From: Frigidibacter sp. SD6-1
Lineage (GTDB): Bacteria > Pseudomonadota > Alphaproteobacteria > Rhodobacterales > Rhodobacteraceae
Reading direction: 5' to 3'
Length of the DNA stretch: 64,000 nt
Assembly: GCF_030143255.1 (NCBI RefSeq)
Contig: NZ_JARJNR010000006.1
Coordinates: 186,001 to 250,000 of the forward strand
The position numbers and the translations under genes are program-made. Positions 1-64,000 of this stretch are shown here, piece after piece. Under the pieces are notes generated by a model that was given only the letters and a program-made list of their open reading frames with translations, searched no databases and had not been told where the DNA came from. Numbering within the stretch: position 1 is the stretch's first letter; the number at the start of each line of letters is the position of its first letter.

Positions 1-463
1 CGTCGACCTTGTCGAAGTCGATCTCGGGGAACACGATATGTTCCTTGAGGCCCATCGCGTAGTTGCCGCGGCCATCGAACGCCGTGCCCTTCACGCCGCG
101 GAAGTCGCGGACGCGCGGCAGGGCGACGTTGATCAGACGGTCGAGGAATTCGTACATCCGGTCGCCACGCAGCGTGACCTTGCAGCCCAGCGGCATGTCT
201 TCACGGACGCGGAAGCCCGCGATCGAATTCTTGGCCTTGGTGATGACAGCCTTCTGGCCGGCGATCGCGGAGAGTTCCTCAGCCGCGTTCTTGACCTTCT
301 TGGTGTCCTTCACCGCTTCGCCGACGCCCATGTTCAGGACGATCTTGTCCAGACGCGGGATCTGCATGTCGTTCTTGTAGCCGAACTCTTCCTTGAGCGC
401 GGCACGGATTTGACCCTTGTAGTGCGCCTTGAGGCGCGGGGTATAGGTTTGCGCGTCCAGCAT
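1..463 (-). CDS. rplE: 50S ribosomal protein L5 (partial, C-terminus outside window)
   Basis: L5 of the large subunit binds 5S rRNA and helps form the central protuberance. The minus strand reads [17 protein letters not shown], then the family core containing [40 protein letters not shown] and RDFRGV. About 154 of the usual ~187 residues are present; the rest lies beyond position 1. The ATG (463-461) overlaps the rplX stop in a TGATG arrangement, so the two are translationally coupled. It follows the standard spc order rplN-rplX-rplE. Identification is by sequence and by order; the only uncertainty is the missing end. Confidence 0.97.
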
Positions 464-768
464 CAGATCGCCTCCCCGGTGGTCTTGGCGAAGCGGACCT
501 TCTTGTCACCTTCCATGCGGAAGCCGACGCGGGTGGCCTTGCCGTTCTTGTCCATGAGCGCGAGGTTCGACAGGTCGATCGGCATCGCCTTCGGCTGGCG
601 GCCGCCCTGGCTCGTCTGGGTCTGGCGCGTATGGCGGATCGCGACGTTCACGCCATCGACCACGGCCTTGCCGGCCTTGGGGTCAACGGACTGGATCTCG
701 CCCTTCTTGCCCTTGTCCTTGCCGGTGAGCACGACGACATTGTCGCCTTTGCGGAGTTTCGCGGCCAT
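463..768 (-). CDS. rplX: 50S ribosomal protein L24
   Basis: L24 is one of the first proteins to bind 23S rRNA in assembly of the large subunit. The product starts [20 protein letters not shown], the KOW motif typical of L24, and is 101 residues, normal for the family. An in-frame GTG at 771 lies just upstream, but the ATG at 768 matches the family start and overlaps the rplN stop (TGATG), so it was chosen. It sits between rplN and rplE as in most bacteria and is presumably co-transcribed with them. Confidence 0.96.
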
Positions 769-1136
769 CACAGCACCTCCGGCGCAAGCGAGATGATCTT
801 CATGAAGTTCTTGGCGCGCAGCTCGCGCACGACCGGCCCGAAGATACGGGTGCCGACCGGTTCGCCCTGGTTGTTCAGGATGACGGCGGCGTTACGGTCG
901 AAGCGGATCGACGTGCCGTCTTCACGACGGACTTCTTTGGCGGTGCGCACGACGACGGCCTTGCGGACGTCACCTTTCTTCACGCGACCGCGCGGGATGG
1001 CTTCCTTGACCGACACCACGATGATGTCGCCGACGCTGGCGTAGCGGCGGTGGGAACCACCCAGAACCTTGATGCACTGCACCCGGCGTGCGCCGGAGTT
1101 GTCAGCAACATCCAGATTGGTCTGCATCTGGATCAT
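768..1136 (-). CDS. rplN: 50S ribosomal protein L14
   Basis: L14 sits at the subunit interface and contacts 16S rRNA helix 14. The 122-residue product begins [20 protein letters not shown] and contains the family signature around [15 protein letters not shown]; length is exactly the usual 122. It is followed by rplX with a 2-bp stop/start overlap. An 83-bp gap separates it from rpsQ upstream; no promoter or terminator is evident there, so it is probably part of the same transcript. Confidence 0.97.
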
Positions 1137-1219
1137 TTGGTTTCTCCCGACCTTTGGAGACTAGGCTGCAGCGCCAAGCCCCAGGGTTTCGATTGACGAA
1201 AGACAGCTTCGCCGGGGCC

Positions 1220-1453
1220 TCAGGCCTCGACAACCACCGTCCAGCGCTTGGTTTTCGAGATCGGCGCACATTCTTCGATACGAACCGTATCGCCGACCTT
1301 GAACTTGTTGTCCGCGTCATGGGCGCGGTATTTCTTGGTTTTCCGCACCGTCTTTTGCAGCAGCGGATGCTTGAAGCGGCGCTCGACCAGAACGGTGATC
1401 GTCTGCTCGTTCTTGTCCGAGGTCACGACGCCTTGCAGGATACGTTTGGGCAT
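1220..1453 (-). CDS. rpsQ: 30S ribosomal protein S17
   Basis: S17 is a primary 16S rRNA-binding protein with an OB fold. The 77-residue product reads [20 protein letters not shown], then the family features [15 protein letters not shown] and [15 protein letters not shown], near the normal length of ~76-84. It lies 12 bp downstream of rpmC, in the usual rpmC-rpsQ-rplN order. A single polycistronic message from the promoter upstream of rpmC is likely. Confidence 0.97.
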
Positions 1454-1465
1454 TTCGTCGGTCCC

Positions 1466-1666
1466 TTACTTCGCAGCTTCTTGGGCTTTTTGGTTCAGCA
1501 CCGTCTTGATGCGCGCCGCGTCCTTGCGGACGGCGTTCATGCGGGCGGTGTTCTCGATCTGGCCGGTGGCCTGACGGAAGCGCAGGTTGAAGGCTTCCTT
1601 CTTGAGCGCGACCAGGTCCTCACGGAGCTGATCGGGGGTCTTCGAACGCAGTTCAGCGGCTTTCAT
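1466..1666 (-). CDS. rpmC: 50S ribosomal protein L29
   Basis: L29 lies next to the peptide exit tunnel and forms part of the docking site for trigger factor and SRP. The 66-residue product [20 protein letters not shown], then the signature [18 protein letters not shown], is typical. The gene has an AAGGAAAGACCGGC leader before its ATG. It is the first gene of this ribosomal transcription unit here: rplP, which normally precedes rpmC, is not present in the DNA upstream (1667-5773), so the S10-spc block is interrupted at this point. Confidence 0.96.
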
Positions 1667-2199
1667 GCCGGTCTTTCCTTTTCACAATCGCCAGTCGGCC
1701 CCACGAGAGGGTCACCGAGGACCTGGCGGATCAATGACAATCCACCGATTCCGAGTCACCCCGGAGCCGTGGATGCGGTCGTATAGGGGGGAAGAGCGGG
1801 GAGGGCAAGGGGGAAGATTGATGGCGTTCGCGCTCGACAGTCGGTTCGTGTTGAAGTCGACAATGGGCGAAACATGGCGTGGACAGCCCACCTCGACACC
1901 GCAAGGTCGGGCAAACTGGCGATATCGGTTGAATTTAGTTGCGGCCTCGGCCCAAGGTCTGCGCAAGGAGTCACTACTAGCGATGAGCTGATTGCAGCAT
2001 CCACTATCTAAATAGAGATTTCGAATCATGTCAGCCTAAGCACCAATTGGAACGAGACTGGCTCACTTGGAACTCTCGCTTCGGTGCTCCGGCCGAGTTA
2101 CCACCCGGTGCGCTGAAAACACCGCGCGGAGGCTTCAGCCCTTTGCATTCCTCACCCGCGCGCGTCAGTCTGCGCCTGACCCAAACGAAGGTGCGTCCC
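1667..2199. other. 533-bp intergenic region between rpmC and the GFA gene
   Basis: This divergent gap holds the rpmC promoter and leader (about 1667-1810). The rest (about 1830-2199) is less GC-rich in places (for example 1920-2045) and no open frame in it resembles a protein. A stretch near 2020-2045 recalls a tRNA 3' end but has no pairing stems. No repeat or insertion-sequence end was seen. Its length is unusual for this tightly packed window and may mark a rearrangement junction. Confidence 0.5.
1781..1808 (-). promoter_or_regulatory. Sigma-70-type promoter upstream of rpmC
   Basis: On the minus strand a TTGCCC -35 box (1808-1803) is separated by 16 bp from a CTATAC -10 box (1786-1781). 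Transcription from about 1774 would give a leader of roughly 105 nt before the rpmC ATG, a plausible place for ribosomal protein autoregulation. No functional data; inferred from box quality and position at the head of a ribosomal operon. Confidence 0.55.
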
Positions 2200-2682
2200 A
2201 TGCCCCCGACCTATCACGGTTCCTGCCACTGCGGCGCGGTGCGCTTTGAGGTGACGGGTGAGATCACCGACATTGCCACATGCGACTGTTCGCTCTGTCG
2301 GAAGAAGAATGCGCTGATGGGCAAGGTGCCCGAGGCGCAGCTCAGGCTCTTGACCGACTGGTCGGAGCTTGGGCTTTACGAATGGAACAAACGGGTCGCC
2401 AAGCACTATTTCTGCAAGACCTGCGGCATCTATACCTTTCACCGCAAGCGCGCCCAGCCGGACTGGTTCAGCTTCAACATCCATTGCCTCGACGATTTCG
2501 ACCCCGCCAACATGACCGTGCGCGCCGCAAGCGGCAAGGACATGACGGTTGAGGCGCCGGACCCCAGACCCGAATGGCCCGGGCCGAGGGTCACCCCGCC
2601 CCAGCCTGAATCGGGCCGCGCCATGTCTTATCGGCTCAACCCGCCCGCTACCGTCGGCATGTCGAGCGCGCTGAAGCCATAG
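2200..2682 (+). CDS. GFA (glutathione-dependent formaldehyde-activating) family zinc protein
   Basis: Members of this family (PF04828) bind two zinc ions; some, such as Gfa, were reported to speed condensation of formaldehyde with glutathione, but most have no known activity. The product starts [18 protein letters not shown] with zinc-binding Cys9, Cys11, Cys28, Cys30, Cys33, Cys72 and Cys75 all in place. The ATG at 2200 was chosen because the fold begins there; the frame is open further upstream without homology. Typical members end near RPEWPGPR (about residue 128), whereas this one continues for about 30 residues of low complexity into the 3' end of convergent pheS, overlapping it by 55 bp. 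A lost stop codon is possible. Substrate unknown. Confidence 0.82.
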
Positions 2683-3701
2683 TGCCTCAGCCACCTCAGG
2701 TCGCTCTCGAAGAAGGCCCGCAGATCGGGGATGCCGTATTTCAGCATCGCGATCCGGTCGATGCCCATGCCGAAGGCGAAGCCCTGCCATTCGGTCGGGT
2801 CCACCCCGGCCGCCGCCAGCACCTTGGGATGGACCATGCCGGAGCCGAGGATCTCCATCCATGAATTCCCCTCGCCGATCTTCAATTGCCCGCCTTCCCA
2901 GGAACAGCGGATATCGACCTCGGCCGAGGGTTCGGTGAAGGGGAAGTGCGAGGCGCGGAAGCGCAGTTCGACCTGATCCACCTCGAAATAGGCGCGGCAG
3001 AATTCTTCCAGCACCCATTTCAGGTTCGCCATCGAGATATCGCGGTCGATCGCCAGCCCCTCGACCTGATGGAACATCGGCGTATGGGTCTGGTCCATGT
3101 CCATCCGGTAGACGCGGCCCGGCGCGATCACCCGGATCGGCGCGCCCTGATCGGTCATCGCGCGGATTTGCACCGGCGAGGTATGGGTGCGCAGCACATG
3201 CGGCGGTCGGTTGTCGCCTGCCGCGCGCGCCATGAAGAACGTGTCATGTTCCTGCCGGGCGGGATGTTCGGGCGGGATGTTCAGCGCGTCGAAATTGTAC
3301 CAGTCGCTTTCGATCTGCGGCCCCTCGGCCACGGCGAACCCCATGTCGGCGAAGATCGCCGTCACTTCTTCGGTGACCTGCGAAACAGGGTGGATCGTGC
3401 CCTGACGGCGCGGACGGCCCGGCAGCGTCACATCCAGCCATTCCGCCTTCAGCCGTTCGTCCAGCGCCGCGTCCGACAGCGCGGACTTCTTCGCCCGGAG
3501 CGCCGCGTCGATCTCGTCCTTCAGCCGGTTCAGCGCCGCGCCCGCCGCCTGCCGTTCCTCGGGCGCCATCTGGCCCAGTTCGCGCATCTTGAGCGAAATC
3601 TCGCCCTTCTTGCCAAGGGCCGCGACGCGCAATTCCTCCAACGCCGCCTCGTCGGCCGCGAGCGAAATGGCGGAGAGGTATTTCCCGCTCAGATCGTCCA
3701 T
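2628..3701 (-). CDS. pheS: Phenylalanine--tRNA ligase alpha subunit
   Basis: Catalytic subunit of the alpha2-beta2 class II synthetase that charges tRNA-Phe. The 357-residue product has the N-terminal coiled coil (about 1-85), motif 2 around [12 protein letters not shown] (249-259) and motif 3 around [17 protein letters not shown] (307-323). The ATG at 3701 (MDDLSGKYL) is preferred over one 6 bp upstream because the AAAGGA ribosome site then sits about 8 nt away. pheT is not adjacent: downstream is the convergent GFA gene. The upstream neighbours rplT and rpmI are on the same strand but separated by an opposing glycosyltransferase gene, so pheS needs its own promoter in 3702-3930. Confidence 0.97.
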
Positions 3702-3930
3702 GGTCATGTCCTTTCGTCGTGGCGGCGGCTGCCGGTCAATCGGGGGAAGGCGGGCCTTCCGGAATCGCCCCCCTATAGCCCGATCCGGCGGCAGACTGCA
3801 AAGGCCCGTTGCACGCGCGCAGCCACCCGACCCGGAGGGATTGTCGCAAAGCCGCGAACGATCCCGCCGCCGCGCTTGCGACCGCCTGCAACCGGCGGCT
3901 AGAGTTGCGCGCGACCCCGGAGGTGCTTCC

Positions 3931-4887
3931 TTGTCTTCCCCTGAGACCCAGCTGCCAGAACGGCCCCGGATATCGGTCGTCATCCCCCATCTGAACCAGC
4001 CCGCCATGCTCGACCGCTGCCTTGCCTCGCTCGCCTCCGGTGTGCGCGCGCCCGACGAGGTGGTGGTGGCCGACAATGGCTCGCAGGAGATGCCCGAGGC
4101 GATCTGCGCCCGCTATCCGTTCGTGCGGCTGATCCGCGAAACGACGCCCGGCCCCGGCCCCGCCCGCAATGCCGGGATCGTGCAGACCTCGGGCGAAGTC
4201 CTTGCCTTCATCGATGCTGACTGCGTCGCCGACCCCGACTGGCTCGCTGCCGCCGAGGCCGAGATGGCGAAGCCCGGCGCGACGGTTCTGGGGGGAGATG
4301 TCCGCATTCTCTATGTCGATCCAACCCGCCTGACGATGCTGGAGGCCTACGAAAGCATCTACGCCTACCGGATGGACCGCTACATCGCCCGCAAGAACTT
4401 CACCGGCACCGGCAATCTGGTGATGGCGCGCGCGGTCTTTGACGATGTTGGCCCGTTCGCGGGCCTGTCGGTGGCGGAAGATACCGACTGGGGGCAGCGC
4501 GCCACGGCCAAGGGCTACCGCATCCGTTTTGTGGCGGGGATGCGCGTCTATCACCCCGCGCGCGAAAGGTTCAGCGAGCTTCGGACCAAGTGGGACCGGC
4601 ATACCGCGCACTTTTTCGACGGGGTGCGCGGCAATTTCAGGCGGACGGTTCTTTGGGCACTCAAATGCGGGGCGATGGCTGTCTCGCCGCTCGCCGAACT
4701 GCCGCAGATCGCGACATCCGACAGGGTGTCGGGCATCAGGAACCGGCTGCTCGCTTTCGCCGGACTGATCCGCATTCGCCTCTACCGGGCGCGGATCATG
4801 GCCTGGCTCCTGTTCGGCGGCGATCCCGACCGGTTGTCGGGCCGCTGGAACCGGCCCACGGCGGCAGCAGCGACAAAGCCGGACTGA
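3931..4887 (+). CDS. Glycosyltransferase family 2 protein
   Basis: A GT-A fold enzyme that probably transfers a sugar from a nucleotide donor to a surface glycan or lipid. The 318-residue product has [10 protein letters not shown] at the N-terminus, VVVADNGS, the metal-binding AFIDADC (DxD-like), [14 protein letters not shown] and the acidic SVAEDTDWG. The C-terminal 60 residues are basic and partly hydrophobic and may touch the membrane. The start is TTG at 3931: a strong GGAGG site (3919-3923) lies 7 nt upstream and the fold begins 13 residues later; the frame is open further upstream, but antisense to pheS. It is a lone plus-strand gene between pheS and rplT, suggesting later insertion. 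Acceptor unknown. Confidence 0.85.
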
Positions 4888-4973
4888 TCCGAATCCCTGC
4901 TTGGGTGGCTGCGGGTTCCCGACACTTTGGCGATCACATTCTCTCGTCAGATAGGCAGGGGCATCGGCTGGCG

Positions 4974-5031
4974 CCGAAATCTTGCAAAGATTTCGGACCG
5001 GATTTCGTATCGAAATCCGGCTGCCCGGCAG
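4974..5031. repeat. Tandem palindromes between convergent genes
   Basis: Two perfect 10-bp stem-loops stand side by side: CCGAAATCTT/AAGATTTCGG (4974-4983, 4987-4996) and CCGGATTTCG/CGAAATCCGG (4998-5007, 5011-5020), each with a 3-nt loop. They share the ATTTCG/CGAAAT core and are followed by a small CTGC-CCG-GCAG hairpin (5021-5031). Located between the ends of the glycosyltransferase and rplT genes. Could be a transcription terminator for the + strand or a dispersed palindromic element. Confidence 0.65.
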
Positions 5032-5040
5032 CCAAAGAGA

Positions 5041-5070
5041 AACCCCGCGAAGCGGTTCGCTCGCGGGGTT
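5041..5070 (-). terminator. Rho-independent terminator of rpmI-rplT
   Basis: A perfect 10-bp stem AACCCCGCGA/TCGCGGGGTT with a 10-nt loop. On the minus-strand RNA it is followed by TTTCTCTTT. It lies 25 bp past the rplT stop codon, as expected for the end of this operon. Confidence 0.85.
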
Positions 5071-5094
5071 CCAAACTTGCGGCTCTGCGGCCGG

Positions 5095-5457
5095 TCAGGC
5101 CATCGCGGCCTTGGCCTTTTCGACGATGGCGCCGAAGGCCGCCGGTTCGCTGACGGCGAGGTCGGCCAGAACCTTGCGGTCCACCTCGATCCCCGCCTTC
5201 GAGAGCGCATTGATGAAGCGCGAATAGGTCAGCGATTCGTCGATGGCGCGGCAGGCGGCGTTGATCCGCTGGATCCAGAGCGCGCGGAAATTGCGCTTGC
5301 GGGTCTTGCGGTCGCGGGTCGCATATTGATTGGCCTTGTCGACGGCCTGGGTCGCGGTGCGGAAATTGGTGGAACGGGCGGCGTAGTAGCCTTTCGCAGC
5401 CTTCAGCACCTTCTTGTGGCGGGCGTGCGTGACCTTGCCGGATTTAACGCGAGACAT
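5095..5457 (-). CDS. rplT: 50S ribosomal protein L20
   Basis: L20 binds 23S rRNA early and is essential for large-subunit assembly; in many bacteria it also represses its own operon. The 120-residue product begins [20 protein letters not shown] and contains [19 protein letters not shown] and [16 protein letters not shown], all typical. It is 12 bp downstream of rpmI and ends at a strong terminator. infC, which often precedes rpmI, is not in this window. Confidence 0.97.
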
Positions 5458-5469
5458 GGGTCATTCTCC

Positions 5470-5670
5470 TCAGCGGTCGTAGGGCATGTATTTCTTGACG
5501 ATCTTCGCGTCGGCATCGGCCAAGAGCATCGTGCCGGTTGCCTGACGGGTGAAGGTCGTCGAGCGTTTGATCATGCCGTGACGCTTTCCGGCGACACCAG
5601 CCTTGACGTGCCCGTTGGCCGTCATCTTGAACCGCTTCTTCGCAGCGGATTTGGTCTTCATCTTGGGCAT
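5470..5670 (-). CDS. rpmI: 50S ribosomal protein L35
   Basis: Small basic large-subunit protein. The 66-residue product [20 protein letters not shown], then [10 protein letters not shown], matches the family. An ATG at 5676 is also in frame, but the GAGGAG ribosome site sits directly against it; with the ATG at 5670 the spacing is 6 nt and the protein starts MPKMKTK as usual, so 5670 was chosen. First gene of the rpmI-rplT operon, with a good promoter about 75 bp upstream. Confidence 0.96.
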
Positions 5671-5744
5671 TTCCATCTCCTCGTCAGAGTGAACGCGCGA
5701 CTCGGCAATGCCACTTGGCCGGACGCGCGGATATCGAGAGGCGC

Positions 5745-5773
5745 CCTATAGCCGGGGAAAGGCGTGAATGCAA
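5745..5773 (-). promoter_or_regulatory. Sigma-70-type promoter of rpmI-rplT
   Basis: Minus strand TTGCAT (5773-5768), 17-bp spacer, TATAGG (5750-5745). The predicted start near 5738 leaves a leader of about 68 nt before rpmI, where L20 autoregulation could act. Inferred from sequence only. Confidence 0.65.
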
Positions 5774-5842
5774 GCGGTCCGGGCCGCTCATCCGGCCTTG
5801 CGGCCCTCTTCGCTCCTTCGCCGCCGGTTCACCCGCCGAAGA

Positions 5843-5873
5843 GCGCCCGGTCCGGGCGCGATGAGGCGCCCGG
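5843..5873 (-). terminator. Alternative GC hairpins after the livH-type gene
   Basis: Three arms GCGCCCGG (5843-5850), CCGGGCGC (5852-5859) and GCGCCCGG (5866-5873) can pair in two mutually exclusive ways just past the stop of the downstream-most HAAT gene. There is no clear T-run, so this is a weak terminator or an RNA-protecting structure. Confidence 0.4.
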
Positions 5874-5884
5874 CCGGTTTCGGC

Positions 5885-6778
5885 TCAGCTTCGCCGTCCG
5901 GTCCTGGCCGGGATCAGGCCGTCCGGCCGCCAGAGCAGGAGCAGGACCACGAAGCCGAGGACGAAGGCGTCGCGGAAGGGCAAGGCCGCATCCGGCAGAT
6001 AGGCCTGGAACAGCACTTCGGCGATCCCGAGGGCAAAACCGCCTGCGACCGCCCCGGAAAGGCTGCCAAGCCCGCCGATCACCGAGGCGACGAACGCCTT
6101 CAGGACCGGCACGAAGCCCATCAGAGGGTCGACCGATCCCCTTTGCGCCACCCAAAGCGCCGCCGAGATGCCCGCCAGCATGCCCGACAGCGCGAAGGCA
6201 GCGGCGATCACCCGGTTCGCGCGGATGCCCATCAGCCGCAGCACCTGGAAATCCTCGGCGGCGGCCCGCATCGCCTTGCCCATCACAGTGCGCTTCAGGA
6301 AGAGAGTGAGCGCGAAGAGCGAGAGGCAGGTGACGAGGATCGAGGCGAGCGGCACTGTCCCGAGCCGCACCGGCCCGAATGTCAACGTGCCCGACAGGTC
6401 CGGCGGCAGGGGCACGGGTTTGGGGCGCGCCGAGATGCCATTTTGGAAAAGGACCTTGAGGATCGCCGACACGGCGAAACTCGTCAGCATCAGCGAGGTC
6501 GGGTCAGCCCGCCGCATGGGCCGGAAGGCCAGCCGCTCGGTCGCCGCCGCCGCAACCGCCGCCGCCGCAATGGCCGCGACCACCGCTATCGGCAAGGGAA
6601 CAGCGTAAAGGATGCAGACGAAAAGCACATAGCCCGCCACCGTCATCAGCTCGCCATGGGCGAAGTTGATCAGTGCGACGATCGAGAAGACGACGGCGAG
6701 GCCAAGCGCGAGGAGCGCATAGATGCCGCCGAGGCTTACCGCATTCAGAAGCTGTTGAAGGAAAAAGTCCATCCTCAC
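5885..6778 (-). CDS. HAAT-family ABC transporter permease (LivH type)
   Basis: Inner-membrane permease of a hydrophobic/branched-chain amino acid type ABC importer. The 297-residue product has about eight hydrophobic segments, starting MRMDFFLQQLLNAVSLGGIY with the typical ALGLAVVFSIVALINFAHGE near the N-terminus and AVVGGLGSLSGA-like FVASVIGGLGSLSGAVAGG near the cytoplasmic coupling loop. It overlaps the ATPase gene upstream by 4 bp and is the last gene of the operon. HAAT transporters carry amino acids, amides and related small nitrogen compounds; the divergent operon (10589-14185) suggests the cargo here is a nitrogen compound that is then processed by an amidase and a ligase. Confidence 0.9.
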   Translation of the reverse strand: MRMDFFLQQLLNAVSLGGIYALLALGLAVVFSIVALINFAHGELMTVAGYVLFVCILYAVPLPIAVVAAIAAAAVAAAATERLAFRPMRRADPTSLMLTSFAVSAILKVLFQNGISARPKPVPLPPDLSGTLTFGPVRLGTVPLASILVTCLSLFALTLFLKRTVMGKAMRAAAEDFQVLRLMGIRANRVIAAAFALSGMLAGISAALWVAQRGSVDPLMGFVPVLKAFVASVIGGLGSLSGAVAGGFALGIAEVLFQAYLPDAALPFRDAFVLGFVVLLLLWRPDGLIPARTGRRS

Positions 6779-7476
6779 CCCGCAAGATAGGCGTCACGGA
6801 TCAGCGGGCTTTCGGCCAGCTCCCGCCCGCTGCCGGAAAGGACCAGTGCGCCGGATTGAAGCACATAGCCATGGTCCGCGATCTCAAGCGCGCGTTCGGC
6901 ATTCTGTTCGACCAGAAGGATGGTGATGCCCTGGGTCCGCAAGCCGGATATCAGGCCGAAAACCTGCTCCACCACCTTCGGCGCAAGGCCAAGCGACGGC
7001 TCGTCGAGCAGAAGAAGCCTCGGCGCCGACATCAGGGCGCGCGCCACGGCGAGCATCTGCTGTTCACCCCCCGACAGAAGCCCCGCCTTCTGGTGATAGC
7101 GTTCGCGCAGGATCGGGAAACGGTCGAGTTCCGCTTCGGTTCGCCGCGCGAGTTCTTCGCCCTTCGCGTGGACGGCCCCACCCAGATGCAGGTTGTCTGC
7201 CACGGAAAGCGAAGGGAAGACCCGCCGCCCCTCGGGGCAAAGCGCAACACCCCTGCGCACGATCTCTTCAGGCGGCAGTCCGCCAAGTTCTGCGCCATTC
7301 AGCGCAATCCGGCCGCGCGAGGGCGCGAGGCCGGATATGGCGTTCAGGGTCGAGCTCTTGCCCGCGCCGTTTGCGCCGAGGAGAACGGTGATCGAGCCCT
7401 TGGGCACGGTGAACCCGAGGTTGCCCACCGCTTCCACGGCGCCGTAGCGCACCGACAGGCCTTCGATCTCCAGCAT
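6775..7476 (-). CDS. HAAT-family ABC transporter ATPase (LivF type)
   Basis: One of the two ATPases that power the importer. The 233-residue product has Walker A GANGAGKS (about 33-40), signature LSGGEQQM, Walker B LLLLDEPSLGLAP and a switch histidine context ILLVEQNAERAL typical of LivF. Length is normal. It starts one base after the stop of the binding-protein gene and overlaps the permease gene by 4 bp, so expression is coupled. Confidence 0.93.
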   Translation of the reverse strand: MLEIEGLSVRYGAVEAVGNLGFTVPKGSITVLLGANGAGKSSTLNAISGLAPSRGRIALNGAELGGLPPEEIVRRGVALCPEGRRVFPSLSVADNLHLGGAVHAKGEELARRTEAELDRFPILRERYHQKAGLLSGGEQQMLAVARALMSAPRLLLLDEPSLGLAPKVVEQVFGLISGLRTQGITILLVEQNAERALEIADHGYVLQSGALVLSGSGRELAESPLIRDAYLAG

Positions 7477-7477
7477 G

Positions 7478-8644
7478 TCAGGGTGCCGGAACCAGCGCCG
7501 GATCGGGCGTGGCTGTCTCGACCGGCACCCGCGCGCCCCCCTGGATCTCGACCAGCGTGATCGCGCGGAGCGGCATGCGGTTGGTGCCTTTGTAGGTCAC
7601 CGATCCCGTCAGCACCGGCACATTCTCAAGGTTCGCCAGCGCATCGCGCAGGGCGGGCCCGTCCATCGTTCCCGCCGCCGTCACCGCCGCGTCGAGGATA
7701 TAGGGGATCTCATATCCGGTCGCGACATAGACGGTTTCCGGCGCGGCGCCCGTCACCGCCTCGTACTTCGCATAGAACTCGCCCAGCGGCGAGCCGTCGG
7801 TCGGGAAACCGGCGGTGGTATGAACGATGCCATTGGCAATGTCGCCAAGGCCGGTCGTCGTCGGACTGTCGATCCCGTCGGAACCGAGAATGGGCGCGGT
7901 CACGCCCGCCCCGCGCAGCGCCTTGAGAAAGGCGGGGAAGTCCGGCTCGTAGGCGGCCGTCATGATGACATCGGGCTGCGGGTCGAGCGCGGCGATCTTC
8001 GTCACCTCGGCCGCGAAATCCTGTTGGCCGAGCGAATAGCTTCCCTCGCCCGCGACCGTGCCGCCGAGTTTCTGGAACACTTCGGCGAAATATTCCGGCA
8101 GGCGCAGCGTATAGGCGCTGTCGGGGGATTTCAGGATATAGGCGCTCTTGTAGCCCTTGGCGATCGCATGCTGGGCCAGAAGCGTCGCCTGACCATTGTC
8201 GGCCGGGTAGGAGCCGAACATATAGTCGCCGACCGCATCGGTGATGGTGGGTGTCGTGCCGCAAAAGGTCATTGTGGGGATCTGCGCGGCCTGGCTGATC
8301 TGGCCCGCCGCGATCGAGGGATCGGCGTCGCAGGGCGTGATCAGGAACTTGACGCCCGCGGCGACCAGTTCCTGTGCGGCCTGAACGGTGGCGCCGGTAT
8401 CCGACCTCGTGTCCTTGATATCGAGCGTCACCATGTATGTGCCGCCGAGCCCGCCGCGGGCATTGATCTCGTCCATGGCCATCCGGAACCCGGCAAGCGA
8501 GGGTTGATCGAAGGGCGCGAGCCCGCCGGTCTGGCCGGTCGCGAGCCCGATCGTCACCTCTTCGGCCCCCGCCGCGCCCACAGCCGCCCAACCGCACAGA
8601 GCCATTGCCGTGCAAAGCGTCAGCATGCGTCTTGTCCGTGTCAT
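7478..8644 (-). CDS. HAAT-family substrate-binding protein (LivK type)
   Basis: Periplasmic receptor of the importer. The 388-residue product has a signal peptide (MTRTRRMLTLCTAMALCGWA, cleavage after GAAGA) and the LivK-like start VTIGLATGQTGGLAPFDQPS, with FLITPCDADPSIAAGQISQA in the first lobe. Ligand cannot be read from sequence. Overlaps the fused permease-ATPase gene upstream by 4 bp. In most liv operons the binding protein is first; here it is second, which is a little unusual. Confidence 0.9.
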   Translation of the reverse strand: MTRTRRMLTLCTAMALCGWAAVGAAGAEEVTIGLATGQTGGLAPFDQPSLAGFRMAMDEINARGGLGGTYMVTLDIKDTRSDTGATVQAAQELVAAGVKFLITPCDADPSIAAGQISQAAQIPTMTFCGTTPTITDAVGDYMFGSYPADNGQATLLAQHAIAKGYKSAYILKSPDSAYTLRLPEYFAEVFQKLGGTVAGEGSYSLGQQDFAAEVTKIAALDPQPDVIMTAAYEPDFPAFLKALRGAGVTAPILGSDGIDSPTTTGLGDIANGIVHTTAGFPTDGSPLGEFYAKYEAVTGAAPETVYVATGYEIPYILDAAVTAAGTMDGPALRDALANLENVPVLTGSVTYKGTNRMPLRAITLVEIQGGARVPVETATPDPALVPAP

Positions 8645-10467
8645 TTCATCTCTCCCCGTTGGTTGTGGTCAGGTCTTTTCGTTCCGATATAGGCCTCGAT
8701 CACCGCCGGATCGTTGCGGATTGCCTCGGGCGTGCCTTCGGCGATCTTCTGGCCCTTGTTCAGGACGACCATCCGGTCCGAGAGCCGCATGATCAGCCGC
8801 ATGTCATGTTCGATCACCAGGATGCCGATGGGTCGTTCACGGCGCAGCTCTTCCAGCATGGCGATCAGCCGGTCGGTTTCGGCGGGGTTCATCCCGGCCG
8901 CCGGTTCGTCGAGAAGTAGGAATTCGGGATCGAGCGCGAGCGCCCGCGCGATCTCGAGCCGCCGCCGGTCGCCATAGGCGAAAGCCTCTGCCAGTTCGTT
9001 CCACCGGTTCGCAAGCCCGACACGCTCCAGCTCTGACATCGCCAGCTGTTCTGCTTCTGCGCGCCCGTGACCGGCGGCCTGCGCGGCGATCGTGACATTC
9101 TCCAACGCCGTCAACCTGTCGAAGAGGCGGATATTTTGAAAGGTTCTGGCCAGACCGGCGCGGGCAACCTCGTGCGGCGCCAGCTCGGAGAGCCGCAGGT
9201 CATCGAGCAGGACCGCGCCGGAGGTCGGGCGCTGCTGACCGCAGATCACGTTGACGAGCGTGGTCTTGCCCGCGCCGTTCGGGCCGATGAGGCCGGTGAC
9301 CTGCCCGGTCGGCACCGTGAAGCTGACGCCCTCGAGTGCCGCGAGCCCGCCGAAGCGCACGGTTACATCGCATATGGCGAGGGGGCGCGCCGCACGCGCG
9401 CCGCGCCGTGCCGCGACCGCAACAGGTGGCGGATCGGCGAGTTTCGGCGCGAAAGTTGCGGGTGCAAGTTCCGAAAGCCCGACCATCCCGACAGGGCGCG
9501 CCCAGATCGTCAAGAGCAATGCAAGGCCAAGGCCGAGCTGTGGCAGGCCGAAGACCGGCGGCAATGCGAAGAGGCCAAGGTCAAGCCCCGCCTCGCCCTG
9601 CCTGAGGATCTGCACCACCGCCGTCAGCATCACCACACCGGCCAGCGCACCGGTCACGCTGTAACGGCCGCCGACGATCAGCATCGCGATCAGAAGAAAA
9701 GTCAGGTCGAAATAGAAGTCCTTGGGTGAAAAGGCTCCAAGATAGTGGCCATAAAGCGCGCCCGCGACACAGGCGAGCGTGATGCTCAGCGCCCACCCGA
9801 TCAGCCGCATCCGGCCGACGCTCACCCCAAGCGCCGCCGCAGCCACCTCGTTCTCGCGCGACGCACGGAGCGCGAGGCCAACGCGGCTTTCCCGGAAGAG
9901 CCGGGCGATGAAGGTGAAAAGAACCGCCGCCACCAGCGCGACGCCGAACCCGGTCAGTCGCGGCACGCCATAGAAGGTCTGGCTGCCGCGCGTGATGTCG
10001 CGCGCGCCCACGAGGCAGACATGCAGGATGATCAGGAAGGCCAGCGTGCCGATCGCCGCCGATCCGGTCGAAAGCCGCGCCATCACCGCGCCGCTCGCCA
10101 CACCGACGATGACCCCGACCAACGCCGCCACCCCGAGTGCGGCGAGAAGCCCCAGTTCGTGCCCCTGCAGCCAGCCGGGCAGGCCGGGCAGCGCGGTTTT
10201 CTGCACCGCCGCCGGCATGGTCATCAGCGCGGCCGCATAGGCGCCAAGCCCCATGAAGGCCGAATGGCCAAAGGACGTGATGCCTGAATTGCCGCTGAAG
10301 ACCGCAAGCGCCAGGACGGCGGCGGCCTGCAACAGCATCAGCGTCGCGATATTGTCGCCCCCCGCCCCCATGAGCGCGCGCATGAGAAATGCGACGAGAG
10401 CAAGTGCCGCCGACAGCAGCCCCGCGCTCAGCCACGCAGTCCTCGGCAGGGCAAACCAAAGGCGCAT
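8641..10467 (-). CDS. Fused HAAT permease-ATPase (LivM-LivG)
   Basis: A single 608-residue protein carrying both a membrane half and an ATPase half. Residues about 15-340 are a LivM-type permease with around ten hydrophobic segments, including NSGITSFGHSAFMGLGAYAA. Residues about 365-605 are a LivG-type ATPase with GPNGAGKTT, RTFQNIRLF, signature FAYGDRRRLEIARAL and LLLDEPAAGMNP. LivM-LivG fusions are known in HAAT systems. It is the first gene of the minus-strand operon LivMG-LivK-LivF-LivH and faces the RpiR regulator gene across a 121-bp gap. Confidence 0.92.
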   Translation of the reverse strand: MRLWFALPRTAWLSAGLLSAALALVAFLMRALMGAGGDNIATLMLLQAAAVLALAVFSGNSGITSFGHSAFMGLGAYAAALMTMPAAVQKTALPGLPGWLQGHELGLLAALGVAALVGVIVGVASGAVMARLSTGSAAIGTLAFLIILHVCLVGARDITRGSQTFYGVPRLTGFGVALVAAVLFTFIARLFRESRVGLALRASRENEVAAAALGVSVGRMRLIGWALSITLACVAGALYGHYLGAFSPKDFYFDLTFLLIAMLIVGGRYSVTGALAGVVMLTAVVQILRQGEAGLDLGLFALPPVFGLPQLGLGLALLLTIWARPVGMVGLSELAPATFAPKLADPPPVAVAARRGARAARPLAICDVTVRFGGLAALEGVSFTVPTGQVTGLIGPNGAGKTTLVNVICGQQRPTSGAVLLDDLRLSELAPHEVARAGLARTFQNIRLFDRLTALENVTIAAQAAGHGRAEAEQLAMSELERVGLANRWNELAEAFAYGDRRRLEIARALALDPEFLLLDEPAAGMNPAETDRLIAMLEELRRERPIGILVIEHDMRLIMRLSDRMVVLNKGQKIAEGTPEAIRNDPAVIEAYIGTKRPDHNQRGEMK

Positions 10468-10588
10468 CCGTCACTCGCTCGTTGTTCCCCCGAGCATTCC
10501 GTCGCGCTTCCCTCGCTGTCAAGAAAAAATTTCATGTTGATTGGTCTAAGCGAATGCGTGTAATGAATGCTACATTGTCGGAGCTGCA
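10468..10588. promoter_or_regulatory. Divergent regulatory region, HAAT operon / RpiR operon
   Basis: 121 bp, AT-rich in the middle. It contains the inverted repeat GAAA-AAA-TTTC (10523-10533) and TGTA-N8-TACA (10559-10574), the latter just before the regulator start. Either could bind the RpiR protein encoded next door, which would let one regulator control both import and metabolism. Confidence 0.45.
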
Positions 10589-11512
10589 ATGACCGATTTC
10601 GCATCGCACGCACACACACCGCACGAATCCGTCCGCGACCGCCTTCTGGGCGCCGCGACGGGGTTTTCGAATGCCGAACTCAAGGTGATCCGCGTGCTGC
10701 TTGCGAATTATCCGGCCGCAGGCCTGACAACGGTCTCGCGGCTGGCGCGCGAGGCTGGTGTCAGCGATCCCACAGTGATCCGGCTGGCAAACCGTCTGGG
10801 CTTTGAAGGCTATGCAGAGATGCAGGCGACCCTGATCGCCGAGGTCGAGCTGCACATGCGCTCCCCCCTCACGCTGCCGCCGCAGGCGCCGACCGAGGGC
10901 GCGAATGTCTATCAGGACTTCCTGCGCGAAACCGTCGGCCGTTGCGAGGAACTGGCACGCAGTACCGCGACCGCCGACTTCGAGCGGATGGTCGCGCTTC
11001 TTTCCGACCCGAAACTGCGCGTCCTTTGCCTTGGAGGCCGGTTCTCGCGCTTCGTCGCGGGTATTCTCCAGCGCTGCCTTCACCATCTGCGCCCCGGCAC
11101 CGAGCATCTGGACGGTTCGGGCGCGGACATTTCCGACCGGCTGGCCGACATGGACAAGCGGCACCTGCTCGTCCTGTTCGACTATCGTCGCTATCAGAAC
11201 GATACGGTGGGCTTCGCCCGTCAGGCGCGGGCGCGCGGCGCGCAGATCGCGCTGTTCACCGACGTCTGGCGTTCACCTGTTGCCGACATCGCCGACGCGG
11301 TCCTCATGGCGCCGACCGAAACCGCCTCGCCCTTCGATACGCTCGTGACACCGGTTCTGCAGGTCGAGGCGGTCGTCGCGGGTGTGGCAGAGCGGCTTGC
11401 GCCTGACTGGCGCGACCGGGTCCGGGCGATGGAAGCGATCCGCACCGAAAACCACATCACGATTGCGACAGGTCAGGGTTCGCCAGATCCCGGCGCAGGA
11501 GATCCAGCATGA
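10589..11512 (+). CDS. MurR/RpiR family transcriptional regulator
   Basis: The 307-residue product has an N-terminal HTH_6 domain (helix-turn-helix around LTTVSRLAREAGVSDPTVIR, about residues 47-66, followed by GFEGYAEM) and a C-terminal SIS domain (about 125-260) of the kind that senses phosphosugars or other metabolites. It heads an operon with three enzymes: its stop overlaps the next start in ATGA. A GGAG-like site (10579-10582) lies 6 nt before the ATG. It probably controls its own operon and the divergent HAAT operon. The ligand is unknown; RpiR members in nitrogen-compound clusters do exist. Confidence 0.9.
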   Translation: MTDFASHAHTPHESVRDRLLGAATGFSNAELKVIRVLLANYPAAGLTTVSRLAREAGVSDPTVIRLANRLGFEGYAEMQATLIAEVELHMRSPLTLPPQAPTEGANVYQDFLRETVGRCEELARSTATADFERMVALLSDPKLRVLCLGGRFSRFVAGILQRCLHHLRPGTEHLDGSGADISDRLADMDKRHLLVLFDYRRYQNDTVGFARQARARGAQIALFTDVWRSPVADIADAVLMAPTETASPFDTLVTPVLQVEAVVAGVAERLAPDWRDRVRAMEAIRTENHITIATGQGSPDPGAGDPA

Positions 11513-12135
11513 CCAATCCACGCGAAACCCGTTTCCGGGCCGGAGAAAGCGCGTTGCTCTTCGTCGACATGCAGAAGATCTTCTGCACGCCGGGCCTCGA
11601 CCCCGCGCACCCCGAGTTGGGACCGGACCACTATTATCACCGGCGCCTGCGCGACATGGTGATCCCGAACCAGTCGCGGCTTCTCGCCCGGGCGCGTGCC
11701 CGTGGCATCCAGGTCATGCATACGATCATCGAGGCGCTGACAGAGGATTGCCGCGACGTCTCGCTCGATCACCGCCTGTCCAACCTGATGATCCCCAAAG
11801 GGCATCCGATGGCCGGGCCGATCGACGAGCTGGCCCCCATCGCCAACGAGATCGTCCTGCCCAAGACCTCGTCGGGTGTCTTCAACTCGACCAACATAGA
11901 TTACGTCTTGCGCAATCTCGGGGTCAGGACGCTGATCGTCGCCGGGGTCGTCACCGATCAATGTGTCGACATGGCTGTGCGGGACGCGGCCGACCGGGGC
12001 TATCTGGTCGCCGTGCCCGGGGACGCCTGCGCGACCTACACGCAGGATAGGCACGACGGCGCGCTTCGCGCCTATGGCGGCTATTGCTGGGTCACCGACA
12101 CCGACACGATCCTGTCGCGGATGGAGGCGAGATGA
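11509..12135 (+). CDS. Isochorismatase-family cysteine amidohydrolase
   Basis: Family members hydrolyse amides such as N-carbamoylsarcosine, nicotinamide, ureidoacrylate or biuret through a Cys-Asp-Lys triad. The triad is visible: Asp20 in FVDMQ, Lys119 in VLPKTSSG and Cys152 in VVTDQCVDMA, preceded by the usual non-proline cis peptide (GVVTD). Length 208 is normal. Overlaps the genes on both sides by 4 bp. With the ligase and N-formylglutamate-amidohydrolase-like genes downstream it most likely releases ammonia or an amine from an imported amide. The substrate cannot be named from sequence. Confidence 0.9.
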   Translation: MTNPRETRFRAGESALLFVDMQKIFCTPGLDPAHPELGPDHYYHRRLRDMVIPNQSRLLARARARGIQVMHTIIEALTEDCRDVSLDHRLSNLMIPKGHPMAGPIDELAPIANEIVLPKTSSGVFNSTNIDYVLRNLGVRTLIVAGVVTDQCVDMAVRDAADRGYLVAVPGDACATYTQDRHDGALRAYGGYCWVTDTDTILSRMEAR

Positions 12136-13442
12136 CCGAACTTCTGACCTTCGTGACGACGGATTACGCCGGGATTACCCGCGGACGGTCCATCCCGGCG
12201 GAAAGTTTCACGCCGGGCCGGGCAAAGTCGGTGGGTTGGGTGCCCGCCAACATGTCGCTGACCCCCTTCGACCAGATCGCCGACCCCAACCCCTGGGGCT
12301 CGTCCGGCGACCTGCGGCTTCTGGGCGACGAGGGGGCCCGCTACCGCGTCACCCTGCCCGGCGCGGCAACACCGACCGACATGATGATGAGCGATATCGT
12401 TGAGCTTGACGGAACGCCCTGGCCGCTCTGCCCCCGCACCTTCCTGCGCAGCGCGCTTGCGGAACTGAAATCGCTGACCGGGCTGACACTGCAGGTCAGT
12501 TTCGAGCATGAGTTCCAGCTGTTCGGCACCGGATGGGCGCAAGCCCCGGCCTTCTCGCTGCGCGCACTGCGCCAGTCCGATCCGTTCGGACCCGATCTGA
12601 TGGCGGCGCTCGACGCGCTCGGGCTGAAGCCCGAAGTGTTCATCGCCGAATATGGCCGCGATCAGTTCGAAGTGACGATGGCCCCGACCGACGGCCTCGC
12701 CGCCGCCGACCGCGCCGTTGTCCTGCGCGAGATTACCCGGGAACTGGCATCGCTCAGGGGCTGGCAGGCGAGCTTCGCGCCGAAAACGGCGATCGAGGGC
12801 GTGGGCAATGGCGTCCATATCCATTTCTCGTTCGCCGACGACAAGGGCACGAATGCGACTTTCGACGCCGCGCGTCCCGGTCGTGTCTCGGCCGTTGCGG
12901 GAAGCTTCGCGGCGGGCATAATCCGCCATCTGCCCGCCCTTGCCGCCTTCACCGCACCAAGCGCGATATCCTATCTCAGGCTCAGGCCGCACAACTGGTC
13001 ATCAAGCTATACCTGGTTCGGCGACCGCGACCGCGAGGCGAGCCTCAGGATCTGCCCGGTCACGACCCTTGGCGGCACCGATCCTGCGCGTGCCTTCAAT
13101 CTCGAATACCGTGCCGCCGATGCCTGTGCCTGCCCGCACCTCGCGCTTGCCGTGATCGTCCGCGCCGGGATCGAGGGGCTGAAGCGGCGTCTGCCCGACC
13201 CGCCCCTCTTCTCCGGCGACCCCGAGACGCTGCCACCCGCCGAACGGGCGGCGCTCGGCCTCGAACGGCTGCCGCAGTCGCTGGAGGCGGCGCTCGAACG
13301 GTTCCTCGGCGATCCGGTGGCGACGGGATGGTTCGCGCCGCTCGCCTCCGAGACCTATGTCGGCATGAAGCGGACCGAGATCGCGCTTGCCGGACCATCA
13401 CTCGACGACGATCTCTGCCGACGCTACGCAGGCATCTACTGA
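12132..13442 (+). CDS. Glutamine-synthetase-family ligase (gamma-glutamylamide synthetase-like)
   Basis: Relatives such as PuuA, IpuC and GMAS join an amine to the gamma-carboxyl of glutamate using ATP. The 436-residue product has the catalytic landmarks: FEHEFQ (Glu125, Glu127), AEYGRDQFE (Glu173, Glu180), GNGVHIHFS (His229), YLRLRPHNWSSSYTWFG, REASLRI (Arg306) and NLEYR (Glu325, Arg327). The N-terminal beta-grasp is short. There is no adenylylation-type tail, so it is not the housekeeping GlnA. ATG at 12132 overlaps the upstream stop (ATGA) with a GGAGG site 4 nt before it. Probably glutamylates an amine derived from the imported substrate; substrate unknown. Confidence 0.85.
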   Translation: MTELLTFVTTDYAGITRGRSIPAESFTPGRAKSVGWVPANMSLTPFDQIADPNPWGSSGDLRLLGDEGARYRVTLPGAATPTDMMMSDIVELDGTPWPLCPRTFLRSALAELKSLTGLTLQVSFEHEFQLFGTGWAQAPAFSLRALRQSDPFGPDLMAALDALGLKPEVFIAEYGRDQFEVTMAPTDGLAAADRAVVLREITRELASLRGWQASFAPKTAIEGVGNGVHIHFSFADDKGTNATFDAARPGRVSAVAGSFAAGIIRHLPALAAFTAPSAISYLRLRPHNWSSSYTWFGDRDREASLRICPVTTLGGTDPARAFNLEYRAADACACPHLALAVIVRAGIEGLKRRLPDPPLFSGDPETLPPAERAALGLERLPQSLEAALERFLGDPVATGWFAPLASETYVGMKRTEIALAGPSLDDDLCRRYAGIY

Positions 13443-14185
13443 TGGCAGAAGAGCGCGCCGCGGTCGAGATCGTCAACCCAGCGGGCATCGCGCCCTATGT
13501 GCTTCTCTGCGAACATGCGTCGAACTGGATGCCGCCCGACTATGACGGCCTCGGGCTTGGCTGCGCCGACCTTGAGCGCCACATCGCATGGGATATCGGC
13601 GCGGCCTCTGTCGCCCGGAGACTGGCAGCGAAGCTCGACGCGCCGCTTGTGCTGGGCGGCGCCTCGCGACTGCTGATCGACCTCAACCGCCCGCTGTCCA
13701 GCCCGACGTCGATCCCCGAGCGCAGCGAGGCGACCGACATTCCCGGCAACCTGAACCTTGGCGAGGGGGAGCGGCAGCGCCGCGCCGCCCGGTGGTTCCA
13801 TCCGTTTCAGGAAGCCGTCGGTGCACTGCTCGACGAACGGCAGCGCGCGCGCAGGCCAACGCGCATCGTCGCCATCCATTCCTTCACCCCGGTCTTCCTC
13901 GGCGTCGCACGACCCTGGCGCGCGGGCATCCTCTATCGCCATGCCTCGGCCTTCGCCTCGGCGCTGGTCGATGCCTTGGGCGGCGCGGCGGCGGGCATAG
14001 CCCACAACGAACCCTACCGGATCGAGGACGGCGGCGACTATACGGTTCCGGTGCATGGCGAGGCGCGCGGCCTGGACGCCGTTCTGGTCGAGATCCGCCA
14101 TGACCTGATCGCCGCCCCGAAGGGACAGGCGGACTGGGCCGACGCACTGGCACGCGCACTGGCACGCGCGCTGACCGCCATCTGA
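13442..14185 (+). CDS. N-formylglutamate amidohydrolase-family protein
   Basis: This zinc-amidohydrolase family (PF05013, HutG type) splits N-formylglutamate to formate and glutamate in histidine breakdown; many paralogues have unknown substrates. The 247-residue product shows LLCEHASN (about 21-28), HIAWDIGA, SRLLIDLNRP, IHSFTP and EIRHDLI, all family landmarks. Its ATG overlaps the ligase stop in TGATG. No hut genes are present, so a role in histidine breakdown is unlikely; it may act on an N-acyl- or glutamyl-intermediate made by the ligase. It ends at a bidirectional terminator. Confidence 0.85.
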   Translation: MAEERAAVEIVNPAGIAPYVLLCEHASNWMPPDYDGLGLGCADLERHIAWDIGAASVARRLAAKLDAPLVLGGASRLLIDLNRPLSSPTSIPERSEATDIPGNLNLGEGERQRRAARWFHPFQEAVGALLDERQRARRPTRIVAIHSFTPVFLGVARPWRAGILYRHASAFASALVDALGGAAAGIAHNEPYRIEDGGDYTVPVHGEARGLDAVLVEIRHDLIAAPKGQADWADALARALARALTAI

Positions 14186-14209
14186 ACCGCCGCGACCGGA
14201 AAAGCAAAA

Positions 14210-14231
14210 CCCGCCCGGAAGACCGGGCGGG
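14210..14231. terminator. Bidirectional terminator between two convergent operons
   Basis: Perfect 9-bp stem CCCGCCCGG/CCGGGCGGG with an AAGA loop, flanked by AAAA on the left and CGTTCTTT on the right. It can stop transcription from both the RpiR operon and the TRAP operon. Confidence 0.85.
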
Positions 14232-14251
14232 CGTTCTTTGCAGGCGGACCC

Positions 14252-15346
14252 TCAGCGGTAGGGGTAGCCCGCCTTTTCCATGTTCGAGGCATAGGTCTTG
14301 AACGCCTCCACCACCTTGCCCGCGCGCGGGCTCGAGGCCGCGACCTCATCCCAGAAGCCGTTCGCGTCAGAGACGACTTGCGCCCATTCCTCGTCGGGAA
14401 GCTGGGTCAGTTCCATCTTCTCGCCCTCGACGCGCAGTTTCGCCTCGCCGCCCCAGTACCAGCCAAGCCGGTAATAGTGCGACTGGTCGATCGACATGCG
14501 GAACAGTTCCTGCAGGTGCGGCGGCACCTTCTGCCAGCTGGCGGTGTTGGTGAAATAGCTGCCGAACCAGGCGCCGGTGACGGCGTTGTTCAGCGCATAT
14601 TTGCACACGTCGGCCCAGCCGACCTCGTAGGCTTCGGTGAAGCCGCACCAGGCGACGCCGTCGATCTCGCCGGTCTGCATCGCGACCTCGACATTGTCCC
14701 ACGGGATCGTCACCGGGATGAGGCCGTATTTCGCCAGGAACTTGCCCGCCGTCGGCACGCCGAAGACGCGCAGGCCGTTCATGTCGGCAAGGCTGCGGAT
14801 CGGCTTGTCGACGGTGAAGATGTGAAGCGGGTCCCAGGAGCCGGTCGAGAGCCAGGTGACATTCTCGACTTCGGAATAGGCCTCTTCCCAGATTTCCTTC
14901 AGCCCGTAGTAGCGGAAGAGCGCCGTCACATCGAGCGGGTAGCGGGTGGCGAAGGGGAAGTAGCCGCCGAAGACCGCGATATCGACCGGCGAGGCCATCG
15001 TCGCCTCGTCCGACTGCACCGCGTCAAGCGCGCCCGACTGGAGCGCGCGGAAGAGGTCGGCGGTGGGCACGAGCTGGTCGGCATAGTAAAGCTCGATCTC
15101 CATCTCGCCGTTTGCGGCGGCGTTGAACGCCTCGATCTGCGGCTTGATCACATGGGCGCCGAGAGGAGCGCCGGAGTAGGTCTGCAGGCGCCATTTGATC
15201 GGGCCGGACTGGGCGTTGACGTAAGGCGCGGCGAGCGTCGAGCCTGCAAGGGCAGTCCCGGCGGCCAGACCCGACCGTTTCAGGAAGTTCCGGCGGCTCG
15301 ACATGATCGCTTCCGACGGGCTTTGAGGTTTGATCTTATCTGTCAT
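14252..15346 (-). CDS. TRAP transporter solute-binding protein (DctP type)
   Basis: Periplasmic receptor of a sodium-driven TRAP importer. The 364-residue product has a twin-arginine signal (SRRNFLKRSGLAAGTALAGS) after an N-terminal extension; the ATG at 15346 is kept because an AGGAG site lies 6 nt upstream. The mature part shows WRLQTYSGAPLGAHVIKPQI and IRSLADMNGLRVFGV, and belongs to the DctP7/TakP-like group that binds organic acids. The pyruvate/lactate/2-oxoacid-like group is possible, but the neighbouring GlpA-like, GlpB-like and kinase genes point to a polyol or its acid. Last gene of the operon dctQ-dctM-dctP. Confidence 0.9.
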   Translation of the reverse strand: MTDKIKPQSPSEAIMSSRRNFLKRSGLAAGTALAGSTLAAPYVNAQSGPIKWRLQTYSGAPLGAHVIKPQIEAFNAAANGEMEIELYYADQLVPTADLFRALQSGALDAVQSDEATMASPVDIAVFGGYFPFATRYPLDVTALFRYYGLKEIWEEAYSEVENVTWLSTGSWDPLHIFTVDKPIRSLADMNGLRVFGVPTAGKFLAKYGLIPVTIPWDNVEVAMQTGEIDGVAWCGFTEAYEVGWADVCKYALNNAVTGAWFGSYFTNTASWQKVPPHLQELFRMSIDQSHYYRLGWYWGGEAKLRVEGEKMELTQLPDEEWAQVVSDANGFWDEVAASSPRAGKVVEAFKTYASNMEKAGYPYR

Positions 15347-15396
15347 CTTTCACTCCTTGTTGCGATGGCGGCCTCTTCCTGGGCCTTGGGTTTGGG

Positions 15397-16734
15397 TCAG
15401 CCTCTGACATTCATATGTTCAGGCAGCCAGAGCGCCAGTTGCGGCCAGATCATCAGCATGATGATTGTCAGAACCATCATTGCGACAAAGGGCCAAATCG
15501 AACGGTAGATATCGACGAGTGTGATTTCCTTCGGCGCAAGCGAGCGCATGAGGAAGAGGTTATAGCCGAAGGGCGGCGTGATATAGGCGATCTGGCAAGT
15601 GATCGTGTAGAGGACGCCGAACCAGATCAACTGGTTGTCGAAGCCAAGATCGAGCGCTTTGACCAGCGGGATGTAAAGCGGCGCGACGATGACCAGCATC
15701 GCCGTGTCGTCGAGGAACATGCCCATCACCACGAAGCTGATCTGCATCATGATGATGACGGCCCAGGGCGACAGATCCCACTGGTTGATGAACAGGTTTT
15801 CAACCGCCTTCACCGCGCCGATCCCGTCGAAGACCGCGCCGAAGGCCAGCGCCGCGAGGATCAGCCACAGGAACATGCACGAAACGCCCAGCGTCTTCAT
15901 CGCGGTGTCGCGCATCAGCCGCCAGCTCATCCTGCCTTTCAGGATCGCCGCGGCGGTGGCCGAGAAGGCGCCGACCGCCGAACTTTCGACAAGGCTCGTG
16001 TAGCCCGAAACGAAAAGGCCGGTCATCAGGAAGAAGATGACGAAGGGCACGATGCCCGCACGCGCCAGCGCGAGTTTCTCGCGCAGCGGCATGTTCAGTT
16101 CCTCGTCATCGACGACGGGGGCAAGCGAGGGATTCAGCCGGGCGCGGACCAGCACGTAGATGACGAACATCGCCGCCATGATCAGCCCGGGAACGAGCCC
16201 CGCGAACCAGAGCTTGGACACCGGCTGGCGCGCGATCATGCCGTAAAGGACCAGCACCACCGACGGCGGGATGAGGATGCCCAGCGATGAGCCGCCCTGC
16301 ACCACGCCCGAGATCAGCACCTTGTCATAGCCGCGCCTCAGCATTTCCGGCAGCGCGATGGTGGCGCCGATCGCCATGCCCGCGACCGAAAGCCCGTTCA
16401 TGGCCGAGATGATGACCATGAGGAAGATCGTGCCTACGGCAAGCCCGCCGCGCACCCGGCCGAACCAGACATGCAGCATCCGGTAGAGGTCTTCGGCGAT
16501 CCCCGCCTCGGACAAGATGTAGCCCATGTAGATGAACATGGGCAGCGTGAGCATCGGGAACCAGTTGAACAGCTTGAAAACCTGGTTGAACGGCAGGTCA
16601 GCCGCGCCGGGGCCGTAGAGCAGAAGCGCGGCACCGGAAGCCACGAAACCGATGGCGGCAAAGACCCGCTGGCCGGACACCAGCAGAAGCACCATCGAGG
16701 CGAACATCAGAAGAGCGATCGTCTCGTAGCTCAT
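15397..16734 (-). CDS. TRAP transporter large permease (DctM type)
   Basis: Membrane subunit that forms the transport path. The 445-residue product is highly hydrophobic, with a dozen or so membrane segments, opening MSYETIALLMFASMVLLLVS and containing NGLSVAGMAIGATIALPEML and VQGGSSLGILIPPSVVLVLYG, both DctM signatures. Length is normal. Its ATG overlaps the small-permease stop by 4 bp. A 50-bp gap to the binding-protein gene contains no strong hairpin. Confidence 0.94.
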   Translation of the reverse strand: MSYETIALLMFASMVLLLVSGQRVFAAIGFVASGAALLLYGPGAADLPFNQVFKLFNWFPMLTLPMFIYMGYILSEAGIAEDLYRMLHVWFGRVRGGLAVGTIFLMVIISAMNGLSVAGMAIGATIALPEMLRRGYDKVLISGVVQGGSSLGILIPPSVVLVLYGMIARQPVSKLWFAGLVPGLIMAAMFVIYVLVRARLNPSLAPVVDDEELNMPLREKLALARAGIVPFVIFFLMTGLFVSGYTSLVESSAVGAFSATAAAILKGRMSWRLMRDTAMKTLGVSCMFLWLILAALAFGAVFDGIGAVKAVENLFINQWDLSPWAVIIMMQISFVVMGMFLDDTAMLVIVAPLYIPLVKALDLGFDNQLIWFGVLYTITCQIAYITPPFGYNLFLMRSLAPKEITLVDIYRSIWPFVAMMVLTIIMLMIWPQLALWLPEHMNVRG

Positions 16735-17243
16735 TCAAGGCTCTCCCCGCGGAGGGTCCCGACATGCTTGAACACAAGTGCAACGGCCTGCAGGAGCATG
16801 AGGACGAGACACACCACCATGAGCGCCTTGATCGGGATGACCGACGGGTTCCACATAGAGAACCGTCGCTCGCCGGTCTCGATGGCATATTCGAGGCTGG
16901 AGACCGAGCCCCAGAGCATCACGCCAAGGAAGAAGATCAGACAGCCGATCGTCACGAGGTCGATCTTGGCCTTCCCGCGTTCGGAAAGATGCGAATACCA
17001 CAGGTCCATCCGGACGTGATCGTTGTTCTTCAGCGTCATCGGCCCGCCCATGAAGTAGTAGGCCGTCAGCGTGAACTGCGTCATCTCGATCGCCCAGGAC
17101 ACGGGCATCTTGATCACGTTGCGGGTGAAGGCGTCGAAGATCAGCACCGCGCCCATGTAGAAGATCAGCGCGGCGGCGGCGTATCCGACATAGTCCGAGA
17201 CCCGGTCCGTCACCCGCACATAGGTTCTAATCGCTGCCCACAC
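16731..17243 (-). CDS. TRAP transporter small permease (DctQ type)
   Basis: Four-helix subunit that pairs with DctM. The product contains YVGYAAAALIFYMGAVLIFD, VSWAIEMTQFTLTAYYFMGG and two further membrane segments. Start assigned to GTG at 17243 (VWAAIRTYVRV): an AGGGA site lies about 9 nt upstream and the gene then begins after the DeoR stop; an upstream in-frame start near 17285 would overlap the regulator gene. Resulting length, 170 residues, is typical. Start is the uncertain part. Confidence 0.85.
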   Translation of the reverse strand: MWAAIRTYVRVTDRVSDYVGYAAAALIFYMGAVLIFDAFTRNVIKMPVSWAIEMTQFTLTAYYFMGGPMTLKNNDHVRMDLWYSHLSERGKAKIDLVTIGCLIFFLGVMLWGSVSSLEYAIETGERRFSMWNPSVIPIKALMVVCLVLMLLQAVALVFKHVGTLRGESLE

Positions 17244-17266
17244 GTCGCCATCCCTGTTGCTGCTTC

Positions 17267-18037
17267 TTATCGTTCGTTGCCGCACCAGACCTGGACGCCC
17301 GCCTCGGTCAGAAGCTCGCGGTGGGTCCAGCCAAGCGCCTCGTCACTGATCAAAACACCGATGTTTGTACATTTGCAGACGGAAAATGCCGCGCGGCGGC
17401 CAAATTTGCTGCTGTCGGCCAGAATGATGACGTTGCGCGCATTCTCGACCATCGCGCGGGCGACCTGCGCCTCCTCGAAACTCGCGTCGGTCACGCCAAA
17501 CTCAGGATCGACGGCCGCGACCGTCAGGACCGCGTGATCGGCCTGAAAGGCCGCGATCTGGGCGATGGCCAGCGGGCCGGTCGTTTCGGCATTATCCTCG
17601 TGATAGCGCCCGCCAAGCAGATAGATTGCCGCGTCGGAACCGAACTGGCACAGCCGGTCGGCAAGGCGGGCGGAATTGGTGATGATCGTCAGACCCGGAA
17701 TGCGCGCCAGCCGGTCGGCGGCCGCAAGTGTCGTGGAACCGGTGTCGATGAACAAAGTCTCGCCGGGCTGGATGATGCCGGCCAGCGTTTCGGCAATCGC
17801 CGTCTTGGCATCGGATTCGCGGCCGAGCCGTTCGGCAAAGCTGCCTTCGCTTTGCAGACGCGCCACGCGCGCGCCGCCGTGGATCTTCTGGATCTTCCCG
17901 GTTTCGGCCAGCTGCGCGAGGTCGCGGCGGATCGTTTCGGTCGACAGGCCGAAATGCCCGGCAAGCGCATCGACCGACGCCTCGCCCTGGCGACGGATCA
18001 TCTCCGCAATCTTCAGCTGTCTTTGAATTGGCTTCAT
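17267..18037 (-). CDS. DeoR/GlpR family transcriptional regulator
   Basis: The 256-residue product has the N-terminal DeoR HTH (VDALAGHFGLSTETIRRDLA, about 22-41) followed by GKIQKIHGGA, and the C-terminal sensor domain with FIDTGSTTL and ILADSSKFGR. Family members repress sugar or polyol genes and respond to phosphorylated intermediates. Placed between the TRAP genes it precedes and the divergent GlpA-like operon, it probably controls both. The kinase product of the divergent operon is a likely inducer; this is inference. Confidence 0.92.
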   Translation of the reverse strand: MKPIQRQLKIAEMIRRQGEASVDALAGHFGLSTETIRRDLAQLAETGKIQKIHGGARVARLQSEGSFAERLGRESDAKTAIAETLAGIIQPGETLFIDTGSTTLAAADRLARIPGLTIITNSARLADRLCQFGSDAAIYLLGGRYHEDNAETTGPLAIAQIAAFQADHAVLTVAAVDPEFGVTDASFEEAQVARAMVENARNVIILADSSKFGRRAAFSVCKCTNIGVLISDEALGWTHRELLTEAGVQVWCGNER

Positions 18038-18088
18038 CGACCTTCCCCTGAGTGAAAGATGCGGGAGCCTGCCTCTTTGTCAACTCCA

Positions 18089-18142
18089 TTTCAGAACATA
18101 TGTGAAAATCCACAAAACTTGGCTGCTATTTCCAACATATTG
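18089..18142. promoter_or_regulatory. Candidate DeoR operator repeats
   Basis: In the 161-bp divergent gap (18038-18198) the related sequences TTTCAGAACATATGTG (18089-18104) and TTTCCAACATATTG (18129-18142) form direct repeats 40 bp apart in an otherwise AT-rich stretch. Spacing and position fit binding of the adjacent DeoR protein. Also contains the promoters of both operons, not resolved here. Confidence 0.4.
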
Positions 18143-18198
18143 ACCACTCAGTCATTCCATGGAAAGAATGTTTCAGCCTGATAGGGGGATGGCAGCGC

Positions 18199-19584
18199 TT
18201 GGCAGGGGCCCGGACATATGACGTGGCGGTGATCGGCGGCGGGGTTGTCGGCTGCGCGCTCGCGCGGCGCTTCACGCTCGACGGCGCCCGCGTCGTGCTG
18301 CTGGAAAAGGCGGCCGATGTTCTCGATGGTGCGTCGAAGGGCAACAGCGCGATTCTGCACACGGGCTTTGACGCGCCGGAGGGTTCGCTGGAGCTGCAGT
18401 GCATCCGCGAGGGCCATGCGGAATATCTGGATATCCACGCCCGGCTGAACCTGCCGCTGATCCGATCCGGCGCGATGGTCCTCGCCTGGACGCCGGAGGA
18501 ACTGGATCAGCTGCCCGAACTGCTCGATCAGGCGCAGAGGAACGGCGTCGCCGATGTCGAACCCCTGAGCGCGGCCGACATCCGGCAGCTGGAACCGGCA
18601 CTCGCCGCAAACGTCCTGGGCGGCTTCCGCATCCCCGGCGAAAGCCTGATCGACCCATGGTCGGCGGCGCATGCCTATCTGCGGCAGGCGCTGGACAATG
18701 GTGCAACGCTCATGCGGCAGGCAGAGGTGCGAAGGGGTCGGCGCGTGGGTGGTCAGTGGGAGATGGAGACCACTGCCGGCCCTGTCCGCGCCGCGCTGGT
18801 GATCAATGCCGCAGGCCTCTGGGGCGACGAGGTCGACCGGCGCCTCACCGGCGAAAGCTGGTTCACGATCAAGCCTCGCAAGGGCCAGTTCGTGGTCTAC
18901 GACAAACCCGCGGCGGCGCTTCTTGGCCACATCCTTCTGCCGGTGCCGAACAAGATCACCAAGGGCGTCGTCGTCTGCCGTACCGCCTTCGGCAACCTGC
19001 TCGTCGGCCCGACGGCCGAGGAACAGGACGACCGCATCCACGCGACGATGGACCGCGCGGCGCTGGAAGCCTTACGCAAGCGCGGCGAGGAGATCCTGCC
19101 CGCCCTGCGGGATCAGGAGATCACGGCGATCTATGCGGGCCTGCGCCCGGCCACCGAGGAAAAGCACTACCGCATCCGTGCCGACCAAGCCGAGAACTAT
19201 ATCACCGTGGGCGGCATCCGCTCGACCGGCCTGTCGGCAGCGCTCGGCATCGCCGCGCATGTCGCGCGGCTCGCGGGGAGGCGCGAGCAGACGCTCTCCG
19301 ATCCGGTCTGGCCCTGCATGCCCGCGCTTTCCGATGAAGTGCGGCGCGACTGGCAGCAGTCGGGCAATGGCGGCATCGTCTGTCATTGCGAACGGGTGAC
19401 ACGGCGCGAGATCGAGGCGGCCCTGACCGGCCCGATGGCGGCGGGAAACATGGGCGGGCTGAAACGCCGAACCCGCGTCACAATGGGCCGCTGTCAGGGC
19501 TTCTATTGTTCCGCCGAACTGGCGCGCCTGACCGAAGGGCGTCTGTCGGAACCGATGCTCGCGGGGACGCGCCGCGATGAGTGA
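18199..19584 (+). CDS. GlpA-like FAD-dependent dehydrogenase with C-terminal [2Fe-2S] domain
   Basis: A DAO-fold flavoenzyme: VAVIGGGVVGCALARR near residue 10 binds FAD, and the body resembles GlpA/L-2-hydroxyglutarate oxidases. The C-terminal 70 residues are a BFD-like iron-sulphur domain with CHCERV and GRCQGFYC supplying four cysteines. The start is TTG at 18199: no ATG or GTG is in frame before the FAD motif, an AGGGGG site lies 10 nt upstream, and the nearer ATG (18189) is out of frame. With the GlpB-like and FGGY-kinase genes it would oxidise a phosphorylated polyol and pass electrons to the partner protein. The true substrate may be glycerol 3-phosphate or a C4-C5 relative. GlpC is absent. 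Confidence 0.82.
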   Translation: MAGARTYDVAVIGGGVVGCALARRFTLDGARVVLLEKAADVLDGASKGNSAILHTGFDAPEGSLELQCIREGHAEYLDIHARLNLPLIRSGAMVLAWTPEELDQLPELLDQAQRNGVADVEPLSAADIRQLEPALAANVLGGFRIPGESLIDPWSAAHAYLRQALDNGATLMRQAEVRRGRRVGGQWEMETTAGPVRAALVINAAGLWGDEVDRRLTGESWFTIKPRKGQFVVYDKPAAALLGHILLPVPNKITKGVVVCRTAFGNLLVGPTAEEQDDRIHATMDRAALEALRKRGEEILPALRDQEITAIYAGLRPATEEKHYRIRADQAENYITVGGIRSTGLSAALGIAAHVARLAGRREQTLSDPVWPCMPALSDEVRRDWQQSGNGGIVCHCERVTRREIEAALTGPMAAGNMGGLKRRTRVTMGRCQGFYCSAELARLTEGRLSEPMLAGTRRDE

Positions 19585-20809
19585 GCGGGTCGAAGAGGTC
19601 GACGTCGCCATCGTCGGCGGCGGCCCGGCGGGGCTGGCGGCAGCAGCCGAACTGCGGCGGCTTGGTGTGGCACGCGTCGCGATTCTGGAACGCGAGGCGC
19701 AGGCAGGTGGGATCCCGCGCCATTGCGGCCATTATCCGTTCGGGATGCGCGAATTCCACCGGCTTCTGCGCGGGCCCGACTATGCGGCGCGGCTGGTCAG
19801 GCGCGCCGAAGCGGCCGGAGTGGTCATCCGCACCGGAACGACGGTGACCGCGCTTGGGCCCGGCGGGCGTCTCACCATCTCCGACGATCGCGGCCTGGCC
19901 ACGATCCGGGCACGCGCCGTCCTGCTGGCGACCGGTGTCCGCGAAACCAGCCGTGCCGCCCGCATGATCGGTGGCGAGAAGCCGGGCGGCATCCTGCCAA
20001 CCGGCGCGCTGCAGGGGCTCGTCTACCTGAACCAACAGAAACCGTTCGAACGCCCCGTCATCATCGGATCGGAGCTGGTGGCCTTCTCGGCACTTCTTAC
20101 CTGCCGCCATGCCGGAATCCGCCCCGTCGCGATGATCGAGGAGGGCGATCGTGCCACGGCACGGTGGCCGGTCCCGCTTCTCGCGCGCCTTTTCGGCATT
20201 CCTTTTCTCGCCAGAACGCGACTGGAGACCATTCGCGGTACCCGACGCGTCGAAGGCGTCGAGATAGCCGGGGCGGCCGGCCAGCGCAGCCTGCAAACCG
20301 ACGGGGTGATCGTCACCGGCCAGTTCCGCCCGGAAGCGAGCCTCCTGCGCGAGGCCGGGCTTGCCGTCGACCCGGCGACTGGCGGACCCGAGGTCGATGG
20401 CTGGGGCCGCCTGTCCGACCCGGCCTATTTCGCCGCCGGGAACCTGTTGCGCGGGGTCGAGACCGCTGGCTGGAGCTGGGCCGAGGGCCGCCGCGCCGCC
20501 CATGCCATTGCGGCGAGCCTGAGGGGCGATCTGCGTGCCGGTGACCGGCCGCGGCCGATCGCTCTCGACCATGCCGCGCTGAAGTTTGCGATGCCGCAGG
20601 TCCTGCCGATGGCGCCGGCAGAGGGGCGGGGCCTCGCCCCGTCTCTGCAGATCAGGCTCGCGACCCCTGCCAGAGGCCGACTTTGCCTCTGGCAGGGGGA
20701 CCGGCTGATCGCCTACCGTCGGCTGAACCACCGGCCGGAACAACGGATTCTGATGCGCCTGCCGACCATCGAGCCGAACGCACCGCCCCCGAGGCTGACG
20801 ATAGAATGA
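19577..20809 (+). CDS. GlpB-like FAD/NAD-dependent oxidoreductase
   Basis: A pyridine-nucleotide-disulphide-oxidoreductase-fold flavoprotein of 410 residues. FAD site VAIVGGGPAGLAAAAELRR (about 10-28), a cysteine in IPRHCGHYPFG, the ATGVRE segment, and a late FAD-binding AAGNLLRGVE. It overlaps the GlpA-like gene by 8 bp and the kinase gene by 4 bp, so the three are made together. It is probably the electron-accepting partner of the GlpA-like protein, like GlpB or the opine-oxidase A subunit. A perfect 14-bp inverted repeat lies within its 3' end (20664-20698). Confidence 0.8.
   Translation: MSERVEEVDVAIVGGGPAGLAAAAELRRLGVARVAILEREAQAGGIPRHCGHYPFGMREFHRLLRGPDYAARLVRRAEAAGVVIRTGTTVTALGPGGRLTISDDRGLATIRARAVLLATGVRETSRAARMIGGEKPGGILPTGALQGLVYLNQQKPFERPVIIGSELVAFSALLTCRHAGIRPVAMIEEGDRATARWPVPLLARLFGIPFLARTRLETIRGTRRVEGVEIAGAAGQRSLQTDGVIVTGQFRPEASLLREAGLAVDPATGGPEVDGWGRLSDPAYFAAGNLLRGVETAGWSWAEGRRAAHAIAASLRGDLRAGDRPRPIALDHAALKFAMPQVLPMAPAEGRGLAPSLQIRLATPARGRLCLWQGDRLIAYRRLNHRPEQRILMRLPTIEPNAPPPRLTIE
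20664..20698 (+). repeat. Intragenic 14-bp perfect inverted repeat
   Basis: CCCCTGCCAGAGGC (20664-20677) and GCCTCTGGCAGGGG (20685-20698) with a 7-nt loop, inside the coding sequence of the GlpB-like gene and 108 bp before the kinase start. No T-run follows, so it is not a simple terminator. It may set the kinase-to-oxidase ratio through mRNA processing or slow ribosomes. Confidence 0.8.
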
Positions 20810-22236
20810 CCCAGACGCCGATCCTCGCCATCGACCAGGGAACCACCAGCACCCGCGCGCTCCTTCTCTCCGGGGATGGCGCGCTCCAACCGGTCGCGAG
20901 CATCGAGCATCGCCAGTCCTATCCGCAGTCGGGCTGGGTCGAGCACGACGGCGCGGAACTGCTGGCCAATGTCGTGCAGTGCCTTGAGGCATCGGACGGC
21001 GCCGCCCACGTCGCGGGTCTCGACAATCAGGGCGAAAGCTGCCTCGCCTGGGACGCCCGCGATGGCCGCCCCGTCGGCCCGGTCATCGTCTGGCAGGACG
21101 ACCGGACAACGCCCGAGGTCGCCGCGCTTGACGCATCCGGCGCGGCGCCTGAGGTCATGGCGCGGGCCGGCCTACCGCTCGACCCCTATTTCTCGGCCTC
21201 GAAGCTTGGCTGGATCGTCCGGGAAAACCCGGTCGCCGCCGAACTGGCGCGGCAAGGCCACCTGCGGCTTGGCACCACGGACGCCTTCTTCCGCGACCGG
21301 CTGACCGGGCGGTTTCAGACCGATATCGCCACCGCCTCGCGCACCTCGCTTCTTAATCTGGAGACGGGGCACTGGGACCCTGACCTCTGCCGCCTCTTCG
21401 GCGTGCCCCTCGATGCCCTGCCAGAGATCGGACCGACGAGCGGCGCGCTTGGCACGCTACCCGGCGGCACCGCCCTCTGCGCCAGCATCGTCGATCAGCA
21501 GGCCGCCCTTTACGGCCACGGCTGCCGGGCGCCCGGAGAAGCAAAGATCACCTTCGGCACCGGCGCCTTCGTGCAATGCGTGACCGGCGCGCTCCTGCGC
21601 CCCCAAAAGCCGGGACCGCTTCCCACGGTCGCCTGGCAGCGGGAAGGCGAGGCGCCAACCTATGCGCTTGATGGCGGGGTCTATGCGGCGGCGGCGGCAG
21701 TGAACTGGGCGCGGGGGCTCGGGCTTTTCGCCTGCTACGAAGAGATCGACCGGTTCCCTGCCGCCCCCGCCATCGACCGGGGGCTCGCCTTCGTTCCGGC
21801 CCTCGCGGGTCTTGGCTGCCCGCACTGGTCGCGGACGGCGCGCGGGGCATGGCTTGGCATGGCGCTGGACACGGGCCGCGCCGATCTGTTGCAGGCGCTT
21901 CTGGAAGGAATTGCGCTCCGCACGGCGGAGGTCCTTGATGCCTTCGCGGCGCTTCGGCCACTCAAGGGCGCAATCTCGGTCGATGGCGGCCTGTCGCGCA
22001 ACCGCTATTTCACCCGCTTTCTGGCTGATGCGACTGGGCTGAGCCTCAACCTGTCGGATGAACCGGAACTGACCGCGAAGGGCCTGGCGCTGATGGCGGC
22101 AGAGGCGGCGGGCATCGAGGTCAGGCTGCAATCGGGCGGCACTATGCTGAAGCCGGATCCGGGTGCACCCAGGGCAGCCTGGCGGCAGCGGTTCGAAAGC
22201 GCGCGGCGGGCGATCGACGCGGTGCGCCTCACCTGA
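20806..22236 (+). CDS. FGGY-family carbohydrate kinase (glycerol kinase-like)
   Basis: Phosphorylates a polyol or sugar with ATP. The 476-residue product has the two ribonuclease-H-like lobes: ILAIDQGTTSTRALLLSG at the N-terminus, VDQQAALYGHGC in the middle (FGGY signature 1 region), FGTGAFVQC, and DGGLSRNRYF in the second lobe. Closest by pattern to glycerol kinases, but about 20-25 residues shorter than GlpK, and erythritol-type kinases belong to the same family. ATG overlaps the preceding stop (ATGA). Last gene of the operon. Confidence 0.86.
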   Translation: MTQTPILAIDQGTTSTRALLLSGDGALQPVASIEHRQSYPQSGWVEHDGAELLANVVQCLEASDGAAHVAGLDNQGESCLAWDARDGRPVGPVIVWQDDRTTPEVAALDASGAAPEVMARAGLPLDPYFSASKLGWIVRENPVAAELARQGHLRLGTTDAFFRDRLTGRFQTDIATASRTSLLNLETGHWDPDLCRLFGVPLDALPEIGPTSGALGTLPGGTALCASIVDQQAALYGHGCRAPGEAKITFGTGAFVQCVTGALLRPQKPGPLPTVAWQREGEAPTYALDGGVYAAAAAVNWARGLGLFACYEEIDRFPAAPAIDRGLAFVPALAGLGCPHWSRTARGAWLGMALDTGRADLLQALLEGIALRTAEVLDAFAALRPLKGAISVDGGLSRNRYFTRFLADATGLSLNLSDEPELTAKGLALMAAEAAGIEVRLQSGGTMLKPDPGAPRAAWRQRFESARRAIDAVRLT

Positions 22237-22270
22237 GCCTCGCGCCGTCGGCCGAGGCAGGGCTCGTCGA

Positions 22271-22337
22271 TGCACTTCGTGCACTCCTCGCGAAACGCGC
22301 GCCCGACGAGTGCGCGAAGCGCTTCGAGGAGGCGCGC
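22271..22337. terminator. Palindrome-rich convergent intergenic region
   Basis: Between the kinase and exonuclease genes, which face each other. Contains TGCAC-TTC-GTGCA (22271-22283), the uninterrupted palindrome CGAAGCGCTTCG (22315-22326), and outer arms GCGCGCC (22297-22303) and GGCGCGC (22331-22337). Probably ends transcription from both sides, though no T-run is present. Confidence 0.45.
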
Positions 22338-22340
22338 TCG

Positions 22341-24407
22341 TCAGTTCAGGTCCTTCAACAGCCGCCTGTGCCGCGCCACCTCGGCGATCACCGCCCCGAA
22401 AGTCTCGAACCCGCGCCCCTTCAGCATCTGGACCATCTTCAGAAACACATCCGCCGTCGCGACGGCATCGCCTAGCGCCGTGTGCCGGTCCTCCTCGGCG
22501 ATGGAAACGCCCAACCGGTGGGCCAGCGCGTCGAGCGTATGGACCTCGTGCTGGCCCCAGAGCACTGCAGACAGCAACACGGTATCGAACACCGGGTGAT
22601 CGAACCTCAGGCCCGTCGCGCCCTCGGTCCGGCGCAGGAATTCCATGTCGAAGGGCGCATTGTGGGCGACGAGAACCGCCCCCTCGGCGAAGCGGTGAAA
22701 GCGCGCGACCGCCTCGGCGACGGGCGGCGCATCCGCAACCATCGCGTCGGTGATGCCATGGACAGCGGTCGAGGCGGGCGGGATCGGGCGGGCGGGGTTG
22801 ACCAGAAGGTCGAAGACCTCGCCCGCCACGCGCCTGCCGTTGACGATGCGTATGGCAGCAAGCTGCACGATCTCGTCACCTTCATGCGGCAGAAGGCCGG
22901 TCGTTTCGCTGTCGAAGACGACATAGGTCAGGTCGGCCAGCCGCGCCTCGCCCGCGGGTGCATTCCGCGCGCGGGCGAGAAGATCGAAGTCGTAGGTTAC
23001 CCGTCGCGCGACAGGCGCGGGCCGCGCCTCGGCCCGGCGCGCCGACAGGATCGGCAGACAGAGCGACTGGCGTCCGGCCGCGGCCGGCTCGGGCCAGATG
23101 TCGGTCCCATGCGCGATGAGGACGCTGCGCCGCGATGGAAGCGGATGGCCGGGATCGAGCGGCCGGTCGAGCCAGCCTTCCAGCCGCCCGACCGGCAGCG
23201 GATCGCCTGACCAGGACAGCCGAAGTGCCGCGCCGCTGCCTTCCTCGGCGATCACAAGCCCGACCTCGCTGGCAAAGGCGGCTTCATGCAGCTCCTCGGC
23301 CAGACCGGAGAGCAGCGCGATCAGATCGAACCCGTTGCAGCGCAGAAGCAGCGCTGCCGCCTCGCCCCCGGCCGCCAGACCCGCGGCCTCGGAGCGCGCG
23401 CGCCAGCCATCCATCAGATCCGAGGCCCGCGTCATCGGCAGGATCCCGGCGCCGCGGTCCGCCCCCCCGTCCCGCGCATGAAGGGAAACCGCCGCCGAAA
23501 GCTTCGCCGCCTCGTCGCGCAGCGCGCCCATCAGCGGCGGCGCGGTATCGTCCGCGATCACCGCCTCGGCGAGTGCCGACAGGTTTGCCGAAGCGCGGCG
23601 CACCCCATCGGTGAATGCCGCCTCGCGCGCCGCGCGCTCAGCCGCTGCGGCCTGTTCCTGCGTGATATCGCGCAGGCTGAGTGCATAGGCAGGCGCCGCG
23701 CCACCGCCCGGCGTGAGCCGCATGCGGGCCGCCAGAACATGCGCACCCTCGCGCGTCACGCACAGAAGGTCAGACGCAACATCGCTGTCCCCTTCCGCCA
23801 CGAGCCTGTCATAGGCATGCCGGATCGGACCGGCGCGCAGATAGTCGAACAGCTTGCGATCAAGGCCGGGTCCGGCGAAATCCGCGCCGAGATAGTCGGC
23901 CGCGGGCGCGTTGTAGAAGGCGATCTGATGGTCGGACGTGCAAAGGATCAGCCCGAAGGGAATGTCCGCCATCATCGCCTCGAGCCGTGCCTTTTCGTTC
24001 GCGATGCGTGTCGTCTCGCGCGCCACGGTTTCTGCCAGCGCACTGCGCGCTTCCTCAAGGCTGCGGGCGGCGGCGGCGGCGGCGGGCGCCAGATCGCCCA
24101 GATGTCGCGCAATGGCCGCATCCAGTTCCTGGCCGCCTTCGGCATGCGCGCGGGCGCGCAGCTCGCCCGACAGACGGTCGATCGGCTTGGCCACGTTCAG
24201 ATCGAAGAGGTACCAGATCCAGGCGACCAGCCCGATGGTCAGAAAGACCGCAATGAGGGCGGACTGGGTGAACCCGTCCCTCGCCTCGGTCAGGCCCAGA
24301 CGATGGTAGCCCGCGACTGCGCCCGAAGTGATCGCGAACGCCGCCCCGAGGCCGAGCAAGAAGAAGAACAGAAGCACCCGCGTGCGAAGCGACAGGCGCG
24401 CGAACAT
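22341..24407 (-). CDS. Membrane PAS/pseudo-kinase protein fused to DEDDh 3'-5' exonuclease
   Basis: A 688-residue multidomain protein. Two membrane segments (about 8-30 and 48-67), a linker resembling HAMP, a PAS domain (about 148-262), a region that occupies the place of a kinase core (about 265-480), and a DnaQ/epsilon-like exonuclease (about 490-685). The exonuclease is complete: Asp499 and Glu501 in VVFDSETTGL, Asp587 in HNAPFD, His642 and Asp647 in RHTALGDA. The kinase-like part has no phospho-acceptor histidine and no N or G boxes, so it is probably a pseudo-kinase. It directly follows a response-regulator gene (no gap) and belongs with the acetate module upstream. Nucleic acid or nucleotide target unknown. 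Confidence 0.85.
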   Translation of the reverse strand: MFARLSLRTRVLLFFFLLGLGAAFAITSGAVAGYHRLGLTEARDGFTQSALIAVFLTIGLVAWIWYLFDLNVAKPIDRLSGELRARAHAEGGQELDAAIARHLGDLAPAAAAAARSLEEARSALAETVARETTRIANEKARLEAMMADIPFGLILCTSDHQIAFYNAPAADYLGADFAGPGLDRKLFDYLRAGPIRHAYDRLVAEGDSDVASDLLCVTREGAHVLAARMRLTPGGGAAPAYALSLRDITQEQAAAAERAAREAAFTDGVRRASANLSALAEAVIADDTAPPLMGALRDEAAKLSAAVSLHARDGGADRGAGILPMTRASDLMDGWRARSEAAGLAAGGEAAALLLRCNGFDLIALLSGLAEELHEAAFASEVGLVIAEEGSGAALRLSWSGDPLPVGRLEGWLDRPLDPGHPLPSRRSVLIAHGTDIWPEPAAAGRQSLCLPILSARRAEARPAPVARRVTYDFDLLARARNAPAGEARLADLTYVVFDSETTGLLPHEGDEIVQLAAIRIVNGRRVAGEVFDLLVNPARPIPPASTAVHGITDAMVADAPPVAEAVARFHRFAEGAVLVAHNAPFDMEFLRRTEGATGLRFDHPVFDTVLLSAVLWGQHEVHTLDALAHRLGVSIAEEDRHTALGDAVATADVFLKMVQMLKGRGFETFGAVIAEVARHRRLLKDLN

Positions 24408-24803
24408 CTACTCAGCCTTGTCCAGCAGTCGGTGCATCTCGCTGCGCAGCTCCTTCAGTTCGAAGGGCTTGGCGATGAACCCGTCGGCCCCAAGCGCCAG
24501 CCCCTTGCGCCGTTCGACTGCTGATCCGCGCGCGGTCATCATCAGGATGGGGATATGTTTCAGTTCGGGATCAAGCCGAACCGCCTGACAAATCTCGTAT
24601 CCCGACATTTCCGGCAGCATCACGTCCAGAAGCACGAGGTCGGGGTGGCTGGCGCGGATGCGCTCCATCGCCTCGGCACCGTTCGAAACCCGCTCGGGTT
24701 CCAGCCCCTCGCGGCGGATCAGATAGTCGAGCGCGATGGCGATATTGTCCTCGTCCTCGACCACGAGCACTCTTGGGATACTCGCCTGTGCCGGTTGTGT
24801 CAC
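24408..24803 (-). CDS. Single-domain response regulator
   Basis: A stand-alone receiver domain of 131 residues with VLVVEDEDN (acidic pair), the phospho-acceptor Asp in LVLLDVMLPEMSGYE, Thr in MMTARGS and Lys in FIAKPFEL: all active-site residues are present. No output domain. Its stop codon is followed immediately by the ATG of the PAS-exonuclease gene, so the two are almost certainly expressed together. As that partner lacks kinase residues, the phosphate donor must be elsewhere. Confidence 0.93.
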   Translation of the reverse strand: MTQPAQASIPRVLVVEDEDNIAIALDYLIRREGLEPERVSNGAEAMERIRASHPDLVLLDVMLPEMSGYEICQAVRLDPELKHIPILMMTARGSAVERRKGLALGADGFIAKPFELKELRSEMHRLLDKAE

Positions 24804-24804
24804 A

Positions 24805-25338
24805 TCAGCCTCCCGACGGCGCGGCCCCGCAGGCCGCCTTCAGCACCGGGTCGTCAGCGGCTGGCACTGTCCAGTCTGCGCCCGACAAGGTGCCTTCTGC
24901 CGTGACTTCCGCCCCCGCCGTCAGCAGCGCATGACGCCCCCCGGCGCAATCAAAGACCATGAGAGCCGCCTGCACCGGCCGCCAGCGGCCGAAATCATAA
25001 ACCTGCGCCATGCGCAGCTCCGGCCGAACCGGATGCGCCGCCATCTCGCGCCGATCGAGCGCCACGAAATGCGTCGTCAGCGGGAAGAGGTAGGTCCATG
25101 GCCTGAGCGGCATCGCGCCTCTGTCTTGCCAGACCACCGTCACACCCTCGGGCAGGTCGGCGGTGGCGCGGTGGTACCAGTCATATTCCGACCAGATGGT
25201 GAAGCCGATGAGCCCGATCCCGGCGGCGGCCGGAACGATCCATCTGGGCATGCGCCCGCCGGACAGGCGCCGGGCGAGCATGGCGATGCCTGCAAGGGCG
25301 AAGGCGGCGGCAAGGGCGGCGATCAGTTCAAGGGCCAT
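24805..25338 (-). CDS. Conserved hypothetical membrane-anchored protein
   Basis: 177 residues, not assigned to a named family. Two hydrophobic segments (about 3-22 and 32-48) are followed by a polar domain opening SEYDWYHRATADLPEGVTVV, probably outside the cytoplasm. It contains PLRPWTYLFPLTTHFVALDR and two cysteines (about 138 and 170). Sits one base upstream of the response-regulator gene and 4 bp after the DUF294 gene, so it is part of the same operon. Confidence 0.7.
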   Translation of the reverse strand: MALELIAALAAAFALAGIAMLARRLSGGRMPRWIVPAAAGIGLIGFTIWSEYDWYHRATADLPEGVTVVWQDRGAMPLRPWTYLFPLTTHFVALDRREMAAHPVRPELRMAQVYDFGRWRPVQAALMVFDCAGGRHALLTAGAEVTAEGTLSGADWTVPAADDPVLKAACGAAPSGG

Positions 25339-25342
25339 TCTG

Positions 25343-27166
25343 TCATCCCGGGGCGCCGCGGGACTGTCCCACGGCGGATTGCATGGTGCGCACGACGACG
25401 AAGGCGTCGCGCAGGTGGCTGCGGTCGAAATCCGCCAGGTCGTAGGGCGCTAGGAAATTGTCGGGCTTTGCCCCTGCGCGCACGAGGCGCATCTGATGGA
25501 CAAGCCGCATCTCGGCGATCAGGTCATAGGCCGCGATCAGATCGCGCGCGCCCGAGGCCGAGATCACGCCTGCCGCCTCTGCCGCCTCCAGCCGGGCGCG
25601 GGTGTTCACGGCCTCGATCCGCCCGATCAGCGCATAGACGCGCGCAAGGTCGGTGACCGGCACAACGCCATTATGCTTCATGTCGATCCTGTCCTTGTGC
25701 TCGCCCGAGCGGATGGTGGCAAAGCCTCTCAGGAGCCCCAGCGGCGGGGCGTGTTTCAGGCTGTTGGCGACCATATGGGCGACGAAGATCGAATTCTTCG
25801 CGGCCCGTTCCAGCGTCTCGCGCTGCAGATCGGCGAACAGGCCCACCGTGCCACCAATCGGGCGCAGGTCGAACATCACGCTCGCCAGCATCTGCGCCAT
25901 CGGATCGGGCGTGGCGATCCAGCCGCGGAAATAGTCGCGCCAGACCGCGACGCGCTGGCACCATTTGGGATTGGTGGCCATCATGTCGCCAGGGCAATAA
26001 ACATAGCCGCAGTCGTTCAGCCCGTCCGACACGATGCGGGCGAGCGCCGCGAAATAGTCCATGTCCGCCTCGGTCGCGGCATCCTCGATCATCAGGCAAT
26101 TGTCCTGATCGCTGACGCCCGTCTGTTCCTGCCGCCCCTGGCTGCCGCAGGCGAGCCAGAGGTAGAGCACGGGCGGGGGGCCAAGCTTTTCCTCGGCCAT
26201 GGCCAGCAGCCGGCGCGTCACCGTATCGGCGACATCGGTGATGAGGCGGGTGGTGACCTCATGCGGCGTGTTCGCGCCGACGAGCTGCGCCAGAAGCTGC
26301 GGGATGCGCGCGGTTGCCGCCGCCATCTCGGCGACCGTGGCCGCCGCCGCCACATCGCGGACAATCTGGCCGGAGCCCACCGCCTGAAAGCGGGTGAGAT
26401 CGGTCTGGGTGACCATGCCGACGAGCCGCCCGCCGTCGACCACCGGCAGATGGCCGATGCGGCGTTCGTACATCAGATGCAGCACATCCGAGCCGAGTGC
26501 TTCAGGCCCCAGCGACACCGGATCGCGTGTCATGACCGCCCCGACCGGCGTCGCGCCCGGCAGGCCCGCCGCCAGCACGCGCCCGGTCATGTCGCGCGTC
26601 GTGAGGATGCCCACGAGCCGTTCGCCCTCGACGACCCCGACCGAAGAGACGCCCGCATCGCGCATCCGCCGCGCAGCCTCCTCGACCGTATCGACGGGCG
26701 TCACCGTGACCGACGCCTGCGCCATCAGGTCCGCCACCTTGCGGGTGGCGATCCCGGCGCTGCGCGGCTCGCTCGCGCGGCCACGACCAAAGAACCGCTC
26801 GAACGCCGCACTTGTGCCCAGCAGCCTGCGATATTCGGCAGGCGGCAGGACGAGTATCTCGCTGTCGTCTGTCGCCGATGCCGATGTAACGGCCAGTCCG
26901 TCCCGTGCGAGGCCGCGCTCGCCGAAAGAGTTGCGGGGGCCGAGAAGCGATATGGTCTGGCCGAGGCTGTCCTTCACCTCGACCGCGCCCGCGCGGATCA
27001 GGTAGAGCCCGTCAAGCGGCTGGCCGATCTGATAGATCGCCGCGCCTTTCGCGTAGGTTCTGCGGCTGAAGGAACCGGCGACGCGCGCCAGCTCGTCCCG
27101 CGGCAGACTGTCGTAGGGATGGACCGCGTCCAGAAAGCCGGTGACTGTATCCAACCCTTCGCTCAT
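25343..27166 (-). CDS. cNMP-binding/CBS/DUF294 GlnD-like nucleotidyltransferase
   Basis: 607 residues in four parts: a cyclic-nucleotide-binding-like domain (about 10-125), a CBS pair (about 143-262), a GlnD-like nucleotidyltransferase (DUF294, about 300-430) and a DUF294 C-terminal helical domain. The transferase motif is intact: GSQGRQEQTGVSDQDN with Gly341-Ser342 and Asp353/Asp355. The HD domain of GlnD is absent. Such proteins are often found next to ActP-type symporters and DnaQ-like exonucleases, and may modify a target with a nucleotide in response to cNMP/adenylate levels; activity is not established. A terminator separates it from actP. Confidence 0.88.
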   Translation of the reverse strand: MSEGLDTVTGFLDAVHPYDSLPRDELARVAGSFSRRTYAKGAAIYQIGQPLDGLYLIRAGAVEVKDSLGQTISLLGPRNSFGERGLARDGLAVTSASATDDSEILVLPPAEYRRLLGTSAAFERFFGRGRASEPRSAGIATRKVADLMAQASVTVTPVDTVEEAARRMRDAGVSSVGVVEGERLVGILTTRDMTGRVLAAGLPGATPVGAVMTRDPVSLGPEALGSDVLHLMYERRIGHLPVVDGGRLVGMVTQTDLTRFQAVGSGQIVRDVAAAATVAEMAAATARIPQLLAQLVGANTPHEVTTRLITDVADTVTRRLLAMAEEKLGPPPVLYLWLACGSQGRQEQTGVSDQDNCLMIEDAATEADMDYFAALARIVSDGLNDCGYVYCPGDMMATNPKWCQRVAVWRDYFRGWIATPDPMAQMLASVMFDLRPIGGTVGLFADLQRETLERAAKNSIFVAHMVANSLKHAPPLGLLRGFATIRSGEHKDRIDMKHNGVVPVTDLARVYALIGRIEAVNTRARLEAAEAAGVISASGARDLIAAYDLIAEMRLVHQMRLVRAGAKPDNFLAPYDLADFDRSHLRDAFVVVRTMQSAVGQSRGAPG

Positions 27167-27180
27167 TTGGAATGCCTGTC

Positions 27181-27214
27181 AAAAGGGAACGCCCCCGACC
27201 TTGGGCCGGGGGCG
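27181..27214 (-). terminator. Rho-independent terminator after the symporter gene
   Basis: An 8-bp stem CGCCCCCG/CGGGGGCG (27190-27197, 27207-27214). On the minus-strand RNA it is followed by TTCCCTTTT. It lies 10 bp past the symporter stop and 15 bp before the DUF294 start, so downstream genes depend on read-through or a separate promoter. Confidence 0.75.
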
Positions 27215-27223
27215 CATCTGTCA

Positions 27224-29176
27224 TCAGTGGGCCTGAGCCGCGCCCGCCCCTTTCGGGATGCGGATCGACTCGACCAGCTCGACCACCTCTTGCGGCGGGG
27301 CCTTCGTCATGCCCGTCACCACATAGGCAACGACGAAGTTCACCAGGGCGCCGACCGTCCCGATCGACAAGGGCGAGATCCCGAAGAAGTAGTTCGCCGC
27401 GGTGTTTTCGTAGACGTTCGTACCCGGGATGAAGAACCAGCCGAGGTAGAGGAAGATGTAGACCGATGTGAACGCCAGACCGGCCAGCATGCCCGAGATC
27501 GCCCCTTCCTTGTTGATGCGGGTCGAGAAGATCCCCATCATCAGCGCCGGGAAGATCGTGGCAGCTGCCAGACCGAAGGCCAGAGCGACCACCTGCGCGG
27601 CAAAGCCGGGCGGGTTGAGGCCAAGCCAGGTCGCCACCGCGATGGCGACACCCATCGAGATACGGGCGGCAAGAAGTTCGCCCTTCTCAGAGATCTGCGG
27701 GTTCAGCGAACCCTTGATCAGGTCGTGGCTGATGGCCGACGAGATGGCCAGCAGAAGCCCCGCCGCCGTCGAGAGCGCGGCAGCAAGGCCACCGGCGGCG
27801 ACAAGCGCGATCACCCAACCCGGAAGCTTGGCGATCTCGGGGTTGGCAAGGACCATGATGTCATTGTCGATCTTGGTCACTTCGTTGCCGACGAGCCCGC
27901 GTTCGGCCAGCGACTTGCCGCCGAGCGTGGCTTCGGCCAGTGCCGCATCGACCGCCGCCTTGGCTTCCGCCACCTTGGCTTCCAGGGCCGACTTGTCGGC
28001 TTCGGTCGAGTCCGCCAGCGCCTTGGAGGCATCGGCGAGCGCCTTGTTGGCAGCAGTCACCGCCTTCGGTTCGTTGAAGTACTGGATCTTGCCGTCGCCG
28101 TTGAGATCGCTGAACTCAAGCAGTTTCGTCGCCTTCCAGGTATTGATCCAGGCCAGTTCCGGCTTGCTGTCGATGTCGGCAAGCGCAATCGCGTCGCCGT
28201 CAAGGGCATTGCCGGTCACCGCGTTCGGCCAGAAGGTCGTGGTCAGGTTCAGCCGCGCCATCGAGCCTACCGCCGGGGCGACGGTATAGAGAAGCGCGAT
28301 GAACACCAGCGCCCAGCCCGCGGACGACCGCGCGTCCGAAACCTTGGGAACGGTGAAGAAGCGGATGATGACGTGCGGCAGACCGGCGGTCCCGATCATG
28401 AGCGACATGGTGAAGAGAACCATGTTGAACATGTTCGACGTGTCGGCCGTGTAGGCGGTGAAGCCCAGTTCCGTCACGACCTGATCAAGCTTCTCGAGCA
28501 TCGCCACTTCGCCGCCCTGCGGCGCGTAGCTGCCGATCAGGCCAAGCTGGGGCAGGAAGCTGCCGGTCAGCTGCAGCGAGATGAAGATCGCCGGGATCGT
28601 GTAGGCGATGATCAGCACGACATATTGCGCCACCTGTGTATAGGTGATGCCCTTCATGCCGCCGAGGACCGCGTAGGCAAACACGATCGCCGCGCCGATA
28701 TAAAGGCCGTTGTCCGTCGACACTTCGAGGAAGCGCGAGAAAGTCACGCCGACGCCGCGCATCTGGCCGATAACATAGGTGACCGAGATGACGATCAGGC
28801 AGACGACGGCCACAAGCCGCGCCGTGCCCGAATAGAAGCGGTCGCCGATGAACTCAGGCACGGTGAACTTGCCGAACTTGCGCAGATAGGGCGCAAGCAG
28901 AAGGGCAAGCAGCACATAACCGCCCGTCCAGCCCATCAGGAAGGCCGATTGCTGGTAGCCGCCAGCCGGCGACAGGGCGATGATGCCCGCCATCGAGATG
29001 AACGAGGCCGCCGACATCCAGTCGGCGCCCGTGGCCATGCCGTTCATCACCGGATGAACGCCGCGACCGGCTGCATAGAATTCTGCGGTCGAGCCCGCAC
29101 GGGCCCAGATCGCGATCCCGATGTAGAGGGCGAAAGTCATGCCCACCACAATCAGGTTGAGGGTAAACTGATCCAT
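27224..29176 (-). CDS. ActP-type sodium:solute symporter with large periplasmic insertion
   Basis: 650-residue SSS-family transporter, probably for acetate and related monocarboxylates. It has the family features RGVHPVMNGMATGADWMSAAS (first helices) and YVIGQMRGVGVTFSRFLEVS. About residues 307-452 form an insertion not found in E. coli ActP, with an EF-hand-like calcium loop DLNGDGKIQYFNE (357-369) and an alanine/lysine/glutamate-rich helical stretch (373-418). Together with DUF4212 upstream it forms the usual pair for this subgroup. It is shorter on kinase-like domains than CrbS, so a pure transporter. Confidence 0.92.
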   Translation of the reverse strand: MDQFTLNLIVVGMTFALYIGIAIWARAGSTAEFYAAGRGVHPVMNGMATGADWMSAASFISMAGIIALSPAGGYQQSAFLMGWTGGYVLLALLLAPYLRKFGKFTVPEFIGDRFYSGTARLVAVVCLIVISVTYVIGQMRGVGVTFSRFLEVSTDNGLYIGAAIVFAYAVLGGMKGITYTQVAQYVVLIIAYTIPAIFISLQLTGSFLPQLGLIGSYAPQGGEVAMLEKLDQVVTELGFTAYTADTSNMFNMVLFTMSLMIGTAGLPHVIIRFFTVPKVSDARSSAGWALVFIALLYTVAPAVGSMARLNLTTTFWPNAVTGNALDGDAIALADIDSKPELAWINTWKATKLLEFSDLNGDGKIQYFNEPKAVTAANKALADASKALADSTEADKSALEAKVAEAKAAVDAALAEATLGGKSLAERGLVGNEVTKIDNDIMVLANPEIAKLPGWVIALVAAGGLAAALSTAAGLLLAISSAISHDLIKGSLNPQISEKGELLAARISMGVAIAVATWLGLNPPGFAAQVVALAFGLAAATIFPALMMGIFSTRINKEGAISGMLAGLAFTSVYIFLYLGWFFIPGTNVYENTAANYFFGISPLSIGTVGALVNFVVAYVVTGMTKAPPQEVVELVESIRIPKGAGAAQAH

Positions 29177-29190
29177 CTGTCCCCGTCCCC

Positions 29191-29448
29191 TTACTCTTCC
29201 ACGCCGTATTCTTTGTCGAGCTTGTTCATCTTCGCGGCGTAGGCGAAGATCAGCACAAGAAAGACATAGATCGACCCGTTCTGGGCGAACCAGAAGCCAA
29301 GGTCGGCGCCGCCGATGTGAATGCCCGAAAGCGCCGGGCGAAGAATGATGCCAAGCCCGAACGAACAGACGAACCAGATCGCAAGCGAGATCAGGATCAC
29401 CCGGACGTTCGCAGCCCAGTAGGCGTTGGACGTCGATTTGTCCGCCAT
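29191..29448 (-). CDS. DUF4212 small membrane protein, symporter partner
   Basis: 85 residues with two hydrophobic segments (VILISLAIWFVCSFGLGIIL and GSIYVFLVLIFAYA) and a charged C-terminus MNKLDKEYGVEE. This family almost always precedes an SSS symporter of the present subgroup and is presumed an accessory subunit. The ATG at 29448 has a GGGAG site 8 nt upstream and gives MADKSTSNAYW, so it was chosen over one 30 bp upstream. Confidence 0.88.
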   Translation of the reverse strand: MADKSTSNAYWAANVRVILISLAIWFVCSFGLGIILRPALSGIHIGGADLGFWFAQNGSIYVFLVLIFAYAAKMNKLDKEYGVEE

Positions 29449-29512
29449 GTCTGCTACTCCCTTTGTTGTCATTGCCAACCGGCGCCCCTCCTCCCGGGGC
29501 GCTGGCCCCTCC

Positions 29513-30196
29513 TCAGGCTGACACGCGGCCTACGACGGCTTGAAGCGCGCGGCGGACCTCTGCGATGGAAGCCATCGCATCGACCCGGTCCTGCACGCCC
29601 TTGCCTTCGTAATAGGCGATCAGCGGTGCCGTCTGGGCGTGATAGGCTTTCAGCCTTTCCCGCACCGTTTCGGCCTTGTCGTCGGCCCGGCGCTTGAACG
29701 CCGTGCCGCCGCATCTGTCACAAGTGCCCGCCCGGGCGGGTTGCTTGTGGGTATCGTGATATCCTTCGCCGCAATCGGAGCAGGTAAACCGCCCTGCGAT
29801 GCGGTCGATCATGGCCTCGTCCTCGACTTCCAGGCTGATCGCGGTGTCGACCTTCTGCCCCCGCGCGGAGAGCATGCGATCAAGCGCCTCGGCCTGCGCG
29901 GTGGTGCGGGGGAAGCCATCGAGGATGACGCCAGCACCCGTATCGGGTGCGGCCATCCGGTCGGCAAGGATGTCGAGCACGATCTCGTCCGATACGAGCC
30001 CGCCCGCCTCCATTACCGCCTTGGCCGCAAGACCGGCGGGCGTTCCCGCAGCAACCGCCGCACGCAGAAGATCGCCGGTCGAAAGCTGGACGAGGCCGAA
30101 AGCCTCTTCCAGCATACGCGCCTGCGTGCCCTTGCCGGCACCCGGAGGCCCGAGCAGGACGACGACCGGCGACCGGGTAAGAACCTCGTTCGCCAT
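29513..30196 (-). CDS. adk: Adenylate kinase, zinc-finger LID type
   Basis: Interconverts ATP + AMP and 2 ADP. The 227-residue product has the P-loop GPPGAGKGTQ, the AMP-site LSTGDLLRAAV, DGFPRTTAQAEAL and a LID with four cysteines (FTCSDCGEGY and GTCDRCGG) that bind zinc. The ATG at 30196 lies 2 bp after the acs stop, so the two are coupled. This makes sense: acetyl-CoA synthetase releases AMP, which adenylate kinase recycles. It may be a second adk copy beside one in the ribosomal region of the chromosome. Confidence 0.94.
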   Translation of the reverse strand: MANEVLTRSPVVVLLGPPGAGKGTQARMLEEAFGLVQLSTGDLLRAAVAAGTPAGLAAKAVMEAGGLVSDEIVLDILADRMAAPDTGAGVILDGFPRTTAQAEALDRMLSARGQKVDTAISLEVEDEAMIDRIAGRFTCSDCGEGYHDTHKQPARAGTCDRCGGTAFKRRADDKAETVRERLKAYHAQTAPLIAYYEGKGVQDRVDAMASIAEVRRALQAVVGRVSA

Positions 30197-30198
30197 CG

Positions 30199-32163
30199 TC
30201 ACGCCCGGTTCATGCGGTTGTTGATCAGGTCCTCGACCACCGACGGATCGGCGAGCGTCGAGATATCGCCAAGCGCGCCGTAATCGTTCTCGGCGATCTT
30301 CCTCAGGATCCGGCGCATGATCTTGCCCGACCGGGTCTTGGGCAGGCCCGGCGCCCACTGGATCAGGTCAGGGCTGGCGATCGGGCCGATCTCTGTCCGG
30401 ACCCATTTCACCAGTTCCTTGCGCAGGTCGTCGGTGGCCTCCACGCCTTTCATCAGCGTCACATAGGCATAGATGCCCTGTCCCTTGATTTCGTGCGGGT
30501 AGCCGACGACGGCGGCCTCGGCCACCTGCGCATGGGCGACGAGCGCGCTTTCGACCTCGGCCGTGCCCATGCGGTGGCCCGAGACGTTGATCACGTCATC
30601 GACGCGGCCGGTGATCCAGTAATAGCCGTCCTCATCCCGGCGGCAGCCGTCGCCGGTGAAGTAGTAGCCCTTGTACTGTTGGAAATAGGTTTCCTGGAAC
30701 CGCTGGTGATCGCCCCAGACGGTGCGCATCTGGCCCGGCCATGAATCGGCGATGCAGAGAACGCCGTCGACGCCATTGCCTTCCTGCACCTTGCCACTCT
30801 CCGCGTTCAGCACCTCTGGCCGGATGCCGAAGAAGGGCAGCGTGGCCGAACCGGGCTTCGTCGGGATCGCGCCCGGCAGGGGCGTGATCAGATGGCCACC
30901 GGTTTCGGTCTGCCACCATGTGTCGACGATCGGGCAGCGGCCCTTGCCAACGTACTTGTCATACCAGACCCAGGCTTCGGGATTGATCGGCTCGCCCACG
31001 GTGCCGAGCAGGCGCAGGGACGACAGGTCGTGCTTTTCCACCCATTCCGGCCCCTGCCCCATCAGCGCACGGATCGCGGTCGGCGCGGTATAGAACTGCG
31101 TGACCTTGTGCTTGGCGCAGACCTCCCAGAACCGGCCCGCGTCGGGCCAGGTCGGCACGCCTTCGAACATCAGCGTGGTCGCGCCGTTCGCCAGCGGGCC
31201 ATAGACGATATAGCTGTGGCCGGTGACCCAGCCCACATCCGCCGTGCACCAGTAGACGTCGCCCTCGTGGTAATCGAAGGTCAGCTCATGCGTCATCGCC
31301 GCATAGACGAGATAGCCGCCCGAGGTATGCACGACGCCCTTCGGCTTGCCGGTGGAGCCGGAGGTATAAAGGATGAAGAGCGGGTCTTCCGCATCCATCG
31401 CCTCTGCCGGGCAATCGGGGCTGGCCTTGGCCATTTCCGCCAGCACGTCCACGTCGCGCCCCTCGACCCAGGTGGTCTGGTCGCCGGTATGTTTGACGAC
31501 AAGGCATTTCACCTTGTCCGAACAATGCAGAAGCGCCGCGTCGGCGTTGGCCTTCAGGGGCGTCCGCTTGCCGCCGCGTGGCGCGGTGTCGGCGGTGATC
31601 ACCACTTTTGCCTCGCAATCGTTCACGCGGTTGGCAAGCGCGTCAGGGGAAAAGCCGCCGAACACCACCGAATGGATCGCGCCGATCCGGGCCGAGGCGA
31701 GCATCGCATAGGCCGCCTCGGGGATCATCGGCATGTAGATGATCACCCGGTCGCCGCGCTTGACGCCCTGCGCCTTCAGCACGTTCGCCATGCGCCCGAC
31801 CTTGTCGGCCAGTTCCTTGTACGAGATATGGCGGGCAGGCGTTGCCGGATCGTCCGGCTCCCAGATGATCGCTGTCTGGCCGCCACGTTTGGCGAGGTGG
31901 CGGTCGATGCAATTGGCCGCCACGTTCAGCTGGCCATCCTCGAACCATTTGATCGAGACCTGGCCGAAGGTGAAGTCGGTATTCTTGACCCGGCTGAAGG
32001 GCTTGATCCAGTCCACGCGCTTGCCATGCGCGCCCCAGAAGGCCGCCGGGTCATCGACCGAGGCGCGGTACATGTCGTCGTACTTGGCGCGGTCCACATG
32101 GGCGCGCGCGACGAATTCCTCAGGCGCAGGGTGAAGGTGCTGGGCAGAACCGGTCTCGGACAT
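30199..32163 (-). CDS. acs: Acetyl-CoA synthetase (AMP-forming)
   Basis: Activates acetate: acetate + ATP + CoA gives acetyl-CoA + AMP + PPi. The 654-residue product has [18 protein letters not shown] (P-loop), [29 protein letters not shown] and the C-terminal [15 protein letters not shown], whose lysine is the regulatory acetylation site in this family. The ATG at 32163 has a GAGGAG site 6 nt upstream and gives [17 protein letters not shown]; length matches E. coli Acs (652). First gene of the acs-adk-DUF4212-actP group. Confidence 0.97.
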
Positions 32164-32504
32164 GCTTTTCTCCTCATCGGCGGGCCGGCCGGACCCGCAT
32201 TTCCCCCGGGGCGCTGCGGGAAGGGGCAGCGCCAGTTGATGACGAGCATAGCGCAATATTAATTCCTTGATAACCCACTTTAACGAAAGGATTTTTTTGT
32301 AAATTTCTTCACATATCAGCAGAGTTTCCTGTTAATGACCGTCGCCACAGGCCCATTTCCGCAAATGTTTCAACAGGCTGCCGGTTGACGCGGCGACAGG
32401 CTGGGCCAAGACCGCCGCATCCAGCCGGAACAGACGGGGCGCGCGCGAACAAAACCGGCCGCCGGTTTCCCGGCGGCCGGTCGAATCACGCGCGCGTGAA
32501 CGCG
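32164..32504. promoter_or_regulatory. acs upstream region
   Basis: 341 bp between acs and dppF. The part from about 32250 to 32335 is strikingly AT-rich for this genome (ATATTAATTCC, GATTTTTTTG) and probably carries the acs promoter and activator sites; exact boxes are not clear. The right part holds the terminator of the dipeptide operon (32447-32481) and a 14-bp palindrome TCACGCGCGCGTGA (32486-32499). No gene is seen. Confidence 0.5.
32447..32481 (-). terminator. Rho-independent terminator of the dipeptide transporter operon
   Basis: Perfect 12-bp stem ACCGGCCGCCGG (32454-32465) and CCGGCGGCCGGT (32470-32481) with a 4-nt loop. On the minus-strand RNA it is followed by TTTGTTCG. It lies 23 bp past the dppF stop codon. 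Confidence 0.85.
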
Positions 32505-33332
32505 TCAGGCGGCGCGCTTGCGCTCAAGCCGGGCGCGGATGCTTTCCACATCGGCGCGCGGGGTGGCGGCGAAAAGCATGCGGGTATAGTCGTGCTGCGG
32601 GTTGGCGAAGACCTCTTCGCGCGGCCCGTATTCGACAACCTCGCCCTTGAACATCACCATCACCGTGTCGGCGATGTATTTCACCACCGACAGGTCATGG
32701 CTGATGAAGACATAGGTCAGACCGAACTCGTCCTGCAGATCGGCCAGAAGGTTCAGGACCTGCGCCTGCACCGACAGGTCCAGCGCCGAGACGGGTTCGT
32801 CCAGCACGAGTATCTTCGGGCGGACCATAAGCGCCCGCGCAATCGCCAGCCGCTGGCGCTGACCGCCGGAGAACATGTGCGGATAGCGGTTGAAATGCTC
32901 GCGCTTCAGCCCGACCTTGGCGAGCATCGCATAGGCTTCTGCCCGCCGCTCCTCGGCGGTGTGGTCGGTGTTGAGATAGAGCTGCTCCATCAGCATGTCG
33001 CCGACCTTCTGGCGCGGGTTGAGCGAGCCATAGGGGTTCTGGAACACGATCTGGACCTTGCGGCGCAGGTCGCGCGGCGGGCTGGCGCGGCTGACGTCGA
33101 CCGCCTGGCCATCCATCGTCAGCGTGCCGCCCGAGGCCGGGTCAATGAGCGTGATGATCCGGGCAAGCGTCGACTTGCCGCAACCGCTCTCGCCGACGAT
33201 GGCAAGCGTCTTGCCTTCCTCGACCGCGAAACTGATGCCATGCAGCGCCCTTACCGACTTGGCGCGTCCGAACAGGCCACCACCAGAGACATAATCCCGG
33301 GTCAGGCCCTTGGCTTCCAGCATCATCTTCAT
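32505..33332 (-). CDS. Dipeptide/oligopeptide ABC transporter ATPase (DppF type)
   Basis: 275-residue second ATPase of the importer. Walker A GESGCGKST, Q-loop QIVFQNPYGSLNPR, signature FSGGQRQRLAIARAL and Walker B ILVLDEPVSALD. The N-terminal LTRDYVSGGGLFGRAKSVRA is the DppF/OppF hallmark. Its start overlaps the DppD-type stop by 4 bp, and it closes the operon. Confidence 0.94.
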   Translation of the reverse strand: MKMMLEAKGLTRDYVSGGGLFGRAKSVRALHGISFAVEEGKTLAIVGESGCGKSTLARIITLIDPASGGTLTMDGQAVDVSRASPPRDLRRKVQIVFQNPYGSLNPRQKVGDMLMEQLYLNTDHTAEERRAEAYAMLAKVGLKREHFNRYPHMFSGGQRQRLAIARALMVRPKILVLDEPVSALDLSVQAQVLNLLADLQDEFGLTYVFISHDLSVVKYIADTVMVMFKGEVVEYGPREEVFANPQHDYTRMLFAATPRADVESIRARLERKRAA

Positions 33333-34165
33333 TGGGCCGTCTCCATCATCTCGCCGACCGTGGGCAGCCGGTCGCCCGTGGCATTTTCCGGCAGCGCCGA
33401 CAGAAGCGCCTTCGTATAGGGATGCTGCGGGCGCTCAAAGAGGTCGAGCACACCCGCCTCCTCCATCTTCTTGCCGCGGTACTGGACGATCACGCGGTCT
33501 GCGGTTTCGGCCACGACGCCCATGTCGTGCGTGATCATGATCAGCCCCATCCCGTGCTTTTCCTGCAGACCCATGATCAGGTCGAGGATCTGCTTCTGGA
33601 TCGTCACGTCGAGCGCGGTCGTCGGCTCATCCGCGATCAGAAGCTTCGGATTGCAGGCAATCGCCATGGCGATCATCACCCGCTGGCATTGGCCACCCGA
33701 CATCTGGTGCGGAAAGGCCGACAGCCGCTCTTCGGGGTTCGGGATGCCGACCTGGGTCAGAAGCTCGATGGACCGCGCGCGCGCTTCCCTGTTCGACATG
33801 CCCAGATGTTCGCGCAGGGTCTCTGCCAGCTGGAAACCCACGGTGAAGCAGGGATTGAGGCTGGCGATCGGTTCCTGGAAGATCATCGAGATGTCGCGGC
33901 CGATGATCTTGCGGCGTTCTTTCGGCGACAGGCCCAGAAGGTCCTTGCCCGCGAACTTCATCACATCGGCCGTCACCGTCGCGGTCGGCGGCAGAAGGCC
34001 CATGACGGCGAGCATCCCGACCGACTTGCCCGATCCGCTTTCGCCGACGATTGCCAGAACCTCGCGCTCGCTCAGGGTCAGGTCGATCCCGTCGACCGCC
34101 TTGAAAGGCCCGGCGGCGGTATCGAAGCTGACCGAGAGATTGCGGATTTCAAGAAGAAGTCCCAT
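33329..34165 (-). CDS. Dipeptide/oligopeptide ABC transporter ATPase (DppD type)
   Basis: 278-residue ATPase with Walker A GESGSGKSV, SMIFQEPIASLNPCF, signature MSGGQCQRVMIAMAIA and Walker B LLIADEPTTALD. C-terminal HPYTKALLSALPE is the oligopeptide-transporter tail. The iron-sulphur cysteines of E. coli DppD are not evident. It lies 3 bp after the DppC-type gene and overlaps dppF by 4 bp. Confidence 0.94.
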   Translation of the reverse strand: MGLLLEIRNLSVSFDTAAGPFKAVDGIDLTLSEREVLAIVGESGSGKSVGMLAVMGLLPPTATVTADVMKFAGKDLLGLSPKERRKIIGRDISMIFQEPIASLNPCFTVGFQLAETLREHLGMSNREARARSIELLTQVGIPNPEERLSAFPHQMSGGQCQRVMIAMAIACNPKLLIADEPTTALDVTIQKQILDLIMGLQEKHGMGLIMITHDMGVVAETADRVIVQYRGKKMEEAGVLDLFERPQHPYTKALLSALPENATGDRLPTVGEMMETAQ

Positions 34166-34168
34166 GGA

Positions 34169-35074
34169 TCAGCTCCGCTTCAGTTTGGGGTCGAGCGCAT
34201 CGCGCAAACCGTCGCCCATCAGGTTGATCGCCAGAACGGTGATCAGGATGGCGAGGCCCGGGAAGGTCACGACCCACCAGGCGGCCAGGATGAACTCCCG
34301 CGCCTCGGCCAGCATCGTACCCCATTCCGGTGTCGGGCGCTGCGCGCCCATGCCAAGGAAACCAAGCGCGGCGGCATCGAGGATCGCGCCCGAGAAGGAG
34401 AGCGTCGCCTGCACGATCAGGGGGGCGAGGCAGTTGGGCAGGATGGTGCGGAACATCAGCCGCATCTTGCCCGCGCCCGCGACCCGCGAGGCCATCACAT
34501 ATTCGCGCGGCAGTTCGGCCATCACGGCGGCGCGGGTCAGCCGCGCGAAGTGGGGTTGCAGCACCAAAGCGATGGCGATCATCGCGTTCGTCAGACCGGG
34601 CCCGAGGATCGCCACCAGCACCAGCGCGAGGAGGAGCGACGGAAAGGCGAGGATCACATCCATCACCCGCATGATCACCGTATCGACCCAGCCGCCGAAG
34701 AACCCGGCGACAAGGCCGATCAGGATGCCGCCCGACAGGGCCACGACCACGACGACACAGCCGATGAAGAGCGAATAGCGCGCGCCGAAAATGAGCCGCG
34801 ACAGGATATCGCGCCCGACCGCATCCGTGCCAAGGAGGAAGCGCGCATCGCCTTTCTCCGCCCAGGCGGGCGGCATGAGGAGCGCATCGCGCACCTGCTC
34901 GATCGGGTCATGCGGCGCGATGAGCGGGGCGAAGAGCGCGACCAGAACCAGCGCCACGAAGACCCAAAGCCCGATGACCGCGCCCTTGTTCACGCTGAAG
35001 TAATGCCAGAATTCCGACAGTTGGGCGCGCAGCCCGGTTGCGGCCATCGGCTCGATTTCGGTTGTTGTTGTCAT
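34169..35074 (-). CDS. Dipeptide ABC transporter permease (DppC type)
   Basis: 301 residues with a soluble N-terminal tail (MTTTTEIEPMAATGLRAQLS), the OppC_N segment ahead of FLLGTDAVGRDILSRLIFGA, and six membrane segments. The ATPase-coupling EAA loop is around REYVMASRVAGAGKMRLMFR. Lies 4 bp after the DppB-type gene. Confidence 0.94.
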   Translation of the reverse strand: MTTTTEIEPMAATGLRAQLSEFWHYFSVNKGAVIGLWVFVALVLVALFAPLIAPHDPIEQVRDALLMPPAWAEKGDARFLLGTDAVGRDILSRLIFGARYSLFIGCVVVVVALSGGILIGLVAGFFGGWVDTVIMRVMDVILAFPSLLLALVLVAILGPGLTNAMIAIALVLQPHFARLTRAAVMAELPREYVMASRVAGAGKMRLMFRTILPNCLAPLIVQATLSFSGAILDAAALGFLGMGAQRPTPEWGTMLAEAREFILAAWWVVTFPGLAILITVLAINLMGDGLRDALDPKLKRS

Positions 35075-35078
35075 GATG

Positions 35079-36086
35079 TCACCGATGCCGGATGCGGGGG
35101 TTGATGAGGCCGTAGAGCAGATCGACCAGAAGATTCACCGTCATGACGAGGGCCGCGATGATCAGAAGCCCGCCCTGCACCGACGGATAGTCCCGGCGCG
35201 AGATCGAATCGACCATCGCCTTGCCGATGCCGGGCCAGGAGAAAATTGTCTCGGTCAGAATGGCGCCGCCCATCAGCGTGCCGACCTGCAGGCCGATGGT
35301 GGTGATGACCGGGATAAGCGCATTGCGGAGCGCATGGAGCCCCACGACGCGCCAGGCCGACAGGCCCTTCGCGCGGGCGGTACGCACATAATCTTCGCCC
35401 AGAACCTCAAGCATCGCCGACCGCGCCTGCCGCGCGATGACCGCCATCGGGATCGTGGCCAGCACGATCGTTGGCAGGATCAGGTGCGAGAGGGCCGAGG
35501 TGAAGGCGCCGTCCTGACCGGACAGGAGGCTGTCGATCGTCATGAAGCCGGTCACGGTCGGGAAGTAGAACATGAGCGATATGCGGCCCGAAACCGGGGT
35601 CCAGCCCAGGACGCCCGAGAAGAAGATGATGAGGAGGAGGCCCCACCAGAAGATCGGCATCGAATAGCCGACGAGGGCCGAGGACATCGAGACCTGGTCG
35701 AACCACGATCCCCGCCGGATCGCCGCGAAGATGCCAAGCGGCAGGCCGACGGCGGTGGCCAGAAGGATCGCGCAGAGGCTCAGCTCCAGCGTTGCAGGGA
35801 AGAGCGTGAAGAACTCCGTCAGCACCGGCTTTTTCGTCACCAGCGACGTGCCGAAATCGCCCTGGAACAAGCGCCCGAGGAAATCGAGATACTGCTGCCA
35901 GATCGGCCGGTCGAAACCCAGCTGCGCCGACAGTTCGGCATGGCGCTCGGGCGTCAGGCCGCGTTCGCCCGCCATCAGAAGGACCGGATCGCCGGGCAGC
36001 ACGCGCACGAAACCGAAGGCGACGATGGTGATGCCGATGAAGGTCGGCACCAGATAGGCAAGCTTGCCCAGAAGGAAGCGAAACAT
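35079..36086 (-). CDS. Dipeptide ABC transporter permease (DppB type)
   Basis: 335 residues, six membrane segments, with the DppB start FLLGKLAYLVPTFIGITIVA, the PGDP motif (VLPGDPVLLMAGERG) and the EAA loop EDYVRTARAKGLSAWRVVG. Length is normal. Preceded by a stem-loop that lies between it and the binding-protein gene. Confidence 0.94.
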   Translation of the reverse strand: MFRFLLGKLAYLVPTFIGITIVAFGFVRVLPGDPVLLMAGERGLTPERHAELSAQLGFDRPIWQQYLDFLGRLFQGDFGTSLVTKKPVLTEFFTLFPATLELSLCAILLATAVGLPLGIFAAIRRGSWFDQVSMSSALVGYSMPIFWWGLLLIIFFSGVLGWTPVSGRISLMFYFPTVTGFMTIDSLLSGQDGAFTSALSHLILPTIVLATIPMAVIARQARSAMLEVLGEDYVRTARAKGLSAWRVVGLHALRNALIPVITTIGLQVGTLMGGAILTETIFSWPGIGKAMVDSISRRDYPSVQGGLLIIAALVMTVNLLVDLLYGLINPRIRHR

Positions 36087-36103
36087 GGGGTCCCCCAGAA
36101 TGA

Positions 36104-36130
36104 AAGCGCGCCGGATGAACCGGCGCGCTT
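36104..36130 (-). terminator. Intercistronic stem-loop between dppA and dppB types
   Basis: Perfect 11-bp stem AAGCGCGCCGG/CCGGCGCGCTT (36104-36114, 36120-36130) with a 5-nt loop, just past the binding-protein stop. Such hairpins partly stop transcription or protect the upstream message, so the binding protein is made in excess over the membrane parts. Confidence 0.75.
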
Positions 36131-36144
36131 CATGTCAGTTGTTA

Positions 36145-37746
36145 TTATTCAGCGATGTCGACGCCTTCGAAGTCATGCGAGCCAAGCGGGTCCATGACAT
36201 AGCCCGAGACCTTCGTGGACATCGGCATGAAGACGGTCGAATGGCCGAGCGTCGCCCAGGGCGCCTCGCGCTTGAAGACGACCTGCGCTTCTTCATATAG
36301 CTTGGTGCGTTCGGCCTGATCGGCGGTGACCTTTGCCTTCTGGATCAGCCCGTCGAACTCTTCGTTGCACCACTGGGCGCGGTTGGAGCCGCCATCGACA
36401 GCACCGGCGCAGCCGAGAAGCACGCCCATGAAGTTGTCCGGGTCGCCATTGTCGCCGGTCCAGCCGAGGATGACCGCGCCGTCACGGTTCTTCTCGGTCG
36501 ACTTCTTCAGGTACTCGCCCCATTCGTACGAGACGATCTCGACATTCACGCCCACGGCAGCGAAGTCGGCCTGGATCAGTTCGGCCGCGCGCTGCGCGTT
36601 CGGCATGTAGGGACGCTGCACCGGCATCGCCCAGACCTTCATCGACAGGTCCTTGACGCCCGCTTCCTCGAGCATCTTCTTGGCCGCTTCCGGATCGTAG
36701 CCGTCATCCGCGACGCTGTCGTTGTAGGACCACATCGTCGGCGGGATCGGGTTCTTCGCGGGCTGGCCGGTGCCCTGATAGACGGCGTCCATCAGCGCCT
36801 GCTCGTTGATCGCCATGTTCAGCGCCTTGCGAACGTTGGCATTGTCGAACGGTGCGACCGAGGTGTTGTAGGCGAGGTAGGCGACGTTCAGGCCAGCCTG
36901 TTCCATCACGGTCAGATCGGCATTGCCCTTCAGGCCCGCGATGTCGGCCGGCGCCGGATAGGGTGCCACGTGGCATTCACCCGCCTGCAGCTTCTGGACC
37001 CGCACCGCCGCATCCGGCGTGATCGCGAAGATCAGGTCGTCGATCGCCTGCTTGCCGCCCCAGTAGTCGGGGTTGGCCTTGTAGCGGATCACCGCATCCT
37101 TCTGGTAGGCGACGAACTGGTAGGGCCCGGTGCCGATCGGCGCCTGGTTGAAGTCGGCCTGCTTGCCGTCGGCGGCGAGCTTGTCGGCATATTCCTTCGA
37201 GGTGATCGAGGCGAATGCCATCGCGAGGTTCGCCAGGAACGGCGCCTCGGGGCGGGTCAGCACGAACTTCACCGTCAGGTCATCGACCTTCTGCACTTCC
37301 TTGATGACGACATTCATCTCCATGCCGCCGTAATATTCGTAGGTGATGCCTTCGATGTAGGAGAAGTAGGGGTTGTCTTCCTTGCCCTGACGCTCGAACG
37401 AGAAGACCACGTCATCGGCGTTGAAGTCGCGCGACGGGGTGTAGAATTCGGTCGAATGGAATTTCACGCCCGGACGCAGGTGGAACGTATATTCCATGCC
37501 GTCGGCCGAGACGTCCCAGCTTTCCGCCAGGCCGGGAATGACGTTGGTCGTGCCTTTCTCGAACTCGACGAGACGGTTGTAGAGCGGCACGGCCGAGGCG
37601 TCGAAGGTGGTTCCGGCGGTGTAGGGCGCCGGGTCGAAGCCTTCGGGCGATCCTTCCGAGCAATAGACGAGCGTCTTCGCGGCCGCCGCACCGCCGAGAA
37701 GGCCGGCCATGACCATGCCGGTTGCCAAACGGGTCAAAAGTTTCAT
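36145..37746 (-). CDS. dppA: Dipeptide ABC transporter substrate-binding protein (DppA type)
   Basis: Periplasmic receptor of the SBP_bac_5 family, 533 residues, with a signal peptide (MKLLTRLATGMVMAGLLGGA, cleavage after AAA). The mature start KTLVYCSEGSPEGFDPAPYT is very close to E. coli DppA, and FDNANVRKALNMAIN and the C-terminal DPLGSHDFEGVD are likewise DppA-like, so dipeptides are a good guess. ATG at 37746 was chosen: an in-frame upstream extension lacks a signal peptide. 84 bp after the M24 peptidase gene. Confidence 0.92.
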   Translation of the reverse strand: MKLLTRLATGMVMAGLLGGAAAAKTLVYCSEGSPEGFDPAPYTAGTTFDASAVPLYNRLVEFEKGTTNVIPGLAESWDVSADGMEYTFHLRPGVKFHSTEFYTPSRDFNADDVVFSFERQGKEDNPYFSYIEGITYEYYGGMEMNVVIKEVQKVDDLTVKFVLTRPEAPFLANLAMAFASITSKEYADKLAADGKQADFNQAPIGTGPYQFVAYQKDAVIRYKANPDYWGGKQAIDDLIFAITPDAAVRVQKLQAGECHVAPYPAPADIAGLKGNADLTVMEQAGLNVAYLAYNTSVAPFDNANVRKALNMAINEQALMDAVYQGTGQPAKNPIPPTMWSYNDSVADDGYDPEAAKKMLEEAGVKDLSMKVWAMPVQRPYMPNAQRAAELIQADFAAVGVNVEIVSYEWGEYLKKSTEKNRDGAVILGWTGDNGDPDNFMGVLLGCAGAVDGGSNRAQWCNEEFDGLIQKAKVTADQAERTKLYEEAQVVFKREAPWATLGHSTVFMPMSTKVSGYVMDPLGSHDFEGVDIAE

Positions 37747-37830
37747 TTCCCTGTTTCCTTTCAGGTTATGGTTGAACCCGGCCGGGCCTGGCCGGGGCAT
37801 TGCCGACCCTCCGGGGAGGGCCGGGAATTC

Positions 37831-38949
37831 CTAGCCCCGGATCACCGGGGTGCGCGGCATCTCGCTCAAGACCTCCGCGCCCTCGGGCCTGAGGAAGACG
37901 ACCTCCTCGAGCCTGACGCCGAACCGGTCGGCCAGATAGACGCCCGGTTCGATCGAATAGACATTGCCGGGGCCGAGCGGGCGTTCGGAGGCGCCGCTGA
38001 TGTAGGGTTCCTCATGCAGTTCGATCCCCAGCCCGTGGCCGGTCCGGTGCAGGAAGTTCGGGCCATAGCCCGCTTCGGTGATCACGCCACGCGCCGCGCG
38101 GTCGACCTCGCGCGCCGCCACGCCCGGCTTCGACGCGGCAAGCGCCGCCTGAACCGCGCCCTCGACCACGCCCGCGACCGTCAGGAACTCCGCATCCGGG
38201 TTTGTGCCGAACCAGCCCGCCCGCGTCATGTCGGACGGATAGCCCATGAAACGGCAGCCCGCGTCGATCAGCACCGCTGTTTCGCGCGTCAGCCGCGTTT
38301 CGCCGGTGTGATGGTGACAGAAGGCGCCGTTCGCCCCGAAACAGACCGAGATGAACTCGGTCCTTGCCCCTTCCGAGGCGTAATGGGCCGCGATCACCTC
38401 GGCCACGTCCTTTTCCGTCATCCCCTCGCGCAGTGCATCGAACCCTGCCATCACCGCCCGGTCGTTGATGAGCGCGCTGGCCTTCAGCGCGCGATATTCC
38501 GTGTCTTCCTTCTCTGACCGCAGCGCGCTGACGGTCCCGTGGGTGAAGGTCCGCCGCGCACCCGGCAGGGCATCGAGGACGCGCAAGGCGAAATCGGCGC
38601 GCATGCCTTCGTCCAGCGCGACATTCAGGTTCGCCGGATCGACGCCGGTGGCGGCGATCAGATCGCCAAGCGCGACCGCAGGCCCTTCGTCATCGCGCCA
38701 GGTGTGGAACGGAAGGTCGGTATGCTGGCGCACGCTGGCGGCATTCAGCACCGGCATCAGCATGCCCGCATAGGCCTGCGAGATGAACAGCATCACCGGC
38801 CGCTCGTCGCCATGCGGGTCGAGACCCGCAAGCCAGCGCAGATGGTTGGTCGGGCCGAGAACGGTCAGGTCGACGCCTTCTTCCTGCATCCTCTGCCTCA
38901 GTCGCGCAAGCCGCGCATCGGTCACGTTGGCCAAGGTTTGTGCCGTCAT
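37831..38949 (-). CDS. M24-family aminopeptidase/prolidase-like
   Basis: Pita-bread metallopeptidase of 372 residues. Creatinase-like N-terminal domain (about 15-145) and catalytic domain with the five metal ligands in LIDAGCRFMGYPSDMTR (two Asp), HRTGHGLGIELHE (His), SIEPG (Glu) and VRLEEVVF (Glu). It probably cuts Xaa-Pro or other dipeptides brought in by the transporter encoded by the next genes; related family members instead act on creatine or ectoine derivatives. It starts 2 bp after the regulator stop. Confidence 0.9.
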   Translation of the reverse strand: MTAQTLANVTDARLARLRQRMQEEGVDLTVLGPTNHLRWLAGLDPHGDERPVMLFISQAYAGMLMPVLNAASVRQHTDLPFHTWRDDEGPAVALGDLIAATGVDPANLNVALDEGMRADFALRVLDALPGARRTFTHGTVSALRSEKEDTEYRALKASALINDRAVMAGFDALREGMTEKDVAEVIAAHYASEGARTEFISVCFGANGAFCHHHTGETRLTRETAVLIDAGCRFMGYPSDMTRAGWFGTNPDAEFLTVAGVVEGAVQAALAASKPGVAAREVDRAARGVITEAGYGPNFLHRTGHGLGIELHEEPYISGASERPLGPGNVYSIEPGVYLADRFGVRLEEVVFLRPEGAEVLSEMPRTPVIRG

Positions 38950-38951
38950 CT

Positions 38952-39578
38952 TCAGGTCTTCCGTCTCTTGTCTGTGCCATTGTCCGGCGGCGAAAAGGCG
39001 CCCGCGCCCGGTGTGTGGAAAAGGGTAAGCGTGCCCGACCAGAAGATCCGGGCCGGGTCGGCGCCATCGTTGCGATAGGAATGCGGGCTGGTGCCGCGAT
39101 AATGCAGGCTGTCGCCGACGCCGAGGGTGAACTCGGTCGCATCGACGACCTGCACGATCTCGCCGTCCATCACATAGACGATCTCCTCGCCTTCATGGCT
39201 GACCGTCTCGGATCGGAAGCCGGGCGGCACATGCATGATGAAGGCGGAAAGCTCGTTGCCGGGAAACTCCGCGCCGATCCGTTCATACTGGATCGACGAG
39301 CCGTTGATCGAGAACCGCATCCGGTTCCCGGCGCGCGTCACCGAATCGGCGGGACGGGGCGTGGCAATGAAATAATCGACGCCTACACCAAGGGCCTTGG
39401 CGACCTGCGCGAGCGTGCCAAGCGTCGGCGTTGCATTGTCGCGTTCAAGCTGGCTGAGATAGCTGAAGGAAACGCCCGAACGCTCGCCAAGCTGCTGCAG
39501 CGTCAGATGCAGCTGGCGGCGGCGTTTCCGGATCAGGTGGCCGATCACACCGACCGGCTTTTCACCCGCTTCAGACAT
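38952..39578 (-). CDS. XRE-family regulator with C-terminal cupin
   Basis: 208 residues: HTH_3 domain (about 14-68) with LTLQQLGERSGVSFSYLSQL and a cupin_2 domain (about 115-185) with GEEIVYVMDGEI and GDSLHYRGTSPHSYRN. This PuuR-like architecture usually regulates genes for amino acid or amine use. It heads the peptidase-dipeptide transporter operon and is likely its local regulator. Confidence 0.92.
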   Translation of the reverse strand: MSEAGEKPVGVIGHLIRKRRRQLHLTLQQLGERSGVSFSYLSQLERDNATPTLGTLAQVAKALGVGVDYFIATPRPADSVTRAGNRMRFSINGSSIQYERIGAEFPGNELSAFIMHVPPGFRSETVSHEGEEIVYVMDGEIVQVVDATEFTLGVGDSLHYRGTSPHSYRNDGADPARIFWSGTLTLFHTPGAGAFSPPDNGTDKRRKT

Positions 39579-39927
39579 TCTCAGCAGTTCCTCCCCAGGG
39601 ACCGGCTACTGGCTTACACTACAAAAAATTTTTCTCAACCCAAAAACTTTGTCTCTACCTCAAGATGTCGAAGATCGGCGCAGATCGGCCTGTCCTCATC
39701 CGCTCTCGTGCCCGTCCGTGCAGCATGGTCGGCGGCGACGACCGTCAACGCCTTTGCAAGGCGACACGGCCGGTATCGCAATCTCACATGGTTCGGTCAT
39801 GATATCCACAAAAGCCCACATTTCCTGTTGACAGAGGCCGCTCCGCCGCGCGTTACTTTCTCTCAGCGCGCGGTCGCCGGGGGGGGCGGCCAGAAGACGC
39901 TGCCAACAGATTTCAGGGAGTTCACAG
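39579..39927. promoter_or_regulatory. Divergent regulatory region, dipeptide operon / betaine transporter
   Basis: 349 bp. The left part is AT-rich (ACAAAAAATTTTTCTC at about 39624-39639) and lies before the XRE-cupin gene. On the plus strand a TTGACA -35 box (39828-39833) is followed at about 18 bp by GTTACT (39852-39857), a candidate promoter for the betaine binding protein. Overlapping it is a two-step inverted repeat: GGCCGC (39836-39841)/GCGGCC (39886-39891) enclosing CCGCGCG (39846-39852)/CGCGCGG (39867-39873). No gene is seen. Confidence 0.5.
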
Positions 39928-40896
39928 ATGACCGCCAGACCGACCTCACCGCGTGTCGCCCTGACGCGCCTGACACTTGCCATGCTTCTCGGCTCTGCCG
40001 CTGCAGCCGGTGCGCAGGAATCGACCGACCCGATCAAGCTGACCCTGCATGACTGGACCGGCCAGCTCATCACCACCGAGCTGATGGGCGAGGTCCTGAA
40101 GAAGGCAGGCTACAACGTCGAATATGTGCAGGCCGACTATCTTGCCCAGTTCGCAGGGCTCGAAACCGGCGATCTGCACGTCGCCATGGAAATGTGGGAA
40201 ACGACGGGGCGCGAGGCGATGGATGCCTCGACCGCCACCGGCAAGACCGAGGTCTTGGGCCCGACCGGCATGAAGGCCAAGGAAGAATGGTGGTACCCCT
40301 CCTACATGAAGGAAAAATGCCCGGGCCTGCCGAATTGGGAAGCCTTGAAGGACCCGGCCTGCGCCGAGGCTTTCTCGACCGCCGAAACCGCGCCGAAGGG
40401 TCGGTACCTTGGCGGCCCCGTGACCTGGGGCGGGTTCGATGACGAACGGGTCGAGGCGCTGGACCTGCCGTTCGAGGTGATCCATGCCGGGACCGATGCC
40501 GCGCTCTTCGCCGAACTGGAAAGCGCCTATCAGCGTCAGGCGCCGATCATGCTGTGGATCTATGCCCCGCACTGGGCGCCCGCGAAATACGAGGGCGAAT
40601 GGGTCGAATTCCCGGAATATTCGGCCGACTGCTACAATGATCCGGCTGCGGGCCTGAACCCCGACCTCGCCTATGACTGCGGCAAACCGTTCGGCGAGAT
40701 CTGGAAGGTCGGCTGGGCGGGCCTCAAGGACAAATGGCCCGGCGCGCACAAGGCGATCACCGCCTTCACCATCGACAATGACGAGATGGGCGCGATGATC
40801 ACCGAGGTCGACCTGAACGGCAAGACAGTCGAAGCCGTGGTCGCCGACTGGATGGGCGCGAACGAGGCGCGCTGGAAGGGCTGGATCGGCCAGTAA
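39928..40896 (+). CDS. Glycine betaine/choline-type ABC transporter substrate-binding protein
   Basis: OpuAC/ProX-family receptor of 322 residues with a signal peptide (MTARPTSPRVALTRLTLAML, cleavage near GAQE). Mature part shows IKLTLHDWTGQLITTELMG and many tryptophans (WETTG, KEEWWYPSY, MLWIYAPHW) that can form the aromatic cage for a trimethylammonium group. An AGGGAG site is 7 nt before the ATG. First gene of a binding protein-ATPase-permease operon; the dehydrogenase downstream supports betaine or a methylated glycine as cargo. Confidence 0.88.
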   Translation: MTARPTSPRVALTRLTLAMLLGSAAAAGAQESTDPIKLTLHDWTGQLITTELMGEVLKKAGYNVEYVQADYLAQFAGLETGDLHVAMEMWETTGREAMDASTATGKTEVLGPTGMKAKEEWWYPSYMKEKCPGLPNWEALKDPACAEAFSTAETAPKGRYLGGPVTWGGFDDERVEALDLPFEVIHAGTDAALFAELESAYQRQAPIMLWIYAPHWAPAKYEGEWVEFPEYSADCYNDPAAGLNPDLAYDCGKPFGEIWKVGWAGLKDKWPGAHKAITAFTIDNDEMGAMITEVDLNGKTVEAVVADWMGANEARWKGWIGQ

Positions 40897-40929
40897 GGCC
40901 GCTCCGCAACCCCCATCGTCAACCTGACC

Positions 40930-40950
40930 GGGCGGCAGCCGCTGCCGCCC
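40930..40950 (+). terminator. Stem-loop between binding-protein and ATPase genes
   Basis: GGGCGGCA (40930-40937) and TGCCGCCC (40943-40950) form an 8-bp stem with a 5-nt loop in the 73-bp gap, followed by CCG rather than T. As with the dipeptide operon, it probably raises the level of the binding protein relative to the rest. Confidence 0.6.
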
Positions 40951-40969
40951 CCGTTCGAGCTTCGCCCTC

Positions 40970-41998
40970 ATGACCGCGCCCGCCACGCTGATCTGCCGCA
41001 ATGTCTGGAAACTGTTCGGCGCCGATGCCGAACGGCGGCTCGCCGCGCTCGGGCCCGCGCCGTCGCTTGAGGCGCTGCAGGGCGCGGGCCTCATCCCGGC
41101 GGTCAGGGATGCCAATATCGAGGTGCGGGCAGGCGAGATCTTCGTGATCATGGGGCTTTCCGGTTCGGGCAAGTCGACGCTCGTGCGCTGCCTGTCGCGC
41201 CTCATCGAACCGACGGCGGGCGAAATCCTCTTCAACGGCCGGAATCTTCTGACCGCGAGCGAGGCGGAGATGATCGACATCCGCCGCCACAAGATGGGGA
41301 TGGTCTTTCAGCATTTCGCCCTTCTGCCGCACCAGACGGTTCTGGAGAATGTCGCCTTCCCGCTGGCGGTACAGGGCGTGGACCGCGCCAGACGTGAGGC
41401 GCGGGCGCGCGAGATGATCGCGCTCGTCGGCCTCACCGGCCGCGAAAGCGCCCTGCCCCGCCATCTGTCGGGCGGCCAGCAACAGCGCGTGGGCATCGCC
41501 CGCTCGCTCGCCGTCGAACCGGAACTGTGGTACCTCGACGAGCCCTTCTCGGCGCTCGATCCGCTGATCCGGCGCGAATTGCAGGGCGAGTTCATGCGTC
41601 TGCAATCAGTCCTGAAGAAAAGCATCGTCTTCATCACCCATGATTTCGACGAGGCGATCCGGCTGGCAGATCGGATCGCGATCATGAAGGACGGCGCGAT
41701 CGTGCAATGCGGAACGCCGGAAGAAATCGTCATGAACCCCGCGACCGATTATGTGCGCGAGTTCACCCGTGCGGTGCCGAAGGCCAAGGCGGTGCGCGTC
41801 CGCACGGTGATGCAGCCCGGCCCGCCTTCCGATGCGAACGCCCCGACCGTCGCCGCGACCGCGACCGTCGCCGACGCGAGCCCCGCCTTCCTAGCAGGCG
41901 CCTCAGAGGTCGCGGTCGTGGATGCAGACGGCGCGCCTGCCGGGCGGCTCAGGCGGGAAGATGTGGTGCAGCTCCTGCTCGGGGGCGGCGAGGGATGA
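40970..41998 (+). CDS. Glycine betaine-type ABC transporter ATPase (ProV type)
   Basis: 342 residues. The N-terminal segment (FGADAERRLAALGPAPSLEA) is typical of ProV. Walker A GLSGSGKST, signature LSGGQQQRVGIARSLA and Walker B LWYLDEPFSALDP. The C-terminal ~75 residues resemble a single, eroded CBS unit (AEVAVVDADGAPAGRLRRED-like), shorter than in ProV or OpuAA, so ionic-strength sensing may be lost. Stop overlaps the permease start (ATGA). Confidence 0.92.
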   Translation: MTAPATLICRNVWKLFGADAERRLAALGPAPSLEALQGAGLIPAVRDANIEVRAGEIFVIMGLSGSGKSTLVRCLSRLIEPTAGEILFNGRNLLTASEAEMIDIRRHKMGMVFQHFALLPHQTVLENVAFPLAVQGVDRARREARAREMIALVGLTGRESALPRHLSGGQQQRVGIARSLAVEPELWYLDEPFSALDPLIRRELQGEFMRLQSVLKKSIVFITHDFDEAIRLADRIAIMKDGAIVQCGTPEEIVMNPATDYVREFTRAVPKAKAVRVRTVMQPGPPSDANAPTVAATATVADASPAFLAGASEVAVVDADGAPAGRLRREDVVQLLLGGGEG

Positions 41999-43998
41999 GC
42001 GCGGCTGACATATCGCCGGAGGACACCGGCCGAAGATCGGGCGCCCGCTGGCTTTGGCCCTTGGCGCTGGCGCTTTTCGTCCTTCTGTGCCTTGCCGGCG
42101 CCGCGGCCCTGCCCTGGGCCTTCGACTATCCCAAGGGACTGCGCATCCCGGCCCAGCGCTGGATCGGTTCCTTCGTCAAATGGCTGACGAACGAGGCCGC
42201 GATCGGCCCGGTCAGGTTTTCCGACGTCACCCGGTTCATCGCCGCCGTGATCGATGTTCCCTACCGCGCGGCGCTCAGCCTTCTGTCCACCGGCTTCCTG
42301 AGGGGCGAGGGCAGTCAGGCGATCCAGCTTCTGCCACCGATCCCATGGCCCGCCGTCATCCTGCTTTTCGGCCTGGTCGGCTATTGGGTGCGGGGTCGGG
42401 CGACGGCCCTTCTCGCGATGGGGTGCTTTCTTTTCATTGCGATCTTCGGCCAGTGGCAAAGCGCAATGGTCACGCTCGCCTCGATCCTCGTGGCTGTCCC
42501 CATCGGCGTGATCGGCGGGTTGCTCATTGGCATCGCGGCCTTCCGCCACCCGTGGCTCGACCGGGCGATGAAACCTGTTCTCGACCTGATGCAGACGATG
42601 CCGGTCTTCGCCTATCTGGTGCCGATCCTTATTCTGTTCGGCTTCGGCCCGACCGCCGCCGTGGTCGCGACGCTGATCTACGCCATGCCGCCGATGACGC
42701 GGTTGACGACCCTGTCGCTGCGCCGGGTCCCGTCCGAGATCGACGACCTCGGCCGCATGGTCGGCTGCACGAGGCGACAGATGACCTGGCGGGTACTGGT
42801 TCCGGCGGCACAGGACGCGCTGATGGTCGGGGTCAACCAGGTGATCATGCTGTCGCTCAACATGGTGATCATCGCCTCGATGATCGGTGCGGGGGGCCTC
42901 GGGTTCGATGTGCTTGCCGCACTCCGCCGCCTCGACTTCGGCGCGGGGCTCGAGGCGGGCTTCGCCATCGTCGCCATGGCCGTGGCGCTCGACCGGCTGA
43001 GCCAGGCCGCGGCAGTCAGGCAACGCGCCGCCCCCGTCGCCGGCCCCTGGCATCGCCGGCATCCCTGCATCGCCGCTGCGGCCCTGATCATCGTGGCGGG
43101 CTATGTTGCGGGTCAGTTCCTGCCAGCGGTCCGGCAATACCCCGAAGCATGGGAGCTTTCGACCTCCGCCTTCTGGGCGGCGGCGGTGCAGTGGCTGAAT
43201 GTCAATTTCTTCGACTATTTCGAGGCGATCAAGAACGCGATCCTTCTCAACCTTCTCGTCCCGTTCAAGCGGCTGATGGTCGGCCTGCCCTGGGCGGGTG
43301 TCACCGCCTTTCTTGCCTTCGCGGGCTGGCGCATGGGCGGCTGGCGGCTGGGGCTTCTGACCGGGGCGCTCGCCTTCCTCATCGCCGCCACGGGACAGTG
43401 GGAAAAGGCGATGATCACGCTTTACCTCTGCGGCATCTCGACCGCGATCGCCATGGCCATCGGCGTGCCCGTGGGCATCGCGGTGGCCACGCGCGACCGG
43501 CTCTGGCGCGCGGTGCAGCTGATCATCGACACGCTGCAGACCCTGCCCTCGTTCGTTTATCTGATGCCGGTGGTCATGCTCTTCCGCGTCGGTGACTTCA
43601 CCGCGATGATCGCCGTGGTGGCTTACGCCATCGTGCCCGCGATCCGCTATACGGTCCTCGGCCTCCGGGGCGTCGATCCGCGCCTGATCGAGGCGGGCCG
43701 GGCGATGGGCTGCACGCCCTTGCAGATCCTCTTCCGGGTCCGCCTGCGCCTCGCCGCGCCCGAAATTCTCCTCGGTCTCAACCAGACGATCATGTTCGCG
43801 CTCTCCATGCTCGTCATCACCGCGCTCGTCGGCACCCGCGACCTCGGGCAGGAGGTCTATATAGCGCTCACCAAGGCCGATCCGGGCCGGGGCCTCGTTG
43901 CCGGTCTCGCCGTCGCCTTCATCGCCATCATCACCGACCGCCTCATCAATGCCGCCGCCGCCCGCACCCGCGAGCGGCTGGGCCTGACGACACACTGA
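41995..43998 (+). CDS. Double-permease glycine betaine-type ABC transporter subunit
   Basis: 667 residues, twice the size of ProW. Two homologous halves each hold a membrane domain: in the first, GVIGGLLIGIAAFRHPWLDR and DLGRMVGCTRRQMTWRVLVP; in the second, GVPVGIAVATRDRLWRAVQL and EAGRAMGCTPLQILFRVRL. Each has its own ATPase-coupling loop, so one polypeptide can form the whole membrane channel. ATG at 41995 overlaps the ATPase stop. Fused permeases of this kind are seen in marine alphaproteobacteria. Confidence 0.9.
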   Translation: MSAADISPEDTGRRSGARWLWPLALALFVLLCLAGAAALPWAFDYPKGLRIPAQRWIGSFVKWLTNEAAIGPVRFSDVTRFIAAVIDVPYRAALSLLSTGFLRGEGSQAIQLLPPIPWPAVILLFGLVGYWVRGRATALLAMGCFLFIAIFGQWQSAMVTLASILVAVPIGVIGGLLIGIAAFRHPWLDRAMKPVLDLMQTMPVFAYLVPILILFGFGPTAAVVATLIYAMPPMTRLTTLSLRRVPSEIDDLGRMVGCTRRQMTWRVLVPAAQDALMVGVNQVIMLSLNMVIIASMIGAGGLGFDVLAALRRLDFGAGLEAGFAIVAMAVALDRLSQAAAVRQRAAPVAGPWHRRHPCIAAAALIIVAGYVAGQFLPAVRQYPEAWELSTSAFWAAAVQWLNVNFFDYFEAIKNAILLNLLVPFKRLMVGLPWAGVTAFLAFAGWRMGGWRLGLLTGALAFLIAATGQWEKAMITLYLCGISTAIAMAIGVPVGIAVATRDRLWRAVQLIIDTLQTLPSFVYLMPVVMLFRVGDFTAMIAVVAYAIVPAIRYTVLGLRGVDPRLIEAGRAMGCTPLQILFRVRLRLAAPEILLGLNQTIMFALSMLVITALVGTRDLGQEVYIALTKADPGRGLVAGLAVAFIAIITDRLINAAAARTRERLGLTTH

Positions 43999-44043
43999 CA
44001 CGCCCAAACGCGCCCCCCAGCGGGCAAAGACCAAGGACCAGAC

Positions 44044-46482
44044 ATGACGCTTCCCTCCCATGCCCAGATCGTCGTCATCGGCGGCGGCATCATCGGCGCA
44101 TCGACCGCCTATCACCTCGCGCGCGACCACAAGGCCGATGTGATGCTTCTGGAACAGGGCAAGCTGACCTCAGGCTCGACCTGGCATGCGGCGGGGCTGG
44201 TGGGGCAGCTCCGCTCCTCCGCGTCGATCACGCGCGTGCTGAAATATTCGGTCGACCTTTACAAAGGGCTCGCCGCCGAGACGGGGCTTGAGACCGGCTG
44301 GAAGATGACCGGCTGCCTGCGCCTTGCGACGAATGCGGATCGCTGGACGGAATACAAGCGTCTGGCAACCACGGCGAAAAGCTTCGGGATGGAAATGCAT
44401 CTGATCTCGCCCGAAGAGGTGAAGCGCATGTGGCCGCTGATGGACGTCTCCGACCTTGTCGGCGCGAGCTGGCTGCCGACCGACGGGCAGGCATCGCCAT
44501 CAGACATCACCCAGTCGCTTGCGAAGGGCGCGCGGATGCACGGGGCGAATATCCATGAAGGGGTTAGCGTCACAGGCTTCCGCATGGACGGCGCGCGGAT
44601 CACCCATGTCGAGACCGACAAGGGCGTGATCGCCTGCGAAAAGGTCGTCAATTGCGCGGGCCAGTGGGCGCGGCAGGTGGGCGCGATGGCGGGGATAAAC
44701 GTGCCGCTGCAGGCGGTGCGCCACCAGTATATCGTGACTGAAAAAGTGCCCGGGCTGTCAGGGGACGCGCCGACGCTGCGCGACCCCGACCGGCGCACCT
44801 ATTTCAAGGAAGAGGTCGGCGGCCTCGTCATGGGAGGCTACGAGCCGAACCCCCAGCCGCTCGACACTGGCGATATTCCGAACGACTGGCAGTTCCACCT
44901 GTTCGAGGATGATTACGACCATTTCGAACAGCATCTGGTACAGGCCATCGCCCGGGTTCCGGCTCTGGAACAGGTCGGCGTCAAGCAGATGATCAACGGG
45001 CCCGAAAGCTTTACACCGGACGGCAATTTCATCCTCGGGCCAGCGCCAGAATGCGTGAACATGTTCGTCGGCGCCGGTTTCAACGCGTTCGGCATCGCAT
45101 CGGGGGGTGGAGCTGGCTGGGTGCTGGCCGACTGGGTGATGAAGGGCGAGGCGCCGCTCGACCTCTGGGTGGTCGATATACGCCGTTTCTCGGACATGCA
45201 CCGCGACCGGCAATGGGTTTCCGATCGCACCTGCGAAGCCTACGGCAAGCACTACACGATCGGCTTCCCGCATGAGGAATACACATCCGGCCGCCCCCGC
45301 ATCACTTCTCCGCTCTACGAACGGCTGAAGGGGCATCGCGCGGTCTTCGGCTCGAAGCTCGGCTGGGAACGGCCGAACTGGTTCGCCCCTGAGGGCGTAG
45401 AGGCGAGGGATATCTATTCCATGGGTCGCCAGAACTGGTTTTCCCATGTGGGCGAGGAGCACCGGCACGTTCGCGAGGCGGTGGGCATCTTCGACCAATC
45501 CTCCTTCGCCAAGTACGAGGTGACTGGCCGCGATGCCGCCCGCGCGCTCGACTATGTCTGCGCCAACGACGTCACCAAGGCACCGGGGCGGCTGACCTAT
45601 ACCCAGCTTCTGAACTCGCGCGGCGGGATCGAGGCCGATCTGACCGTGGCGCGGCTGGCCGAGGACAGGTTCTACCTCGTCACCGGCACCGGCTTCCGCA
45701 CCCATGACCTTGCCTGGATTTCCGAGCACCTGCCCGACGCCGATGTGGCCATCCGCGACATCACCGAAGACTGGGGCACGCTTTCGCTGATGGGACCGAA
45801 GGCGCGCGGTGTTCTGGCGCGGGTGACCGGGGCGGATGTTTCGAACGCCGCCTTCCCTTTCGGCCATGTGCGCGAAATCGAGATTGCCGGGGCGACGGTC
45901 AGGGCGCTTCGCATCACCTATGTGGGCGAACTGGGGTGGGAACTGCACGTCCCCCTCGCGGCTACGGGCGCGGTGTTCGACGCGCTGATGGCTGCCGGGG
46001 CGAGCGAGGGCATCCGCCCCGTCGGCTACCGCGCGATTGAATCCCTCAGGCTCGAAAAGGGCTATCGCGCCTGGTCTTCCGACATCACGCCGAACGACAC
46101 GCCGTTCGAAGCAGGCCTCGGCTGGGCGGTGAAAATGCGTCGCAACGCCGATTTCATCGGGCGAGCGGCACTTGAGGCGGTCGCGGGCCAACCGCTGAAG
46201 AAGCGCCTCGCGGCGTTCACGCTCGACGCGCCCGAGGCGGTCCTTGTCGGACGCGAGACGATCCTTCGAAATGGCGAGACGGTAGGATACCTCACGTCCG
46301 GCGGCTATGGCTATACGGTCGGCAAGTCCATCGGCTACGGCTATGTGCGCAAGGCGGATGGCGTCAGCGACGGGTACCTGACCTCGGGTCGATATGAGCT
46401 TGTCGTCGCGAACGAACGTTTCCCGGCGCAGGTCACGCTCGAGCCGCTTTACGACCCCGGCACCCTGCGTATCCGCGCCTGA
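44044..46482 (+). CDS. FAD-dependent dimethylglycine/sarcosine dehydrogenase-like protein
   Basis: 812 residues: an N-terminal DAO domain (IVVIGGGIIGASTAYHLA, about 9-26), an FAO_M region, and C-terminal GcvT domains (about 430-810) that bind tetrahydrofolate. The segment SGSTWHAAGLVGQLR contains the histidine that carries covalent FAD in dimethylglycine dehydrogenases. It oxidatively removes an N-methyl group and passes it to folate. An AAGGA site lies 8 nt before the ATG. It follows the betaine-type transporter by 45 bp and likely works on the imported compound. Exact substrate (dimethylglycine, sarcosine or other) is not certain. Confidence 0.88.
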   Translation: MTLPSHAQIVVIGGGIIGASTAYHLARDHKADVMLLEQGKLTSGSTWHAAGLVGQLRSSASITRVLKYSVDLYKGLAAETGLETGWKMTGCLRLATNADRWTEYKRLATTAKSFGMEMHLISPEEVKRMWPLMDVSDLVGASWLPTDGQASPSDITQSLAKGARMHGANIHEGVSVTGFRMDGARITHVETDKGVIACEKVVNCAGQWARQVGAMAGINVPLQAVRHQYIVTEKVPGLSGDAPTLRDPDRRTYFKEEVGGLVMGGYEPNPQPLDTGDIPNDWQFHLFEDDYDHFEQHLVQAIARVPALEQVGVKQMINGPESFTPDGNFILGPAPECVNMFVGAGFNAFGIASGGGAGWVLADWVMKGEAPLDLWVVDIRRFSDMHRDRQWVSDRTCEAYGKHYTIGFPHEEYTSGRPRITSPLYERLKGHRAVFGSKLGWERPNWFAPEGVEARDIYSMGRQNWFSHVGEEHRHVREAVGIFDQSSFAKYEVTGRDAARALDYVCANDVTKAPGRLTYTQLLNSRGGIEADLTVARLAEDRFYLVTGTGFRTHDLAWISEHLPDADVAIRDITEDWGTLSLMGPKARGVLARVTGADVSNAAFPFGHVREIEIAGATVRALRITYVGELGWELHVPLAATGAVFDALMAAGASEGIRPVGYRAIESLRLEKGYRAWSSDITPNDTPFEAGLGWAVKMRRNADFIGRAALEAVAGQPLKKRLAAFTLDAPEAVLVGRETILRNGETVGYLTSGGYGYTVGKSIGYGYVRKADGVSDGYLTSGRYELVVANERFPAQVTLEPLYDPGTLRIRA

Positions 46483-46484
46483 GG

Positions 46485-47111
46485 TCAGTGGCGGCGAAGC
46501 GCAAGTGCGATGCTGGGGACCGTGCCGGTTTCGCCGGGCATCGAGACGTAGGGCTCGGTCCGTTCGACGATCGTCACCTTTGGTGCAAGGGCGGTCACAT
46601 GATCCGCGAACCCGGCGGACCACAGGCTGGTCTTGACCGTCAAGACGATCACGCCGCCGAGGCGGCAGATGCGCACAAGCTCATCGAGCCCTTCCGGCCC
46701 GACATGGCCGGTGGTGAAGACGCCGGCCGAGACAATCCCGGCATAGGCCCCGTCCGCGAACGGCAACGGCCCGCCAAGAGCGAGCCGGTGAAGCTGCCGG
46801 TAGACGCCCTTGCGCGCCGCGACGGCAAGCATCCCTTCGGACAGGTCGAGCGCGTCCGTCTCGGGAAAGCCCACGATCCGCAGCCATTCGCCCACGAGGC
46901 CCGTCCCCGCCCCGGCATCCAGCAGGGGCGCCGCCCCGCGCGGCAGATGGCGCGCCAGAAGCGCAAGGCAGATGCTCGGATGCCGATAGCCCGCCTGCGC
47001 CATCTCTGCCTCGTAGGTCTGGGCCCAGCCGTCATAAAGCGCCGCGATCTCGTCCGGCGACCCCGCCTGATAGACAGCGCCCAATTGCCCGCCGTGTCCG
47101 TTCTCTGCCAT
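46485..47111 (-). CDS. SAM-dependent class I methyltransferase (METTL27-like)
   Basis: 208 residues with SAM motif I LLDAGAGTGLVGEWL (about 63-77) and the N-terminal AGSPDEIAALYDGWAQTYEAEM that marks the METTL27 (WBSCR27)-type group. Substrate unknown. It is the only minus-strand gene in this stretch, with its stop only 2 bp from the stop of the dehydrogenase gene and a 79-bp divergent gap to the choline-kinase-like gene. Confidence 0.85.
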   Translation of the reverse strand: MAENGHGGQLGAVYQAGSPDEIAALYDGWAQTYEAEMAQAGYRHPSICLALLARHLPRGAAPLLDAGAGTGLVGEWLRIVGFPETDALDLSEGMLAVAARKGVYRQLHRLALGGPLPFADGAYAGIVSAGVFTTGHVGPEGLDELVRICRLGGVIVLTVKTSLWSAGFADHVTALAPKVTIVERTEPYVSMPGETGTVPSIALALRRH

Positions 47112-47190
47112 CGCACTCTCCTGCCGTCACGGCCGATGATAGCCAGCGCCGCGAAAATGTGAAATCGTTCCGGCAGAGGACAGACGGGGA

Positions 47191-48096
47191 ATGAACGCAA
47201 TGACCGACGATCCGGAGCTTCTTTCCACACTGGCCGCGATCCCCGGGGCGTCCGGCACGCCCGAGCGGCTGGGCGGGCTGACGAACCGCGTCTACCGGAT
47301 CGGCGATACCTGCCTGCGTCTGCCCGGCAAGGGCACCGAGGAATATATCGACCGCCGCAACGAGGCGGTGGCGGCACGCGAGGCGGCGCGGGCGGGCGTC
47401 AGTCCGGAAGTCATACACATGGACGACGCGACCGGCGTCATGGCCACGCGCTTCATCGAGGGCGCGGTGACGATGAGCCCGGAAAGCTTCCGCGCGCGGC
47501 CCGGATCGCCCGGACGGGCGGGCGCGGCCTTCCGCAAGCTGCACACGTCGGGCGCGGTCTTTCCCTTCCGGTTCGAGCTTTTTGCGATGATCGACGATTA
47601 TCTCTCGATCCTCGCGACAAAGGATGTGGCATTGCCCGATGGCTATCACGATGTGGTGGCCGAGGCCGGTGCGGTGCGCGAAGCTTTGGCGGCCCATCCC
47701 CTGCCGCTCGCCCCATGCCATTGCGACCCCCTGTGCGAGAATTTCCTCGATACGGGCGCGCGGATGTGGATCGTCGATTGGGAATATTCCGGCATGAACG
47801 ATCCGATGTGGGATCTGGGCGACCTGTCGGTCGAAGGCGGCTTTGACGCGGATCAGGACGAAGAGATGCTCATGGCCTATTTCGGGGGCGCACCCGGTGC
47901 CGCCGACAGGGGGCGGATGGTGATCTACAAGGCGATGTGCGACCTTCTCTGGACGCTCTGGGGCCTGATCCAGCTGGCCAACGAGAACCCCGCCGACGAT
48001 TTTCGCGCCTATGCCGACGGGCGCTTCGCCCGCTGTCGGGCGCTGATGGCGACCGCCGATTTTGGCAGGCATCTCGACGCCGTCCGCCACGGCTGA
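47191..48096 (+). CDS. Choline-kinase/aminoglycoside-phosphotransferase-like protein
   Basis: 301 residues of the APH/ChoK fold. Brenner motif HCDPLCENFLD (catalytic Asp) and metal-binding VDWEYSGMNDPMWDLGDLSVE are intact; the latter is close to LicA/choline kinases. N-terminal GLTNRVYRI is the nucleotide loop. It may phosphorylate choline, ethanolamine or thiamine; choline fits the neighbours. Monocistronic: followed by a gap with the FadR-type operators. Confidence 0.8.
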   Translation: MNAMTDDPELLSTLAAIPGASGTPERLGGLTNRVYRIGDTCLRLPGKGTEEYIDRRNEAVAAREAARAGVSPEVIHMDDATGVMATRFIEGAVTMSPESFRARPGSPGRAGAAFRKLHTSGAVFPFRFELFAMIDDYLSILATKDVALPDGYHDVVAEAGAVREALAAHPLPLAPCHCDPLCENFLDTGARMWIVDWEYSGMNDPMWDLGDLSVEGGFDADQDEEMLMAYFGGAPGAADRGRMVIYKAMCDLLWTLWGLIQLANENPADDFRAYADGRFARCRALMATADFGRHLDAVRHG

Positions 48097-48177
48097 ACGC
48101 CCGGCCTCACGACAGGCTTGATTTCCCAACTCCGATACCCCGATCTCCTGTCTGGGTATGCGGCGTTACGCTCAAAC

Positions 48178-48220
48178 ATTGTCAGACAAAGATTGAACTA
48201 TGTCTGACAATGTGTATGAT
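48178..48220 (+). promoter_or_regulatory. Two FadR-type operators overlapping a sigma-70 promoter
   Basis: TTGTC-A-GACAA (48179-48189) and (A)TGTC-T-GACAA (48200-48210) are two copies of an NGTnnnACN palindrome, 21 bp apart, together forming a larger inverted repeat with 11-bp arms (48178-48188, 48201-48211). A -35 TTGAAC (48193-48198) and -10 TATGAT (48215-48220) lie around and between them with a 16-bp spacer. Repression of the operon by its own GntR protein is the obvious reading. Confidence 0.75.
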
Positions 48221-48243
48221 CTGATTCCATGGCGGGAGGGGAA

Positions 48244-48960
48244 ATGGCACTTCAGGCGAAACCGACGACCGAGAAGGCGGGAACGGAGGAACGCTCCGTG
48301 CTCGACCGCCTCGTCGCGCTGATCGAGGAAGAAGGGATCGATGTCGGCGACCGGCTGCCGCCGGAGCTTGACCTTGCCCAGCGCCTCGGCGTCGGCCGGT
48401 CCACTATCCGGGAAGTGCTGAAAAGCTGGCAAAGCATGGGGATCGTCACCCGCAACAAGGGTGCGGGCACGACGCTTGCCGCCGAAGTCTCGCGCCGCTC
48501 GATCCATGTGCCGCTGACGCTGCGCCTCGAAGCCGAAAGCCTGATCCGTACGCACGCCGTCCGCCGCCCCTTGGAGATTGAGGCGGTACGCCTTGCGACC
48601 CGCAACGCCAGCGACAAGCAGCGCAAGGTCATCCTCGCGCGCATGGCCGAACTGATGGCGATCTTCGAGGCGGGCGAGGAAGACTGGCGCCCCGCCGACC
48701 ACCGTTTTCACGCCGCGATCCACGAGGCGACCGGCAACCCCCTGTTCCTGCAGATCATCTGGCAGATCCACCATGCGTTTCACGACGTCTATCAGACACC
48801 TTTCGGTCAACCGAAGCTCGGCGAGGCGACCATCCCGATGCACCGACCGCTCGCCGAGGCGATCGCGGCAGGCAACGAGGAGGAAGCCGCCCGCATCACC
48901 GCCCGGATTCTCGACCGTGTCGAAACCGAGGTTCGCGAGATCATGGAGCGTGGCGAATGA
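48244..48960 (+). CDS. GntR-family (FadR subfamily) transcriptional regulator
   Basis: 238 residues. The N-terminal winged HTH (LDLAQRLGVGRSTIREVLKS, about 50-69) and C-terminal FCD domain with metal-binding-type residues in DHRFHAAIHEATGN and MHRPLAEAIAAGNEEEA. ATG at 48244 was preferred over 48229 because a GGGAGGGG site precedes it and the predicted transcript begins near 48227. It overlaps the PLP-enzyme gene by 4 bp. Effector unknown, likely the transported sugar or its product. Confidence 0.9.
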   Translation: MALQAKPTTEKAGTEERSVLDRLVALIEEEGIDVGDRLPPELDLAQRLGVGRSTIREVLKSWQSMGIVTRNKGAGTTLAAEVSRRSIHVPLTLRLEAESLIRTHAVRRPLEIEAVRLATRNASDKQRKVILARMAELMAIFEAGEEDWRPADHRFHAAIHEATGNPLFLQIIWQIHHAFHDVYQTPFGQPKLGEATIPMHRPLAEAIAAGNEEEAARITARILDRVETEVREIMERGE

Positions 48961-50114
48961 CTGACCTGCCCCATGCCGATCTCGCCACCCTGCTCGCCCA
49001 GCCCTACGATGGCGAGGGCGGCGCAATCACCCCGCCGATCGTCCAGACCTCGCTTTTCGCCTTCGCCGATTATCAGGCGTTCGAGGACCGGATGGCGGGC
49101 CGCAGCGACGATCCGATCTACACACGGGTGCAGAACCCGACCGTCGCCGCGTTCGAAGCGATGATGGCTCGCGCCGAAGGGGCGGAGGCTGGCGTCGGCT
49201 TTGCCTCCGGCATGGCGGCGATTTCCTCGACCCTGCTCGCCTTCCTGAAGCCCGGAGACCGGGTGGCCTGCGTCGAGCATGTCTATCCCGACGCCTACCG
49301 GCTGTTCGAGCGGCTCTTGCGGCCTTTCGGCATCGAGATCACCTATCACGCCCCCTCGGCATTCGAGGATGATCCCGACCTGCTGAAAGGCGTCCGGATC
49401 GCCTATCTGGAAAGCCCCTCCTCGCTGGTGTTCCAGCCTTTGAACCTCGCAAAGGTTGCGAACCACGCCCGCCGCCACGGCGCGCTGACGGTGGTCGACA
49501 ATTCCTGGGCCACCCCCGTATTTCAGCGTCCCGCCGAAAGCGGCATCGACATCGTGCTGCATTCGGCCTCGAAATATATCTCGGGCCATTCAGACACGGT
49601 GGCGGGCATCGTCACCGGATCATCGGACCATATCGGCCGGATCCGCGACCTGACACTGCCGCTTCTCGGCGCGAAGCTGGCGCCGTTCGAGGCCTTTCTG
49701 CTGCTGCGCGGTCTGCGCACGCTCGACGTGCGCATGAAGCGCCATCAGGACACGGCGAGCCTTTTCGTCGACCGGCTGGCGCGGCTGCCGCAGGTCACGC
49801 GCATCCATTCGCCGGGAGCAAACAGCGTGCCCGGCCTGACCGGGCGCAGCGGCCTTCTGTCGTTCGAACTTGCGCCCTCGGTCGACATCGCCCGCTTTGC
49901 CGATGGTCTTGAGCACTTCCGCCTCGGCGTCAGCTGGGGCGGCTTCGAAAGCCTTGTCCTTCCCACCCAGGTCACGCTTCGGCAGGCGGGCGAACAGAAT
50001 GCGCCGCAGCGCTTCGGCGTGTCGGACCGTCTTGTCCGGCTGAGCCTCGGGCTCGAAAGCGCGGACGATCTCTGGGCCGACTTCATGCGGGCCCTTACCA
50101 AAAGCACCGGCTAA
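48957..50114 (+). CDS. Cys/Met-metabolism PLP enzyme (cystathionine beta-lyase-like)
   Basis: 385 residues, fold type I. PLP lysine is Lys206 in LHSASKYISGHSD, with Asp181 in VVDNSWATP holding the pyridine nitrogen, and YTRVQNPTVAAFE near the N-terminus carrying the phosphate-binding Tyr/Arg. Family members cleave or form C-S bonds at beta or gamma carbon (cystathionine lyases, MetZ, methionine gamma-lyase). Its place between a GntR regulator and a sugar ABC transporter is unusual and suggests it acts on an imported sulphur or amino-sugar conjugate. Exact reaction cannot be told. Confidence 0.86.
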   Translation: MTDLPHADLATLLAQPYDGEGGAITPPIVQTSLFAFADYQAFEDRMAGRSDDPIYTRVQNPTVAAFEAMMARAEGAEAGVGFASGMAAISSTLLAFLKPGDRVACVEHVYPDAYRLFERLLRPFGIEITYHAPSAFEDDPDLLKGVRIAYLESPSSLVFQPLNLAKVANHARRHGALTVVDNSWATPVFQRPAESGIDIVLHSASKYISGHSDTVAGIVTGSSDHIGRIRDLTLPLLGAKLAPFEAFLLLRGLRTLDVRMKRHQDTASLFVDRLARLPQVTRIHSPGANSVPGLTGRSGLLSFELAPSVDIARFADGLEHFRLGVSWGGFESLVLPTQVTLRQAGEQNAPQRFGVSDRLVRLSLGLESADDLWADFMRALTKSTG

Positions 50115-50141
50115 CGGTGCGCTGACCAACCGGAGGAAGAA

Positions 50142-51404
50142 ATGAGGATCGCTGGACTTGCAATAACCGCCTTGGCGGGCCTGTTGTCTACTGCCTGCTA
50201 CGCCGACACGACGCTGAAACTCGTCGAGGTCATCACCAGCCCCGAACGGACCGAAGTGCTGAAGGGCATCGTCTCGGAATACGAGGCCGCCAACCCCGGC
50301 GTGACGGTCGAGATCACCTCGCTCCCGTGGGGCGAGGCCTTCGAGAAACTCGCCACGATGGTCTCGGGCGGCGACGTGCCCGACGTGGTCGAGATGCCCG
50401 ATACCTGGCTCGCGCTCTATGCGGGCGGCGACCAGCTTGTCGACCTCGACAGCCATATCGCCGGATGGGAGCATAGTGGTACCCTGACCGACAAGACGCT
50501 TGCCATGGGCCGCCAGTCGGGCGGCAAGGCCTATATGATCCCCTACGGCTTCTACCTGCGCGCCATGTTCTACAACAAGAAACTCTTGGCCGAGGCAGGC
50601 GTCGCCGAGCCACCGAAGACCATGGACGAATTCATGGCGGCGTCCGAAGCGGTCTCGAAACTGCCCGGCAAGTACGGCTACTGCCTGCGTGGCGGTCCGG
50701 GCGGCGCGAACGGCTGGGTGATGATGGCCGCGACCATGAACGGATCGAACGAGTTCTTCACCGAAGACGGCAAGAGCCGGATCAACGAACCCGGCTCGGT
50801 CGCGGGCATCCAGTTCCTGATGGACATGTACCAGAAGGGCTATGCACCGAAGGACTCGGTCAACTGGGGCTTCAACGAGATTGTCGCGGGCTTCTATTCC
50901 GGTACCTGCGCCTTCCTCGATCAGGACCCCGACGCGCTGATCGCCATCGCGGAACGCATGCCCGCCGAGGATTTCGCCGTCATGCCGATGCCGGTCGGCC
51001 CTGCCGGCAAGGCCTTCCCCACCATCGGTTTCGCCGGCTGGTCGATCTTCAAGACCACGCAGCATGAGGACGACGCCTGGAACCTCGTCGCGGCGCTCTC
51101 CTCGCCCGAGGCGAACGCCACCTGGTCCAAGCGCGTCGGCGTGATCCCGATCCACAAGGGCGCCGATCAGGACCCCTATTTCAAGACCGATCAGTTCAAG
51201 GGCTGGTTCGAGGAACTCAATGGCGATGCCTGGGTGCCGACGATCATGCCGACCTATCTGGAACAATGGGGTTACTTCACCTCGAACGTCCTGAAGGACT
51301 CGGCGCAGGAAGCGCTTCTGGGCACCAAGACCGCCCAGGAAGTGGCCGATGAATGGGCGGTCTTCCTGACCGACGAATATTCCAAGTGGAAAGCCAACCA
51401 ATGA
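50142..51404 (+). CDS. CUT1-type sugar ABC transporter substrate-binding protein
   Basis: Extracellular binding protein family 1, 420 residues, signal peptide MRIAGLAITALAGLLSTACYA. Mature part shows WGEAFEKLATMVSGGDVPDV and IPYGFYLRAMFYNKKLLAEA. A cysteine sits at the cleavage region, but the preceding residues (STA) are not a good lipobox, so it is probably soluble. Typical for di- or oligosaccharides and polyols. The stop overlaps the first permease (ATGA). Confidence 0.9.
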   Translation: MRIAGLAITALAGLLSTACYADTTLKLVEVITSPERTEVLKGIVSEYEAANPGVTVEITSLPWGEAFEKLATMVSGGDVPDVVEMPDTWLALYAGGDQLVDLDSHIAGWEHSGTLTDKTLAMGRQSGGKAYMIPYGFYLRAMFYNKKLLAEAGVAEPPKTMDEFMAASEAVSKLPGKYGYCLRGGPGGANGWVMMAATMNGSNEFFTEDGKSRINEPGSVAGIQFLMDMYQKGYAPKDSVNWGFNEIVAGFYSGTCAFLDQDPDALIAIAERMPAEDFAVMPMPVGPAGKAFPTIGFAGWSIFKTTQHEDDAWNLVAALSSPEANATWSKRVGVIPIHKGADQDPYFKTDQFKGWFEELNGDAWVPTIMPTYLEQWGYFTSNVLKDSAQEALLGTKTAQEVADEWAVFLTDEYSKWKANQ

Positions 51405-52333
51405 CCACCACTCACGCCAAAGCCACGTCCGGGGAAACCCGGGCGTGGCGCTCTGCCTACTGGCGCTGGCTGGTGGAGCCCTATTTCTACATAGGCCCGG
51501 CAGTTCTGACGATCGTCCTTGTCATGCTGGTGCCGCTGACGATCGGCATTTCCTATTCCTTCCAGTCGATCTCTCTGCTGAAGCCCTTCGCGACAAGCTG
51601 GGTCGGGTTCGAGAATTACGCCGCCCTGTGGTCGGACGCGAAATTCTGGCGCGCGCTCGGCAACACCTTGCGCTGGACGCTGGGGTCTCTGGTCTTCCAG
51701 TTCTCGCTCGGGCTCGGGCTGGCGCTGCTTCTCAACACCACCTTCCCGATGAAGCGGCTCTATCAGGCGCTGGTGTTCCTGCCCTGGGCGGTGCCCACCT
51801 TCCTGTCGGCACTGACTTGGGCCTGGCTCTTCAACCCGGTGATCGGCCCGCTGCCGCACTGGATGGCCGCTCTTGGCCTTCTGTCGGAGCCCTACAATAT
51901 CCTCGGCGATCCTGCGCTTGCCATGTGGGGGCCGATCGCCGCCAATGTCTGGTTCGGCGTGCCCTTCTTCGCGATCACGCTTCTGGCCGCGCTGCAGTCG
52001 ATTCCGGCCGAACTTTATGAGGCGGCCGAGATCGACGGCGCCTCCGCCTGGCAGCGGTTCACCAAGATCACGCTCCCGTTCCTTGCACCGATGATCGCAA
52101 TCACCGTGATGCTGCGCACGATCTGGATCGCCAATTTCGCCGACCTGATCTTCGTGATGACCGGCGGCGGCCCGGCGGCCTCGACCGAGATCCTGTCCAC
52201 CTACGTCTTCAACACCGCCTTCCGCAAACTCGACTTCGGCTATGCCTCGGCGATTGCGGTGGCACTTCTCCTTCTCCTCCTCGCCTATGCCGTCGTCCTT
52301 CTGTGGGCGCGGCGGCGGTTCGTGAAACTGTGA
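51401..52333 (+). CDS. CUT1-type sugar ABC transporter permease (MalF/UgpA-like)
   Basis: 310 residues, six membrane segments after a basic N-terminal tail; the first is around IGPAVLTIVLVMLVPLTIGI. Coupling loop ELYEAAEIDGASAWQRFTKI. ATG at 51401 overlaps the upstream stop. Followed by the second permease after 11 bp. Confidence 0.93.
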   Translation: MTTTHAKATSGETRAWRSAYWRWLVEPYFYIGPAVLTIVLVMLVPLTIGISYSFQSISLLKPFATSWVGFENYAALWSDAKFWRALGNTLRWTLGSLVFQFSLGLGLALLLNTTFPMKRLYQALVFLPWAVPTFLSALTWAWLFNPVIGPLPHWMAALGLLSEPYNILGDPALAMWGPIAANVWFGVPFFAITLLAALQSIPAELYEAAEIDGASAWQRFTKITLPFLAPMIAITVMLRTIWIANFADLIFVMTGGGPAASTEILSTYVFNTAFRKLDFGYASAIAVALLLLLLAYAVVLLWARRRFVKL

Positions 52334-52344
52334 AAGGCTGAGCC

Positions 52345-53187
52345 ATGGCCGCGATCCGCCAGACCCATCCGCTACTGAGGGCCGCCAAGGGTGCTGCGCT
52401 TTTCTTCTATCTCGCCTTCGCGCTCTTCCCGCTTTACTGGCTATTGAAGATCTCGGTCACGCCCGACCGGCTGATCTATTCCGAGGGCACCGCGCTCTGG
52501 CCCAAAACGACAACGCTCGACAATTTCCGCTCCATCCTCTTCCAGTCGGACTTCCTGTCCTACTTCGCCAATTCGGTGACTGTCTCGCTCGGCACCGCCG
52601 CCGCGACGACATTGATCGCGGCGGGCGCGGGCTATGCCTTCTCGCGCTTCGATTTCCGGGGCAAGCGCATCGTCATCGCACTCATGCTGGTGACGCAGAT
52701 GTTCCCGCTTCTGATGATCATCGCGCCGATCTACAAGATCGTGGCGGCTGTCGGGCTTCTGAACTCGCTGACGAGCCTCATCATCACCTACACCGCCTTC
52801 AACGTGCCCTTCGCGACCTTCCTGATGCAGTCCTTCTTCGACGGCATCCCGAAGGATCTGGAGGAGGCGGCGATGATGGACGGCTGCACCCGCTTTCAGG
52901 CGCTGAGGAAGGTGATCCTGCCGCTGACCCTGCCCGGCCTTGGCGCGACACTGGGCTTTGTCTTCACCGCCGCCTGGTCGGAACTCCTTTTCGCGCTCAT
53001 GCTCATCTCGAAGAACGATGCGATGACCTTCCCGGTGGGTCTTCTGACCTTCGTTTCGAAATTCTCGGTCGACTGGGGGCAGATGATGGCCGCGGGCGTT
53101 CTCGCCCTCATCCCCTCCTGTCTCTTCTTCATCTTCATCCAGCGCTATCTGGTGCAGGGTCTCACCTCCGGCGCGGTCAAGGGTTAG
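52345..53187 (+). CDS. CUT1-type sugar ABC transporter permease (MalG/UgpE-like)
   Basis: 280 residues, six membrane segments, coupling loop LEEAAMMDGCTRFQALRKVI near the C-terminal third. Length is normal. It ends 3 bp before the ATPase start, without a terminator. Confidence 0.93.
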   Translation: MAAIRQTHPLLRAAKGAALFFYLAFALFPLYWLLKISVTPDRLIYSEGTALWPKTTTLDNFRSILFQSDFLSYFANSVTVSLGTAAATTLIAAGAGYAFSRFDFRGKRIVIALMLVTQMFPLLMIIAPIYKIVAAVGLLNSLTSLIITYTAFNVPFATFLMQSFFDGIPKDLEEAAMMDGCTRFQALRKVILPLTLPGLGATLGFVFTAAWSELLFALMLISKNDAMTFPVGLLTFVSKFSVDWGQMMAAGVLALIPSCLFFIFIQRYLVQGLTSGAVKG

Positions 53188-53190
53188 TCA

Positions 53191-54249
53191 ATGGCACGTC
53201 TCGAACTGAAGAATATCGCCAAGCGCTATGGTGCCGTCGAGGTTCTGAGCGAGGTCGATCTCGACATCGCGGACGGTGAATTTCTGGTGCTGGTCGGCCC
53301 GTCGGGCTGCGGCAAGTCCACTCTTCTGAGGATGATCGCGGGGCTCGAGCCGATCAGCGCGGGCGACTTCCTGATCGACGGGGTACGGATGAACGATGTA
53401 CCGCCCCGCAACCGCGACATTGCGATGGTCTTCCAGTCCTACGCGCTTTACCCGCATATGGATGTCGCGCGGAACATGGGCTTTTCCATGGAAATACGCG
53501 GCGAGGTCCGGGCCGCGCGCGCCGAGAAGGTGGCGGCGGCGGCGAAGACGCTTGGCCTCGCGGCGCTGACCGAGCGTCTGCCGCGCGCCCTGTCGGGCGG
53601 CCAGCGCCAGCGGGTCGCCATGGGCCGCGCCATCGTCCGCGACCCGCGCGCTTTCCTCTTCGACGAACCGCTGTCGAACCTCGACGCGGCGCTCCGCGTC
53701 GAGATGCGGCTGGAAATCGCGCGCCTGCACCAGCGCCTCGGCGCCACGATGATCTATGTGACCCACGACCAGGTCGAGGCGATGACGCTCGCCGACCGGA
53801 TCGTCGTTCTGAATGGTGGCAAGGTGCAGCAGGTCGGCACGCCACTTGATCTTTACGAACGCCCCGCCAACCGGTTCGTCGCGCAGTTCATCGGCTCGCC
53901 CACGATGAATGTCGTTCCCGTCGATGCCGACGCCGACGGGTTGGTGCTGGGCGGCGGCGCGCGCCTTGCGCTCACCGGCGCCGGTGCGGCGACCACGCTT
54001 GGCGTCCGTCCCGAGCATATCGAGGTAGCGGCGCCGGGCGAGGGGCTGATCGACGGCACGGCCGATGTGGTCGAGCGGCTGGGATCGGACACCAATCTTT
54101 ATGTGAATGCCGGAGACCTCGGCATGCTGACCGTTCGCCGGGCGGGCAACCTCCCTGTGCGGCCCGGCGAACGGATCGGCCTTCACCTTCGCCCCGAAAA
54201 CCTGCATCTCTTCGACGAGGCGGGCCTCGCGCTGGCCCGCCCCGCCTGA
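53191..54249 (+). CDS. CUT1-type sugar ABC transporter ATPase (UgpC/MsmK-like)
   Basis: 352 residues. ATPase core with Walker A GPSGCGKST, Q-loop MVFQSYALYPHMDV, signature LSGGQRQRVAMGRAIV and Walker B FDEPLSNLDAALR; C-terminal TOBE/OB domain from about 240. Lies between the permease and isomerase genes, so this transporter has its own ATPase rather than a shared one. Confidence 0.94.
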   Translation: MARLELKNIAKRYGAVEVLSEVDLDIADGEFLVLVGPSGCGKSTLLRMIAGLEPISAGDFLIDGVRMNDVPPRNRDIAMVFQSYALYPHMDVARNMGFSMEIRGEVRAARAEKVAAAAKTLGLAALTERLPRALSGGQRQRVAMGRAIVRDPRAFLFDEPLSNLDAALRVEMRLEIARLHQRLGATMIYVTHDQVEAMTLADRIVVLNGGKVQQVGTPLDLYERPANRFVAQFIGSPTMNVVPVDADADGLVLGGGARLALTGAGAATTLGVRPEHIEVAAPGEGLIDGTADVVERLGSDTNLYVNAGDLGMLTVRRAGNLPVRPGERIGLHLRPENLHLFDEAGLALARPA

Positions 54250-54265
54250 GCCCGAGGACAAGCAC

Positions 54266-54937
54266 ATGAAACGTTCCGAGATCAACCAGATCCTCACGGA
54301 GGCCGATGCCTTCATCCGCTCGTTCGGCTATGTGATGCCGCCCTTCGCCTACTGGTCCCCCGAGGAGATGCGCGCCGCGATCGCGGGCGGCGCCGATCAC
54401 GCGGCACGCGGGCTTGGCTGGGACATCACCGATTACGGCCAGGGGCGGTTCGACGCGCTGGGGCTGTTCCTTTTCACCGTAAGGAACGGCCATGCCGCCG
54501 ACCTGACGCGCGGGCGCGGGATGCTCTATGCCGAGAAGATCATGATCTCGCGCAAGGATCAGCTGAGCCCGATGCACCGCCACAACATCAAGGCCGAGGA
54601 TATCATCAACCGGGGCGGCGGGACGCTGGTGCTGGAGCTTTTCGCGCCCGACGCCGCGGGCGCGATCGACCCCGACGCGCAGGTCGAGGTGCCGGTCGAC
54701 GGCATGCTGCGGCGCCTGCCTGCGGGCGGGCATCTGAAGCTCGCGCCCGGGGAAAGCGTGACGCTTCTGCCGGGTGTCTGGCACGCTTTCTGGGCCGAAG
54801 GGGCCGATGTGCTGATCGGCGAGGTCTCGACCGTGAACGACGACCGGACCGACAATGTCTTTCGCGAAAAGATCGGCCGGTTCCCGAAGGTCGAGGAGGA
54901 TGTGGCGCCGCTTCATCTTCTGGTGTCGGACTACTGA
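54266..54937 (+). CDS. D-lyxose ketol-isomerase-family protein
   Basis: 223-residue cupin. Metal ligands His104, His106 and Glu111 in SPMHRHNIKAEDIINRG and His173 in GVWHAFWAEG are spaced as in characterised D-lyxose isomerases, which convert D-lyxose to D-xylulose and also D-mannose to D-fructose. Last gene of the GntR operon, 16 bp after the ATPase. A hexose or pentose is therefore probably part of the substrate; the true sugar is not known. Confidence 0.85.
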   Translation: MKRSEINQILTEADAFIRSFGYVMPPFAYWSPEEMRAAIAGGADHAARGLGWDITDYGQGRFDALGLFLFTVRNGHAADLTRGRGMLYAEKIMISRKDQLSPMHRHNIKAEDIINRGGGTLVLELFAPDAAGAIDPDAQVEVPVDGMLRRLPAGGHLKLAPGESVTLLPGVWHAFWAEGADVLIGEVSTVNDDRTDNVFREKIGRFPKVEEDVAPLHLLVSDY

Positions 54938-54950
54938 GCCGGTCTGATCC

Positions 54951-55050
54951 GGCGGCGGCGCCTTGCGGCGCCAAGATATCTCTCGCGTCCCGCGCGATGC
55001 GCGGGACACTCGGGCGCCTCCGGCGGGAGTATTTCGGGCAAAGAAGAAGA
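54951..55050. repeat. Intergenic palindromic element, probable dispersed repeat
   Basis: Between the converging isomerase and SDR genes. Contains GGCGCC-TTGC-GGCGCC followed by AAGATATC, then GTCCCGCGC-GAT-GCGCGGGAC (54987-55007), then CGCCTCCGGCGGGAGTATTT and AAGAAGAAG. This combination recalls intergenic elements that recur across Rhodobacteraceae genomes; only one copy is in this window. Probably also serves as a terminator for both sides. Confidence 0.5.
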
Positions 55051-55818
55051 TTACTTCGGTGCCATGCGGAGCGCGCCGTCGAGGCGGATCACCTCGCCGT
55101 TCAGCATGCGGTTCTCGAGGATATGGCGGACGAGCGCGGCAAATTCCTGCGGATCGCCGAGGCGGGCGGGGAAGGGCACGCTCTGGCCGAGCGAGGCCTG
55201 CACGTCGTCAGGCAGGCCCGCCATCATCGGGGTCTGGAAGGTGCCGGGCGCGATGGTCATCACCCTTATGCCGTGACGCGCCAGTTCGCGCGCCATCGGC
55301 AGAGTGAGACTCGCCACCCCGCCCTTCGAGGCAGCGTAGGCCGCCTGGCCGATCTGACCATCGAAGGCGGCGATGGAGGCGGTGTTGACGATCACGCCGC
55401 GCTCGCCGTCCGGTCCGGGCGCGCGTCTGGCGATCGCCTCGGCGGCAAGGCGGGCCATGTTGAACGTGCCGATGAGGTTGATGGTGATGGCGCGAGCGAA
55501 GCTGTCCAACCGGTGCGGGCCTTCACGGCCGAGCACCTTTTCGCCCGGCGCCCAGCCCGCGCAGTTCACAAGGCCGGAGAGGCCGCCGAAGGCCTCTTCG
55601 GCGAGCGCGACTGCGGCCTTGCCGTCCGCCTCGCTCGTCACGTCGGTGCGGGCGAAGCGGGCGGCGGGCCCGAGTTCGGCGACCATCGCGCGGCCGGCCT
55701 CTTCGTTCAGATCAGCGATGACGATCTTTGCGCCCGCCCGGGCGAGCGCGCACGCGGTGGCGGCGCCAAGGCCCGAGGCGCCGCCGGTGACGAGGATGGT
55801 CGAGCCTGAGATCTCCAT
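55051..55818 (-). CDS. Short-chain dehydrogenase (3-hydroxyacyl-CoA/2-methyl-3-hydroxybutyryl-CoA DH-like)
   Basis: 255 residues with NAD site [19 protein letters not shown] and catalytic Ser/Tyr/Lys in [24 protein letters not shown]. It looks like HSD17B10-type enzymes, which oxidise 2-methyl-3-hydroxybutyryl-CoA in isoleucine breakdown. It is the last gene of a minus-strand operon with a thiolase that would take the next step and with valine-pathway enzymes. 10 bp after mmsB. Confidence 0.88.
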
Positions 55819-55828
55819 GGTTCTGCCC

Positions 55829-56731
55829 TCAGACCAGCGCCCTGTCGGGCGCGGCGCCGGTCAGCATCTCGAAAACCGCCGAGAAATCACGCCCGCCGAG
55901 GCCCAGCGCCTCCATCCGTTCGTAGATCGCAGTGGCCGCCTGTCCGAGCGGCGTTTCGGCGCCTGCGTCCCCTGCCGCCGCCTGCGAGAGCCGCAGGTCC
56001 TTCAGCATCAGCGCGGCGGCGAAGCCGGGCTTGTAGCCATTGTTGGCGGGCGAGGCGGGCACCGGGCCGGGCACCGGGCAATAGGAGGTGAGCGACCAGC
56101 ACTGGCCGGAGGATTTCGAGGCGACGTCGAAGAGCGCCTGCCGCGACAGGCCGAGCCGGTCGGCGAGCCCGAAGGCCTCGCTGACGGCGATCATCGAGAT
56201 GCCGAGGATCATGTTGTTGCATATCTTCGCCGCCTGCCCCGCGCCCGCATCCCCGCAGTGGGTCAGGTTCTTGCCCATTGCGGCGAGGCAGGGCTGCGCG
56301 CGGGCGAAGGCCTGCACCGAGCCGCCTGCCATGAAAGTCAGCGTTCCGGCCGTCGCGCCCCCCACCCCGCCCGAGACCGGCGCGTCGAGCGCCATGAGCC
56401 CGCGCCCGGCCGCGAGCGCATGGGCGGCACGGCAGCTTTCGATATCGACGGTCGAACAATCGACGATCAGGGCGCCTGGCGGGATCAGCGGCACGATCTC
56501 GCGCCACACCGTCATGACGATCGGCCCGGAGGGCAGCATGGTGATGACCGTATCCGCGCCCCTGACCACCTCGGCGGCGCTGTCGGCGAGCGTCACGCCC
56601 CCCTCGGCGGCGGCGGCACGGGCGGCGGGCACCATGTCGAAGCCCCGCACGGTGAAGCCCGCCTTGACCAGATTGCGCGCCATCGGGCCGCCCATATTGC
56701 CGAGGCCGATGAAGCCCACCACGTCCGTCAT
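55829..56731 (-). CDS. mmsB: 3-hydroxyisobutyrate dehydrogenase
   Basis: Oxidises 3-hydroxyisobutyrate to methylmalonate semialdehyde in valine breakdown. The 300-residue product has [20 protein letters not shown] (NAD site), [20 protein letters not shown] (substrate loop) and the catalytic lysine in [12 protein letters not shown]. The start is 1 bp after the preceding gene, so it is co-expressed. mmsA, the next enzyme in the pathway, is not in this window. Confidence 0.93.
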
Positions 56732-56732
56732 G

Positions 56733-57803
56733 TCACTCTCCTGTCAGTGCGGGGGCGGGAAAGACCCGGTCCCCGGTCGGTTCCAGCCAGCGCGCCACAT
56801 CGGCCTCGCTGACCTCGGCCAGCGTCGCGGGCCGCCATTTCGGCGTGCGGTCCTTGTCGATGATCGCGGCCCGGATGCCTTCGTAGAAATCCGGCCCTAC
56901 GACCAGCGCGCGGGCGGCGGCGAAGTCGCGTTCGAGCGCGGCTTCAAGGCCCGGCGCCGTGCGCGCGGCGCGCAGGAGCGCGAGCGCGAGCTTCAGCGCG
57001 GTGGGCGACTTTGTGGCGATTTCGGCGGCTGCGTCGCGCGCGAAGGGGGAGCCGTCCTCCTCCAGCGCCGCAAGGATATCTTCAACCCGGTTGGCCGCGA
57101 AGGCCCGGTCGATCAGGTCGCGATGCGCGCCGACAGGCGCCGGGCCGGGCGGAACCGCGAGGCTTTGCAGGAGCGCATTCACCTCCGCACCGCCCGCGTC
57201 ATCGGGCAAGCCGGCCAGCGCCGCCATCAGATCGGGCAGCCGCGCCACCGGCAGGCAAAGGTCGGCCATGCCGACCAATATCGCCTCGGCCGCGTTCATC
57301 ATCCGGCCGGTCAGGGCGAAATAGGTGCCGATCTCCTCCGGTGCCTGCGTCAGGATCGCGGCGCCGCCGACATCCGGTACGAAGCCGATACCGACCTCGG
57401 GCATGGCGATCCGGCTTCTCTCCGTCACCACACGAAAGCGCGCATGCGCCGAGATGCCGACGCCGCCGCCCATCACCAGCCCGTCCATCACCGCGACGAA
57501 TGGCTTGCCGAACCGGGCGATGCGGGCATCCAGCCGGTATTCGTCGCGCCAGAAATCCATCGACGGGCCGTCGGGCGTGCGCGGCGCGTCGTAAAGGCTG
57601 CGGATATCGCCGCCCGCGCAGAGCCCACGTTCACCCTCGCCGGTCAGAAGCACGACCCGAACGCCCGGATCGGCGGCGAACCTGTCGAGCGCGCGGTCGA
57701 TATCGTGCACCATGGCGTGGGTCAGCGCATTGATCGCCTGCGGCCGGTTCAGCCGGATGCGGCCAAGGGCGCCCGTGGCCTCGATGAGGACATCGCCGGG
57801 CAT
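56733..57803 (-). CDS. 3-hydroxyisobutyryl-CoA hydrolase-like (enoyl-CoA hydratase family)
   Basis: 356 residues of the crotonase fold, longer than simple hydratases (about 260), with VVLLTGEGERGLCAGGDIRS (oxyanion hole) and AMPEVGIGFVPDVGGAAILT, and an ECH_2-type C-terminal half. This size is characteristic of 3-hydroxyisobutyryl-CoA hydrolase, which frees 3-hydroxyisobutyrate for MmsB. Overlaps the acyl-CoA dehydrogenase gene by 1 bp. Confidence 0.88.
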   Translation of the reverse strand: MPGDVLIEATGALGRIRLNRPQAINALTHAMVHDIDRALDRFAADPGVRVVLLTGEGERGLCAGGDIRSLYDAPRTPDGPSMDFWRDEYRLDARIARFGKPFVAVMDGLVMGGGVGISAHARFRVVTERSRIAMPEVGIGFVPDVGGAAILTQAPEEIGTYFALTGRMMNAAEAILVGMADLCLPVARLPDLMAALAGLPDDAGGAEVNALLQSLAVPPGPAPVGAHRDLIDRAFAANRVEDILAALEEDGSPFARDAAAEIATKSPTALKLALALLRAARTAPGLEAALERDFAAARALVVGPDFYEGIRAAIIDKDRTPKWRPATLAEVSEADVARWLEPTGDRVFPAPALTGE

Positions 57804-58945
57804 CAGCGTGCCTCGGTCACGGCGCGGGCGATGATCAGCCGCATGATCTCGTTCGTGCCTTCGAGGATCTGGTGGACGCGCAGGTCGCGCACCAGCTTCT
57901 CGACCCCATAATCGGCCAGATAGCCGTAGCCGCCGTGCATCTGCAGCGCGCGGTTGGCCACGGCGAAGCCCATGTCGGTGACATGGCGCTTGGCCATGGC
58001 GCAGAGCTTCGTCGCCTCGGGGCTCCTGGCGTCAAGTGCCCTCGCCGCACGCCAGAGGAAGGTGCGCCCGACCTCGAGATCGGTCGCCATGTCGGCCAAC
58101 CGGAACTGCAGCGCCTGAAACTCGTTGATCTTCCTGCCGAAAGCCTTGCGTTCGCCCGTATAGGCCAGCGCCTTGTCGAAGGCCGCCTGCGCGCCGCCGA
58201 GCGAGCAGGCCGAGATCGAAAGCCGCCCGCCGTCGAGCGCCGCCATGGCAAACTTGAACCCCTCGCCCTCCCCGCCCAGCCGGTTTTCGGCGCGCACGCG
58301 CACCCCGTCCATCTGGACGGTGCGGGTCGGTTGGGCGTTCCATCCCATCTTCCTTTCATTCGCACCGAAGGAAAGCCCCGCCATCCCCTTTTCAAGGATG
58401 AAGGCGGTTATGCCCTTGGGTCCCGGACCGCCGGTGCGCGCCATCACCACATAAAGATCGGTCGCCCCGGCGCCCGAGATGAACTGTTTCTGCCCGGTCA
58501 GCACATAGCTGTCGCCATCGCGTTCGGCGCGGGTCGATAGCGCGGCGGCGTCGGAGCCAGAGCCGGGCTCGGTCAGGCAGTAGCTCGCGAGCTTCTCCAT
58601 TGCGCAAAGGCCGGGGAGCAGACGTGCGCGCTGATCGGCGCTGCCGTAACGGTCGATCATGGTCGCGACCATGTTGTGGATCGAGAGATAGGCCGAAACT
58701 GCCGGGCAACCGGTGGCCAGCGCCTCGTAGATCAGCACACTTTCCATCCGGCCAAGGCCCGAACCGCCCTGATCCTCGCCCACCATGATCCCGCCGAGGC
58801 CAAGGCCCGCGAGGTCCCTCAGGACGTCGACGGGGAAATGCTTGCGCTCATCCCAGTCCGACGCGTTCGGCGCGATCCGCTCTTCCGCAAAGCGCGCCGC
58901 CATGTCGCGGATGGTTTGCTGTTCCTCGGTCAGATCAAGGCTCAT
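57803..58945 (-). CDS. Acyl-CoA dehydrogenase (isobutyryl-CoA dehydrogenase-like)
   Basis: 380 residues with [31 protein letters not shown] and the C-terminal LHGGYGYL-like [35 protein letters not shown]; catalytic Glu is in the helix preceding the last segment (family position near YL-ADYG). In this operon isobutyryl- or 2-methylbutyryl-CoA is the expected substrate. ATG at 58945 ([10 protein letters not shown]) has a GAGGG site 5 nt upstream and was chosen over a TTG 12 bp upstream that overlaps the thiolase stop. Confidence 0.9.
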
Positions 58946-58953
58946 CCTGTCCC

Positions 58954-60153
58954 TCAATGCAGAAGTTCCACCGCGACCGCCGTCGCCTCGCCGCCGCCGA
59001 TGCAGAGGCTCGCCATGCCGCGCCTTTGCCCGTGGGTTTTCAAAGCGGCAAGCAGCGTCACCAGAATGCGCGCGCCCGAGGCCCCGATCGGATGGCCGAG
59101 CGCGCAGGCGCCGCCATGGATGTTCACCTTGTCGGCGGGAAGGCCAAGGTCGCGCATAGCCGCCATGGCGACGACCGCGAAGGCTTCGTTGATCTCGTAA
59201 AGGTCGGGCGTGCCCGCGTCCCAGCCCAGCCGGTCGATGAGTTTCTGCATCGCACCGATGGGCGCGGTCGGGAAAAGGCTCGGGCGGTCGGCATGGCTTG
59301 CATGGCCGAGGATACGGGCAAGGGGCGTGAGCCCCGCCTTTTCGGCATCCGACTGGCGCATCAGCACAAGCGCGGCCGCCCCGTCGGAGATTGACGAAGA
59401 ATTGGCCGCCGTCACCGTGCCGCCGGGCCGGAAGGCGGGTTTAAGCAAGGGGATCTTGTCGGGCCGCGCCTTGCCGGGCTGTTCGTCGATGACGACCTCG
59501 ACCGCGCCTGCCTTGCCTCTCACCGCAACCGGCGTGACCTCGGCCGCGAAGCGGCCCTCGGCGATAGCGGCCTGGGCGCGCGCGAGCGAGCGGAGCGCAT
59601 AGTCATCCTGCGCCTCGCGGGTGAACTGATAGGCCCCGGCGCAATCCTCGGCGAAGGTGCCCATCAGGCGGCCCCCACCCTGCGGACCCCTGTCGTAGGC
59701 ATCTTCAAGGCCGTCGAGGAACATGTGATCGACGACCCTGCCATGGCCCATGCGGTAGCCGCCGCGCGCCTTTTCAAGCAGGTAGGGTGCGTTCGACATG
59801 CTTTCCATCCCGCCCGCAACGACGATGCCCGCCTGTCCGGCCAGAAGCGCGTCATGCGCCATCATCACCGTCTTCATGCCGGAACCGCACATCTTGTTCA
59901 CGGTCGTCGCAGGGACCGAAACCGGCAGCCCCGCACCCAGCACCGCCTGCCGCGCCGGGGCCTGACCCTGACCGGCAGGCAGGACGCAGCCCATCAGCGC
60001 CTCGTCCACCCTGTCACGCGATATCCCGGCCCGGTCGAGCGCCGCGCCGATCGCCGCCGCGCCCAGCTCGGCCGCCGTCAGGGGCGACAGGTCGCCCTGA
60101 AAGCCGCCCATCGGTGTGCGGGCCGCGCCCACGATGACGATACTGTCTGCCAT
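58954..60153 (-). CDS. Acetyl-CoA C-acyltransferase (thiolase)
   Basis: 399 residues. Nucleophile Cys89 in [11 protein letters not shown], His in [14 protein letters not shown] and the acid/base Cys in [11 protein letters not shown]. It would split 2-methylacetoacetyl-CoA in isoleucine breakdown or acetoacetyl-CoA generally. First gene of the thiolase-ACAD-HIBCH-mmsB-SDR operon, with a GGAGG site 5 nt before the ATG and a promoter about 20 bp upstream. Confidence 0.93.
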
Positions 60154-60178
60154 TCGATCCTCCCTCGCGCTGCCGCGA

Positions 60179-60203
60179 AGTATAGGTCATGATTTCTGAC
60201 CTA
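60179..60203 (-). promoter_or_regulatory. Promoter with operator-like palindrome for the valine/isoleucine operon
   Basis: Minus strand -10 TATACT (60184-60179), with a weak -35 (TTTGTA) 17 bp upstream. The palindrome TAGGTCA-N7-TGACCTA (60183-60203) fills the spacer, so a bound repressor would block RNA polymerase. The predicted start is about 20 nt before the thiolase ATG. The binding protein is not encoded next door. Confidence 0.6.
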
Positions 60204-60238
60204 CAAATGATTCTCCCACCGCCGCGCGAAGCCCCGCC

Positions 60239-61450
60239 TCACTCGTAGCTGCGCTTGTCCTCGATCACCTTGCCGTCGTTCGGCAGGCTGCCGGGCGGCA
60301 CCAGTTCGACCCGTCCGCGCATCTTGAGCGTTGCAAGGATGCTGCCCTCGTACAGCGCTGGATTGGTGGCGCGGGTCTCGACCTGTACGGTCATCGCATC
60401 CATCTCGCCCTCGCGGGTGGCAATGACGCGGGCGCGGCCGACCTCCTCGTGGCGGGCAACGAAGGCTGCAACCTGTTCGGGGCGGACGAACATGCCCTTG
60501 ATCTTCGTCGTCTGGTCGGCGCGGCCCATCCAGCCCCTGATGCGCCGCCCGGTCCGTCCGCAGGGGCTTTGCCCGGGCAGGATCGCCGACAGGTCGCCGG
60601 TCGCGAAGCGGGTCAGCGGATAGTCGGGGTTGAGCGTTGTCACGACCACTTCCCCCACCTCGCCGTCCGGCGCCGGATCGCCGGTGCCCGGGCGCACGAT
60701 TTCCACGATCACGCCCTCGTCGAGGATCATCCCCTCCATCGCCGGGCTTTCGTAGGCGACATTTCCGAGGTCGGCGGTCGCGTAACATTGCAGGCAGAGG
60801 ATGCCGCGATCGCGATATTCCTGCCTGAGGCTCGGGAAGAGCGCCCCGCCCGAGACGGCGGCACGGCTGATCTTCAGCCGCTCGCCCATCTCGTCGGCCT
60901 TGTCGAGGATCACCTTCAGATAGTCCGGCGTGCCGGCATAGGCCGTGGTGCCGATATCGGCTGCCGCCCGCACCTGAAGGTCGGTCTGCCCGGTGCCCGC
61001 CGGCAGGACCGAGGCACCAACGGCGCGTGCGCCGTTTTCGAAGATCATGCCCGCGGGCGTCAGGTGATAGCCGAAACAGTTCTGGACAATATCACCGGCG
61101 CCTATGCCCAGAGCATGCAGAAAGCGCCCCATTCGCCACCAGTCATGGCTGACGCCCCCCGGTTCGTAGATTGGCCCGGGCGATTGAAAATAATGGACCG
61201 CACCACCGGACACGAGGCCGCCGAACGGCGGCTTCGCCCGCTGCATCTCGACCAGCGCCGCTTTCCTGAGGACCGGCAGCTGCGCGAGGTCCGCGAGGTC
61301 GCCGAGCGGCGTCTCGCCCGTACGGGCGCGCAGCGCATTCAGCGCCTGAAGCTGGGCGCTTGCGCGGGCATCCGCGCTGCGGGTCTCAAGCGCGTCATAG
61401 TGGCCCGCCGGCGTTTCTGCCTCGACCGGTCTTGCATGCGGTACGGTCAT
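60239..61450 (-). CDS. PaaK-family AMP-binding CoA ligase-like protein
   Basis: 403 residues similar to phenylacetate-CoA ligases: LQCYATADLGNVAYE and DYPLTRFATGDLSAI, RIRGWMGRADQTTKIKGMFV and the C-terminal PaaK domain VRPEQVAAFVARHEEVGRAR. The usual P-loop (SSGTTGKP) is replaced by LVSGGAVHYFQSPGPIYEP, so ATP binding is atypical and substrate unsure. ATG at 61450 overlaps the stop of the upstream ATPase by 4 bp; it belongs to the HAAT transporter operon and probably activates the imported acid. Confidence 0.82.
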   Translation of the reverse strand: MTVPHARPVEAETPAGHYDALETRSADARASAQLQALNALRARTGETPLGDLADLAQLPVLRKAALVEMQRAKPPFGGLVSGGAVHYFQSPGPIYEPGGVSHDWWRMGRFLHALGIGAGDIVQNCFGYHLTPAGMIFENGARAVGASVLPAGTGQTDLQVRAAADIGTTAYAGTPDYLKVILDKADEMGERLKISRAAVSGGALFPSLRQEYRDRGILCLQCYATADLGNVAYESPAMEGMILDEGVIVEIVRPGTGDPAPDGEVGEVVVTTLNPDYPLTRFATGDLSAILPGQSPCGRTGRRIRGWMGRADQTTKIKGMFVRPEQVAAFVARHEEVGRARVIATREGEMDAMTVQVETRATNPALYEGSILATLKMRGRVELVPPGSLPNDGKVIEDKRSYE

Positions 61451-62268
61451 GACAGCCACCTCTTGCGCCGCCGGTAGGACCTGACATCGCGGAAGGAATT
61501 GCGCCCCTTGTCGGACATGCCGAGATAGAATTCCTTCACGTCCGGGTTTTCGCGCAACCCTTCCGCCGGGCCGTCCATCACCACCCGGCCACTTTCCAGG
61601 ATATAGCCGTAATGGGCGTAGCGCAGCGCCACGTTGGTGTTCTGTTCGGCCAGAAGGAAGGTCACGCCCTCCTTCTCGTTCACGGCTTTCACAATCTCGA
61701 AAATCTGTTCGACCAGTTGCGGTGCGAGGCCCATCGAGGGCTCGTCGAGAAGGATCATCTCGGGCCGCGACATCAGCGCGCGGCCGATGGCGCACATCTG
61801 CTGCTCGCCGCCCGATGTATAGCCAGCCTGGCTGCGGCGGCGTTCCTTCAGGCGCGGGAAATAGCGGTAGACCATCTCGAGATCGGCAGCGATCGCGCCC
61901 TTGCCGTCGGTACGCGTATAGGCGCCGGTCAGGAGGTTTTCCTCGACGGTGAGATGGCCGAAGCAATGGCGGCCCTCCATCACCTGGATGACGCCGCGCT
62001 TGACCAGGTCCGCAGGACTGAGGTCCTGCACGCGCTGGCCGCGATAAGTGATCGTGCCCTTGGTGACCTCGCCGCGTTCGGACTGCAGAAGGTTCGAGAT
62101 CGCCTTCAATGTCGTCGTCTTGCCCGCGCCGTTGCCACCCAGAAGCGCGGTGATCCCGCCTTCGGGCACCTTGAGCGATACGCCTTTCAGGACCAGCACG
62201 ACGTGATTGTAGATCACCTCGATATTGTTGACCTCGAGAAGCGTCCCGGTATTTCCGGCGTCGAGCAT
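61447..62268 (-). CDS. HAAT-family ABC transporter ATPase (LivF type), second system
   Basis: 273 residues with Walker A GGNGAGKTT, VIQVMEGRHCFGHLTVEENL, signature TSGGEQQMCAIGRALM and Walker B ILLDEPSMGLAP. ATG at 62268 (MLDAGNTG) has an AGGG site 8 nt upstream; an in-frame ATG at 62286 has a weak one. The C-terminal ~30 residues (SDKGRNSFRDVRSYRRRKRW) are a basic extension not common in LivF, but usual in LivF proteins linked to PaaK-like genes. Confidence 0.9.
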   Translation of the reverse strand: MLDAGNTGTLLEVNNIEVIYNHVVLVLKGVSLKVPEGGITALLGGNGAGKTTTLKAISNLLQSERGEVTKGTITYRGQRVQDLSPADLVKRGVIQVMEGRHCFGHLTVEENLLTGAYTRTDGKGAIAADLEMVYRYFPRLKERRRSQAGYTSGGEQQMCAIGRALMSRPEMILLDEPSMGLAPQLVEQIFEIVKAVNEKEGVTFLLAEQNTNVALRYAHYGYILESGRVVMDGPAEGLRENPDVKEFYLGMSDKGRNSFRDVRSYRRRKRWLS

Positions 62269-62298
62269 GAGCCTCGCCCTTTCCATCCGCTTTCACCC

Positions 62299-62406
62299 GC
62301 CCCGGACCTGATCCGGGGCCTCGTTGCGGGGTCGGCCCGAAGGCCGAACCCCTTCTTGAAACGTCCGGGAACGCGCCGGGCAGAGATCCCGGATCACGTC
62401 CGGGAT
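62299..62406. repeat. REP-like palindromes between binding-protein and ATPase genes
   Basis: Two related elements in opposite order: GCCCCGGA-CCTGA-TCCGGGGC (62299-62319) and ATCCCGGA-TCACG-TCCGGGAT (62386-62406), with a third hairpin GGCC-CGAA-GGCC between (about 62335-62346). The CCCGGA-N5-TCCGGG core is a recurring intergenic element in many alphaproteobacteria. It lies between two genes of one operon and may tune expression. Confidence 0.65.
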
Positions 62407-62422
62407 GACCGGCTGGCGCCGG

Positions 62423-63706
62423 TCAGTTGCAGCGCTCGGCGATGTTGTTCTCGGCCGCGAAGGCGGCGCTGTCGGCATCGACGAGCGGCTGGATCACCTC
62501 GTCATCAGGGGCGATGAAGGGCGTGATCAGGTTCCATTTCTTCGCCGCCGCATCCCATTGCTGGATCATCGCCTGCCCCGGACCGCCGTGATCGGCGCAA
62601 GAGGCTGCGAAGGGCTGACCGAAGTTCGGCAGGCCAAGCTCGGCCATCCGCGCCTCGGTGATTTCCAGGGCCTCGAACCCGTCGCGCAGCTCGACCGCCG
62701 TGATCGCCGCATGGCCGGTCATCTCCTGCGTCTTGCGGATCGCCTCGGAAATCACCATCGCCGCATACATGCCGCGCGAATAGAGCACGGTTCCGACCTG
62801 ATCGCCTGCGCCTGAAGCTTTACCCGCTTCGACGACGTACTTCTGCAGGTCGGCATAGACCGGGTAATCGCTGCCCGAGCCGTGCATCGCCAGCGACTTG
62901 TAGCCGTTCGCCGCATCGCCAGCGGGCAGCACGTCATTTTCCGAGCCCGACCACCAGACACCGATGAAATTCTCCATCGGATAGTTGATGTTGGCCGCTT
63001 CCTGGATCGCCACGGCATTCATCACGCCCCAGCCCCACATCAGCACATAATCGGGCTTGTCGCGGCGGATCTGCAGCCACTGGCTCTTCTGTTCCTGGCC
63101 GGGGCTGTCGACGGGAATTTCGATCAGCTCGAACCCGTGCTTTTCCTTCAGCGCGGTCAGGGTCGGGATCGGCTCCTTGCCATAGGCCGAGTTGTGATAG
63201 ACGAGCGCAATCTTCTTGCCCTTCAGATCACCGCCATTCTCGGTCAGGAGATAGTTCACGATGTCGGAGGCGCCGTCCCAGTAGTTGGCGGGATAGTTGA
63301 AGACCCATTCAAATATCTTGCCGTTCGCCGCCGAGGTCCGGCCATAGCCGGGCGTGTAGAGCGGGATCTTGTCGACCGAGACCTTGGGAATGAGCTGGTA
63401 GGTGATGCCGGTCGAAAGCGGGTTATAGACCAGCGCGCCATTGCCCTTCGTGGCCTCGTAGCACTCAACCCCCTTCTCGGTGTTGTAGGCCGTCTCGCAT
63501 TCGGTCACCACGACCTTCTCGCCGCCGATGCCGCCGTCGCGCTCGTTCAGAAGGGTGAAATAGTCGTTGAACCCGTCGGCATAGGGGATGCCGCCCGCCG
63601 CGAACGGGCCGGTGCGGTAGCTGAGGTTGGGAATGTTCAGATCGGCAAGGGCCGGTGTCGCGCAGGTCAGCGCGAGCGCGGCGAGGGCTGTCAGTCTTTT
63701 CTTCAT
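62423..63706 (-). CDS. HAAT-family substrate-binding protein, second system
   Basis: 427 residues with signal peptide MKKRLTALAALALTCATPAL (cleavage after ALA) and peripla_BP_6 features: IPNLSYRTGPFAAGGIPYAD, GGIGGEKVVVTECETAYNTE, ALVYHNSAYGKEPI. Longer than standard LivK (about 370), as are other members of the group that go with PaaK-like ligases. Transported compound probably an aromatic or short-chain acid. Located 82 bp after the partial LivM gene. Confidence 0.9.
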   Translation of the reverse strand: MKKRLTALAALALTCATPALADLNIPNLSYRTGPFAAGGIPYADGFNDYFTLLNERDGGIGGEKVVVTECETAYNTEKGVECYEATKGNGALVYNPLSTGITYQLIPKVSVDKIPLYTPGYGRTSAANGKIFEWVFNYPANYWDGASDIVNYLLTENGGDLKGKKIALVYHNSAYGKEPIPTLTALKEKHGFELIEIPVDSPGQEQKSQWLQIRRDKPDYVLMWGWGVMNAVAIQEAANINYPMENFIGVWWSGSENDVLPAGDAANGYKSLAMHGSGSDYPVYADLQKYVVEAGKASGAGDQVGTVLYSRGMYAAMVISEAIRKTQEMTGHAAITAVELRDGFEALEITEARMAELGLPNFGQPFAASCADHGGPGQAMIQQWDAAAKKWNLITPFIAPDDEVIQPLVDADSAAFAAENNIAERCN

Positions 63707-63788
63707 CGGTTTCCTCCCGGATGGATGTTGGACAGTCGGTTTCGGATCAGGTGCCGGTCTTTTCGCCGGTCTTGTGGTTGGGCGGCCC

Positions 63789-64000
63789 TCAATGCGGGAA
63801 GGGCCAGAGCCGGAGTTTTTCCTTCGCCACGCGCCAGAGTTGGGCGAGCCCGTGCGGCTCGACGATCAGGAAAAGCACGATGAGGCCGCCGACGATCATC
63901 AGCTCGATATGGGCAGCAAGGTCGGTGGGCCAGCCGAGCGTGCCCACGAGCAGATTCTTTAGAAGGACCGGCATCAGCACAAGGAAGGCCGCCCCGGCGA
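63789..64000 (-). CDS. HAAT permease (LivM type), partial at window end
   Basis: The C-terminal ~70 residues of a LivM-type permease. Minus strand reads (AAFLVL)MPVLLKNLLVGTLGWPT and then LIVLFLIVEPHGLAQLWRVA, the usual C-terminal membrane segment and amphipathic tail. The start lies beyond the window. It precedes the binding-protein and ATPase genes in the same operon. Confidence 0.85.
   Translation of the reverse strand, partial: AGAAFLVLMPVLLKNLLVGTLGWPTDLAAHIELMIVGGLIVLFLIVEPHGLAQLWRVAKEKLRLWPFPH

Follow-up and report, generated by a model that had tools for sequence, protein, structure and literature searches.

A pseudokinase-exonuclease fusion and its lone receiver in an acetate gene cluster as a probable phosphorylation-controlled nuclease system

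In a 64,000-nucleotide stretch of DNA from Frigidibacter sp. SD6-1 (hereafter the window), a single reading frame joins two presumed membrane helices, a PAS-like domain and a histidine-kinase-like middle region that has lost its kinase residues to a DEDDh exonuclease whose catalytic residues are intact, and it follows directly on the gene of a lone receiver (Table 1). Among relatives, the receiver co-occurs with the DHp helices of the middle region and a DUF294 nucleotidyltransferase with the exonuclease, and an intact kinase is encoded nearby in many other lineages. The favoured reading, to which a probability of about 0.6 is assigned, is that a kinase acts via the lone receiver and the DHp of the dead kinase to switch the exonuclease during acetate use, with the DUF294 protein sharing the substrate of the nuclease. 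Under this reading, a kinase, probably a CrbS-like sensor that responds to acetate or pyruvate and that may be at work in Frigidibacter too, would phosphorylate the receiver, which would dock on the dead kinase at its DHp helices and have its phospho-state read there, as happens to DivK~P on DivL; the DHp-CA-PAS unit would then relay the change to the fused exonuclease, turning it on or off, and the substrate would also involve the DUF294 nucleotidyltransferase of the operon.

Table 1. Positions in the window of the genes of the cluster and of the parts of the fusion protein.
Feature	Position	Strand	Basis
Pseudo-histidine-kinase/exonuclease fusion, 688 aa	22341..24407	-	
Pair of presumed membrane helices joined by a very short outer loop (within residues 7-88 of the fusion)	24144..24389	-	model; hydrophobicity by eye
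PAS-like domain, about residues 149-252	23652..23963	-	PAS_4 below cut-off; model
Pseudokinase region (DHp-like helices and CA-like domain), residues 247-462	23022..23669	-	hhalign, Foldseek
DEDDh exonuclease domain, residues 496-662 (D499, E501, D587, H642, D647)	22422..22922	-	RNase_T, VIA, invariant residues
Lone receiver (single-domain response regulator), 131 aa, GTG start	24408..24803	-	Response_reg E 2.7e-27
Small, apparently membrane-bound protein, 177 aa, between DUF294 and receiver/exonuclease	24805..25338	-	
CNBD-CBS-CBS-DUF294-DUF294_C nucleotidyltransferase, 607 aa	25343..27166	-	
SSF-family symporter (ActP-like)	27224..29176	-	PF00474 E 6.1e-49
DUF4212 protein, probably the small symporter subunit	29191..29478	-	role inferred from position
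Adenylate kinase	29513..30196	-	ADK E 2.2e-54
Acetyl-CoA synthetase	30199..32256	-	ACAS_N and AMP-binding domains

Both frames of the pair lie where the first-pass annotation had placed them, and the stop of the receiver gene abuts the start of the fusion gene, the junction reading GAGTAGATG on the minus strand. The order of the cluster is acs-adk-DUF4212-SSF symporter-DUF294-small membrane protein-receiver-exonuclease, so that the assignment of the pair to an acetate gene cluster is borne out by the acs, adk, DUF4212 and symporter genes beside it; from context, the symporter is taken to be ActP. The small 177-aa membrane protein had no Pfam or NCBIfam match above cut-off, and a relative of it is found at 86 of 185 loci. 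By a search of genomes for the same domain order and its neighbours, the fusion was recognized as an old family that is present in several proteobacterial classes, with receiver and DUF294 genes beside it. Rhodobacter capsulatus DSM 1710 (L136), for example, has the receiver, fusion and DUF294 genes arranged as in the window. One-piece, DHp-containing frames of at least 600 aa occur at 64 of 80 named loci, and a fusion found intact in so many genomes rules out a frameshift or misassembly that joined two genes. Chance adjacency of receiver and fusion is likewise ruled out by conservation across classes; the two belong together, as had been supposed, being adjoining genes in a conserved arrangement.

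The counts below derive from several overlapping samples. A match was found in 90 genomes, and loci were taken from 50 of these, the genome of the window included; since 29 of them were the best-ranked and 20 were chosen for spread, the set is not random. The table of 185 loci is without duplicates and without L001, L002, L052-L063 and L101-L108, whereby the short forms G003, G005 and G012 were lost. The tree holds 168 of the 185 loci together with the window; the other 17 lacked an ETTG/ESTG motif or enough DNA upstream, or were fragments. Two locus pairs (L007/L134 and L114/L203) are identical over their last 400 aa. A 63-member alignment holds 62 relatives, from the 64 named DHp-positive loci minus L167 and L206.

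The exonuclease is complete and of the DnaQ type, as first described. RNase_T matches residues 496-655 (E 4e-36; 125.5 bits against a cut-off of 24), and in VIA the model aligns with the PolC exonuclease over 189 residues (Z 24.9, rmsd 1.9). Asp499, Glu501, Asp587, His642 and Asp647 are invariant in the 63-member alignment; furthermore, all 163 sequences in which the five positions are covered show DEDHD (166 loci counted once, window included, with L137, L143 and L146 broken or cut). As far as sequence can tell, the nuclease is the conserved output of the family. Twelve short matches from a phylum search (L251 being cut at one end) read like replicative DnaQ, and none has a DUF294, ActP, Acs, CrbS or small membrane gene within about 3 kb on each side (E<=1e-15).

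For the middle region, no HisKA or HATPase match was obtained in the window protein at E<=1, and among 16 family members HisKA was found in five (best 0.0019) and HATPase_c in one (0.052) at that threshold. By profile, residues 245-458 match intact CrbS-like kinases (hhalign probability 98.5, E 2.8e-15), with D267 opposite the His of their HELRTP motif. As the VIA rows of the whole model cover the exonuclease only, the middle region was folded alone; its top PDB match in Foldseek is, by a narrow margin, DivL (E 3.0e-11), followed by LvrB (8.3e-11), and the best 50 matches are by title histidine kinases, DivL, phytochrome/LOV kinases and the hybrid response regulator LvrB. The region is a DHp-CA architecture related to kinases, yet a pseudokinase. 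Its phospho-acceptor position, held by D267 here, carries Glu in 68 and Asp in 39 of 125 sequences including the window (107 acids together, 18 other residues and no His), and the residue after it, Glu in the HELRTP of CrbS-like kinases, is variable. The G1 column has Asp in 0 and Trp in 122 of 133 sequences, and at any one of the N-box columns 366-376 at most 6 of about 132 have Asn. The lack of an acceptor His and of ATP boxes, which the first-pass annotation had read from one protein, thus extends to the family, ruling out an ordinary active histidine kinase. Arg is kept at R270, three residues after the acceptor, and at this position in 116 of the 125; it is to be regarded as necessary rather than distinctive, because active kinases with HELRTP carry it too. 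The nuclease occurs without a DHp in 56 of 169 rows, many relatives lacking the pseudokinase layer while retaining the nuclease.

At the N terminus, the structure model has helices at residues 7-37 and 42-88, and the gap of about four residues between them leaves hardly any room for a sensor domain outside. A mixed alpha/beta domain follows at about 150-247 (block pLDDT 79-96). There PAS_4 scores 21.2 bits in the window protein, below the Pfam cut-off of 23.1, and at E<=1 it was found in 14 of 16 family members (best 4.3e-06), positions such as Y165, N166 and L182 being nearly or fully invariant among relatives. Of the helices and PAS domain first proposed, the two helices are therefore present in the model, their place in the membrane being presumed, and the PAS assignment holds but is weak.

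The receiver has its phospho-acceptor at D60, with T90 and K112, and the corresponding residues are Asp in 105, Lys in 106 and Thr or Ser in 102 of 106 receivers including that of the window; by these residues and by their acidic pocket the receivers are canonical. Their distribution follows that of the DHp: when same-strand ORFs of at most 350 aa were counted whose end fell in the span from 300 bases before the fusion ORF to 620 bases within it (L202 being scored by hand as present), a receiver adjoined 103 of 113 DHp-positive rows versus 1 of 56 DHp-negative rows. The figures are 48 of 48 versus 1 of 34 in the order or family of the window and 49 of 57 versus 0 of 22 outside it, with 6 of 8 for unplaced rows. 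In ten of the 113 the expected place beside the fusion holds no receiver, although one of the ten, L157, has a receiver downstream, and the receiver of L038, the sole DHp-negative row with one, is degenerate by eye. In a second DHp-less lineage (L214 and L216) there is no receiver, and 33 bases separate the nuclease from the DUF294 gene upstream of it. Independent changes of receiver and DHp on the tree are few: a sign test found four pairs on supported branches, on average 3.5 in the same direction and 0 in the opposite one (p 0.125).

An intact kinase that we take, by similarity, to be of the CrbS type is encoded close to the pair at 27 of the 48 DHp-positive loci that fall outside the family of the window and at 1 of the 26 (L039) within it, the tally being split by taxon. 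Where it is close, the gene order is often kinase-receiver-fusion. All 39 of the copies, which were picked by coverage alone, contain HELRTP, and the symporter part was seen by Pfam in one of six copies scanned; the kinase ORFs at L198, L221 and L222, which their length or sequence marks as different kinases, stand outside the tally. The genome of the window has one intact CrbS-like gene, located elsewhere than at the cluster. Such a gene is present in 146 of 149 genomes, with or without the nuclease, so that co-occurrence cannot tie the kinase to the receiver. Taken together, the retained phosphorylation residues, the joint loss of DHp and receiver (DHp-less members being nearly always without one) and the kinase genes near loci of other families point to phosphorylation as the probable input, which the dead kinase would read in gating the nuclease. 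The first-pass proposal of a membrane sensor that controls a nuclease instead of a phosphorelay stands as regards the nuclease as conserved output, whereas its exclusion of a phosphorelay is probably mistaken.

Of all partners, the CNBD-CBS-DUF294 nucleotidyltransferase, which is encoded two genes upstream of the receiver, is the most constant. It matches PF03445 with 155.7 bits (cut-off 21) and keeps the catalytic motif G-S-x-G-R...D-x-D; among the 122 neighbours that are 420 aa or longer, 120 also have this motif. Among the 149 genomes of the order sample, which are related so that counts are not independent, 89 have both DUF294 protein and nuclease, 59 neither, one the nuclease only and none the DUF294 protein only. 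Such near-perfect co-occurrence suggests that nuclease and DUF294 protein act on the same substrate or target and are not merely co-regulated. More speculatively, and in our estimate improbable as a complete account, the DUF294 protein might mark a target with a nucleotide or an oligonucleotide signal, which the membrane exonuclease might remove when the phosphorylated receiver docks on the dead kinase. The writer would be adjusted by ligands of its CBS domains and by cyclic nucleotide, and the whole would be a split analogue of GlnD logic with a proofreading-type nuclease as eraser and a dead kinase as phospho-sensor; if true, carbon status would be linked to nucleotide modification.

The input might be arranged otherwise. 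Were PAS the sole real input, the DHp-CA would be a dimerisation spacer and the receiver, merely sharing the operon, would act elsewhere (for example on the DUF294 protein or a kinase). Short relatives of about 470 aa, which are TM-PAS-exonuclease proteins without DHp-CA and still lie beside DUF294, suit this arrangement, as do the near-invariant PAS positions; however, a receiver acting elsewhere does not predict the skewed receiver adjacency, and the docking Arg has been retained despite lost catalysis. We regard it as unlikely. Much less credit is given to phosphorylation of the receiver by small donors such as acetyl phosphate, by which acetate flux would be read directly without a kinase: the acetate-related cluster and the phosphorylation residues of the receivers would fit, and acetyl phosphate is reported to have raised the DNA affinity of ErdR in vitro (PMC8402216, available text), but an intact kinase gene adjoins the receiver in many other lineages. 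As donor in the organism itself acetyl phosphate is disfavoured, no acetate kinase match having been found in its genome at E<=0.001 and its two PTA-domain proteins reading by eye as malic enzymes.

That the pseudokinase is still an unusual kinase or phosphatase, either with Asp/Glu as phospho-acceptor or by dephosphorylating the receiver, would be in keeping with the prevalent acid at the acceptor position; with the N-box and G1 ATP residues missing and the position after the acceptor variable, it would come as a considerable surprise. As to the substrate, slightly under even odds is granted to a general 3'-5' exonuclease for RNA or DNA by which mRNAs from central carbon metabolism would be trimmed, the DUF294 protein being merely co-regulated. 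PolC and DnaQ proofreading domains are the nearest solved relatives by sequence, and in the available text on Pseudomonas putida the authors speculate on mRNA decay for PP_0353 (PMC9927547), whereas the DUF294 co-occurrence, in genomes that are related, speaks against it. This alternative concerns the substrate and is compatible with the input side of the kinase-receiver-pseudokinase reading. If the latter is true, the system would be a widespread bacterial case of two-component signalling that ends in a nuclease via a repurposed dead kinase, and it would supply a control layer and a candidate DUF294-shared substrate for an unexplained exonuclease of the acetate/pyruvate regulon. The natural series, which comprises full, short and DHp-less forms, some of them accompanied by a receiver and others not, lets the idea of a pseudokinase as reader of a phospho-receiver be tested directly.

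In the literature searched, no description of the pseudokinase-receiver-nuclease arrangement was found; the closest parallel for its middle part is DivL, a pseudokinase of Caulobacter by which the lone receiver DivK~P is read. As in the fusion, a dead DHp-CA follows a PAS domain, the partner is a lone receiver and Arg stands three residues after the acceptor position; R553, at this distance from Tyr550, is described as needed for DivK~P binding, and the spacing equals that of D267 and R270 (PMC4211667, in part). DivL differs in that it has Tyr where the fusion family mostly has Asp or Glu, and regulates the kinase CckA where the fusion ends in a nuclease (same source). The likeness is claimed for the DHp-CA module and its likely way of working only.

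The CBS protein PP_0354 of P. putida is presumably of the DUF294 type, judging from how its counterpart in P. fluorescens is described. According to the accessible portions of two accounts, it forms an operon with the RNase_T exonuclease PP_0353 in the MxtR/ErdR (CrbS/CrbR) regulon, and in P. aeruginosa PAO1 the DUF294-type/exonuclease pair adjoins actP (PMC9927547, PMC8402216); ErdR binds the promoter of the operon, and deletion of the exonuclease impaired growth on pyruvate (PMC9927547). These portions name no pseudokinase or lone receiver, and PP_0353 is compared with the fusion by description only. In many lineages a kinase like that of the SLC5/STAC system CrbS/CrbR (MxtR/ErdR) is encoded close to receiver and fusion, and by profile it matches the pseudokinase; however, its kinase residues are present and the output known for this system is a DNA-binding regulator, in contrast to a dead kinase and a nuclease. 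EpsW-EpsZ of Myxococcus offers a single-domain receiver acting directly on a membrane enzyme, which is a phosphoglycosyl transferase, and no kinase-like docking module is named in the abstract (PMC12802240). With DnaQ and PolC proofreading exonucleases the fusion shares the DEDDh fold and residues, but it has no polymerase in the chain, is membrane-anchored and is joined to a PAS-pseudokinase. GlnD holds writer and eraser in one chain, unlike the present system, in which the constant partner of DUF294 is a separate DEDDh nuclease. The DUF294_C domain itself is classed, in the excerpt available, with the C-terminal domains of GlnD and GlnE (PMC3710099).

The 688-residue fusion of a pseudo-histidine kinase and a DEDDh exonuclease was modelled by AlphaFold2 with 62 relatives (pTM 0.70, mean pLDDT 88.0). 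Its N-terminus forms two helices with hardly any outer loop, followed by a long helix; the domains behind them, including a DHp (dimerisation/His-phosphotransfer-like) and a CA (ATP-site-like) part, are tabulated together with the gene run. The exonuclease matched the proofreading domains of PolC and DnaQ in sequence (best 2p1j, E 3.8e-28) and the PolC/DnaQ-type proofreading domain 9qpc in structure (VIA Z 24.9, rmsd 1.9, 189 aligned). The fusion gene is broken or fragmented in three named assemblies (loci L137, L143 and L146).

Genes of the tight run in the window and domains of the fusion protein
Feature	Position	Strand	Remark
acetyl-CoA synthetase	30199-32256	-	first gene of run
adenylate kinase	29513-30196	-	
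DUF4212 protein	29191-29478	-	
SSF symporter	27224-29176	-	
CNBD-CBS-CBS-DUF294 nucleotidyltransferase	25343-27166	-	
small membrane protein, 177 aa	24805-25338	-	between DUF294 and receiver/exonuclease
lone receiver	24408-24803	-	
fusion protein gene	22341-24407	-	last of run
PAS-like domain	residues about 150-247		AlphaFold2 model
two long DHp-like helices	residues 249-285, 290-318		AlphaFold2 model
CA-like alpha/beta domain	residues 325-458		AlphaFold2 model
exonuclease	residues about 490-664		AlphaFold2 model

Almost no gaps separate the last four genes, and the fusion gene starts directly after the stop codon of the receiver. The symporter and DUF294 genes are 57 nt apart, and a terminator-like hairpin of 12 pairs in this gap (27189-27215, minus strand) may split acs, adk and the DUF4212 and symporter genes off from those for signalling. 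A scan for hairpins of this kind gave 8 in the region versus 5.1 (sd 2.6) in shuffles. The small membrane protein, with relatives in 86 of 185 loci, had no match above cut-off in Pfam or NCBIfam.

As judged from sequence, the kinase core of the fusion is dead and old. When a 63-member fusion profile was compared with 20 kinases resembling the acetate/pyruvate sensor CrbS, residues 245-458 aligned (probability 98.5, E 2.8e-15), with D267 facing the His of HELRTP and R270 its Arg. Among 125 DHp-bearing sequences, the window's included, this acceptor position is Glu in 68, Asp in 39, another residue in 18 and His in none, and R270 is retained in 116. The N-box Asn is nearly missing across the relatives, and the G1 position holds Trp in 122 of 133 and Asp in none. 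That Trp (W399) is one of three near-invariant ones in the CA-like domain, with W412 (126/133) and W438 (113/132), which hint at a retained but altered role. Full-length members occur in named Alpha-, Beta- and Gammaproteobacteria, Magnetococcia and deltaproteobacterial groups, and singly in assemblies labelled Nitrospirota and Caldilineaceae.

Modelled separately, the DHp-CA region (pLDDT 89.0) found DivL (4q20_B, E 3.0e-11) as its top Foldseek match in the PDB, followed by LvrB (8.3e-11). For the CA part, numerous kinase domains matched in VIA, PrrB among them (Z 15.3, rmsd 2.7, 131 aligned), and many tie with DivL (Z 12.8, rmsd 3.2, 129 aligned). Passages of PMC4211667 describe DivL as a dead kinase to which phosphorylated DivK binds. 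This binding requires R553, which is as far from the acceptor position of DivL as R270 is from that of the fusion. R270 is thus compatible with docking of a receiver but does not prove it, because active kinases carry Arg there too.

The lone receiver tracks the DHp. Across the window and 168 loci, 169 rows in all, a receiver adjoins the fusion in 103 of 113 DHp-positive versus 1 of 56 DHp-negative rows (Fisher p 7e-33, kinship of rows ignored). The split holds within the window's order or family (48/48 versus 1/34) and in other taxa (49/57 versus 0/22); 6 of 8 DHp-positive rows unplaced by taxon also have it. The DHp-less kinds comprise TM-PAS-exonuclease proteins of ~470 aa, proteins retaining a CA remnant and proteins with no PAS detected; L214 and L216, from a lineage outside the window's class, lack both DHp and receiver. 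DHp-positive loci with no receiver in place are L083, L142, L157 (where it lies downstream of the fusion), L173, L189, L195, L196, L200, L218 and L221. On the tree, the DHp changes 11 times and the receiver 17 times; in the 4 independent pairs on well-supported branches, the receiver changes in the same direction in 3.5 on average and in the opposite in 0 (p 0.125). The pattern, strong in counts, is not settled by independent events, because these pairs are just 4. The receivers are canonical. One DHp-less relative (L038:3296-4015) retains an upstream receiver whose acidic pocket, by eye, is apparently lost, as if in decay.

The constant partner of the nuclease is the DUF294 nucleotidyltransferase. 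Among 149 genomes sampled from the window's order, every one in the window's family, 89 carry both (nuclease E<=1e-30, DUF294 E<=1e-60), 59 neither, none DUF294 only and one (G006) the nuclease only, as a diverged copy adjoining a CrbS-like kinase. Where 3 kb was available on each side (n=116), a DUF294 gene was found in 95 loci and a window-like SSF symporter in 81; the DUF294 catalytic motif is retained in 120 of 122. In two genomes of one family, a similar exonuclease follows a multi-helix stretch that by eye reads like an EamA-type transporter (L097:6400-7911, the same as L070, and L071:637-2145), with a DUF294 gene close by.

Judged by domain content and context, the symporter would be ActP and the kinase CrbS. 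Among 80 DHp-positive loci reaching 3 kb each way, 32 hold an intact CrbS-like kinase. It is there in 27 of the 48 that lie outside the window's order or family, in 4 of the 6 without a placement and in 1 of the 26 inside (L039). Gene orders include kinase-receiver-fusion-DUF294 and receiver-fusion-kinase. HELRTP is present in 39 of 39 copies, picked by coverage; of six put to Pfam, all have HisKA and HATPase_c above cut-off and one the symporter domain. The window's genome holds one intact copy (46% to the query), away from the locus. Here the kinase-receiver link would be by analogy only, because CrbS-like genes occur in 146 of the 149 genomes, nuclease present or not.

In the most likely working, the kinase would signal to the lone receiver, the receiver to the DHp of the dead kinase, and the DHp to the fused exonuclease, which would be membrane-anchored and is encoded together with acetate genes; the PAS may contribute a second signal. 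RNA and DNA are possible substrates, as is whatever the DUF294 enzyme makes. Something shared with DUF294 is favoured by the co-occurrence, though unproven by it.

By titles and abstracts among the matches listed, no description of a pseudokinase-exonuclease with a lone receiver was found in the open-licence PMC literature, and PMC5436829 and PMC9100948 gave no match to exonuclease, nuclease or DnaQ. Comparable genes have been described: in the relevant passages of PMC9927547 and PMC8402216, the P. putida CBS-domain protein PP_0354 and RNase_T exonuclease PP_0353 form one operon whose promoter is bound by ErdR. Deletion of PP_0353 impaired growth on pyruvate but not acetate, according to a passage of PMC9927547, and Pflu5625, described in part of PMC5715377 as a cAMP-binding/CBS/nucleotidyltransferase protein, is among the CrbS/R targets.
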